A stretch of 33,439 nt of DNA, taken from Kitasatospora sp. MBT63. GTDB taxonomy: Bacteria; Actinomycetota; Actinomycetes; Streptomycetales; Streptomycetaceae. Of the stretch, positions 1 through 33,439 are shown piece after piece; position 1 is the stretch's first letter, and each line of letters opens with the position of its first letter. Position numbers and translations under genes: made by a program. The notes beneath the pieces are model-generated. The model ran no database searches and was not told the DNA's origin. It saw only the letters and a program-made list of their open reading frames with translations. The stretch lies in assembly GCF_000710465.2 (NCBI RefSeq), contig NZ_JAIZ01000786.1, positions 5,492 to 38,930 on the forward strand, read 5' to 3'.

Positions 1-1728
1 CCACCGGCGGGCGAAGCCGGTGCCGTCGTCCCAGCCGACCGCGAACTGGACGCCGATGGCCTCGCCGTCCGGGTCGTCGGCGCGCGCCGTGATCTGGGGC
101 CACTTGTTGATCGTCACGCCGGTCGACAGGCAGCTGCCGGGGGACATCGTCAGACCGCTCATCGGGGTCTGACGGGGCGCCAGGTTGTAGTGCACCCGCA
201 GGAAGGCGTCGTCGGTCAGGCGCTTCCAGCTGTTGGAGTCGCCCTCGTTCTCGGCCTTGAGCCCGAAGGTGGTCCAGGACCAGCCCCAGTTCGCGGCGTC
301 CTGGACCAGGTCCTTGACGCCGCCCGAGGTACCGCCGAACTCCAGCCAGCCGCCCGGGCAGCTACCGCTCCAGCCCTTGGCCGCACTCATGGTCTGCAGC
401 TTGCGGCTCCAGAAGCCCGAGGCGTTCTGCGCGTTCCAGTTCGTGCCCGAGGACACCCAGCCGGTGTTCCACAGCTCGATGTTGCTCGGCGAGCACGACC
501 AGGAGTGGCTCTCGTAGGTGCCGAACTCCGCGCTCAGGATCTGCTTCCCGATGAACGTCGACGTCGGGATCTGGAAGAACGCCCGCTTCACGTCCGACGG
601 CGCACAGCGGCTCGAGTCGCCGCAGTAGCCGACGCCCCAGTCGTGGACGTAGGTGCTGTTGTAGGTGAAGTGCCAGTAGGACTGGGACGCGTAGTAGCGC
701 GACACGCCTGTCCAGTCGGCGGCGTTCGGCGTGTTCCAGGCCGGGTCGATCATGACGGGGAAGACCGTCGCGGGGTCGTCCAGCATCGCCTGGTCCGGGG
801 TGAGGACCAGCTTGTCCTGGGCGGCCGGCAGGTCGACCTTGATCCGGGCGACCTTCGCACCCTCACCGGGCAGCAGGTCCGGTGCGGGCAGCGCGGCGGA
901 CTCCTGGGCCGGCGCGGCGAGGCTCCTGGCCTTCGCCGCCGGTGCCGCCTGGGCGGCGGCTGCCGGGCCGGAGGAGTCCCACATCACCGGCGTGGGCGCC
1001 TCGAAGACGGTCCCGCCACCGTTGCGGTCCACCGCTGTCAGTGAACCGTCGGTGGCCTGCTTGACCGTCAGGCCGTCGCCCTTGAGGCCCAGGCGCAGCT
1101 GGTCGAGCTCCGGGTTCTTCGCCGCCGCCGCGGTGTGCACCACGAGGATCTGGCTGAAGCCGGTCCGGGTCGCGGTCAGCTTCAGGTCCACGTCCGGCAG
1201 GATCGAGCGGTACTCCGCGGTGCTGCCTTCCACCACCGGCTTCGGCAGCGCGTGGGGCCAGTTGAGCTTCAACTCCTTGCCCTGCGAGGTCATCCGCACC
1301 AACGGCTGCGAGCCCCCGCCGCCGGAGAACACCACGTCGGCGGTGGCCGCCTTCGGCGCCACCGAACCGTCCGCGCGTACGGCCAGCGCCGGGTCGATGT
1401 CCACCCAGCCGCCGGCCTTGCGGACCCGGTGCGGCTGCACGTACGTGGTCGCCACCAGCTTGCCGTCCGGCTGGGCGACCACGTCGCTGGTCTCGGTCCG
1501 CTTCGAAGCCACCTCCACCGGCTTCCCCGACCGCTTGGCCTCCGCCACCGCCGCGACCTCGGCCGCGTCGGTCGAGGTCACGCCCACGCCCGCCTTCGCC
1601 GGATCGGCCGAAGCTCCGTCAGCGGCATACGCGCCGACCGGAAGCAGACCGGAGCCCACCAGTGCTCCGGCAGCCACGGTCGCGGCTATCCACGCCCGCG
1701 TCGCCCGTCTCCACTCTGTTCTTGCCAC
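1..1728 (-). CDS. Secreted DNRLRE-domain-type protein, C-terminus cut by window edge
   Basis: The reading frame is open for 576 codons from a GTG at 1728 to the window edge, with a stop just upstream of the GTG. Residues 1-35 form a signal peptide: an Arg-containing start (ARTEWRRATRAW), a hydrophobic stretch and an AYA|AD cleavage site. Residues about 60-330 resemble the N-terminal beta-rich region of large Streptomyces exported proteins. Residues about 330-540 match the DNRLRE type, with the lead-in FPVMIDPAWN, several Trp/Tyr-rich strands and four or more cysteines. Homologues usually exceed 1,000 residues and may end in LamG-like or toxin-like modules, so the fate of the C-terminus is unknown. 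The protein is probably secreted or bound to the cell surface. The ribosome binding site is poor: GAGAAGG lies directly before the GTG. I am confident of the gene and its export, less so of the domain name. Confidence 0.8.
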   Translation of the reverse strand, partial: MARTEWRRATRAWIAATVAAGALVGSGLLPVGAYAADGASADPAKAGVGVTSTDAAEVAAVAEAKRSGKPVEVASKRTETSDVVAQPDGKLVATTYVQPHRVRKAGGWVDIDPALAVRADGSVAPKAATADVVFSGGGGSQPLVRMTSQGKELKLNWPHALPKPVVEGSTAEYRSILPDVDLKLTATRTGFSQILVVHTAAAAKNPELDQLRLGLKGDGLTVKQATDGSLTAVDRNGGGTVFEAPTPVMWDSSGPAAAAQAAPAAKARSLAAPAQESAALPAPDLLPGEGAKVARIKVDLPAAQDKLVLTPDQAMLDDPATVFPVMIDPAWNTPNAADWTGVSRYYASQSYWHFTYNSTYVHDWGVGYCGDSSRCAPSDVKRAFFQIPTSTFIGKQILSAEFGTYESHSWSCSPSNIELWNTGWVSSGTNWNAQNASGFWSRKLQTMSAAKGWSGSCPGGWLEFGGTSGGVKDLVQDAANWGWSWTTFGLKAENEGDSNSWKRLTDDAFLRVHYNLAPRQTPMSGLTMSPGSCLSTGVTINKWPQITARADDPDGEAIGVQFAVGWDDGTGFARRW

Positions 1729-2148
1729 GCCTTCTCATCCCCGAATTCTTAAGATCTTCTAATGCGAAGCAGATCTTCGTGAACCATCGAAGGGGGTGTC
1801 AACAAAAGCGTGAGGTCAAGGGGGTGGGGACGGCGCGTTCCGGGTGGAGCAAGCGCGACCATGTCTGCCAAATCTGGACAATGTGCAGGTAAAATGTGTG
1901 CTAAGTCACACGGGTCGGTGACGTGCCGTCGCAATCGGCGGAAATGCCGTGCGCCAGCGGCCGCGCCCAGCCTGCGCCGAGGCGTCGCGGACGAGCCCGA
2001 GCGGCGCCGATCCGCTTCGGCTGCCGCCGGGTCGGCCCAGTTGACGGCCCGACAGGGAGGGCCCCCGGGGTGCGCGGGCGGGTCGCTGGCCGCTGCGCCG
2101 TGCCTGTCGGCTGTGACAAGGGCCCGCGGTCGGGCGACAATCCACGGC
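1729..2148. other. 420-bp intergenic region, divergent promoters expected
   Basis: No convincing gene is seen here. The region between two divergent genes is locally A/T-richer (about 1750-1800 and 1855-1910) than its surroundings, as expected for promoters. It holds two direct copies of AGATCTTC (1752-1759 and 1771-1778) just upstream of the secreted-protein gene. It also holds an inverted repeat GTGTG-N6-CACAC at 1896-1911 that could be an operator. No clear -35/-10 pair could be fixed. Confidence 0.4.
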
Positions 2149-2834
2149 ATGGATGACGCATTCACACTGATCCGGCAGGCCGTCGACCTCCTGGCCGAGG
2201 AGGCCGTGGCGGAGAACGGCCAGACGGTCGCAGACGTCCGGGGGACATCCGGCTCCAGGAGTGGGAGATGGCACTCGATGTGCTCATCGAGATCGCGGAT
2301 GTCCGGCCGGTGCCCGTCGCCTTCTGGGAGAAGCTCGCCGAAGCCGCTCGGCAGATGATGCTGGAGAGCAACCGGCGGTGGTGCGAATGGCGGGCCTGGG
2401 AGGTCGAGCACGGCACGATCCGGGCGACCCTGACCCTGCTGGGGGCGGACGAGGGCGGACGTCAGGGGCCTTTCGAAGGGGACGGCCGGCTCAGGCCGCT
2501 GTGGGACATCGGTCACCGCACCGCAGCCGGGCAGCAGGACCTGGACATCGCCCGGCTCTGGGTGGAGTTCGCGCCGCGGTTCGGCCCGGGAGCAACAGCA
2601 GACGTCCGCCTGGCTCCCCTACGGCCCGGGCGGTGGCGGCATCTGGAGCCCGGTGATGTGATCACCATGCACGAGGCCCGGACCGCCACCGGCATCGCCG
2701 AGATCATCGAGGTCCTGCCCCCTCGCATCCGAGGTGCCGCCGGCCGTCCGACGGACGACCCGGCCCGCCGGGCCGGGGAACCGGCTCTCCCGGGTGCGCG
2801 GGGGTGGGCAGGTCAGGAGAGCCAGTCCGCGTAG
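2149..2834 (+). CDS. EF-Tu C-terminal-like domain protein, frameshifted near codon 31
   Basis: An ATG at 2149 opens MDDAFTLIRQAVDLLAEEAV, which runs to about 2241. The sensible continuation (DIRLQEWEMALDVLIEIADV) is in another frame that is open from about 2241 to 2834. The join falls in a run of five G (2240-2244). A sixth G would restore one continuous reading frame of about 228 codons, reading VRGDIRLQEW. The C-terminal part (PLWDIGHRT, a beta-strand stretch, LEPGDVITMHEARTATGIAEI) resembles the EF-Tu third-domain-like barrel found in small Streptomyces proteins of unknown role. The last about 35 residues are low-complexity and overlap the convergent SDR gene, so the ancestral stop may have been earlier. 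If the shift is real, only the 188-residue ORF from the ATG at 2268 would be made. A sequencing error in the G run is equally possible. Confidence 0.6.
2759..2777. terminator. GC hairpin near the convergent 3' ends
   Basis: CCCGGCCC-GCC-GGGCCGGG forms a perfect 8-bp stem with a 3-nt loop, between the recognisable end of the EF-Tu-like domain and the SDR stop. There is no T-tract, as is usual in this lineage. It may act in both directions. Confidence 0.45.
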
Positions 2835-3541
2835 TGGGTGGGGGCGAGCCGGGCGTCCCTGTCGGTGAGGACATCGCCCTTGACGACGGCGAACATACCG
2901 GCGGTGGGGTCGGTGACGACGGTACGGTGGTCGCCCTTGCGGGACAGGGTGATCCGGCCCAGCTCGTCCAGGGGGAGGATCTCGGGGCCGGCGATGTTGC
3001 GGATACCGCCGAGCGGGCTGCCCACGGCGACCTCCGCCACCGCGGCGGCCACGTCCCCGGCGGCGATCGGCTGGATCGGCGTGGCGGGCAGCCGGACGGT
3101 GTCCGCGTCGGCGGTCCAGGACAGTACGGCCGCCATGAACTCCATGAACTGCGTCGCCCGCACGATCGAGTAGGGGATCGGCCCGGCCGCGAGGATGTTC
3201 TCCTGGAGGACCTTCGCGCGGTAGTAGTCCAGCTCCGGCACCTGGTCCGCGCCGACGATCGACAGGATGACGAAGTGGCCGACACCACCCTTCCGGGCCG
3301 CGGCCAGAAGCGAGTCCATCGAGGTCTGGAAGAAGGCGAGGGACGCCTCGTCGAAGGTCGGGGAATTCGTCAGGTTGACGACGACGTCGGCCCCCGCGAC
3401 CGCCCCGTCCAGCCCCTGGCCGCTGATGACGTCGACCCCGGTGGACTGCGAGTGCGGCACCGCCTCGTGCCCGGCGGCGTTCAGATCCCTGACGACCTGT
3501 GACCCGATCAGCCCGGTACCGCCGATGACTGCGACCTTCAT
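2813..3541 (-). CDS. NmrA-like atypical SDR family oxidoreductase
   Basis: A 242-residue NAD(P)-binding Rossmann protein. The N-terminus MKVAVIGGTGLIGSQVV carries GxxGxxG, typical of atypical (extended/NmrA-like) SDRs. Residues about 50-75 form the next strand, ADVVVNLTNSPTF. A YYRAK motif at about 125-130 (LDYYRAKVLQ) matches the usual Tyr-x-x-x-Lys, followed by PYSIVRATQFMEF, a standard NmrA/NAD(P)H-azoreductase-like segment. It probably reduces or senses a small molecule or the redox state of NAD(P); the substrate cannot be told from sequence. ATG 3541 is chosen because the GxxGxxG strand begins right there and AAAGG lies 6 nt upstream. An open extension to 3616 exists but adds no recognisable sequence. 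The gene is monocistronic and convergent with the EF-Tu-like gene. Confidence 0.85.
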   Translation of the reverse strand: MKVAVIGGTGLIGSQVVRDLNAAGHEAVPHSQSTGVDVISGQGLDGAVAGADVVVNLTNSPTFDEASLAFFQTSMDSLLAAARKGGVGHFVILSIVGADQVPELDYYRAKVLQENILAAGPIPYSIVRATQFMEFMAAVLSWTADADTVRLPATPIQPIAAGDVAAAVAEVAVGSPLGGIRNIAGPEILPLDELGRITLSRKGDHRTVVTDPTAGMFAVVKGDVLTDRDARLAPTHYADWLS

Positions 3542-3571
3542 GACGTGCCTTTCGTCGGGAACATGTCCGCA

Positions 3572-3582
3572 ATATGGCATAT
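3572..3582. promoter_or_regulatory. Palindrome ATATG-G-CATAT upstream of the SDR gene
   Basis: An A/T-rich perfect 5-bp inverted repeat with a 1-bp centre, 30 bp upstream of the SDR start, in a very G/C-rich setting. It is well placed to be the -10 region or an operator for that gene. Such A/T-rich palindromes often lie before SDR genes controlled by HxlR or MarR regulators, but no such regulator gene is adjacent. Confidence 0.45.
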
Positions 3583-3672
3583 GGCACCTGGTCGCAGCTG
3601 TGGGCGCGCCACGCACCCGGGCCGAACCGGCTGTCCGCCGCGGTCGGAGCCGGGGACCGGCGCCGCAGCGCG

Positions 3673-3725
3673 CCCGGTCCCGGAGCCGCCCGGCGCGCGC
3701 TGCGCCGTGCGGTTCCGGGACCGGG
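3673..3725 (-). terminator. 12-bp-stem hairpin downstream of the encapsulin operon
   Basis: CCCGGTCCCGGA (3673-3684) pairs perfectly with TCCGGGACCGGG (3714-3725) across a 29-nt G/C-rich loop that can itself fold. It starts 25 bp after the cysteine desulfurase stop and is the likely terminator of the operon. Confidence 0.6.
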
Positions 3726-3749
3726 GTCCGCCGTGATCGACCGCCCGGG

Positions 3750-5258
3750 CTATCCGGCGGCCGCCGCCGACCTGGCCTGGACGTCCTGGAGGGCCGCCAC
3801 CAGGGAGTTCACGTCTTCGACGGTGTTGTACAGGGCCAGCGAGGCCCGTACCGCCGCCTGCAGCCCGAAGGCGGCCAGCGCCGGCTGTGCGCAGTGGTGA
3901 CCGGCACGTACGGCGATGCCCTGCTGGTCGAGGGCGCCGGCGAGGGCCATCGGGTCCGCCCCGGCGAGCAGGAAGGTCAGCACGCCGATCTTCCCCGGGG
4001 CGTTGCCGATCAGGCGCAGGCCGGGGACGGTGGCCAGCACCGCCATCGCGTACGCGGTGAGCTGTTCCTCGTAGGCGGTGGCGGCCTCGCGGTCCAGCGC
4101 CGCGAGGTACTGCAGGGCGGCCCGCAGCCCGGCCACGCCGGCGATGTGGCCGGTGCCGGCCTCCAGCCGGTGCGGGACCGGGGCGTACGTGGTCTCCTCG
4201 AACCCGACCGAGTCGATCATGTTCCCGCCGCCCTGCCACGGGGGCATGGCCTCCAGCAGCTCGCGCTTGCCGAACAGCACGCCGATACCGGTCGGGGCGA
4301 AGATCTTGTGCCCCGAGAAGGCGTAGAAGTCGGCGTCCAGCGCGGTGACGTCGACCGGGAAGTGGCTTACCGCCTGCGCGCCGTCCACCAGGACCTTCGC
4401 GCCGTACCGGTGGGCGAGCGCGGTCATCTCGGCCACCGGCGGGACGGTGCCCAGCACGTTGGAGGCGTGCGTGAGCGCGACCATCCTGGTGCGGGAGCCG
4501 AGCAGGTCCCGGTAGGCGTCCTGGTCCAACTGCCCGTCGGGGAGCAGCGGGATCGGGCGGATCCGCGCCCGCCGCTCGGCGGCGATCAGCTGCCAGGGCA
4601 CCAGGTTGGAGTGGTGTTCGGCCGCCGAGACCAGGATCTCGTCGCCGACCCCCAGGTTGGCCCGGCCCCAGCTCTGCGCCACCAGGTTGACGGCCTCGGT
4701 GGTGCCCCGGACGAAGACGATCTCGCCCTGGTCCGGGGTGCCGAGCAGGTCGGCCGCGGCCTGCCGGCCCTCCTCGTAGACCTGGGTGGCCTGCTTGGCC
4801 AGGGTGTGCGCGCCGCGGTGGACGTTGGAGGTGCCCATCGCGTAGTGCTCGCCGACGGCTTCGACCACCTGGCGGGGCTTGAGCGTGGTGGCGCCGTTGT
4901 CGAGCCAGACCAGCGGGCGGCCGTTCACCTCCCGGTGCAGCTGCGGGAAGTCCCGCCGGACGGCCTCGACGTCGAATCCGCCCGGCGGTGCGGCGGGCGG
5001 CGCCGCCGGGGGCGTCGGGGCGGTCGGCGGCGTGCCGCCGGAAGGTGCGGCTGCCGATGGCGGTGTGGCGGTCTCCCGGTCCGGCTGCTCGGGCAGCCAG
5101 TACCGGGAGCCGCCCGCCAGGTGGGCGAGCGCGGCCGGCAGCGGCGGCGCCTGCGGCACCGGGAGCGTCTGCGGCATCGGAAGCGTGCCCGACTGCGGGG
5201 AGCCCCAGGGCGGTTGGGCGGTCGCGGTGCCGGCGCCGCTGCCGTCAGGAGTAGTCAT
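3750..5258 (-). CDS. Encapsulin-cargo cysteine desulfurase (SufS-like, family 2 cargo type)
   Basis: A 502-residue PLP enzyme that removes sulfur from L-cysteine, giving alanine and an enzyme persulfide. Residues 1-93 are a disordered Pro/Ala/Gly-rich extension with short hydrophobic patches (GTLPMPQTLPVPQAPPLPAA, then SRYWLPEQ). Ordinary SufS/CsdA enzymes lack this, and in family 2 systems it is the encapsulation-targeting region. The catalytic domain follows from FDVEAVRRDFP at 95. It shows EHHSNLVPW at 214-222, the PLP-contacting Asp292 (VDGAQAVSHF), the Schiff-base Lys318 in SGHK, and catalytic Cys456 in RAGHHCAQP, the class II (SufS) pattern. All key residues are present, so it should be active. 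The ATG overlaps the shell gene stop by 14 nt with little ribosome binding site, implying translational coupling. No suf scaffold genes are adjacent, so a role in sulfur storage or stress is more likely than general Fe-S assembly. Confidence 0.92.
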   Translation of the reverse strand: MTTPDGSGAGTATAQPPWGSPQSGTLPMPQTLPVPQAPPLPAALAHLAGGSRYWLPEQPDRETATPPSAAAPSGGTPPTAPTPPAAPPAAPPGGFDVEAVRRDFPQLHREVNGRPLVWLDNGATTLKPRQVVEAVGEHYAMGTSNVHRGAHTLAKQATQVYEEGRQAAADLLGTPDQGEIVFVRGTTEAVNLVAQSWGRANLGVGDEILVSAAEHHSNLVPWQLIAAERRARIRPIPLLPDGQLDQDAYRDLLGSRTRMVALTHASNVLGTVPPVAEMTALAHRYGAKVLVDGAQAVSHFPVDVTALDADFYAFSGHKIFAPTGIGVLFGKRELLEAMPPWQGGGNMIDSVGFEETTYAPVPHRLEAGTGHIAGVAGLRAALQYLAALDREAATAYEEQLTAYAMAVLATVPGLRLIGNAPGKIGVLTFLLAGADPMALAGALDQQGIAVRAGHHCAQPALAAFGLQAAVRASLALYNTVEDVNSLVAALQDVQARSAAAAG

Positions 5259-6654
5259 AGTAGTTCGACAACTCGACGTTCTGGAGCACCGCGACGGCGT
5301 CGTCCACCAGCGCGGCGGTCGAGAAGTAGCTGGTCACCAGGTACGAGGTGATGGCCCGGCGGTCGACGCCCATCGGCCGGACCGACAGGCCCGGCTCGAC
5401 CTCGTCCGGGACGCTCGACGGCCGCAGGCCCACCACGCCCTGCTCCGCCTCGCCGACCCGCATCAGCAGGATGTTGGTGGTGCCGGGCGCGGAGTTGCTG
5501 GAACCCCTGAGGTCCAGCTTGTCGGAGGGCAGCAGCGGCACGCCGCGCCAGGTCAGGAACGGGCTGCCGAAGAGCTCCACGATCTGCGGCGGCACCCCGC
5601 GCCGGGTGCACTCGCGCCCGAACGCGGCGATCGCCCGGGGGTGGGCCAGGAAGAACGCGGGCTGCTTCCAGACCCGGGTGAGCAGCTCGTCCATGTCGTC
5701 CGGGGTCGGCGAGCCCTTGCGGGTGTGCACCCGCTGGGTCGGCACGACGTTGTTGAGCAGCCCGTACTCGGGGTGGTTGAGCATCTCCCACTCCTGACGC
5801 TCGCGCAGCGCCTCGGTGGTCAGCCGCAGCTGTGCCTGGACCTGGTCGATCGAGGAGTTGTAGATGTCGGAGACCCGGGTGTGCACCTTCAGCACGGTCT
5901 GCGCGATGCTCAGCTCGTACTCGCGCGGGGACTCCTCGTAGTCCACGAAGGTCTGCGGCAGCTCGGGTTCGCCGCTGTGGCCCGAGGTCAGGTCGATCGG
6001 GTGCTCGCGGTCGGCCGGGCCCTGTCCGTCGGCGGCGTACGCGTCCAGGCGGGCCCGCAACGCTGGTTCCCGGTCGGCCAGTTCGGCGAGCATCCGGTGC
6101 TCGAGGGAGAGCACCGTACACGGGGTGAGGGCCCGGACCTGGTACGGGGTCGGCTCGCCGCGCACCCAGGCGCCGTCGTCGAAGTAGTCGCCGTCGCCGA
6201 GGACGGAGAGCAGGGCGTCCTCGCCGTACTGGCCGGTGGCGCGCTTCTCGGCGCGGCCGAAGGTGATGACGTGCAACTGCCCGGGCGGGGTGTCGGCGCT
6301 GGCGATGAGTTCACCGGGCTCGACCTCGCGCTGGACGAAGCCGTTGGCGAGGGCGCTCAGCATCGAGCTGTCCAGGTCGCGCAGGAAGACGATCTCGCGC
6401 AGGTCCTCGGCGATCACCCGGGCCTCGCCGCCGCCGTCGGTGAAGGTGCCGATCAGCCCGTCGCCGAGGATGAAGCCCCGCCGGCGGTTGACCCGGTAGA
6501 CGCCGGCCTCCAGGTCGACCCAGGGCAGCACCCGCAGCAGGTAGCGCGGGGTGATGCCGAGCATCTGCGGCGCGGTCTTGGTGGTGGTGGCCAGGTTCCT
6601 TGCGGCGGAGGTGCTGAGGCTCCGCTGGTTCTGCGGAGCGGTCTCGGTGGTCAT
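5245..6654 (-). CDS. Family 2B encapsulin shell protein with CNB-like domain (EshA-like)
   Basis: A 469-residue HK97-fold nanocompartment shell protein. It assembles into a protein cage in the cytosol that encloses its cargo, here very probably the overlapping cysteine desulfurase. Residues 1-80 form the N-arm (RSLSTSAARNLATTTKTAPQ, then PRYLLRVLPWVDLEAGVYRV). Residues about 85-210 form an inserted cyclic-nucleotide-binding-like beta-roll (LIASADTPPGQLHVI, GDGDYFDDGAW, YQVRALTPCTVLSL), which defines subtype 2B. Residues about 235-469 resume the HK97 fold, ending SNYYDYS. Length and domain order match Streptomyces EshA, first described as a cNMP-binding multimer. The usual phosphate-binding Arg of a CNB domain is not evident (TPYQVRAL where family members often read PRTATVRAL), so canonical cAMP binding is doubtful. 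The ATG at 6654 has AGGGA 7 nt upstream. It is the first gene of the operon. Confidence 0.9.
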   Translation of the reverse strand: MTTETAPQNQRSLSTSAARNLATTTKTAPQMLGITPRYLLRVLPWVDLEAGVYRVNRRRGFILGDGLIGTFTDGGGEARVIAEDLREIVFLRDLDSSMLSALANGFVQREVEPGELIASADTPPGQLHVITFGRAEKRATGQYGEDALLSVLGDGDYFDDGAWVRGEPTPYQVRALTPCTVLSLEHRMLAELADREPALRARLDAYAADGQGPADREHPIDLTSGHSGEPELPQTFVDYEESPREYELSIAQTVLKVHTRVSDIYNSSIDQVQAQLRLTTEALRERQEWEMLNHPEYGLLNNVVPTQRVHTRKGSPTPDDMDELLTRVWKQPAFFLAHPRAIAAFGRECTRRGVPPQIVELFGSPFLTWRGVPLLPSDKLDLRGSSNSAPGTTNILLMRVGEAEQGVVGLRPSSVPDEVEPGLSVRPMGVDRRAITSYLVTSYFSTAALVDDAVAVLQNVELSNYYDYS

Positions 6655-6683
6655 GGCGCGTCCCTATCCGTGAGTAAGAGATC

Positions 6684-6696
6684 TGACGACACGTCA
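6684..6696. promoter_or_regulatory. TGACG-ACA-CGTCA palindrome in the encapsulin promoter region
   Basis: A perfect 5-bp inverted repeat 30 bp upstream of the shell start. On the minus strand its far arm overlaps TTGACG (6697-6692), a good -35 candidate. A matching -10 is unclear. It may be a repressor site for the encapsulin operon. Confidence 0.4.
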
Positions 6697-6835
6697 ACTT
6701 GCTTGCCGCGGAGGCGAGATGTGGCCCGCTCCGGGCTTCACGGAGATTGTTGCGGGCGGATTGCGCGGCTGCGAGCGTGTTCGATCGTCCCCGATTGGTT
6801 CCGGTGCGCACCAGTGGGCGTGTGGGTCATCAAAC

Positions 6836-6851
6836 TCACTCGAACGAGTGA
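6836..6851. promoter_or_regulatory. 16-bp palindrome TCACTCG-AA-CGAGTGA
   Basis: Perfect 7-bp arms around a 2-bp centre, lying in the 314-bp divergent region between the encapsulin operon and the TetR gene. The sequence is unrelated to the CCAAC-type repeats near the TetR gene, so a different dimeric regulator is likely. The A/T-rich flank (GATATC) suggests a promoter nearby. Apart from this site and the palindromes at 6684 and 6932, the region holds no gene. Confidence 0.45.
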
Positions 6852-6931
6852 TATCGGGCCATAAGGGGGCAGTGGGATGTTCGAAAGCGCCGCTTGGATG
6901 TGGGTCGTCGAGGAGCCGGCGGCAGGGCATT

Positions 6932-6947
6932 CCAACCCGCCGGTTGG
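6932..6947. promoter_or_regulatory. TetR operator candidate 1: CCAACC-CGCC-GGTTGG
   Basis: A perfect 6-bp inverted repeat 21 bp upstream of the TetR start, followed by TATGCT, a plausible -10. The same half-site recurs at 7606-7621 and 7648-7663 downstream of the regulator. This supports autoregulation. Confidence 0.6.
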
Positions 6948-6968
6948 TGGCTTCGTATGCTTGGGGGC

Positions 6969-7583
6969 ATGGCATGGGACACCGAGAGGACCAAGCGGCT
7001 GCTGCTCGATGCGGCCGTGGACGAGTTCGCCGCACACGGGCCCGAGGGCGCGCGGATCGACCGCATCGCGACCGCGGCCGGAGTGAACAAGGAGCGGATC
7101 TACCCCTACTTCGGGGGCAAGCAGCAGCTGTTCGCGGCGGTGGTCCAGCGCGAGCTCGAGCAACTCGCCGCCGCCGTCCCGCTGGAGGAACCGGACGGCG
7201 GGACGGTGGACCTGCCGGAGTACGCGGGCCGGGTCTTCGACTACCACCTCGCCCACCCGCACCTGCTGCGCCTGCTCCAGTGGGAGGCGCTGTGCGGCGA
7301 CGGCTCCGCCCCGGTCGCGGGGGAGGGGCGCAGGGCCGCCCACTACGCCGAGAAGGTCGCCGCGGTCTCCCGGGCCCGCCGCGGCTCCGGGGGTGCCGGT
7401 GACGCCGCGAGGGGTGAGGTGCAACTCCCGCCCGCGGACCTGCTGTACGCCGTGATCGCGCTCGCCGGCTGGCAGTTCGCGGCGCCGCAACTGGCCCGCA
7501 TGATCATCGGCGGGGCGGTGGATGCGGATCCGGCCGCGAGGCGCGCCGCCGTGGTGGACATGGTGCGCAGGCTCGCGCTCTGA
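6969..7583 (+). CDS. TetR/AcrR family transcriptional regulator
   Basis: 204 residues. The N-terminal helix-turn-helix is clear: TKRLLLDAAVDEFAAHG, then ARIDRIATAAGVNKERIYPY and FGGKQQLFAAVVQ, the standard TetR DNA-binding pattern with the YPYFGGK recognition end. The C-terminal part (residues about 60-204) is a variable ligand-binding domain with YHLAHPHLLRLLQWEAL, typical of TetR regulators with a TetR_C_33-like or AcrR-like core. A repressor is expected. ATG 6969 (MAWDTERT) or the in-frame ATG 6957 (MLGG) could both serve; ribosome binding sites are weak for each. Three related inverted repeats (6932, 7606, 7648) lie before this gene and before the isochorismatase gene, which argues that it controls itself and that gene. 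The divergent encapsulin operon does not share the repeat in its proximal promoter. Confidence 0.88.
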   Translation: MAWDTERTKRLLLDAAVDEFAAHGPEGARIDRIATAAGVNKERIYPYFGGKQQLFAAVVQRELEQLAAAVPLEEPDGGTVDLPEYAGRVFDYHLAHPHLLRLLQWEALCGDGSAPVAGEGRRAAHYAEKVAAVSRARRGSGGAGDAARGEVQLPPADLLYAVIALAGWQFAAPQLARMIIGGAVDADPAARRAAVVDMVRRLAL

Positions 7584-7596
7584 CCGGCCTGCGGGG

Positions 7597-7630
7597 CCCA
7601 CATCTCCAACTCAAGGGTTGGAGATGTGGG
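7597..7630. promoter_or_regulatory. 14-bp-stem inverted repeat containing operator candidate 2
   Basis: CCCACATCTCCAAC (7597-7610) is perfectly complementary to GTTGGAGATGTGGG (7617-7630), with a 6-nt loop, 13 bp after the TetR stop. It can act as a rho-independent-like terminator. Its inner part, CCAACT-CAAG-GGTTGG (7606-7621), also matches the operator-like repeats at 6932 and 7648, so it may double as a regulator site. Confidence 0.6.
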
Positions 7631-7646
7631 TGCGCTCGCGCTAATA

Positions 7647-7664
7647 TCCAACTCGTCAGTTGGA
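7647..7664. promoter_or_regulatory. Operator candidate 3: TCCAACT-CGTC-AGTTGGA
   Basis: Perfect 7-bp arms 25 bp upstream of the isochorismatase start, next to the A/T-rich TAATAT (7642-7647), a plausible -10. A repressor bound here would block the promoter. The arms match the repeats at 6932 and 7606. Confidence 0.65.
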
Positions 7665-7688
7665 AACATTCGCACCAGGAGACCGACC

Positions 7689-8333
7689 ATGACGGCCATG
7701 CCCGCACGCCCGAACGCCGCCCTCGTCCTGATCGAGTTCCAGCGCGAGTGGCTCGACCCCTCGCACGGCCGCCTCCACCACCTCGTCGAGGACCGCGACC
7801 TGCTGGACACCGCCGTGCGCGGCGCGGCCGTCGCGCTGGCCGCCGCCCGGGAGCACGGCGTTCCCGTCGTGCACGTGCCGCTCGTCCTCACCCCGGGCGC
7901 ACCCGAGCTGGAGAGCTGGACCCCGGCCGTACTCGGCCTGCGCGCGGCGATCCCCAAGGCCGGCACCTGGATCGAGGGCAGTACGGGCGTCGCGTTCGCC
8001 GAGGATTTCCGGCCCGCCCCCGGCGAGCCGGTCGTGCGCGGCCGCGCCGGCGCCAGCGCCTTCGCCGGCTCCTCCGACCTCGACCTGATCCTGCGCCGAC
8101 TCGGCGTCACCGACCTCTACCTGGCGGGCTTCGCCACGCACGTGTGCGTCGAATCCACCCTGCGCGAGGCCCACGACCGCGGCTACACCGCCCACGTCGT
8201 CCACGACGCCTGCGCGGCCTTCACCCGGGCACAGCAGGACCACGTCCGCCAACACGTGATCCACCACTTCGGCGACGAGACGGACGCCGCAGCCTTCGCC
8301 GCCTCCCTCGAGGCGCCGCTCCCCGCCCACTGA
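7689..8333 (+). CDS. Isochorismatase-family cysteine hydrolase
   Basis: 214 residues, the normal length for the isochorismatase/nicotinamidase-like fold. The core strand reads NAALVLIEFQREWLDP, and the nucleophile Cys lies in GFATHVCVESTLREAHDRGY, a hallmark of the family. The usual catalytic Asp (as in LxxIDxQ) is Glu here, and the usual Lys (K-x4-SAF) is Arg in VVRGRAGASAF. The Cys is kept, so hydrolysis of an amide or a related bond is possible, but the substrate may differ from nicotinamide or isochorismate. AGGAG lies 9 nt before ATG 7689. An operator-like palindrome in its promoter matches those around the upstream TetR gene, so the gene is probably induced by that regulator's ligand. 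Confidence 0.88.
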   Translation: MTAMPARPNAALVLIEFQREWLDPSHGRLHHLVEDRDLLDTAVRGAAVALAAAREHGVPVVHVPLVLTPGAPELESWTPAVLGLRAAIPKAGTWIEGSTGVAFAEDFRPAPGEPVVRGRAGASAFAGSSDLDLILRRLGVTDLYLAGFATHVCVESTLREAHDRGYTAHVVHDACAAFTRAQQDHVRQHVIHHFGDETDAAAFAASLEAPLPAH

Positions 8334-8429
8334 CCGCCGGCAAGGGGACGCCGTCGGCGGGGACGGGGGAGAGGCGGTGCGCGGGCTGCGCGATGTTCCG
8401 TACCGGGGCGAGAGCGGGAGCCCGCCGCC

Positions 8430-8745
8430 AGCGCCTACCTCTCCACGGTCGGCTACTCGCCGGGCGTGGATGGCGATGGCGGGTACGGCACTGTCTACCA
8501 GCGGGGCTTCAAGGTCGGTCCCGGGCGGGAGTTCGACCCGTCCGGTGCCGGGAGCCGATCCGGGCGCCTCCGCTTCGCCCGTCCGGGCAACATCGGACCG
8601 GGTCACGCTCCCGGTCACCGGCCGGCCACCCGGCACCGGCTCCGCCGCCGACACCCCGCTGATCACGGCCCTCAGCGCCGGAGCGGTACTGCTCGGCGCC
8701 GGCACGGTCGTTCTCAACGCGTCGTCGTACCCACTGAGTCAACTG
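8430..8745 (+). pseudogene. Possible remnant of an LPXTG-anchored surface protein
   Basis: The 420 bp between 8334 and 8752 hold no intact gene, but two fragments read like a decayed surface protein. One frame gives AYLSTVGYSPG and GYGTVYQRGFKVG (about 8430-8520). Another gives TLPVTGRPPG (LPVTG codons at 8608-8622) followed by a hydrophobic span, LITALSAGAVLLGAGTVVL, as in a sortase sorting signal. The basic tail expected after the membrane span is missing and the frames differ, so this is at best a remnant. A chance match is possible. Confidence 0.3.
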
Positions 8746-8752
8746 TCCGCTG

Positions 8753-9046
8753 TCAAGGCGCTGACCGCGATTCCGTGGAAGGTGGTCCGTGGCGCTTCTC
8801 CTCCCGTACCTCGGCGTGGGCTCCCGCTTCGTGGAGTTCGCGCACCACGGCTTCCGCCACCTCCTGTGTGACGTCATCGAGGATGGTGGCCGGCAGCCGT
8901 CCGATGAGGGACTTGCTGTGCCACAGGCTCAGCCCGGTTCTCCGGCTGACGACTTTCAGGGCCTCGATGGGGCAGGGGCCGGGGTCGGTCACAACCACGG
9001 AGATGGGCCCCTGATCGCAGACCAGCCAGCCGTACTCCTGCGCCAT
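8753..9046 (-). CDS. Ribosomal protein L7/L12 C-terminal-domain-like small protein
   Basis: 97 residues. The central part, IEALKVVSRRTGLSLWHSKSL, matches the L7/L12 C-terminal pattern (K-V-I-K-x-V-R-x-x-T-G-L-x-L-x-E-A-K-x-L-V). It is followed by a short turn and EVAEAVVRELHEAGAHAEVRE, the second helix and last strand. It lacks the L7/L12 dimerisation domain and hinge, so it is not the ribosomal stalk protein. Small Streptomyces proteins with this isolated domain are common and of unknown function. Start ATG 9046 is preferred over ATG 9049, because GAGGAG then lies 5 nt upstream. It stands alone, without operon partners. The last about 12 residues are a polar tail. Confidence 0.65.
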   Translation of the reverse strand: MAQEYGWLVCDQGPISVVVTDPGPCPIEALKVVSRRTGLSLWHSKSLIGRLPATILDDVTQEVAEAVVRELHEAGAHAEVREEKRHGPPSTESRSAP

Positions 9047-9140
9047 CATGACTCCTCGGATCCAGGCCGGGCAGCAGCATAGAACACACCCCTGCTGGCC
9101 CCTCGGGCATTTCTTGCCCGGCACCGGTTTGCCCAGGATC

Positions 9141-9323
9141 CGAACCCCCGCTGCCCGCGCCAAGCGGTTCTTCGACGACGTACGGGCCCCGGCCAAGGAG
9201 TTCGCCCTGATCGAGGACGCGAGCCACTTCGCCTACTTCCGCCACCCCGAGCAGTTCCTGCACCTCATGCTGACCAAGGTCCGGCTCCTGGTCACGAACC
9301 AGGAGCAGGTCGCGGCCAAGTGA
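9141..9323 (+). pseudogene. C-terminal remnant of an alpha/beta hydrolase
   Basis: About 60 residues in one frame read RAKRFFDDVRAPAKEF, then ALIEDASHFAYFRHPEQFL, ending in a TGA at 9323. This is the typical end of an alpha/beta-fold hydrolase, with the catalytic His in DASHF and the final helix. No nucleophile elbow (GxSxG), oxyanion region or start is found upstream; the sequence before 9141 is unrelated. The fragment abuts the L7/L12-like gene promoter. It is best read as the surviving 3' end of a deleted gene. Confidence 0.6.
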
Positions 9324-9495
9324 CGGGAGCCGAGGGACGCGGCCATTCCTCCCCGGCGAGCGAGCAGGCAGGCGACCGGCGGCTCCAGCGCCAAGGGACG
9401 CGGCCACCGCAACACCCGGGCCCGTGGCGCGGCGGACATGGCCGCCGTCGTCGCGCTCCGAGGCGGCGGCACCGGGTGCCAGCGGGTGCCGGCGC

Positions 9496-10347
9496 TCAGT
9501 GACGGTAGGCGGCCGTCGCGATCCCGATGAAGGAGCGGATCAGCGGATTGGTGTCACCTTCGTTCCACACCGCCACCACGCGGCTCGGCGCCATGTCGGC
9601 GAGCGGTACCACCGTCAGCTCCGCGGGCAGGTCGTGCCCGAGCGGGGCCAGGCCGACCGTGCCGTTCCACAGCACGGCGTGCAGGCACTCCTGCACACCG
9701 CGCACCACCGGGCCCTCGCGCGGCGTGCCCCCGTTCCAGTAGGACTGCCAGAGCGGGTCGGTGCCCTGCGGGAACTGGAACCAGCGGCGGTCGCCCAGCT
9801 CGGCGAGCCGCAGCCGGTCGCGGCGGGCCAGCGGATCGTCGGCGCGCAGGACCACGCCGACCGGATCGTCCCGCAGCGCACGCACCGTCAGGGCGGTCTC
9901 GTCGAACGGCGCCCGGGTCAGGGCGACGTCGACCAGTCCGGCGCGCAGTCCGCAGGTCGGGTCGGTCAGATCGGTGTCGCGGATGCGGATGTCCACGCCG
10001 GGGTGGGTCCGGCGGTAGGCGGCGGCCAGCCTGGACACCCCCGGGTCGGTGCCGTCGCCCAGGATGCCGACGGTGAGGGTCGAGGCGCCGGCCGCCGCGC
10101 CCACGCGGACCCGGACGCGGTCGGCGTGGTCGAGCAGGGACCGCGCTTCGTCGAGCAGCACCGAGCCCACCGCGGTGAGTGTGACGCCGGTGGGCGAGCG
10201 GGCGAACAGCAGGGCCCCGACCTCGGCCTCCAACTGCTGGATCGCCCGGCTCAGCGGCGGCTGGCTCATGTGCAGTCGGGTGGCCGCCCGGCCGAAGTGG
10301 AGTTCCTCGGCGACGGCCACGAAGTAGCGCAGGGTTCGTAGCTCCAC
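9496..10347 (-). CDS. LysR family transcriptional regulator
   Basis: 283 residues. Residues 1-60 are a textbook LysR helix-turn-helix: ELRTLRYFVAVAEELHFGRA, then MSQPPLSRAIQQLE and ARSPTGVTLTAVG. Residues about 88-283 form the substrate-binding-like effector domain, starting LTVGILGDGTDPGV. The start is GTG 10347, directly before ELRTLRYF; a GGAGG lies about 14 nt upstream. The frame stays open further upstream without recognisable sequence. It is divergent from the cupin-DoxX pair. A symmetrical T-N11-A box sits 9 bp upstream of the GTG, so it probably regulates both itself and the pair. Confidence 0.9.
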   Translation of the reverse strand: MELRTLRYFVAVAEELHFGRAATRLHMSQPPLSRAIQQLEAEVGALLFARSPTGVTLTAVGSVLLDEARSLLDHADRVRVRVGAAAGASTLTVGILGDGTDPGVSRLAAAYRRTHPGVDIRIRDTDLTDPTCGLRAGLVDVALTRAPFDETALTVRALRDDPVGVVLRADDPLARRDRLRLAELGDRRWFQFPQGTDPLWQSYWNGGTPREGPVVRGVQECLHAVLWNGTVGLAPLGHDLPAELTVVPLADMAPSRVVAVWNEGDTNPLIRSFIGIATAAYRH

Positions 10348-10355
10348 GCTGCAAA

Positions 10356-10372
10356 GATACCCTCCGGGTATC
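10356..10372. promoter_or_regulatory. LysR-box palindrome GATACCC-TCC-GGGTATC
   Basis: Perfect 7-bp arms around a 3-bp centre, containing the T-N11-A pattern (T10358 to A10370) that LysR proteins bind. It lies between the divergent LysR and cupin starts, 9 bp from the former and 56 bp from the latter. Confidence 0.65.
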
Positions 10373-10428
10373 GGCTCCGTGGGATGGGTCTTGGACACCG
10401 GACCACCCCCGGCGATGCACTGGTGACC

Positions 10429-10932
10429 ATGACCGACCTGACCGAAGAGACAGCGGCCGACGCGCCGCAGGCCCGCCCCACCGTATCCGTGGTGGGACCC
10501 GGCGACGGCGAGACGATCGTGCTGGGCACCACGCACATGCGCGTCCTGGAGGACGGCAGCCACACCGGGCACCGCCTCGCGATCGCCGAGTCCGTCCTCG
10601 CCCCGCACACCCAGGGACCGCCGCAGCACCGCCACGCCCAGCACGACGAGGGTTTCTACATCCTCTCGGGCACCGTGCGGTTCACCGTCGGGGACGAGCA
10701 CCACGACGCCACCACGGGCACGCTCGTGATGGTTCCGCCCGGCACCCCGCACACCTTCGCCAACCGGACCGACCGACCCGCCGTCATGCTCAGCACCTTC
10801 ACCCCCGACCTGTACGTGCAGTACTTCCGCGATCTCCAGGACGTGCTCGCCGACGGCCGGCCCTTGACGCCGCAGGCCAACGCCGACGCCATGAGCCGCT
10901 ACGCGACCGAGCCTGCCACCGACCTCGCCTGA
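10429..10932 (+). CDS. Cupin domain-containing protein
   Basis: 167 residues, a single conserved beta-barrel. Cupin motif 1 reads HRHAQHDEGFYILSGTVRF, with the His-x-His, Glu and Gly ligand positions. Motif 2 reads PPGTPHTFANRT, with the second His and Asn. The metal site (three His, one Glu) is complete. Such stand-alone cupins in regulator-linked operons are often quinone or hydroxyl-ketone dioxygenase-like or isomerase-like, but the substrate is not readable. ATG 10429 (MTDLTEET) is chosen because upstream codons look non-coding; GTG 10423 is an alternative. DoxX follows 29 bp later on the same strand, and a LysR gene is divergent, so the three form a likely unit responding to an aromatic or quinone-like signal. 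Confidence 0.85.
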   Translation: MTDLTEETAADAPQARPTVSVVGPGDGETIVLGTTHMRVLEDGSHTGHRLAIAESVLAPHTQGPPQHRHAQHDEGFYILSGTVRFTVGDEHHDATTGTLVMVPPGTPHTFANRTDRPAVMLSTFTPDLYVQYFRDLQDVLADGRPLTPQANADAMSRYATEPATDLA

Positions 10933-10961
10933 ACCGCGAACAGCAACTCCGAACGGGAACC

Positions 10962-11321
10962 ATGAACACCGCCTACTGGATCGTCGCGGGACTGCTCGCG
11001 CTCTTCTACCTCTACGCGGGCACGCTGAAGGTGAGCCGCAGTCGCGACCAGCTCCGACCGATGATGGCCTGGGTCGACCGCGTACCCCTGCCCGCCCTCA
11101 GGGCACTGGGAACGGTCGAGATACTCGGCGCGGCCGGCCTGGTCCTGCCGCCGCTGACGGGCATCGCGCCCGCCCTGGCCCCGGCCGCGGCCGGCGGCCT
11201 GGTAATCCTCCAGGCCGGTGCCATCGCCGTCCACCTGACCGGCGGTGACCGCCGGATCGCACTCAACCTCGGGCTCATCACCACCGCGGCCGTGACCGTC
11301 TGGCTGGCCACCGGGCTGTGA
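10962..11321 (+). CDS. DoxX-like small membrane protein
   Basis: 119 residues with four predicted membrane helices: residues about 4-22 (IVAGLLALFYLYAGTLKV), 45-65, 68-90 and 96-117. The family signature is near the start: FYLYAGTLKVSRS, then MMAWVDRVPLPALRALGTVEILGAAGLVLP, as in the DoxX-like group. DoxX family members are associated with thiol and redox stress or with quinone chemistry, but their biochemical role is poorly defined. It sits 29 bp after the cupin gene and is probably cotranscribed; a GGGAA precedes the ATG closely. A large hairpin follows the stop. Confidence 0.85.
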   Translation: MNTAYWIVAGLLALFYLYAGTLKVSRSRDQLRPMMAWVDRVPLPALRALGTVEILGAAGLVLPPLTGIAPALAPAAAGGLVILQAGAIAVHLTGGDRRIALNLGLITTAAVTVWLATGL

Positions 11322-11328
11322 TGTCCGG

Positions 11329-11373
11329 GCCGGCGGGGACCTGTACGGCGCCGCCGTGCAGGTCCCCGCCGGC
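11329..11373. terminator. Very strong 21-bp-stem hairpin between convergent genes
   Basis: Arms 11329-11349 and 11353-11373 pair over 21 bp with a single T-G wobble (11344/11358) and a 3-nt GCC loop. It begins 8 bp after the DoxX stop and ends 29 bp before the stop of the convergent reductase gene. It is the clearest terminator in the window and should work both ways. Confidence 0.85.
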
Positions 11374-11401
11374 AGGCCGCCAGGCGGCCGCGGTGGCGGT
11401 G

Positions 11402-12037
11402 TCAGCCGTCGGACCCGAGGCCGCGGTCGGGTGCGCTCATGTCGCCCGTCCGCGGCGTGCCGTCGGCGAGCCCGTAGCGCAGGTACACGGCGCCCTGGGG
11501 GCCGGCCACTGGCGGCTCGACGAGCGTGAGGTTGGTGGGCACCGCACCGCCGTCGAACAGCTTCTTCCCGACGCCCAGCACGATCGGGTGCACCCACAGG
11601 TCGAGGCGGTCGAAGAGCTTCTCGCGCAGGAGCGTCTGCACCAGGTCCAGGCTTCCGACGACCTTCACGTTCTCGTGCCGGTCGCGGACCTCACGGACCG
11701 CGACCGGCAGATCCGGCCCGAGCAGCACGGAACCGGCCCACGGGAGGTCCGGCGTTCCCCGGGAGGCCACGTACTTCGGCACGCGGTTGAAGAGTTCGGC
11801 GATCTCGCCCTCCTTCTGGTGCGGCCAGTAGGCGGCGAAGATGTCGTACGTCCGCCGCCCCAGCAGGAGCGCGTCCGTGCCCTCGTACGCGGCCAGGATC
11901 TGCGCCCCGGCGACCTCGTCCAGCAGCGGCGCCTGCCAGCCTCCGAACGGGAACCCCACCGGGTCCTCGTCCGGTCCGCCGGGCGCCTGCCCGACCAGGT
12001 CGAGGGTGGTGAACAGCTCGAGGTGGATGAGGCCCAT
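11402..12037 (-). CDS. Dihydrofolate reductase family protein (RibD C-terminal-like)
   Basis: 211 residues with the DHFR/RibD-like reductase fold. Visible pieces are MGLIHLELFTTLDLVGQAPGG, DALLLGRRTYDIFAAYWP, VPKYVASR and ENVKVVGSLDLVQTLLREKL, then DRLDLWVHPIVLGVGKKLF, the latter typical of the RibD_C group. It probably binds NADPH and reduces a small carbonyl or pterin-like substrate; these stand-alone members are not the housekeeping FolA. GGAG lies 7 nt before ATG 12037, fixing the start. The gene is monocistronic and convergent with DoxX across a strong hairpin. Confidence 0.9.
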   Translation of the reverse strand: MGLIHLELFTTLDLVGQAPGGPDEDPVGFPFGGWQAPLLDEVAGAQILAAYEGTDALLLGRRTYDIFAAYWPHQKEGEIAELFNRVPKYVASRGTPDLPWAGSVLLGPDLPVAVREVRDRHENVKVVGSLDLVQTLLREKLFDRLDLWVHPIVLGVGKKLFDGGAVPTNLTLVEPPVAGPQGAVYLRYGLADGTPRTGDMSAPDRGLGSDG

Positions 12038-12418
12038 GTCTGCACTCCAGATGAGTCGGTCGTCGTCCCGTCCAAGATGTAGACCGGCCAAGGCCCGCAG
12101 GAACGGTCGCCGCGCCGACGGGGCGCCGGACCCGCACGGTGCCCGCACTCCTCGCGCGGGTGCCCGGGCGGGGGCTGCACGGCGCGGACGTCGACCGCCT
12201 GCGGTCCGCGCCGGCCCTTGATCACTGCCCGCCCCAGGTGCCCTGTCCGACAGCGGCGGACGGGACCTTCCTGGCCAGTTCCCTGGCGGGTCGTCCCGGT
12301 ACGGACGGCGCTGTCGTCGATCATGGTCGTGGTGGCCGGAGCGCCACCGCCACGGACGAGGCCGCGACCACGGGCGCCCGTCTCCGGAGCTCGAACGAAG
12401 GCAACGGGAGAACAACCG
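12038..12418. other. 381-bp intergenic region, no intact gene
   Basis: Between the divergent reductase and secreted-protein genes. No intact gene is supported. On the minus strand near 12180-12230 the translation includes IKGRRGPQAVDVRAV, which resembles the end of cold-shock domain proteins (GxKGPQAxNV). The rest of such a domain is absent, so this is at most a fragment. Promoters for both neighbours must lie here but could not be fixed. Confidence 0.35.
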
Positions 12419-12976
12419 ATGAAGATCACTGTCCGCGGTGCTCTGCTCGCCGCCGCGCCCCTGCTCGCCGCGGCGCCGCTGCTGACCGGAGCCTTCCAGG
12501 CCCACGCCGACGGCACCGCACCCACCACCGACGCCACGTGTGTGATGTCCGCCCACGGCACCTTCGCCAGCCCGGTCGATCCGGGTGGTGCCAACATCGC
12601 GCTGGCCGACACCCTGGTCATGGCCGGCACGGTGGAGTGCGTGGACGGTGCCGGCGCACCGGCGGCCACCGGAACGTTCGAGCGGACGGTCACCATGCCG
12701 GCCACGGAGTGCACCGGCGACGAGCACGGGGACACCTCCACCACGACCGTCCACTGGTCCGACGGCACCACCTCCACCTTCCGGTTCGAGCGGACCGACG
12801 TCGTGAAGGTGAACGGCACCGCCTCACTGACCGTCACCGGGACCGTCACCGACGACAGCGCCCGCTTCGCGGGAGACACCCTGAACGCCGTCGGCACCAG
12901 CTCCGGCACCGGCTGCGGAACCCCGGCCGGGGAGAAGACCGTCGACTCGACCCTCGTCGTCCGCCTGACCCACTGA
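12419..12976 (+). CDS. Small secreted protein of unknown function
   Basis: 185 residues. A Sec signal peptide is clear: MKITVRGALL, a hydrophobic stretch with a twice-repeated AAAPLL, and FQAHA|DGTAP cleavage after about residue 31. The mature part of about 150 residues is Thr/Ser/Ala-rich with alternating polar beta-strand-like segments. Four cysteines in two likely disulfide pairs are visible (DATCVMSAHG, GTVECVDG, ATECTGDE, GTGCGTP). I do not recognise the family. GGGAG lies 8 nt upstream of ATG 12419. The EF-hand gene follows 47 bp downstream with its own ribosome binding site, so cotranscription is possible. Confidence 0.8.
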   Translation: MKITVRGALLAAAPLLAAAPLLTGAFQAHADGTAPTTDATCVMSAHGTFASPVDPGGANIALADTLVMAGTVECVDGAGAPAATGTFERTVTMPATECTGDEHGDTSTTTVHWSDGTTSTFRFERTDVVKVNGTASLTVTGTVTDDSARFAGDTLNAVGTSSGTGCGTPAGEKTVDSTLVVRLTH

Positions 12977-13023
12977 ACCGGCCGGCCCGCCCACACACCC
13001 GGCACAGGAAGGAAGAGCCCGCG

Positions 13024-13557
13024 ATGCCGCTCCCTCAGGCCGCACCCCCGACACCCCCGGCCCGGCCCATCGCCCCCAAGGCCCGCATCTACGCGATGCT
13101 CGACACCGACAAGGACGGCGTCGCATCCCGGCACGACTACTTCGTGCGGATCGAACGCGCCCAACGGGCCACCGGCCGCACCGACGACGACCCCCTGGTC
13201 ATCGCCGCACACGCCACCGGCGAACGGGCATGGGCCGCCATGGACGCCAACAACGACGGCGTCATCACCTACGAGGAGTACGCCGCCTGGGTCGACGCCG
13301 AGAAGTTCGACACCGTCTGCCGCTACGCCCTGGGCGCCCTGTTCGACCTCGCCGACACCGACCGGACCGGCGCCCTCGACCGGAGACAGTTCACCGTGCT
13401 GCGCCAGGCCCTCGGCAACCCGGCCGACAACGCCGACGCCGCGTTCGACGCCCTGGACGGCGACGGCGACGGACGCATCGGCCGCAAGGAGTACCTGGCC
13501 GCGATCCGCGCGTACGTCACGGGTGACGAATCCCCCATGGGCGACGCCCTGTACTGA
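13024..13557 (+). CDS. Four-EF-hand calcium-binding protein (calerythrin-like)
   Basis: 177 residues with four EF-hand loops. Loop 1 is D27-D38 (DTDKDGVASRHD), loop 2 D74-E85 (DANNDGVITYEE), loop 3 D111-Q122 (DTDRTGALDRRQ) and loop 4 D145-E156 (DGDGDGRIGRKE). Loops 2 and 4 are fully canonical with Glu at position 12. Loop 1 has Asp and loop 3 has Gln there, plus Thr at position 5, so they should bind weakly or prefer other ions. Spacing and the FxxIExAxxATG-like segment before loop 2 resemble actinobacterial calerythrin/CabD proteins. There is no signal peptide, so it is likely a cytosolic Ca2+ buffer or sensor. A GGAAGGAAGAG ribosome binding site supports ATG 13024. Confidence 0.92.
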   Translation: MPLPQAAPPTPPARPIAPKARIYAMLDTDKDGVASRHDYFVRIERAQRATGRTDDDPLVIAAHATGERAWAAMDANNDGVITYEEYAAWVDAEKFDTVCRYALGALFDLADTDRTGALDRRQFTVLRQALGNPADNADAAFDALDGDGDGRIGRKEYLAAIRAYVTGDESPMGDALY

Positions 13558-13579
13558 CCACTGACGCCCCCCGGCCCGG

Positions 13580-13632
13580 GCCGGCCGCGGACCTCGCCCG
13601 CCTGTCGGCCCCGGAGCCCGGGCGCGGCCGGC
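13580..13632. terminator. 10-bp-stem hairpin between convergent EF-hand and WD40 genes
   Basis: GCCGGCCGCG (13580-13589) pairs perfectly with CGCGGCCGGC (13623-13632) over a 33-nt loop, starting 22 bp after the EF-hand stop. It is a probable bidirectional terminator. Confidence 0.5.
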
Positions 13633-13718
13633 TCCTGCGGGCGGGGCGTGGTGGGGCGGTGGTGTCAGGTCCGAGGGGTGGACCGGGCCGCCCGGGCCCG
13701 GGGTCGTCCGCGCCCTGG

Positions 13719-15881
13719 TCAACGGTGGGTCAGGACGGCGATGTCCGAGCCGAAGCAGACCACCAGCTGCCCGTCCGGTGCCACCGCCAGTCCGCCGATC
13801 GGGGCGGGGAAGGCGTACGTTCCGAGCTGCTGCCCCGTGGCGGCGTGCCACACGCGGACGGTTCCGTCGACGCTCCCGGCGGCGACGACGGTGCGACCGT
13901 CCAGCGTCCCCGCCGCGCCGGCCGACACCTCGGCGGTGTGGCCCGTCAGGGGCGGCCCGAAGCGTTCACCCGTGGCCAGGTCCCAGAGCTGGACCGTCTC
14001 CGTCCGGTCGCCGGTCAGGAGGAGGTTGCGGCCTTCGAGCGTCTCCAGGGCCAGGGCGCCGCGCTGCTGCGGCCGTACCCCCATCCAGGCGTGCGCGGCC
14101 AGGTCCCACACGCGTCCTTCCGAGGTCACGGCGACGAAGCGGCCCTCCGGTGCCGCGAAGAACCGGATGGACGGGCTGGTGTACTCGCTCGTCGTCAGCC
14201 CGTGCAGCTCTTCCCGGGTGGCCAGATCCCGGACCTGCGCCTTCACGTGCCGGTCGCGGGTGAGGAGCGCGGGCCGTCCCTCGACCGTACCCACCGTCAG
14301 CATCGACACGGCGGCGGTGTGGCCGGTCAGCGGCTCACCCAGCTGACCCCCGCCGTGGATGTCCAAGATCCGTACCTCGGTGTCCGACCCGCCGGCGACA
14401 ATGACCGAACGACCGTCGACGACTCCCGTGGTGGCCCGCTGCACGGGCGCCGCAGCACCGGCCGGACGGCTGTCCGGCTCCTCCTGGCCGAGGTCCCAGA
14501 TGCGGACCGATCGGTCGTCGCCGCCGGTGACGGCGAGATGGCGCCCCTGTACCACGGCCGTCGCCGCTCCCCGCACGGTCCCTTGATGACCGGTCAGCGG
14601 CCGGTGGGAGCGCTCGCGGGTGGACAGGTCCCACACGGCGACCGGCCCGCCGAGGCCGAACCCGACGATCGCGGTGGGGCGCCCGCGGAGCACCGTGAGG
14701 GTCGCCGCCTGCGCGAACCCGCCACCCGGCCCACCCACCTGATCGCCCGTGGCCAGGTCCCAGACGTACGTGGCGTAGGAGTTGGCGCTGATCACCAACG
14801 GGCACTCGAACGCCGGGTCGGTGGCCAGGACGTGCGTCATGGCTTCGACCTCCATGGTGCCGCACCGGCGCATCCCGCCGTCACCGCCGCCGTCACCGCC
14901 GCCATCGCCGTCCGCGCCGCTGCCGTCGGCGGCCGTCGGGAGACCGGACGCCGGATCGGCGATGGGGTGGGAATCCTTGTCGTCGCCCCCGGCGCGCAGC
15001 TCCCGTCCCGTGATCAGGTCCCACCTCCGGACGGCGCCTTCGGGATGGCCGGTGACGGCGACCGGACGGCCGTCCACCACCGCCGTCGCGAGCGCATGCA
15101 CATGGCCGGTACTGATGGTCAGGAGCTCCGTGGTCGGGCCGGGGGCGGCCAGGTCCCACACCCGGAGCAGGCGGTCGGTGCAGCCGGCGACCAGGACCGG
15201 TCGGCCCTCGACCGGTGCGGTGGCCAGGGAGATGATCCGGACGCCGTCGCCGGCGCGGTACTCCCCGAGCAGTCGTCCCTCGGCGAGGTCCCAGGCCAGG
15301 ACCGTCCCGTCGGAGCCGCAGGTGACGGCCACGGGACCCCCGTCCGCCATCGCCGTCACCAGATCACGCACGGCGCCGGTGTGACCGGTGGTGGTCCGGC
15401 CGAGCTTCCGGCCCGTGGCCGGGTCCCACCAGTGCAGCGTGCCGTCCTCGCAGCCGGCGACGGCGAACCCGCGGCCCTCCACGACCACGGTCGCCACCGC
15501 AGTCACCTCGGCCGGCGCGGGCAGCGCGAACCGCAGCCGTGCGTCCAGGCCGGTACCGGTCGCCCACTCCACCGTCCAGCCATCAGCGGCCTCCTGGGGG
15601 AGCGGCACCTCCGCGAGGCTCCTCGCCAGCCCCGGGCTGCCGTACCGTGCGGCGTCCAGCGCCAGCAGCTGCCGCCGTACCTGCGCACCGGCGTCACGGT
15701 GCACATGCCCCGACGCCCGGTACACGGCAGCAGCCGCAACCTCCTCCGGCCCGACCGCAGCGTCCAGCGCCGCCAGGACCTGCTCCGGGTCGCCCTCCAC
15801 CAGCCACCCCGGATCGGTCAACCGCCCACGCCCCGCGGCATCTTCACGGACCTGACCATCGCTTCGGAAATCAGCAGACAT
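13719..15881 (-). CDS. WD40 repeat beta-propeller protein
   Basis: 720 residues. After an N-terminal part of about 110 residues with an Ala/Leu/Arg-rich helical segment (RRQLLALDAARYG), WD40-type blades run to the end. Recurrent units end in WD or WDL: LHWWDPATG, VLAWDLAEG, LLRVWDLAAP, VRRWDLITG, TYVWDLATG, VAVWDLST, VRIWDLGQ, VQLWDLATG, VRVWHAATG, with GHT-type starts. About 11-13 blades fit one or two propellers. A Gly/Asp spacer (GADGDGGGDGGGDGG, near residue 330) divides them. No catalytic, helix-turn-helix or kinase domain is seen, so it probably acts as a protein-binding scaffold. ATG 15881 (MSADFRSDG) is chosen since upstream sequence in frame is low-complexity. It lies 116 bp downstream of the MFS gene on the same strand. 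Confidence 0.85.
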   Translation of the reverse strand: MSADFRSDGQVREDAAGRGRLTDPGWLVEGDPEQVLAALDAAVGPEEVAAAAVYRASGHVHRDAGAQVRRQLLALDAARYGSPGLARSLAEVPLPQEAADGWTVEWATGTGLDARLRFALPAPAEVTAVATVVVEGRGFAVAGCEDGTLHWWDPATGRKLGRTTTGHTGAVRDLVTAMADGGPVAVTCGSDGTVLAWDLAEGRLLGEYRAGDGVRIISLATAPVEGRPVLVAGCTDRLLRVWDLAAPGPTTELLTISTGHVHALATAVVDGRPVAVTGHPEGAVRRWDLITGRELRAGGDDKDSHPIADPASGLPTAADGSGADGDGGGDGGGDGGMRRCGTMEVEAMTHVLATDPAFECPLVISANSYATYVWDLATGDQVGGPGGGFAQAATLTVLRGRPTAIVGFGLGGPVAVWDLSTRERSHRPLTGHQGTVRGAATAVVQGRHLAVTGGDDRSVRIWDLGQEEPDSRPAGAAAPVQRATTGVVDGRSVIVAGGSDTEVRILDIHGGGQLGEPLTGHTAAVSMLTVGTVEGRPALLTRDRHVKAQVRDLATREELHGLTTSEYTSPSIRFFAAPEGRFVAVTSEGRVWDLAAHAWMGVRPQQRGALALETLEGRNLLLTGDRTETVQLWDLATGERFGPPLTGHTAEVSAGAAGTLDGRTVVAAGSVDGTVRVWHAATGQQLGTYAFPAPIGGLAVAPDGQLVVCFGSDIAVLTHR

Positions 15882-15997
15882 GACCGGCACCCTAACCGCG
15901 CCCACCGACCACGGTCTGTCCGATGAGGTCCGACGAGGTCCGCCGCCCGCCGGCCGATCCGGCGCCCGAAGCGGCCCGCACAGGCGAGGGATGCGCC

Positions 15998-17284
15998 CTA
16001 AACGGCACCCGCGTGAACAAGTTCCGAGGACTCCCGGCGATCCGAGGCATCGGCCGGGGCGGCAGTCTGCAGCGCTGCCTCGATCCTGCGGTTGGTGGTC
16101 ATGGTCGCCGTGACGGCGGTCATGGTGAGGAGGAGGCCGGCCGCGGCGAAGAGCGGGGTGCGGACGTCGTAGGTGCTGGCCAGCCAGCCGCCGAGGAAGG
16201 AGCCGAACGGGGCGGCGCACATGGCGAGCATGCGGGAGGTGGACGCGACCCGGCCCATCAGGTGGGCGGGAACGATCGCCTGCCGGAGGGAGGGCCCGAG
16301 CACCATCGTGGCGCCCATGCCCGCCCCGCAGACCGCGAGTGCGAGGCCGGCGACGTACGGGTTCGGGGCGGCGGCCAGGCCGAGGACGGCTAGCCCTTCG
16401 ACCGCTGCTGTGCAGGTCAGTGCGGTGCCGGTGCCGAGCCGTCGGCCGAGGAAGGAGGCGATGCCCGTACCGAGCAGACCGCCGGTGGCCTCCGCCGTCA
16501 GGAGCAGGCCGAAGCCGAAGGTGCCGATGCCGAGACGGTCGTGCGCGAAGAGGGCGAGTACGGTCTCCACGGCGAGGAAAGCTACATTCCCGACCGCCGG
16601 GCGCAGCGCGAGCCCGAGCAGCAGCTGATCCCGCATCACGTACGAGGCGCCGGCCCGCGCCTGCCGCAGCAGCGACTCACGGGTCTGCGGCACGGGCCGG
16701 GGCGCGGCAGCCAGCGACCGTACGAGCAGGGCGGAGAGCGCGAACGAGAGCGCGTCGGCGAGCAGCGGAACCGCCCGCCCCAGCGCGAGCAGGGCACTGC
16801 CCGCGGGCGGGCCCGCGAAGCCGGACGCGGCGGTCTGGCTGCCGCGCAGGCGGGAGTTGGCGCGTTCGAGGAGTACGGGGTCGCGGCCGAGCAGGTCCGG
16901 CAGGTAGGCCGTGGCGGCCGTGTCGAAGAAGAGCCCGCCGAGGCCGAGGAGGAAGGCGAGGGCCGCGAGCAGCGGAACGCTCAGCGCATCGAGCGCGGCC
17001 GCTGCCGCCGGTACCGCGAGCAGCGCCGCGCGTGCCGCGTCCGTGACCCACATCGTGCGCCGGCGGTCCCAGCGGTCCACCAGTGCGCCGCCGAGCACCC
17101 CGAAGAGCAGCCACGGCAGCGTTCCGGCGGCCGTGACGACGGCGAGCGCCATCGGGTCGCGCGTCAACGTCAAGGCGAGCAGCGGCAGCGCGGCATGCGT
17201 CACCCCGTCGCCGAGCGAGGAGACCGTCTGCGCGGTCCACAGCCGTCCGAAGCCGGTCGGCAACTTCGGAGCTTCTGTGGTCAC
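15998..17284 (-). CDS. MFS transporter (EntS/MFS_3-like drug or metabolite exporter)
   Basis: 428 residues with about 12 hydrophobic helices. The N-terminus reads LPTGFGRLWTAQTVSSLGDG, the usual opening of the EntS-like MFS_3 group. The loop 2-3 motif is GALVDRWDRRRTMWVTDAARA, the conserved MFS motif A form of this group. Later parts include NSRLRGSQTAASGFAGPPAGSAL and QAIVPAHLMGRVASTSRML. It should export small molecules using the proton gradient at the cytoplasmic membrane; the substrate is unknown. The start is GTG 17284, overlapping the ArsR stop as GTGA, so translation is coupled. The ArsR repressor probably controls it through the palindrome at 17826. Confidence 0.92.
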   Translation of the reverse strand: MTTEAPKLPTGFGRLWTAQTVSSLGDGVTHAALPLLALTLTRDPMALAVVTAAGTLPWLLFGVLGGALVDRWDRRRTMWVTDAARAALLAVPAAAAALDALSVPLLAALAFLLGLGGLFFDTAATAYLPDLLGRDPVLLERANSRLRGSQTAASGFAGPPAGSALLALGRAVPLLADALSFALSALLVRSLAAAPRPVPQTRESLLRQARAGASYVMRDQLLLGLALRPAVGNVAFLAVETVLALFAHDRLGIGTFGFGLLLTAEATGGLLGTGIASFLGRRLGTGTALTCTAAVEGLAVLGLAAAPNPYVAGLALAVCGAGMGATMVLGPSLRQAIVPAHLMGRVASTSRMLAMCAAPFGSFLGGWLASTYDVRTPLFAAAGLLLTMTAVTATMTTNRRIEAALQTAAPADASDRRESSELVHAGAV

Positions 17285-17820
17285 TTGGAGTCCCCTTCGG
17301 CCTGCGCCTGCGTTGCCGGGTGGAACAGGGCGAAGACGAGTGACGCGTCCGGCAGCGACGGATCGGACAGCTCCCGGTACTCGTCCGCCAGCGTCGCCAG
17401 CCGCGCCCCCAGCTGCGCGAACTGCTCCTCGGTGAGCCGCAGATGCGCCATCCGCACGTGCCGCTCGCTGTCCGCCGGCGACGCCTCCAGGTCCGCCACC
17501 GCATGGCGCATCAGCACATCCGGCCCTCCTTCGCCCGGATCCGGCAGTTCGATCGACCGCGCGGCCATGGCGTAGTACCGCTCGGTGACGCCCCGGACCT
17601 TCCGCGTCCGTACCACCTTCACCAGGCCGGCCCGCTCCAACAGCCGTACGTGGTAACTGGAACTCCCCTTGGCGAGGCCCACCCGCTCGGCGATCTGCGT
17701 GATCGTCGCGGGCTCGAAGCGGAGCACGGCCATGATCCGGTGGCGGGTGAGGTTGGAGACGGCGCGTAGCTGCTCATCGGTGGTGACGTGGAACGTCTCG
17801 GGAAGATCGTCTGTGGGCAT
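17281..17820 (-). CDS. ArsR-type winged-helix transcriptional regulator
   Basis: 179 residues. The winged helix is at residues about 15-85: EQLRAVSNLTRHRIMAVLRF, then TITQIAERVGLAKGSSSYHV, RLLERAGLVKVVRTRKVRGV and TERYYAMAAR, a standard HTH_20/ArsR pattern with a beta-hairpin wing. No CxCxC-like metal site is seen, so it is not a metal sensor of the SmtB/ArsR metal class. The C-terminal helix (residues about 120-165) may dimerise. ATG 17820 follows the operator region closely, with little ribosome binding site. The gene is first in a two-gene unit with the MFS exporter, a layout typical of small-molecule-induced efflux. Confidence 0.9.
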   Translation of the reverse strand: MPTDDLPETFHVTTDEQLRAVSNLTRHRIMAVLRFEPATITQIAERVGLAKGSSSYHVRLLERAGLVKVVRTRKVRGVTERYYAMAARSIELPDPGEGGPDVLMRHAVADLEASPADSERHVRMAHLRLTEEQFAQLGARLATLADEYRELSDPSLPDASLVFALFHPATQAQAEGDSK

Positions 17821-17825
17821 GCCCC

Positions 17826-17849
17826 AATGGTCAACACTTCTTGACCATT
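17826..17849. promoter_or_regulatory. ArsR operator candidate: AATGGTCAA-N6-TTGACCATT
   Basis: A perfect 9-bp inverted repeat, starting 6 bp upstream of the ArsR start codon. On the minus strand TTGACC (17841-17846 complement) and a further TTGAC at 17851-17855 may give -35 elements. It is well placed for autorepression of the ArsR-MFS operon. Confidence 0.75.
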
Positions 17850-17883
17850 CGTCAAGGGGGTTCTGTCGCCCGGGCGAACCTCC

Positions 17884-17947
17884 GCGGCCCCGCGGCCCCG
17901 CGGCCCCGCGGCCCCGCGGCCCCGCAGCCCGGCGGCCCGGCGGCCCC
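17884..17947. repeat. 8-bp tandem repeat (GCGGCCCC), eight copies
   Basis: Five perfect copies of GCGGCCCC (17884-17923) are followed by GCAGCCCG, GCGGCCCG and GCGGCCCC. The repeat lies between the ArsR operator and the SUKH gene, outside any supported CDS, and can form many alternative hairpins because each junction holds CCGCGG. Copy number is likely to vary between strains. Confidence 0.85.
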
Positions 17948-18027
17948 GCCCGGCTCGTCGCGCGGGGGAGAACCGGGCGGACCGGACGGACCGGTGGTCG
18001 TGTCCTCCCTCGGGATATCGTTCTCGG

Positions 18028-18759
18028 ATGTCCGAAATCCTCGACCTCCGGGTGGACCTGCCATCGGCCCTCACCGGCCCGTCCGCCGCCTTCACGTTCG
18101 TCGAACGCTTCGCCGCGCACCTCGGGGCGCCGGTGCGCCCCGAGGACGGAGTGCCCGAGGCCGAACTGGCTGCCGCCGAGCACCGGCTGGGCTTCGCGCT
18201 GCCAGGGGCGATGCGCGAGTGGTACGCCCGGTTCGGGCGGCGCTGGGACCTCTTCCACGCCCTCCGTTACCCGTACCCGCCCGAGGACCTCGAGATGGAG
18301 GACGGCGTGCTCGTCTGGCAGACGGAGAAGCTCTTCTCCTACGGCTTCGCGATCCCGCTGGACCGCGTCCACGAGACCGACCCGCCGGTCGTGATGGACA
18401 GCCACGAGGCGGGTGGCGAATGGACCGCGTACGCCGACCGCTTCTCGCTCGCCTGCATCGAGTTGCTGATCACGCAGAACACCCTGTGCGGCGACAACGG
18501 CGGCCGGAGGAGGGAGCGCCTTCCCGGCGACGCCGAGTACCTCGAGCGCCACCTCACGGCGGTGCCGTCGCTGTACGGGCCCGAGGCCTGTGACGGCCTG
18601 CAGCGGTGGTTCGCCGGCCGTGACGTACTGGTCTGCGACGACCGCTCGGACGACGGTGTCGAGCTCGGGTGGCTGGAGTTCAGGGCGCTGACGCCCGAGG
18701 CCGCCGACCGCCTCCGAGCGGAACTCCCGGGCGAATGGCGAGAGATCATGGACTACTGA
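18028..18759 (+). CDS. SMI1/KNR4 (SUKH) family protein
   Basis: 243 residues. The SUKH core starts VPEAELAAAEHRLGFALPGA, then MREWYARFGRRWDL, the typical pattern of two helices before a beta-sheet core. It continues LEMEDGVLVWQTEKLFSYGF, with LVWQTEK resembling family members that follow L-x-F-x-x-E-x-Q. SUKH proteins commonly act as immunity proteins against secreted or contact-dependent toxins; a regulatory role is also known in fungi. No toxin gene is seen beside it in the window. The start ATG 18028 has no good ribosome binding site. The gene is alone on its strand between the 8-bp repeat and the YcxB-like gene. Confidence 0.82.
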   Translation: MSEILDLRVDLPSALTGPSAAFTFVERFAAHLGAPVRPEDGVPEAELAAAEHRLGFALPGAMREWYARFGRRWDLFHALRYPYPPEDLEMEDGVLVWQTEKLFSYGFAIPLDRVHETDPPVVMDSHEAGGEWTAYADRFSLACIELLITQNTLCGDNGGRRRERLPGDAEYLERHLTAVPSLYGPEACDGLQRWFAGRDVLVCDDRSDDGVELGWLEFRALTPEAADRLRAELPGEWREIMDY

Positions 18760-19049
18760 CGGCACCCGGCCAGCACAGTGTTGTGCACGGCCTGCCCCAT
18801 CAGCCGCGGCCGGCGACACCGGCGTCGGCGCCTGGCGCTGTACACGCGCTGCCGCTCATGATCAGAGGCTGCGCAGGTGCGTGGCTCGCAGGCCGGGAGC
18901 GGCGCTGATTCGCACCGGAGACCGGCACGGCAACGTCACGCGACAGGGCGGGAGGCTCCGTTCGGGCCGTGAGGTGGCACGGGAGGGACCTTGATCGAAC
19001 GGGTGGCCGCCCCTAGGCTCCCCGGACGACCACGTTGAAGGGCAGCGCC

Positions 19050-19541
19050 GTGCACATCACCACGTCCTACGAGCTCACCCATGATGATATGTACCGGGGT
19101 CTGCTCCGCGCCCATGGACGTGGTGGGCGTGTCTGGTGGCGCACCGGCTTCCTGACCATCAGCGGCGCACTCGCGGCAGCGGGCGCCGCCCTGGGCGAAA
19201 TGCCCTGGCTGTACGGGTACACCGTCCTGGCCCTGGGCCTGGCGCTGCTCGAGACGTACCGGATCGCGCTGAAAGCCCGTTGGTCCGTCCGGAGGGCGAT
19301 GCCGGGCTTCGCCGGGACCACCGAGGTCACGATCACCTCCGAATCCGTCCGCGTCCTCCGCTCGACGGCCACGCACGAAGCCGTCTGGAGTGTCCAGCAC
19401 AAGATCGAGAACACCCCCGACGTCCTCTTCCTGCACCAGAGCAACCGCACGACGATGGTCCTGAAGCGACACCTGAGCGCCGAACAGCGAGCCGAACTGG
19501 ACGACTTCATCTCCACCCTCGGCCCCCGCCCGGTCCCGTAG
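19050..19541 (+). CDS. YcxB-like membrane-anchored protein
   Basis: 163 residues. HITTSYELTHDDMYRGLLRA at the start is followed by two membrane helices at about residues 37-53 and 55-75 (TISGALAAAGAALGE, WLYGYTVLALGLALLE). A cytosolic C-terminal domain then reads GTTEVTITSESVRVLRSTAT, NTPDVLFLHQSNRTTMVLKR and LSAEQRAELDDFISTLG, the layout of YcxB-like proteins: two helices, then a PH-like domain ending in an amphipathic helix. The function of the family is unknown. Start GTG 19050 is preferred over TTG 19035, because AAGGG lies 8 nt upstream. Confidence 0.75.
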   Translation: MHITTSYELTHDDMYRGLLRAHGRGGRVWWRTGFLTISGALAAAGAALGEMPWLYGYTVLALGLALLETYRIALKARWSVRRAMPGFAGTTEVTITSESVRVLRSTATHEAVWSVQHKIENTPDVLFLHQSNRTTMVLKRHLSAEQRAELDDFISTLGPRPVP

Positions 19542-19790
19542 CCGGCGGCCGAGGGCTCAAGGCCGATCACTTCGGCGCCTTCGCCGGATGGCCGTTGATG
19601 TACGACCCCAGCGGATGTGACCGTCGTCCGGAGGTAGAAGGACGGGTGGCGGTGAAGGGGCATCAGGTGGGGGCGGGCGGGTGCCCGGCCACATCTCTGC
19701 TGTTCCTCGGGCGGGGCTCTGTCCGGGCGCGGGCGGCGTGGTGCAAGGTCGCCTGCGCTAGTTCGCCCCGTTGGTCCAAGGGCTCCTCGA

Positions 19791-20090
19791 TCAGCCGTCA
19801 TCGCCGAGTACGTGTGCGCCGAGGGCTTTCGCGAGCGCCTCGGCGGCTTCCTCGGTCCGGTCGCTGTAGTACCCCTTGATGTCGATCCTTCCGCGCCACC
19901 ATGCGAAGACGGCAGTCTCACCAGGAACATTGAAGGTTCTCTCCAGGCCCAGATCCGTTGACTCCCAAGGTTCGCCCTCCTCGATCAGCGGGCACTGGGT
20001 CGCCGCCTCCTCCCACTCGTGCGTGTCGATGGCGTTGGCGGGACTCTTGGTCCAGTCCTGCGCGCGGGTGATGTGGAAGTCGTAGCTCAT
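19791..20090 (-). CDS. 99-residue protein of unknown function, tandem copy A
   Basis: An acidic protein starting MSYDFHITRAQDWT, with EWEEAATQCPL, VPGETAVFAWWRGRIDIKGY and EAAEALAKALGAHVLGDDG. I count about 70 of 99 residues identical to the next gene downstream on the map (20289-20588), of exactly equal length. I do not recognise the family; SYDFHITR-type starts occur in small actinobacterial proteins of unknown role. The strongly conserved IDIKGYYSD block and the C-terminal helix suggest one small globular domain. ATG 20090 with GAGG close upstream fixes the start. Given neighbours of immunity type, an immunity-like role is possible but unproven. Confidence 0.75.
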   Translation of the reverse strand: MSYDFHITRAQDWTKSPANAIDTHEWEEAATQCPLIEEGEPWESTDLGLERTFNVPGETAVFAWWRGRIDIKGYYSDRTEEAAEALAKALGAHVLGDDG

Positions 20091-20288
20091 GTCCTCGCCT
20101 CTCTTCGCATCCGATGGAGCAGCGTTCCGTGTTCGACCCGGTTCCGCTCTACGCTTCCTCTTTGCGGCTCCTCGGACTGGACCGTGTCCGCGAGCGGGCG
20201 CCGTGGTGCAGCGTCGCCTGCGTCGCTAGCCCCGGTGGTCCATGCCGGCCAGGGCGAGGCATGTGTGGTGGCCCGGTGGACGCTTGCG

Positions 20289-20588
20289 TCAGTCGTCGTC
20301 GCCCAGTACGTGTGCGCCGAGGGCTTTCGCGAGTGCCTCGGCGGCTTCCTGGGTCTTGTCGGAGTAGTACCCCTTGATGTCGACCTTGCCGTGCCGCCAG
20401 GAGAAGACCGCGGTCTCCCCAGGGACCGAGTAGGTCTTCTGGAGGCCGATGTCTGTCCACTTCCACGGCGCTCCTTCTTCCACGAGTGGGCACTGGGCAG
20501 CCGCGTCCTCCCACTCCGGTATGCCGATCGGGTCCTTGTGGCCCTGGGTCCAGTCCTGTGCGCGGGTGATGTGGAAGTCGTAGCTCAC
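20289..20588 (-). CDS. 99-residue protein of unknown function, tandem copy B
   Basis: The paralogue of 19791-20090, with VSYDFHITRAQDWT, EWEDAAAQCPLVEEG, VPGETAVFSWRHGKVDIKGY and a near-identical C-terminus (EAAEALAKALGAHVLGDDD). The main divergence is at residues 15-24. GTG 20588 aligns with the ATG of copy A; the alternative TTG 20597 adds three residues that copy A lacks. The flanking DNA after both stops is also alike, so the two arose by a segmental tandem duplication. The role is unknown, as for copy A. Confidence 0.75.
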   Translation of the reverse strand: MSYDFHITRAQDWTQGHKDPIGIPEWEDAAAQCPLVEEGAPWKWTDIGLQKTYSVPGETAVFSWRHGKVDIKGYYSDKTQEAAEALAKALGAHVLGDDD

Positions 20589-20749
20589 GTGTCTCAATCT
20601 CCGAGTCAGCCGGTCGTGCTGCCGACCGGTAGGACGATTTTCGCGCTGTTCGGGCGGGGCTCGTTACACGATCTCGTGAGTACGACCCGGTGGGGCGTGC
20701 ACGGTGTGACGCTTCGTCCGTTGATGGCGGGCGTGAGCACCGTGCACGG

Positions 20750-21130
20750 GTCGATGACAAGTCGTGGACGCTGACCGCGCCGGTGCTCCCGCCTCGACCG
20801 GATCGGTCCCCGGAACCTCGGCCTATGGCGGACCGGATGTGTCTTCAAGCCGTCCTGTTCGTGATGGTCACCGGCGTCATCTGGCGTCAGCCGACCCCCG
20901 GAGCCGGGCCTCCCGGCCCGGGCAGATGCGCCGACGCAGGCTGTGTTCGGAGGCGGTGGCCGGGGTCCTCTGCTCGCGGAGCCGGATGCGGCTGGCCGGA
21001 CTGACCGGACGCGTGTCCGCGTGGGCGGCCCCTACATACGTGCGAAGAGGTAACGAGGACAACGGAGTTGGCCTGGCACCGACCGATCGTGGCAAGGAGG
21101 GCCGACCTCGAAGGGAGCCCAAGCCCCTGT
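20750..21130 (+). mobile_element. Decayed IS5-family transposase (remnant)
   Basis: One frame (20750 to about 20925) reads WTLTAPVLPPRPDRSPEPRP, then MADRMCLQAVLFVMVTGVIW and RQPTPGAGP. This matches the N-terminal domain of IS5-type transposases (W-x-x-x-x-P-x-L-P-P..., C-L-x-x-x-L-F-V-x-x-T-G-x-x-W-R-Q-L-P). After a frame change, about 20925-21130 reads PGQMRRRRLCSEAVAGVLCS, then TYVRRGNEDNGVGLAPTDRG and KEGRPRREP. This echoes the C-W-R-R-L... segment and the ...VRAxKGGxxTGPSPxDRGKxGSK core. The piece in between is shortened, and the C-terminal catalytic part is missing. The element cannot move. Clear terminal inverted repeats were not found; a CACGA-TC-TCGTG palindrome (20667-20678) lies just upstream of the remnant. 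Confidence 0.6.
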
Positions 21131-21232
21131 CGGCGACAAGGGCAACGGCAGTTGGCACGTCCGACGGGAGCTTCAAAGGCGCCGGATCCGTGTGCTCGGC
21201 GCACCCGGGCCGGGCCGGGAGCGGCCCAGGCT

Positions 21233-22402
21233 CTACGGTGTGGGCCAGCGTGGTCCGGTGTGCGGGTCGTTGGCCCAGGTGTACTGGCTGGCGGCGGTGA
21301 CGGTGATGCCGTAGTCGTAGACGCCGGGGGAGCCGATCCGTTCCCACTGTGTCCAGGCGTCCTCGAGTTCGGTGGCGAGCCGGCGGGGGCCGCCCTCGAG
21401 CACCCATGCCCCGCCGTCGGGCCGGGCGGACAGGGTGGCCCAGGAGGAGCGGCCGTCGGTCAGCCAGGCGCTGGTGCCGTCGGCGTCGGTCGCGCAGGTC
21501 ACCGCGGTGTCGGGCAGGGCGACGCGTATCGCGAAGCCGAGCCGCCACCAGTCGGCGAGCGCCGCCGGGTCGCGGTCCGTCTCCCCATGGTGCTCGGGCT
21601 CGTGGTGGCTGCGGACGGCCGCGAAGGCGGCCGGTCCCGGCGAGCCGCCTGCGGCGGGGTCGGCCGTGCGGGTGGCCATGAACTGGCCGAGGCCCTGTAT
21701 CCAGCCCGAGGCGGACCTGCCGTCGTCGGCGACGGTCAGGGCGACGTGCCCGAGCCGGCCCCACGGGGTGACGATCCGTCCGCCCGGAGCGGTCTGCTCC
21801 ACCCACGCCCACGGGACCCGCTCCACCGCGTAGGTGGCGATGACCCGCTCGTACGGGGCCCCGGCCGGCCAGCCGGTGTCGCCGTCCCCGGTCACGACCG
21901 AGACGTCCAGGCCCGCCGCGCGGATCCGGTCGGCGGCCGTGGCGGCGAGCCGAGGGTCGACCTCCACGGAGGTGACCTTGCCGGGTCCGGCGTGGTGGGC
22001 GAGCAGCGCGGCGTTCCAGCCCGCCCCGGCGCCGAGTTCCAGGACGCGCTGCCCGGGCTCCAGCAGCAGGCAGTCGGCCATGTCCGCGACCACCGCCTGA
22101 CAGGAGAGACTGGAGGTGGGCAGGTCGCCCGTGAGCTGGGTGATCGCCGCCGTGTCCGGATCCCCGTACAGCTCGCCGGCCCAGCCGTCCGGGTCGGCCG
22201 CCCGGTCGAGGGCCGCCCACCGGTGGCCGTCCCAGCGCCAGAGCAGCGCGGGCGCGAACCGGTCGCGGGGCAGCGCGGCAACCGCCTCCCGGATCCAGGG
22301 CGAACGCTCGGGCCACGCCCCCCGCGCCGCCATCACCTCGTCGAGGCGGGCACGGTACCGATCAAGGTCGAGACCGGGGCGGCCGACCGTCGTCATCCCC
22401 AC
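21233..22402 (-). CDS. PIMT-like (protein-L-isoaspartate) O-methyltransferase with C-terminal extension
   Basis: 389 residues. The N-terminal helical part (PWIREAVAALPRDRFAPALL) and LTGDLPTSSLSCQAVVADMA resemble protein-L-isoaspartate O-methyltransferase, which normally carries P-x-S-x-P-x-x-V/I in this place. The SAM site is clear: VLELGAGAGWNAALLAHHAG at residues about 126-145, then TSVEVDP. A further part, EQTAPGGRIVTPWG, fits the end of the SAM domain. Residues about 220-389 are an extra domain not present in housekeeping Pcm (about 210 residues), as seen in PIMT homologues that modify ribosomal peptides and form aspartimide or isoaspartate. It starts at GTG 22402 or ATG 22396; TAGG lies 6 nt before the GTG. 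A 37-codon gene ends only 6 bp upstream, so the two are coupled and the peptide is a candidate substrate. No ATP-grasp ligase or lanthionine synthetase is seen nearby. Confidence 0.85.
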   Translation of the reverse strand: MGMTTVGRPGLDLDRYRARLDEVMAARGAWPERSPWIREAVAALPRDRFAPALLWRWDGHRWAALDRAADPDGWAGELYGDPDTAAITQLTGDLPTSSLSCQAVVADMADCLLLEPGQRVLELGAGAGWNAALLAHHAGPGKVTSVEVDPRLAATAADRIRAAGLDVSVVTGDGDTGWPAGAPYERVIATYAVERVPWAWVEQTAPGGRIVTPWGRLGHVALTVADDGRSASGWIQGLGQFMATRTADPAAGGSPGPAAFAAVRSHHEPEHHGETDRDPAALADWWRLGFAIRVALPDTAVTCATDADGTSAWLTDGRSSWATLSARPDGGAWVLEGGPRRLATELEDAWTQWERIGSPGVYDYGITVTAASQYTWANDPHTGPRWPTP

Positions 22403-22408
22403 GAACGC

Positions 22409-22522
22409 CTACTTCCGGTGCTTTCCGTCGCCGGGCGGCGGCGGAGGTACCTGGCCGTCGCTGTTGCCGGGCGGCGGGGTGCCCTGGCCCGGGTCCGGTG
22501 CGGGCTTCTCGTGTTCACCCAT
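22409..22522 (-). CDS. 37-residue peptide, candidate substrate of the PIMT-like enzyme
   Basis: ATG 22522 follows GGAGGGG at a spacing of about 8-9 nt, a strong ribosome binding site. The peptide runs for 37 residues and stops 6 bp before the methyltransferase start. It begins MGEHEKPAPDPGQG, then Pro-rich sequence, then NSDGQV, five prolines, and GDGKHRK at the end. Asp-Gly occurs twice (D22-G23 and D32-G33), and Asn20-Ser21 precedes the first. Asp-Gly is the sequence most prone to aspartimide formation, the chemistry that PIMT-type enzymes act on. It has no Cys and only one Thr and one Ser, so a lanthipeptide is unlikely. The charged N-terminal half could be a leader and the C-terminal half a core. 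Whether it is a real precursor is inference; coding potential alone is hard to judge at this length. Confidence 0.55.
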   Translation of the reverse strand: MGEHEKPAPDPGQGTPPPGNSDGQVPPPPPGDGKHRK

Positions 22523-23148
22523 GGTGGGTTTCCCCTCCCGTCGGACGGTCGGCACGGATGTTCGCGTCGGCCTGGGAGCCATCGTGCCCGGGCGCAGCCG
22601 GGCGGGGAAGAGCGCGTCAGGGTGGCTTGTCGGTAGGCGTGTTGACGTGAGTGCGGTGCCGGGACTCTGTCCCGCCCGGCCGGGACCTGCCGGATCCTTG
22701 CGCCGCGACGGTCCGCGCCGCTGCTTCCGCGCCGGGGACCTGGCCGGAAGGCTGCCCGGAGGCTCGTTGGAGCGCCTCGGCCGCTGCATCGGGCTGGTGG
22801 GTCGAGCCGGGCGGGTTGCGGATCGACCCGGGCGAGGTGCTGGTGGTGCTACGCACCCGCAGGGCCGCGCGGGAGGCCGCCGTCGCTGTGGTCGCCACCC
22901 TCGCCCGGCGTCCGGTTCGTCGTCCGACCCGGTGCGCGAGGACGCGATGGCCGTCGCCGCCGGGTCGTCTGCGGCGGCCACCGTTCACCGGCTGCGGCAG
23001 GTCCGACCGCTCGGCCGTCCACGTCCTCGCCTCGCCTCACCTCGCCGCGTCCGGCGGCCCGCGCGGCCGAGCCGGTCTGACCCGTACTCAAGGGCGGACC
23101 GTTACCCGGACCGCTGAGATGGGGCGCTGCTGTCGGGGTGAGCGCGGG
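22523..23148. other. 626-bp intergenic region, no recognised gene
   Basis: This lies between the peptide gene and the 3' end of the FAD monooxygenase, both on the minus strand. Several long open frames exist on both strands, but they have low-complexity Arg/Pro/Gly-rich translations and none resembles a known protein. The promoter of the peptide-methyltransferase unit should be in the part nearest 22522; no clear -35/-10 or hairpin could be fixed. Confidence 0.4.
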
Positions 23149-24735
23149 TCAGGTACCCGGTACCGGGACCGGGCGGGCCAGCAGCTGGTCGAGGACCTCG
23201 GCGAGGTGTCGCGCCGGGTCCGGGACCGGCGAGGTGATCCGCATCGCGACGATCGCGTCCGGTCGTACGAGCATGGCCCCGTCGTCGGGCAGCCACGGCG
23301 CGTGGACCCGGTGCGCGTGCAGGCCGATGCCCGCCGCGGCAGCGACCCACCCATCGCCCGCGGCACCCACCAGCAGGGTCCAGCGGGATGCGACCAGGTC
23401 GACGGTGGAGACCCCGTTGACCCACGCGTGGGGCACCCGTGAACCCGGCGACCCGTCGAGTGCCGCCACCAGGTCGAGCGTGGAGGGGAGTTCGGGCCGA
23501 GGATCGACGACGGCGGCCGAGTCGTACCGCTGGCCGAGGTGCACGACCGGCGCCGCCCACACTCCCGCCGCCGCCCTGGCGGCGTCGGCCTCGGGTCCAC
23601 GGCCCCAGTGCAGCGCCAGGTCTGCGAACCTGCGCATCGCCTGGTCGAGCGTCGCCGCGGCGACCGGCTCGCGCTCCTGCGCGTAGGTGTCGAGCAGGCC
23701 GGCGCCCGCCTCGCCGCGGTGGACGGCGGCCAGCTTCCACGCCAGGTTGTGGGCATCGGCGACGCCGGTGTTGAGGCCGAACGCCCCGATGGGGGCCACG
23801 GTGTGGGCGGCGTCGCCGACCAGGAACGCCCGGCCGACGGCGAAACGGTCGGCCAGGGCGCTCCTGGGCCTCCACGGCAGCACGCTGCGCACCTCGACGT
23901 CGAGCCCGGGATCGCCGACCGCCGCGCGGACGAGCCCGACGCACCGTTCCTCGGTGAAGTCCTCGGGGCGCTCGCCCCCGTCCACGTCGCAGGTGACGTG
24001 GAGGACCCAGGTCCTCGCTCCGTCCACGGTCACCAGCAGGCCTGGGGCCTGCGGTGTGGTGATCGTGCAGGTGCCGAAGGCCATTCCCCGCAGGTGGGGC
24101 CGGAGGTCGGCGCCGAACAGGATGTTGATCTTCGACTTGCCCAGGTCGCCCGCCCCGGAGGTTCCCACGCCGAGCGCGGTCCGCACGGGGCTGTGTGCGC
24201 CGTCCGCGGCCACCACGCGCCCGCAGCGCAGCGCGTAGCGGCCGTCGGGCCCTTCCAGCTCGACGTCGACCCCGTCGGCGTCCTGCGCGATCCCGACCAG
24301 GCGGGTCGACCAGCGTACGTCCGCTCCGCGGCGTGCCAGGTCGGCCGCCACGACGGCGTCGAGGCGGTCCTGCGCGCAGACGCCGCGCAGCCTGAACGGC
24401 GTCGTCTCCGGCTCGGTGGCGGAAGGGACCGGCATGGGCACGGTCACGACGTCGCCCGCGCCCATCTCGATGACGGTCCGCGCCACCGCCTTGGCCGTGG
24501 CGCCGCGCAGGTCGACGGCGGCGGCGTCGACGGCGGTGTCCAGACCGAGTTCACGCAGGATCTCGACCGTCCGGGGCCCGATGCCGGTGGCGCGGGGGTG
24601 GACCGACGGCCCCGGGCGGCGTTCGACCAGGACCGCGGGGACGCCGTGGTGGGCGAGCAAGGCTGCGGTGAGCAGCCCGACGCTGCCGCCCCCGACCACG
24701 AGGACCGGCACTTCTGGATACGATGTTTCCGTCAT
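23149..24735 (-). CDS. FAD-dependent aromatic monooxygenase (PheA/TfdB-type)
   Basis: 528 residues. The N-terminal FAD-binding motif is VLVVGGGSVGLLTAALLAHH, followed by the acidic strand end VLVERRPG and HPRATGIGPRTVEILRELGL, typical of phenol or polyketide hydroxylases. The second FAD/NADPH motif (DG) is RVVAADGAHSPVRTALGV. The third (GD) is GRAFLVGDAAHTVAPIGAFG, then LNTGVADAHNLAWKLAAVHR. A C-terminal thioredoxin-like region (residues about 420-528) with DGAMLVRPDAIVAMRI ends the protein. It should hydroxylate an aromatic or polyketide-like compound with NAD(P)H and O2 in the cytosol. Similar enzymes inactivate antibiotics such as rifampicin, but the substrate is unknown. ATG 24735 abuts the palindrome shared with the divergent TetR gene. 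Confidence 0.92.
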   Translation of the reverse strand: MTETSYPEVPVLVVGGGSVGLLTAALLAHHGVPAVLVERRPGPSVHPRATGIGPRTVEILRELGLDTAVDAAAVDLRGATAKAVARTVIEMGAGDVVTVPMPVPSATEPETTPFRLRGVCAQDRLDAVVAADLARRGADVRWSTRLVGIAQDADGVDVELEGPDGRYALRCGRVVAADGAHSPVRTALGVGTSGAGDLGKSKINILFGADLRPHLRGMAFGTCTITTPQAPGLLVTVDGARTWVLHVTCDVDGGERPEDFTEERCVGLVRAAVGDPGLDVEVRSVLPWRPRSALADRFAVGRAFLVGDAAHTVAPIGAFGLNTGVADAHNLAWKLAAVHRGEAGAGLLDTYAQEREPVAAATLDQAMRRFADLALHWGRGPEADAARAAAGVWAAPVVHLGQRYDSAAVVDPRPELPSTLDLVAALDGSPGSRVPHAWVNGVSTVDLVASRWTLLVGAAGDGWVAAAAGIGLHAHRVHAPWLPDDGAMLVRPDAIVAMRITSPVPDPARHLAEVLDQLLARPVPVPGT

Positions 24736-24762
24736 GGCTACACCGTAGCCAGAAGCTAGAAT
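24735..24762. promoter_or_regulatory. TetR operator candidate TGGCTAC-ACC-GTAGCCA with -10 TAGAAT
   Basis: Perfect 7-bp arms with a 3-bp centre at 24735-24751, at the very 5' end of the monooxygenase gene. TAGAAT (24757-24762) is a good -10 for the TetR gene, and the palindrome covers its -35 region. Binding there would block both divergent transcripts. Confidence 0.7.
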
Positions 24763-24790
24763 GCCGGTCAACGAGAGAGGGAAGCACCCG

Positions 24791-25495
24791 ATGACCGAAC
24801 CCGATCCCTGGTCGGTGTGGACCAGGCCGCGCCCCGAACCGGCCCGCCGCGCCCCGGGGGTGGACCAGTACGTGGCCGCCGCGCTGGCCGTCGCCGACGC
24901 GGAGGGCCTGGCCGCGGTCTCGATGCGCCGGATCGCGAGCGACCTCGGCTCCGGGACGGCCACCCTCTACCGCTACATCACCAACCGCGACGAACTGGTC
25001 GACCTGATGGTCGACGCGGCCCAGGGCGAGGACCCGCTCCCCGAACCCACCCCCCACTGGCGCACCGACCTGGCCGCGGTCGCGCACGCCCAGCGCGCGA
25101 CCCTGCTGCGCCACCCGTGGCTGGCGGCCGAACTGGCAGGCAGGCCCTCGCTCGGCCCCAACACGCTCCGGCGGGCCGAATCCGCCCTGCGCGCCGCCGT
25201 CGCGCTCACCCCCGACATCACGCTGGCGTCGCAGGCGCTCGGCGCCGTGCACGCGTACGTGCTTGGCTCGGTGGCCACCCAGCAGGCCGCCCGGCGCGCC
25301 GAGCAGCGCACCGGCCTGAGCGAGGAGCAGTGGCAGCGTAGCCTCGGCCCCTACATCAGCGCCGTCCTCGCGGCGGGCGAGCACCCGATGCTCGCCCGCC
25401 GCGTCCACGAGGCCGAAGAATTCGACCCCGACGCGGAGTTCGCATTCGGCCTGGAGTGCGTACTCGACGGCCTCGCGGCCCGCACGGGCCGCTGA
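24791..25495 (+). CDS. TetR family regulator (TetR C-terminal-domain type)
   Basis: 234 residues. The DNA-binding part reads VDQYVAAALAVADAEGLAAV, then SMRRIASDLGSGTATLYRYI and TNRDELVDLMVDAA, a clear TetR/AcrR helix-turn-helix preceded by a 25-residue extension (MTEPDPWSVWTRPRPEPARR). The effector part (residues about 90-234) contains ALRAAVALTPDITLASQALG, then AVHAYVLGSVATQQAARR and FAFGLECVLDGLAAR, the TetR_C_1 pattern of drug-responsive regulators. GAGAGGGAAG lies 6 nt before ATG 24791. Being divergent from the FAD monooxygenase across a perfect palindrome, it is the probable repressor of that enzyme. Confidence 0.92.
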   Translation: MTEPDPWSVWTRPRPEPARRAPGVDQYVAAALAVADAEGLAAVSMRRIASDLGSGTATLYRYITNRDELVDLMVDAAQGEDPLPEPTPHWRTDLAAVAHAQRATLLRHPWLAAELAGRPSLGPNTLRRAESALRAAVALTPDITLASQALGAVHAYVLGSVATQQAARRAEQRTGLSEEQWQRSLGPYISAVLAAGEHPMLARRVHEAEEFDPDAEFAFGLECVLDGLAARTGR

Positions 25496-25933
25496 GCGGT
25501 TTCGGGGGCACTCGGGCCCTGGGACGCGGATCCGATGGGATCCGAGGTCCGGGTCCTGGTCCGGCTCACGGCTCGACGGCGACGACCAGTGTGTGGCGCG
25601 GGACGAGATCGGTGGCTTCCGTGCGGAGTGCGGTGTGCAGGGGTGGCTGCTGGAGGGCCAGGGGGCTCCGCCGCCGCGATGGCCGGCTTCCGGGTCCGAT
25701 ACGCGCTCACCGAGGAGCTCGTCAACGAGCGCCGCGAGGCCGCCGACGAGAAGCAGCCGACCAGGACCACGTTGGCTACGGACGCGTCGACCTTCTCTGC
25801 ATCGATCTCTGCCGAGACCGCGACTCCGCCCAACACGAGGAACCTGAGCGGGGCTGCTGTCGGTGTGATGAGCGCGGCGCTCGGCATGGTCGCAGTGCCT
25901 TCACTCACAAATGCGTTGGAAGGACGCGTGTGC
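25496..25933. other. 438-bp region between TetR and CPCC genes, no confident gene
   Basis: No gene is recognised. Both strands are open with high third-position G/C: a plus frame with FRVRYALTEELVNERREAAD (about 25685-25745) and a minus frame from ATG 25887 (MPSAALITPTAAPLRFLVLG). Neither matches a family I know, and the two overlap, so at most one is real. The minus frame would be downstream of the CPCC gene and in the same direction. Confidence 0.35.
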
Positions 25934-26224
25934 TCAGGTCGAGTGACCCAGGTCCCGCATCCTTCGCGCCACACGTGCCCGCCAGGCGCCTTCGCCGCCG
26001 TTGATCAGCGAATCCTCGTCCGCTGCTCTCGCCTCAGCGGTGTACTGAGCGTAGTTTTTGCGCGCATCGGTCAGGCTCTCCGATCCGTTGGGACCGCCCC
26101 ATACCTCCTCGGCGTTCAAGTCGTCCTGACCGTCGTCTTCCCATCCGCACTCGGAGCAGATCTCCCACCGGCAGCGGGCTTCCAAGGTCAGGAGTCTGCA
26201 ACAGGGGCAGGCGTAAGGACCTCC
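25934..26224 (-). CDS. CPCC-type cysteine-rich protein, start codon unclear
   Basis: The frame reads GGPYACPCCRLLTLEARCRW, then EICSECGWEDDGQDDLNAEE, VWGGPNGSESLTDARKNYAQ and ends VARRMRDLGHST. This is the CPCC cysteine-rich family: CPCC, a second CxxC (CSEC), WEDDGQDD, GGPN and LxxAR-x-N-(Y/F) motifs. It is common beside immunity-type genes. The four cysteines could bind zinc. There is no ATG, GTG or TTG between the in-frame TGA at 26255-26257 and the CPCC motif; the first is TTG 26185, which would delete the CPCC motif. An unusual start (CTG 26242 or ATC 26248), a frameshift, or loss of function is therefore implied. The gene lies 70 bp after the Imm35-like gene and is probably in its transcript. 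Confidence 0.6.
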   Translation of the reverse strand, partial: GGPYACPCCRLLTLEARCRWEICSECGWEDDGQDDLNAEEVWGGPNGSESLTDARKNYAQYTAEARAADEDSLINGGEGAWRARVARRMRDLGHST

Positions 26225-26297
26225 GCCTGGTGGGCAATGCAGATGGATCCCAGCTCAGTGAGCAGGTCAACGGGACCCTCGGCATGATCCGTGGGGG

Positions 26298-27284
26298 TCA
26301 GGAGGCCGAGTCGTCGGAGTCCTGCTCTCTCAAGAGTTCTTGCTCCAGGTCTCGCAGACGGCGCGGGCTGACCGGTGTGGGTGCCCAGCTGTTGCTGCGC
26401 GCATGTTCCACGAAATCGGGAGGGAGCTGCAGGTGATGCTGCTCGACGTAGTGGGCCAGGTCGCTGTGCCAGAACCAAGTGCCGTCGGTCAGCAACGTCC
26501 AACTGCCCAGTGACGGGCCGTCTGCTACAAGGCGGCACTTGGCGGCGGACGTGGTGGCTGCCAGGAGTGTCCCCGCATGCAGGTAGGAGACAAGAGTTGC
26601 GTCGTCCCCGCCGGGTTGGGCCCGGAGGTACGGAAGGACGCTCGGTGCCTGCTCCTCCCCAGGCACCAGTTCGCGGTAGTACCCCAGGGCCCGAGTCGGA
26701 TCGGGGCCTTCGCCAGGTGGCGGGGCGGGCGCTGGAGTGAGGGTCAGGGTGGTGATCGGCAGCGGCGGACAGACCTCCGGCTGCCGGGTGAGCGCGATCA
26801 GCTCGGCCGAGGGCGTCTGGTGTGCCGCGAGGGCGCCAACGTATGCGCGGGCCTGGCCGATGCTCATCCCTGATGCGTGCCGACGCACCTCCCGCAACGC
26901 CGCCACGGTGCCCTGAGCGTCCAGGACCGAACCGACCAGGCCGGCGACCGGGTCCGGGCGCGAGAGGCCTTTCACGTCGTGCCGGTACAGGTCCTGCCAA
27001 ACCCCGCTCCCGTAGGTCGTGACCGGTATCAGGTGCAAGCTGCCATCCACGGCGTCAACCAGGATCGGGCCAAGGCCGACCAGCATGTGCTCAGGGTCGC
27101 GAGTGCGGATGTACTCGGCTGACTGGCAGAAGACCAGCCAGCCCAGCGGGTGCTCCTCCGTTCCGGACACCTGCACGTCCTGCGTCCACCGCTGTGCCCC
27201 CAGCGCCAGCAGGCGCTCGCGCGCCAGCCACGCCTCGATCGCACCTATCGCCTCATCCCGCTCCAACCTCACGGCACGGATCAT
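26298..27284 (-). CDS. YrhB/Imm35-like immunity-domain protein with C-terminal extension
   Basis: 328 residues. Residues about 10-85 match the YrhB/Imm35 fold: EAIGAIEAWLARERLLALGA, then DVQVSGTEEHPLGWLVFCQS and AEYIRTRDPEHMLVGLGPIL, with VDAVDGSLHLIPVTTYGSG, where gWxVfyqs and LVGxGPilVD are typical. A middle region (about 110-200) is Pro-rich. A C-terminal part (about 225-328) reads TLVSYLHAGTLLAATTSAAK and LLTDGTWFWHSDLAHYVEQH, HLQLPPDFVEHAR, a segment seen in many Streptomyces proteins of unknown role. An immunity function against a secreted toxin is a family-level expectation, not shown here. The CPCC gene follows 70 bp downstream. The ribosome binding site before ATG 27284 is weak. Confidence 0.78.
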   Translation of the reverse strand: MIRAVRLERDEAIGAIEAWLARERLLALGAQRWTQDVQVSGTEEHPLGWLVFCQSAEYIRTRDPEHMLVGLGPILVDAVDGSLHLIPVTTYGSGVWQDLYRHDVKGLSRPDPVAGLVGSVLDAQGTVAALREVRRHASGMSIGQARAYVGALAAHQTPSAELIALTRQPEVCPPLPITTLTLTPAPAPPPGEGPDPTRALGYYRELVPGEEQAPSVLPYLRAQPGGDDATLVSYLHAGTLLAATTSAAKCRLVADGPSLGSWTLLTDGTWFWHSDLAHYVEQHHLQLPPDFVEHARSNSWAPTPVSPRRLRDLEQELLREQDSDDSAS

Positions 27285-27884
27285 CCCGGCGTGTCACCGA
27301 TCTGGCCAGCGAAATTCCCCACGGAACGGCTCGGCCGACAATCCGCGACCATGAGCCTTGGGGCGCTGCCCCCAGAAACCCCGGCCCCTCGCCTACACCC
27401 AGGCATTCCTGCCCGGACTGAAGAACTTCTACCGCACGGCAGCGCAGAACGGCCGAACAGCCCTCTTCACCGTCGATCAGTAGGCCGGGACCGACTCAAT
27501 CCGGAACCCAGGGCCCGCCCGGCCCGGACTCGACCATGGCGCCGCCCCGCGCAGGACGCCGCAGTGCCGATCCCGCTCGGCGCAGGGCCTGCGGGCATGG
27601 GCGGAGACCGGGCCGGTCACGGGCAACCCCGCTGCTGCACGGGCGGAGTGGTCCCGCCGCGCTCCTTCCGTACTCCCGCGGTACTCCCGGCGGCCGGAGC
27701 GCCGGGGTCCGGTTGTGGTGGGGGCCGGGGTATGGGGCAGGATGGCCGTGCGTTCGGAACGCGTACATCCGCTCCAACGCGGCAGCGCACGATACGACCT
27801 GACAGGCGACAAGGTGACGACACAGCACGTACGGCGGCCGGCGGCGGCCCGCTCCCTCGCCCTCCACACTGCGGGGGCACGGCG
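27285..27884. other. 600-bp region with a possible gene 3' remnant
   Basis: No intact gene is seen between the divergent Imm35-like gene and the MscS gene. A short open stretch on the plus strand, 27370-27483, reads LAYTQAFLPGLKNFYRTAAQ, then NGRTALFTVDQ and a TAG. It has good codon bias and the look of the C-terminal helix and strand of a small protein, vaguely like DUF1877/YfbM ends. It has no start or body and is probably a remnant. The rest, 27484-27884, shows nothing I can name; the MscS promoter should be within it. Confidence 0.35.
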
Positions 27885-29027
27885 GTGACCCGGGACCTGG
27901 TGCTGCACGACTGGGTGGTGGCCGGTATCGCGCTGGCCGGCGGCTGCGTGGCCGCTCTGGTGCTGCGGGCCCTGATGAAGTGGCTGGGCAAGCACGCGAG
28001 CAGGACCAAGTGGAGCGGGGACGACATCATCGTCGACGCGCTGCGCACCATAGTCCCCTGGGCGGCCGTGGTCGCCGGCGCCGCGGTGGCGGCTTCGGCC
28101 CTGCCGCTGACCGTGCGGATCGGGGCCCTGGTCGACCGGTCGCTGACGGCCGTGCTCATCGTCATCGCGACGCTGAGTGCGGCCCGGGTGGTGGCGGGGC
28201 TGGTGCAGTCGGTGGCCGCGTCACGGACGGGCGTCGCGGCGTCCGCGAGCATCTTCGTCAACATCACCCGCATCGTGGTGCTGTCGATGGGGGTCCTGGT
28301 GGCCCTGGAGACCCTCGGGGTGTCCATCGCCCCGCTGGTCACCGCCCTCGGGGTGGGCGGTCTCGCGGTCGCGCTGGCGTTGCAGGACACCCTCGCCAAC
28401 CTCTTCGCGGGGGTGCACATCCTTGCCTCGAAGACGGTCCAGCCGGGTGACTACATCCGGCTGACCAGCGGGGAGGAGGGGTACGTCGTCGACATCAACT
28501 GGCGCAACAGCGTGGTGCGCAACCTGTCGAACAACCTGGTGATCATCCCCAACGGCCGCCTGGCGCGGACGAACATGACGAACTTCTCCCGGCCCGAGCA
28601 GAGGCTGTCGATCCTGGTCCAGGTCGGCGTCGGCTACGAGAGCGACCTGGAGCACGTGGAGCGGGTCACCCTCGAGGTCGTCGACTGCGTGATGGCCGAT
28701 GTCAGCGGCGGCGTGCCCGAGCACAAGGCCGCGGTCCGGTTCCACACCTTCGCGGACTCCAGGATCAACTTCACGGTGACCCTGGGCGTCGGCGAGTTCA
28801 GCGACCAGTACCGGATCAAGCACGAGTTCATCAAGCGCCTGCACCAGCGGTACCGGACGGAGGGCATCTCGATCCCGGCACCCACGCGCACGGTCTCGCT
28901 GCAGCAGGACGCGGCTGCCGGGGCGGTAGGGGCGGTCGCACCGTCGTCCCTCCCGGCGGTTCCGCACCAGTGGGAAGGGTCGTCCGAGGTGCTGGCGTCC
29001 GAGGTGCTGGCGGACGGGCGGCGGTAG
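27885..29027 (+). CDS. MscS-family mechanosensitive ion channel
   Basis: 380 residues with four predicted membrane helices (about 10-30, 55-75, 85-110 and 125-150). The pore helix reads LVTALGVGGLAVALALQDTL, then ANLFAGVHIL, the Gly/Ala-rich MscS TM3. The cytosolic beta domain follows: VQPGDYIRLTSGEEGYVVDI, then NWRNSVVRNLSNNLVIIPNG and RLARTNMTNFSRPE, the conserved MscS pattern, and a mixed C-terminal domain. It opens under membrane tension on osmotic downshift. The start is GTG 27885 with GGGGG 8 nt upstream; a longer open frame to 27150 has no coherent sequence. The last about 50 residues are Ala/Val-rich and variable. It is monocistronic, with no link to its neighbours that I can see. Confidence 0.9.
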   Translation: MTRDLVLHDWVVAGIALAGGCVAALVLRALMKWLGKHASRTKWSGDDIIVDALRTIVPWAAVVAGAAVAASALPLTVRIGALVDRSLTAVLIVIATLSAARVVAGLVQSVAASRTGVAASASIFVNITRIVVLSMGVLVALETLGVSIAPLVTALGVGGLAVALALQDTLANLFAGVHILASKTVQPGDYIRLTSGEEGYVVDINWRNSVVRNLSNNLVIIPNGRLARTNMTNFSRPEQRLSILVQVGVGYESDLEHVERVTLEVVDCVMADVSGGVPEHKAAVRFHTFADSRINFTVTLGVGEFSDQYRIKHEFIKRLHQRYRTEGISIPAPTRTVSLQQDAAAGAVGAVAPSSLPAVPHQWEGSSEVLASEVLADGRR

Positions 29028-29254
29028 CCGGCGTGGGGGCCCGTAGGCCGCGTGGCGCGCGGGTCCCCCCGGGGACGGCTTTCGCGGCGTGAGCCGCTCC
29101 TGCGCCACCTGGCCTGCGGCGGCCTGGCCGGGCGTCAACTCCGCCCCGACAGGTGGTGGCAGGCAGGTGCTCGTGGCGCATGGCATTCCTGAGTGTGCCC
29201 GCTCGCGGGCCTGGCCGAGTGAGCGAGCGGATGGAGGGGTGGTAGGAACGTGCG

Positions 29255-29791
29255 GTGACGTTCTACGAGGATTTGAGCCCCTACACCTACTGGGACGGCG
29301 GAGAGTCGTTCACCGACATGACGACGGGCTATCGGTTTCTGACCTTCCAGCCCCGGTACGAGCGCGTGAACATCGGCTGGTTGTCAGATGATCAGCCGTG
29401 GGCCCGTGGGGTGGCGTCGGTCGGCTTCACCGAGAGGCTTGAGGCTGTCCTTGACGCGCAGGTGGTCAACCAGATGCTGGGTCTCCACGAATGCGAGCTC
29501 TGCCCGCCCTCGGAGACGCAGCCACCGGAGTGGTGGGAGCCGCGGCCGGGCCACCGGCGAAGCAGCATCGACACGGGTGAGATCCGTATCCCGGGCGGGC
29601 CGGGCACGGCGTTCGCGGCTCCGACGCTCATCGGCCACTACGTCATCGATCACGGGTACGCGCCGCCGAAGGCCTTCGTGGACGCGGTGCTCGCATTCGA
29701 CCCGTACCGTCATGCGACCGCCGAGTACCCGTGGATGCGGTTCCCCTGGGTGCCCGAGGACGCGGTTCACTACGACGCCTCGGTCGGGTGA
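29255..29791 (+). CDS. DUF7919-like protein
   Basis: 178 residues. TFYEDLSPYTYWDGGESFTD begins it, then VNIGWLSDDQPWARGVASVG, LHECELCPPSET, and GEIRIPGGPGTAFAAPTLIG, with HYVIDHGYAPPKAFVDAVLA near the end. The YxDLSPYTY start, the NIGWL motif and the CELC motif are shared by small actinobacterial proteins annotated as DUF7919, of unknown function. GTG 29255 with AGGA about 9 nt upstream is the likely start. It has no signal peptide or membrane helix. It lies 227 bp after the MscS gene on the same strand but is probably independent. Confidence 0.72.
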   Translation: MTFYEDLSPYTYWDGGESFTDMTTGYRFLTFQPRYERVNIGWLSDDQPWARGVASVGFTERLEAVLDAQVVNQMLGLHECELCPPSETQPPEWWEPRPGHRRSSIDTGEIRIPGGPGTAFAAPTLIGHYVIDHGYAPPKAFVDAVLAFDPYRHATAEYPWMRFPWVPEDAVHYDASVG

Positions 29792-30071
29792 CCGGCACCA
29801 GGAACCGCGCACAGGCCGGTTGGCGCGGCGACCGTCTCCGGTGCCTCCACGGGCCCCGCCGGGATCCGCATCGCCGCTGACGCGCGGGCGGAGGCCGCCC
29901 GGTGACCGCAGCGGGTGGTCGGCTGCCCCGCATCGGCCGGCCAGCCGTCCTGATCGACGGTTGTCCGGCGTTGCGGCGGTCCGGTGCTCAGACCGGACCC
30001 GTGGTGGCGGCGGTCGCGGCGGTGTCCCGGCGGCCGTCGCCGACACCACGTGGAGGTTGCCGGGACCGGAG

Positions 30072-31001
30072 TCAGTGGACCGGTTCGAGGTGGTCGGTGT
30101 CGTGGTGTGCGGTGTTGAGGTGGTTGGCGAGGAAGCGGGCCGCGCGGTCGAGTGCGGCGTCGGCCTCGTCGAGGCGGCCGTAGTGGTGCTGGTAGACGTG
30201 GGGGAGGCCGGGGCCGATTTCGAGGGTGACCTCGACGTCGTCGGCGCCCGCGCGGGCGGCCAGCCGGACCGCGTCGTCGAGGAGGACCTCGTTCGCGCCG
30301 ACCTGGATGAGGAGCGGGGGCAGTCCGGTGAGGTCGGCGAACACCGGGCTGGCCAGGGGCTGTGCCCGGTCGCCCGCGCCGACGTAGAGATCGGCGTAGG
30401 CGCGTATGTCGGCCTCGGTGAAGATGGGGTCGGCATCCTCCTTGGAACGGATGCTCGCTCCGGTGAGGGTGAGGTCGGCCCAGGGGGAGAAGACGACGAC
30501 GGCGGCCGGCTGGGGCAGCCCGGCCTCCCGGGCGGCGAGCAGCGTGGCGATGCTCAGTCCGCCACCCGCGGAGTCGCCGGCGATGACGAGGTCGCGCGGG
30601 TCGGTGCCCGTCGCCAGGAGTTCGCGGTAGGCGGCGAGCCCGTCGTCGACGGCCGCGGGGAAGGGGTGCTCGGGCGCCAGCCGGTAGTCCACCGATGTCG
30701 CGCGCAGCCCGGCGCGGCGGGCCAGTTCGCCGGCCAGCCCTGCGTGGGTGTCGGGTGAGCCGACGAGGTAGCCGCCGCCGTGCAGGAAGAGCAGTCGGCC
30801 GGGGCCGGATGCTTCGGCCGGCTCCAGTTCCAGGGCCGGCCGCCCGCCGAGGACGGTCCCGCGGGTGGTCACGCCCTGGGGCGCGGGCCGGGTGAGGGCC
30901 GCAGCGAAGCCGATGCGCTGCTCGTCGGGGGTGGGCCGCGTCTCGCCGCGGGGGGCGGAACGGAGTGCGGCGTCCAGGGCGTGGCGCTGCTGTCGGGACA
31001 T
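30072..31001 (-). CDS. HSL-family alpha/beta hydrolase (esterase/lipase)
   Basis: 309 residues. The oxyanion-hole motif HGGG is at 74-77 (LFLHGGGYLV), the nucleophile Ser144 lies in GDSAGG, and His268 in GLPHVY. The acid position falls at VGANEVLLDDA, with Glu238 in place of the usual Asp. DYRLAPEHPFPAAVDD is also typical of the hormone-sensitive-lipase family. It should hydrolyse short-chain esters in the cytosol. GGAGG lies 6 nt before ATG 31001, fixing the start. It is divergent from a MarR gene with three palindromes between them, a standard layout for an inducible esterase. Confidence 0.93.
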   Translation of the reverse strand: MSRQQRHALDAALRSAPRGETRPTPDEQRIGFAAALTRPAPQGVTTRGTVLGGRPALELEPAEASGPGRLLFLHGGGYLVGSPDTHAGLAGELARRAGLRATSVDYRLAPEHPFPAAVDDGLAAYRELLATGTDPRDLVIAGDSAGGGLSIATLLAAREAGLPQPAAVVVFSPWADLTLTGASIRSKEDADPIFTEADIRAYADLYVGAGDRAQPLASPVFADLTGLPPLLIQVGANEVLLDDAVRLAARAGADDVEVTLEIGPGLPHVYQHHYGRLDEADAALDRAARFLANHLNTAHHDTDHLEPVH

Positions 31002-31031
31002 GCGGGGCCTCCAAAGGTCGGGATGCGAGGA

Positions 31032-31096
31032 TGGATTCCGGGGAATCCACCTGTCCGACCCTAACCGGATTCTCGGGAAGATGATTCCTGGGAATC
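31032..31096. promoter_or_regulatory. Three MarR operator-like palindromes (GATTCC-NN-GGAATC)
   Basis: Site 1 is TGGATTCC-GG-GGAATCCA at 31032-31049, perfect over 8 bp. Site 2 is GATTCT-CG-GGAAGA at 31068-31081, imperfect. Site 3 is GATTCC-TG-GGAATC at 31083-31096, perfect over 6 bp. All lie between the divergent esterase and MarR starts, so both promoters are likely repressed together. Confidence 0.78.
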
Positions 31097-31112
31097 TACT
31101 GGAAGGCCAAAT

Positions 31113-31559
31113 GTGAGCCACGTCACCTCGATCTTCATCGACCTGGTCCGCGTCGAGACCCGGCTCTACAACGCGGTGAGTGCCCGGCTGCGCGCCGAAC
31201 AAGGCCTGGGGCTGGGGCAGTTCGAGTTTCTGGAGATCATCGACCGCGTTCCGGGATGCCGAGTGCTCGACATCGCCGGCGAAGTGGCGATCACCGTGGG
31301 GGCCGTCAGCAAGGCGGTCGACCGGCTGGTGGCCGCGGGCTGGTGCCAGCGGGTCGCGCACCCCGAGGACCGCCGCTCGTCCGTCCTGCGCCTCACCTCC
31401 GCGGGCGAGGAGCAGCTGTCCGCCTCCCGCCCGATTGTCGAGAGCGAGCTCGTCGCGCTGACCGCGTCGGTTCCCCCGGACGACCTGGCTCGCATCGCCC
31501 CGACCCTGGCCGCCCTCCGCGCAACCCTCGAGGCGGGCCACCATGGCCAGCTGGGATGA
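31113..31559 (+). CDS. MarR family transcriptional regulator
   Basis: 148 residues. The winged helix-turn-helix is evident: GLGLGQFEFLEIIDRVPGCR, VLDIAGEVAITVGAVSKAVD, RLVAAGWCQRVAHPEDRRSS and VLRLTSAGEEQL, with the DRR wing. It begins SHVTSIFIDLVRVETRLYNA, the usual first helix. GTG 31113 has GGAAGG 6 nt upstream. It is the expected repressor for the divergent esterase, through the palindromes at 31032-31096, with release by a small ligand. One cysteine (GWCQRV) next to the recognition region and another at PGCRVL could allow redox sensing; this is inference. Confidence 0.92.
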   Translation: MSHVTSIFIDLVRVETRLYNAVSARLRAEQGLGLGQFEFLEIIDRVPGCRVLDIAGEVAITVGAVSKAVDRLVAAGWCQRVAHPEDRRSSVLRLTSAGEEQLSASRPIVESELVALTASVPPDDLARIAPTLAALRATLEAGHHGQLG

Positions 31560-32025
31560 GGGGTCGTGTCCGGCGAACGGCATCCGGCCGCCGTAGCTGA
31601 GTGACGCTGCTGCTCGGCCCGCACGGCCGATATGACGTATTCACGTTCGGTCGCGTGCGCCGAGGGGCGCAGGCGGGGGCGTCCTGAGGGGGAGTCCCGT
31701 CTGCTTGGCGGCGAGAGTCGGGCGCGCTCGGCGCTTCCTTTCGGCCGTCGCCTCGCTGGGTGCCTGGGTGTCTGGGTGAAATGCGGTGCGGGGGCGTCGG
31801 GGGCCGGGCGGGTGCGGGTCCGGCTGGCTGCCGCCTGCGCGACCTGCTTACCGCCTGGGGCTGCCCGGCCGGCAGCGCCGTCCGGGGTGGATGGGCCAGC
31901 CGGGCCGGGGGGCCGGTAAGGCTAAACGCTATGGGTTTGCTTTAAGTCGTCCGCGCTCCTAGAGTGAGCTAACGCAAAGCCTTAGCTTTTGGGCTGTGCT
32001 CCGCCACTTCAGCCGGGAGAAGCCG
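31560..32025. other. 466-bp intergenic region upstream of the amidase pair
   Basis: No gene is recognised in 31560-31920, which translates only to low-complexity frames. The last 100 bp become A/T-rich and carry the promoter listed at 31936-31978. Confidence 0.4.
31936..31978 (+). promoter_or_regulatory. Promoter of the amidase operon with flanking inverted repeat
   Basis: TTGCTT (31937-31942) and TAGAGT (31960-31965) are separated by 17 bp, a good sigma-70-like pair. TTTGCTTTA (31936-31944) and TAACGCAAA (31970-31978) form an inverted repeat TTTGC-N-TTA around the -10, suggesting a regulator site. The downstream ATG is at 32026. Confidence 0.6.
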
Positions 32026-32235
32026 ATGTCCGTCACAGAACTCACCCCGCCGGAGGCGGCCCGCTGGGCCGCCCACGCCGGGCTCCGACTGCCGGCCGGC
32101 CGTCATGCCTCGGTCGCGGCCACCGCCAACCACATCCGCTCCGTCGTCGCGGTCCTGCGGGAGCTGGACCTCGGGGACACCCCGCCCGCCCCCGCCTTCC
32201 TCGCAGGACAGGAGATGCACGATGCAGCCGTATGA
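32026..32235 (+). CDS. AtzG/GatC-like small subunit of the amidase
   Basis: 69 residues: MSVTELTPPEAARWAAHAGL, then RLPAGRHASVAATANHIRSV, VAVLRELDLGDTPPAPAFLA. This is a mostly helical protein with a C-terminal Pro-rich tail ending QEMHDAAV. Length, helical content and position directly before an amidase gene match the GatC-like partners (AtzG, DUF4089) that embrace AtzE/GatA-type amidases and stabilise them. GGGAGAAG lies 3 nt before ATG 32026, giving the start; a longer frame from 31996 has no support. It overlaps the amidase ATG by 14 nt. The family call rests on context as much as sequence. Confidence 0.65.
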   Translation: MSVTELTPPEAARWAAHAGLRLPAGRHASVAATANHIRSVVAVLRELDLGDTPPAPAFLAGQEMHDAAV

Positions 32236-33439
32236 GATGTCCCTGACCGCGGCCGCCGACGCGATCCGGGAACGGCAGCTGTCCCCGGTCGAGTTGACGG
32301 ACTCCATCCTTCGGCGCATCGCCCAGGCAGAGCCGCGCCTTCATGCCTATGTCACCGTGACCGCCGAGCACGCCCGGCGGGCCGCGCGTGCGGCCGAACG
32401 CGACATCGCGGCAGGCCGTCACCGCGGCCCGCTGCACGGTATCCCCATGGGGCTGAAGGACTTGATCGATGTGGCCGGCACGGCCACATCGGCCAGCTCC
32501 CGGGTCAGAGCCGGCCATCGGGCGCAGGCGGACAGCGCCGTCGCCGCACGCCTGGGGGAGGCCGGCGCCGTCCTGGTCGGCAAGACACACACGCACGAGT
32601 TCGCCTACGGGCTGATCACCCCGCAGACCCACAACGCCTGGGACCGGGGCAGGGTCGCCGGCGGTTCCAGCGGCGGATCGGCCGTCGCCGTCGCTTCCGG
32701 CATGGCGACATTCGCCCTGGGTACCGACACGGGCGGGTCGATCCGGGTGCCCGCCGCGCTCAACGGGGTCGTCGGCCTCAAGCCGACCTACGGGCTCGTA
32801 CCCCGGCACGGCGTCACGTCCCTGTCCTGGTCGCTGGACCACGTGGGCCCGATCACCCGCACCGTCGAGGACGCGGGCACGGTCCTGGCGGCCCTGACCG
32901 GACACGATCCCCGCGACCCCGCCTCCCTGAACACGCCTCCCCGGGACTACCGGCCGGCTGCAGGCACGGACCTGACGGGGCTGCGGGTCGGCGTGCCGCG
33001 CAACTACTACTTCGACCACATCGACCCGGAGATCGAGGCCTCCGTCCGGCGCGCCATCGACCAGCTCCAGGCGCTGGGCGCACGCATCGTCGAGGTCGAG
33101 ATCCCCATGACCCGCTACATCCAGGCCACCCAGTGGGGCCTGATGGTGCCCGAGGCCACCGCCTATCACGAGGCGACCCAGCGCACGACCCCCGAGCTCT
33201 ACCAGGACGACGTCCGCATCCTTCTGGAGGCGGGCGAACTGATGTCCGCCGGTGACTACCTGCGCGCCCAGCGCTCCCGCACCCTCATGCGGCAGGAGTG
33301 GGCCCGCATGCTGCGGGAGGTCGATGTGGTGGCCGCCCCCTCCGTCCCCGCAACCGCCGTCGAGGCCGGTCAGGAGACGATCACCTGGGACGACGGCACC
33401 GTCGAGAGCGTCTCCGACGCCTACGTGCGCCTGTCGTCC
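32222..33439 (+). CDS. Amidase (GatA/AtzE-like), C-terminus cut by window edge
   Basis: 406 residues are visible and the frame is open at the edge; the family is usually 450-480 long. The amidase-signature triad is complete: Lys79 (HGIPMGLKDLIDV), cis-Ser149 (VAGGSSGGSAVAVASG) and nucleophile Ser173 (GTDTGGSIRVPAAL). The following NGVVGLKPTYGLVPRHGV is also typical. It hydrolyses an amide bond; the pairing with a GatC-like subunit resembles AtzG-AtzE. No full tRNA amidotransferase set (GatB) is seen, so it is not the housekeeping enzyme. Start ATG 32222 has AGGAG 7 nt upstream; ATG 32237 is an alternative. Confidence 0.9.
   Translation, partial: MQPYEMSLTAAADAIRERQLSPVELTDSILRRIAQAEPRLHAYVTVTAEHARRAARAAERDIAAGRHRGPLHGIPMGLKDLIDVAGTATSASSRVRAGHRAQADSAVAARLGEAGAVLVGKTHTHEFAYGLITPQTHNAWDRGRVAGGSSGGSAVAVASGMATFALGTDTGGSIRVPAALNGVVGLKPTYGLVPRHGVTSLSWSLDHVGPITRTVEDAGTVLAALTGHDPRDPASLNTPPRDYRPAAGTDLTGLRVGVPRNYYFDHIDPEIEASVRRAIDQLQALGARIVEVEIPMTRYIQATQWGLMVPEATAYHEATQRTTPELYQDDVRILLEAGELMSAGDYLRAQRSRTLMRQEWARMLREVDVVAAPSVPATAVEAGQETITWDDGTVESVSDAYVRLSS

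Follow-up and report, generated by a model that had tools for sequence, protein, structure and literature searches.

Two overlapping minus-strand genes in the window analysed here, a 33,439-nt stretch of DNA from Kitasatospora sp. MBT63, quite probably form a two-gene operon whose products are a Family 2B encapsulin and, as its cargo, a cysteine desulfurase (CD). The order of the genes, their overlap, a CNB-bearing 2B shell, the catalytic residues of CD, a RYWLPEQ motif near its N-terminus and a descent shared with 2A cargo can all be read directly from the sequences. The pair is best read as an ordinary 2B-CD nanocompartment, belonging to a branch in which cargo loading appears altered, with CD probably inside the cage. 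Coupled translation would yield shell and CD, the N-terminal tail of CD would carry the enzyme inside the shell, and CD would then remove sulfur from cysteine entering via the pores, by analogy with the 2A system of Synechococcus elongatus; the CNB domain would not be expected to sense cAMP. The openly accessible literature searched yielded no experiment on whether a 2B shell encapsulates a CD.

The first-pass annotation had taken the pairing to be unusual, which is not borne out. A 2021 study reports 199 CD operons of Family 2B, spread over nine phyla, in which a CNB-containing shell lies beside a SufS-like CD whose N-terminus is disordered, as in the window pair (Andreas and Giessen, PMC8346489), and PMC12407261 counts the CD operon among the 2B operons with two components. 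The window pair is one more operon of this published type, with no difference in kind. The question of how often 2B shells neighbour CDs, also raised by that annotation, has a divided answer: CD adjoins the shell in a minority of the nearest loci (13 of 80), a fourteenth, L016, being cut by the contig end and the other 66 having no CD above 300 bits (for shells taken from a genome search, with flanks of about 1.5 kb, absence of CD refers to that stretch), yet within the phylum to which locus L050 belongs one lineage has the pairing as a rule, with CD downstream in 28 of 30 fetched loci and the other two ending just after the shell. The MBT63 genome carries two further 2B shells (L002 and L003), on contigs without a reported CD match, and no cargo was seen for either in the stretches examined. 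Locus L260 carries two shells, and the three ORFs between them have no Pfam match.

A Family 2B encapsulin is expected to assemble into a T=1 shell of about 28 nm. The window shell gene (5245..6654, minus strand; 469 aa) scores 647.4 bits against the family 2B model NF041163 (cut-off 400), and its product contains the HK97-fold SrpI-like domain PF19307 at residues 216-463 (388.6 bits) and cNMP_binding PF00027 at residues 109-195 (52.9 bits, cut-off 27.5). Together with AlphaFold pLDDT, the latter match delimits a CNB-like domain at residues 61-210 or thereabouts (6025..6474, minus strand). The shell also passes the 2A model NF041162 (433.2 bits, cut-off 380); although its HK97 part does so, its domain content rules out a true 2A shell. 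In the AlphaFold model the CNB part (residues 61-210) reaches pLDDT values of 71-92 in blocks of ten, whereas values under 50 are found at residues 1-59, 211-271 and 405-449, and the whole model averages no more than 62.9. Among solved structures it is matched best by 9bhu, the Family 2B shell of S. griseus, with 6x8m also matched. Both 9bhu and the S. lydicus Enc1/Enc2 shells (9bje, 9bix) have the fold and CNB insertion of the window shell, but Enc1/Enc2 belong to a putative xylulose-kinase system, unlike the CD pairing described here (PMC12407261).

The CD gene (3750..5258, minus strand; 502 aa) encodes a SufS-like enzyme that scores 516.9 bits against TIGR01979 (cut-off 475.1), with the match starting at residue 99. 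Alignment identifies the PLP lysine, Lys318 (4305..4307, minus strand), and the persulfide cysteine, Cys456 (3891..3893, minus strand), both invariant across 14 aligned CDs, the window's included. The N-terminal region (residues 1-100; 4959..5258, minus strand) is rich in Pro and Ala, with 25 and 17, respectively, in the first 93 residues. The shell and CD genes share 14 nt, ATGACTACTCCTGA, at exactly 5245..5258 (minus strand), and have third-position GC contents of 0.97 and 0.95. The first-pass annotation was right on the following points: the gene coordinates, the 14-nt overlap, the 2B-type shell with its CNB insert, the Pro/Ala-rich extension and the retained catalytic residues. More broadly, CD starts 14 or 17 nt before the shell end in 15 of 22 2A pairs and 18 of 26 CNB pairs, a script having taken as the start any in-frame start codon at -14, -17 or -8; this choice equals the deposited annotation in the three comparable records (L202, L205 and L210). 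ATGA[CG]TA is found at 31 of the 33 junctions of the -14/-17 type. In eight pairs, dN/dS ranges from 0.10 to 0.28 for the CD core, 0.13 to 0.36 for HK97 and 0.25 to 0.61 for CNB, which indicates that all three are kept.

Among characterized systems, the Family 2A SrpI/CyD pair of S. elongatus has the same order, shell then CD, and a CD in the same clade as the window's. The shell-domain columns of SrpI and the window shell are 60% identical, but SrpI is devoid of the CNB domain, and the CyD targeting domain, at about 225 aa, is unlike that of the window CD. In addition, cysK, epsC and a rhodanese gene adjoin the S. elongatus locus, while no match to any of them was found in 16 Streptomycetaceae loci.

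In shell trees, CNB shells with CD fall between 2A shells (with CD, no CNB) and 2B shells without CD. The latter form their own clade (100/100), with the window's clade outside it, although among CD-linked groups the window's clade is the closest to them (84/85; 93/86 in the second shell tree). Clustering of the shell with 2A proteins, which the annotation had named as evidence against its view, is therefore only half seen, the HK97 part lying between 2A and no-CD 2B shells. The CDs of CNB shells form one lineage with 2A cargo CDs: 47 shell-linked CDs (21 from 2A, 26 from CNB loci) make up one clade (100/99) against 14 housekeeping SufS. This tree replaced an earlier one with two outgroup rows only, in which the SufS of the same genome, on a long branch, was pulled into the CNB-CD group. 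Free trees draw the CNB-CD shells as a grade, but the AU test leaves a CNB-CD clade unrejected (p 0.249 and 0.175 for shells in two trees, 0.42 for CDs), so neither paraphyly nor gain or loss of CNB is claimed. Frames lacking a stop within the locus, matches starting after query residue 60, proteins below 260 aa and any shell that duplicates another over its last 200 residues had been removed before shells were counted, as had rows with more than 25% gaps and near-identical rows before trees were built (284 shells, then 102, then 45). L076_5847 was left out of the careful shell tree; the second omitted four long rows (L203, L204, L210 and L260), with the contig-end shells L016 and L152 labelled as CD-linked. 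L271, whose extracted core is short, was left out of the CD trees, and chains 9bhu, 9bje and 9bix are themselves outside the shell trees. In the available text of PMC8346489 we found nothing said about the relationship of 2B-CD shells to 2A, which its similarity network (Fig. 4a) may show.

These trees rule out a recent capture of CD by a terpene-type 2B shell, to which we give next to no credence: the two additional 2B shells of the genome and the proximity of the window's clade to no-CD shells would fit it, but the separate no-CD clade, the common clade of CD and 2A cargo and a junction shared with 2A operons all argue against it. Very improbable as well is the view of the first-pass annotation, a novel pairing that would put sulfur chemistry under the control of a ligand-gated 2B shell. 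The CNB fold is present in the model and among fold matches, and its dN/dS stays below 1; CNB nevertheless has the highest dN/dS of five stretches in seven of the eight pairs, the pairing is already published, and a lack of cyclic-nucleotide binding has been reported for the 2B CNB domain (PMC12407261). When its phosphate-binding-cassette loop (GDYFDDGAWVRGEPTPYQV; shell residues 155-173, 6136..6192, minus strand) is aligned with that of L050 (GDFFGEIALMDDVQRTATV), D160 occupies the Glu site and T169 the Arg site, so that neither residue of a cAMP-binding cassette is found. The annotation had rightly remarked on the missing Arg, which is, however, not peculiar to this shell, being absent from 260 of the 261 CNB shells in the analysed set. 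Gating by a ligand is unsupported, as the Arg-site residue differs even between close relatives (T, M, L, A or V in Streptomycetaceae). Trypanosome PKA regulatory subunits were among the CNB fold matches (inosine, guanosine; one mutant named T318R), and the nucleoside ligand that they hinted at was dropped because the pocket Thr is Met in the six other CD-linked Kitasatospora-type shells.

A more serious alternative, still rather unlikely, is that the Streptomycetaceae CD is not carried in the classical way, co-expression having been kept while targeting decayed, with CD free or loaded otherwise, for instance by coupled-translation assembly. According to the available text of PMC8049743, 2A loading requires the N-terminal domain of CyD, which also suffices for it: deletion of the whole domain abolishes loading, and a fragment with the second motif only does not load. 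The activity of CyD is about sevenfold higher in the encapsulated state, and SrpI F262 lies near the cargo density. Judged from primary structure, the cargo-targeting region is eroded in Streptomycetaceae. Of the two known N-terminal motifs (LARLANEFFS and AASPYYFLDG), the window CD has only the second, as RYWLPEQ (residues 52-58; 5085..5105, minus strand), the likely counterpart of YYFLDG. The seven Kitasatospora-type CDs have N-terminal regions of 53-106 aa with one motif, and seven Streptomyces CDs have 14-81 aa with neither. The first motif is absent from all 15 Streptomycetaceae cargos by pattern search, a coarse test given that the strict pattern, written like the other after the sequences were seen, finds it in only 8 of 21 2A cargos and misses look-alikes such as IERLTRQLY in Ktedonobacter and several in 2A cargos (e.g., LQLLANELF). 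The conserved MTTPD start of CD is dictated by the overlap. The position of SrpI F262 is P427 in the window shell (5374..5376, minus strand), Pro or Ala in Kitasatospora-type shells and Asn or Asp in seven Streptomyces shells. Finally, CD misses the cut-off of the CyD-like cargo model NF041166 (629.8 versus 800 bits), its match starting at profile position 224 of 623; this, the missing first motif and the changed F262 position count against the cargo reading.

Against decay, RYWLP, for which shuffles give an expectation of 0.03, is kept in all seven Kitasatospora-type CDs; S. clavuligerus retains RYWL, and each of the 15 Streptomycetaceae pairs has the -14 junction. In a Bacteroidota-phylum lineage, moreover, the F262 position is Leu in 27 of 27 shells, and the seven full cargos keep the first (7/7) and second (6/7) motifs. 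The losses of motif and shell residue are confined to one clade and so represent a single correlated event rather than independent evidence. In the cargo reading, which we favour, this branch departs from 2A and other-phyla 2B-CD systems in having lost the first targeting motif and a hydrophobic shell residue near the cargo, and no genes for cysteine synthesis were found next to the pair. Since the targeting domain, once longer than 100 residues, has shrunk to a minimum of 14, with overlap, shell and catalytic site kept, we tentatively raise the possibility that CD enters the CNB shell of Streptomycetaceae independently of its N-terminal domain, for example by assembly at the coupled overlapping genes. 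As part of the same tentative proposal, a CNB shell with a desulfurase may be the connecting state of Family 2, CNB having been gained before the change to terpene-enzyme cargo, or 2A shells being descendants that lost it. Sorting Family 2 by CNB presence cuts across cargo, as in the trees desulfurase shells with and without CNB are neighbours and their desulfurases one lineage. Near relatives whose CDs carry one targeting motif or none provide a natural series in which the Family 2 loading rule can be tested using laboratory strains.

The shell gene (5245-6654, reverse strand) and the cysteine desulfurase (CD) gene (3750-5258, reverse strand) were both recovered as open reading frames at the positions and on the strands first assigned to them. 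The shell is of the Family 2B type with an inserted cNMP-binding-like (CNB) domain, as the first-pass annotation had read it: in a profile search, the 469-aa product reaches 647.4 bits against the NCBI model for 2B shells (cut-off 400), and Pfam places a cNMP-binding domain at residues 109-195 and an SrpI-like shell domain at residues 216-463. It also exceeds the cut-off of the 2A model (433.2 bits; cut-off 380). In its predicted structure (mean pLDDT 62.9), the CNB part (residues 61-210) reaches 71-92 by blocks, and residues 1-59, 211-271, and 405-449 fall below 50; the top match among solved structures is the Family 2B shell of S. griseus (9bhu), with 2A shells next. Among named genomes, the nearest shell is that of Kitasatospora sp. 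GP82 (90%), on which the label Kitasatospora-type rests below.

The pair belongs to a kind already in the literature and is ordinary within it. The pairing had been thought unusual, but a 2021 survey lists CD as putative cargo in 1281 operons of Family 2A and, across nine phyla, in 199 of Family 2B (PMC8346489), and a 2025 S. lydicus study includes it among five two-component 2B operon types, the single-shell form occurring for every cargo type except XK (PMC12407261). What the present analysis adds is the placement of CD-linked CNB shells, the cargo lineage and junction that they share with 2A shells, and a graded tag loss within Streptomycetaceae. In our survey of named genomes, where CD was called above 300 bits directly downstream of the shell, the pairing does recur (13 of the 80 shells closest to the window's), but 66 shells had no CD in the stretches examined, up to 10 kb on each side; at one locus (L016), the contig ends about 70 bases after the shell. 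All 13 CD loci have a single shell, and 59 of the 67 loci without CD have at least two shell reading frames. Pfam scans of a sample of four no-CD loci show a terpene synthase adjoining the shell in three (L025, L043, and L032) and none in the fourth, L091. Nichols et al. (2021; PMC8049743) separate 2a from 2b by tree and tie 2b to terpenoid genes, which agrees with the no-CD clade described below, but not with CD-linked CNB shells.

Further CNB-CD pairs occur in Ktedonobacter (L024), Methylobacterium bullatum (L203), S. clavuligerus pSCL4 (L204), the 853-kb plasmid of Kitasatospora NBC_00039 (L205), Streptomyces BHT-5-2 plasmid p1 (L206), and one distant actinobacterial genome (L260). Of note, L260 (G197:C51:1-12500) carries a CD-linked CNB shell and a no-CD-clade shell a few kb apart on the same strand. 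An SrpI-like shell of any kind was found in 19 of 396 genomes of the window's phylum, and Ktedonobacter's own genome gave the only full match among 201 of its phylum. From 247 genomes of the phylum of L050 (record title: Bacteroidetes bacterium), the best 30 loci were taken; they look like one lineage, with CD downstream in 28, while L152 and L160 end shortly after the shell, L152 having at the contig end an open frame that carries the first cargo motif. The full set comprises 284 distinct shells: 23 of type 2A (all with CD), 46 CNB-CD, of which this Bacteroidota lineage supplies 27, and 215 CNB shells without CD. In four genomes of unstated completeness (G413, G556, G494, and G1109), the encapsulin-linked CD is the only SufS-family match at E <= 1e-60, and may thus be the sole SufS-type enzyme there.

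Shell trees were built without the CNB columns (292 columns). A quick tree of 102 shells separates 21 2A and 14 CNB-CD shells, together with L016 and L152, from the other 65 CNB shells (SH-aLRT 100). In a more careful tree of 45 rows, 2A shells form a clade (100/99), as do the 12 no-CD shells (100/100, contig-end rows set apart), and CNB-CD shells form a grade between the two. The window shell falls outside the 2A clade, and the CD-linked grade to which it belongs lies on the 2A side of the main split. The alternative, a single clade of CNB-CD shells, is not rejected by the AU test (p 0.249), nor in a rerun with four long rows removed and L016 and L152 counted as CD-linked (p 0.175); this rerun needs only two changes for the three shell groups. 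Wherever the root is placed, these trees imply a single change for CNB and a single change for CD, and the simplest state for the node joining the three groups would be to have both traits. The Streptomycetaceae clade, which includes the window, is the CD-linked group closest to no-CD shells (84/85; 93/86 in the rerun), and its mean identity over the shell domain is 59.6% to no-CD shells versus 55.5% to 2A. Between groups, this identity is 55.2% for 2A/CNB-CD, 56.6% for CNB-CD/no-CD, and 50.1% for 2A/no-CD. This intermediate position, with CNB-CD shells flanked by 2A on one side and other 2B shells on the other, is what the trees add, though it may already show in a published figure.

The cargo points to common descent. 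With 14 housekeeping SufS as the root, all 47 CDs linked to shells fall into a single clade (100/99), so CNB shells share the 2A cargo lineage and do not have an independent recruit; 2A cargos form a clade inside it (100/99), and CNB-shell cargos branch without clear order (AU p 0.42). The 502-aa CD of the window scores 516.9 bits on the SufS model (cut-off 475.1), with a match from residue 99; against the model for 2A cargo it reaches 629.8 bits, short of the cut-off (800). Its catalytic residues Lys318 and Cys456 are present as described, and invariant across 14 aligned CDs. The 14-nt overlap of the two genes was likewise confirmed (ATGACTACTCCTGA). CD starts 14 or 17 nt ahead of the shell gene end in 15 of 22 2A pairs and 18 of 26 CNB pairs, counted with a script that favoured such a start wherever in frame (deposited annotation matches in L202, L205, and L210). 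ATGA[CG]TA stands at 31 of 33 of these junctions, which occur in Actinomycetota, Chloroflexota, Bacteroidota, Pseudomonadota, Myxococcota, and Campylobacterota, as judged from record titles or the phylum searched; none of seven fully read CNB pairs of the Bacteroidota lineage has one. A shell tail able to encode the junction, with [HY][DEHTI][YL] among the nine C-terminal residues, occurs in 23/23 2A, 19/46 CNB-CD, and 1/215 no-CD shells, the last being the contig-end locus L016. This pattern agrees with a cargo lineage and junction common to 2A and CNB shells. Since the overlap dictates MTTPD at the CD start, this string is not readable as a tag.

Loading signals were sought upstream of the enzyme core. 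In the S. elongatus 2A work, residues 1-100 of the CyD cargo gave poorer loading, and a piece bearing the second motif alone gave none (PMC8049743). By strict patterns, the first motif (LARLANEFFS) occurs in 8/21 2A cargos and 10/11 CNB cargos of other phyla (chance <0.1), and the second (AASPYYFLDG) in 15/21 and 9/11 (chance about 1 each). Kitasatospora-type cargos have no strict match to the first (0/7) and carry the second as RYWLP (7/7; 0.03 expected), that of S. clavuligerus keeps RYWL only, and seven other Streptomyces cargos have neither motif in the 14 to 81 residues preceding the core. Six of the seven come from named species of verticillate Streptomyces. A putative loading tag would have been lost by degrees within Streptomycetaceae, a gradation new here that makes the loading question testable. 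On the shell side, F262 of S. elongatus SrpI lies near the published cargo density (PMC8049743). Its position is Phe in 18/23 2A and 173/215 no-CD shells, Leu in 27/27 Bacteroidota-lineage shells, Pro or Ala in the Kitasatospora type, Pro in S. clavuligerus, and Asn or Asp in the seven Streptomyces. Y273 is conserved in 23/23 2A, 212/215 no-CD, and 44/46 CNB-CD shells. GPTGLGT, found at 19/67 no-CD loci and 0/13 CD loci, belongs to the terpene-cyclase cargo motif given as GPTGLGTSAAR in PMC8346489. LGTSAAR is common to that motif and the N-arm of 2B shells, an observation that concerns L043:11384-13726, L032:6186-8507, and the shells of no-CD loci; among 215 no-CD shells, the N-arm reads SLGTAAAR in 67 and SLGTSAAR in nine, and the window shell has SLSTSAAR. 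It is possible that the tag on the cargo imitates the N-arm of the shell itself.

The CNB domain does lack the phosphate-binding Arg, as had been noticed: the alignment puts Thr at the Arg site of the window shell and Asp at the Glu site. Trp holds the Arg site in 208/215 no-CD shells, and Arg itself is present in one of 261 CNB shells, L050 (FGEIALMDDVQRTATV), which makes its kind the leading candidate for an encapsulin that binds nucleotides. This CD-linked Bacteroidetes MAG shell (L050:10001-11326) has a near-canonical cNMP cassette (FGE ... RTATV), in a translation where one residue is undetermined and the linker has a gap. Across eight pairs (NG86), CNB has a dN/dS of 0.25-0.61, compared with 0.13-0.36 in HK97 and 0.10-0.28 in the CD core, and is the highest of five stretches in 7/8 pairs, so the domain is conserved, if loosely. 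Together with the lack of cyclic-nucleotide binding reported for the 2B CNB domain (PMC12407261), these results leave gating of the shell by cAMP without support.

The surroundings of the pair vary. In the window, Pfam identifies an NAD-binding protein (2813-3616, reverse strand), a TetR regulator (6894-7583, forward strand), and an isochorismatase-like protein (7626-8333, forward strand), none of which was found in 15 other Streptomycetaceae loci, bar a weak isochorismatase match in L019. The pairs of L204, L205, and L206 are carried by linear megaplasmids (0.85 to 2.8 Mb); this and the absence there of the window's three neighbours suggest that the shell/CD pair may move between sites. Matches to cysK or epsC were found at 6/6 Bacteroidota-lineage loci tested, and to cysK, epsC, or rhodanese at 15/21 2A loci (including S. 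elongatus, the query source) and L203; the same three gave none at 16 Streptomycetaceae loci, nor at L024, L050, or L260. The window's own genome has two further 2B shells (G000:C556:280-1656 and G000:C438:4504-5868), about 50% identical to the window's and both near contig ends, with no cargo evident among the scanned reading frames. Elsewhere in the window, an 833-aa reading frame (13719-16220, reverse strand) has WD40-repeat matches across much of its length.
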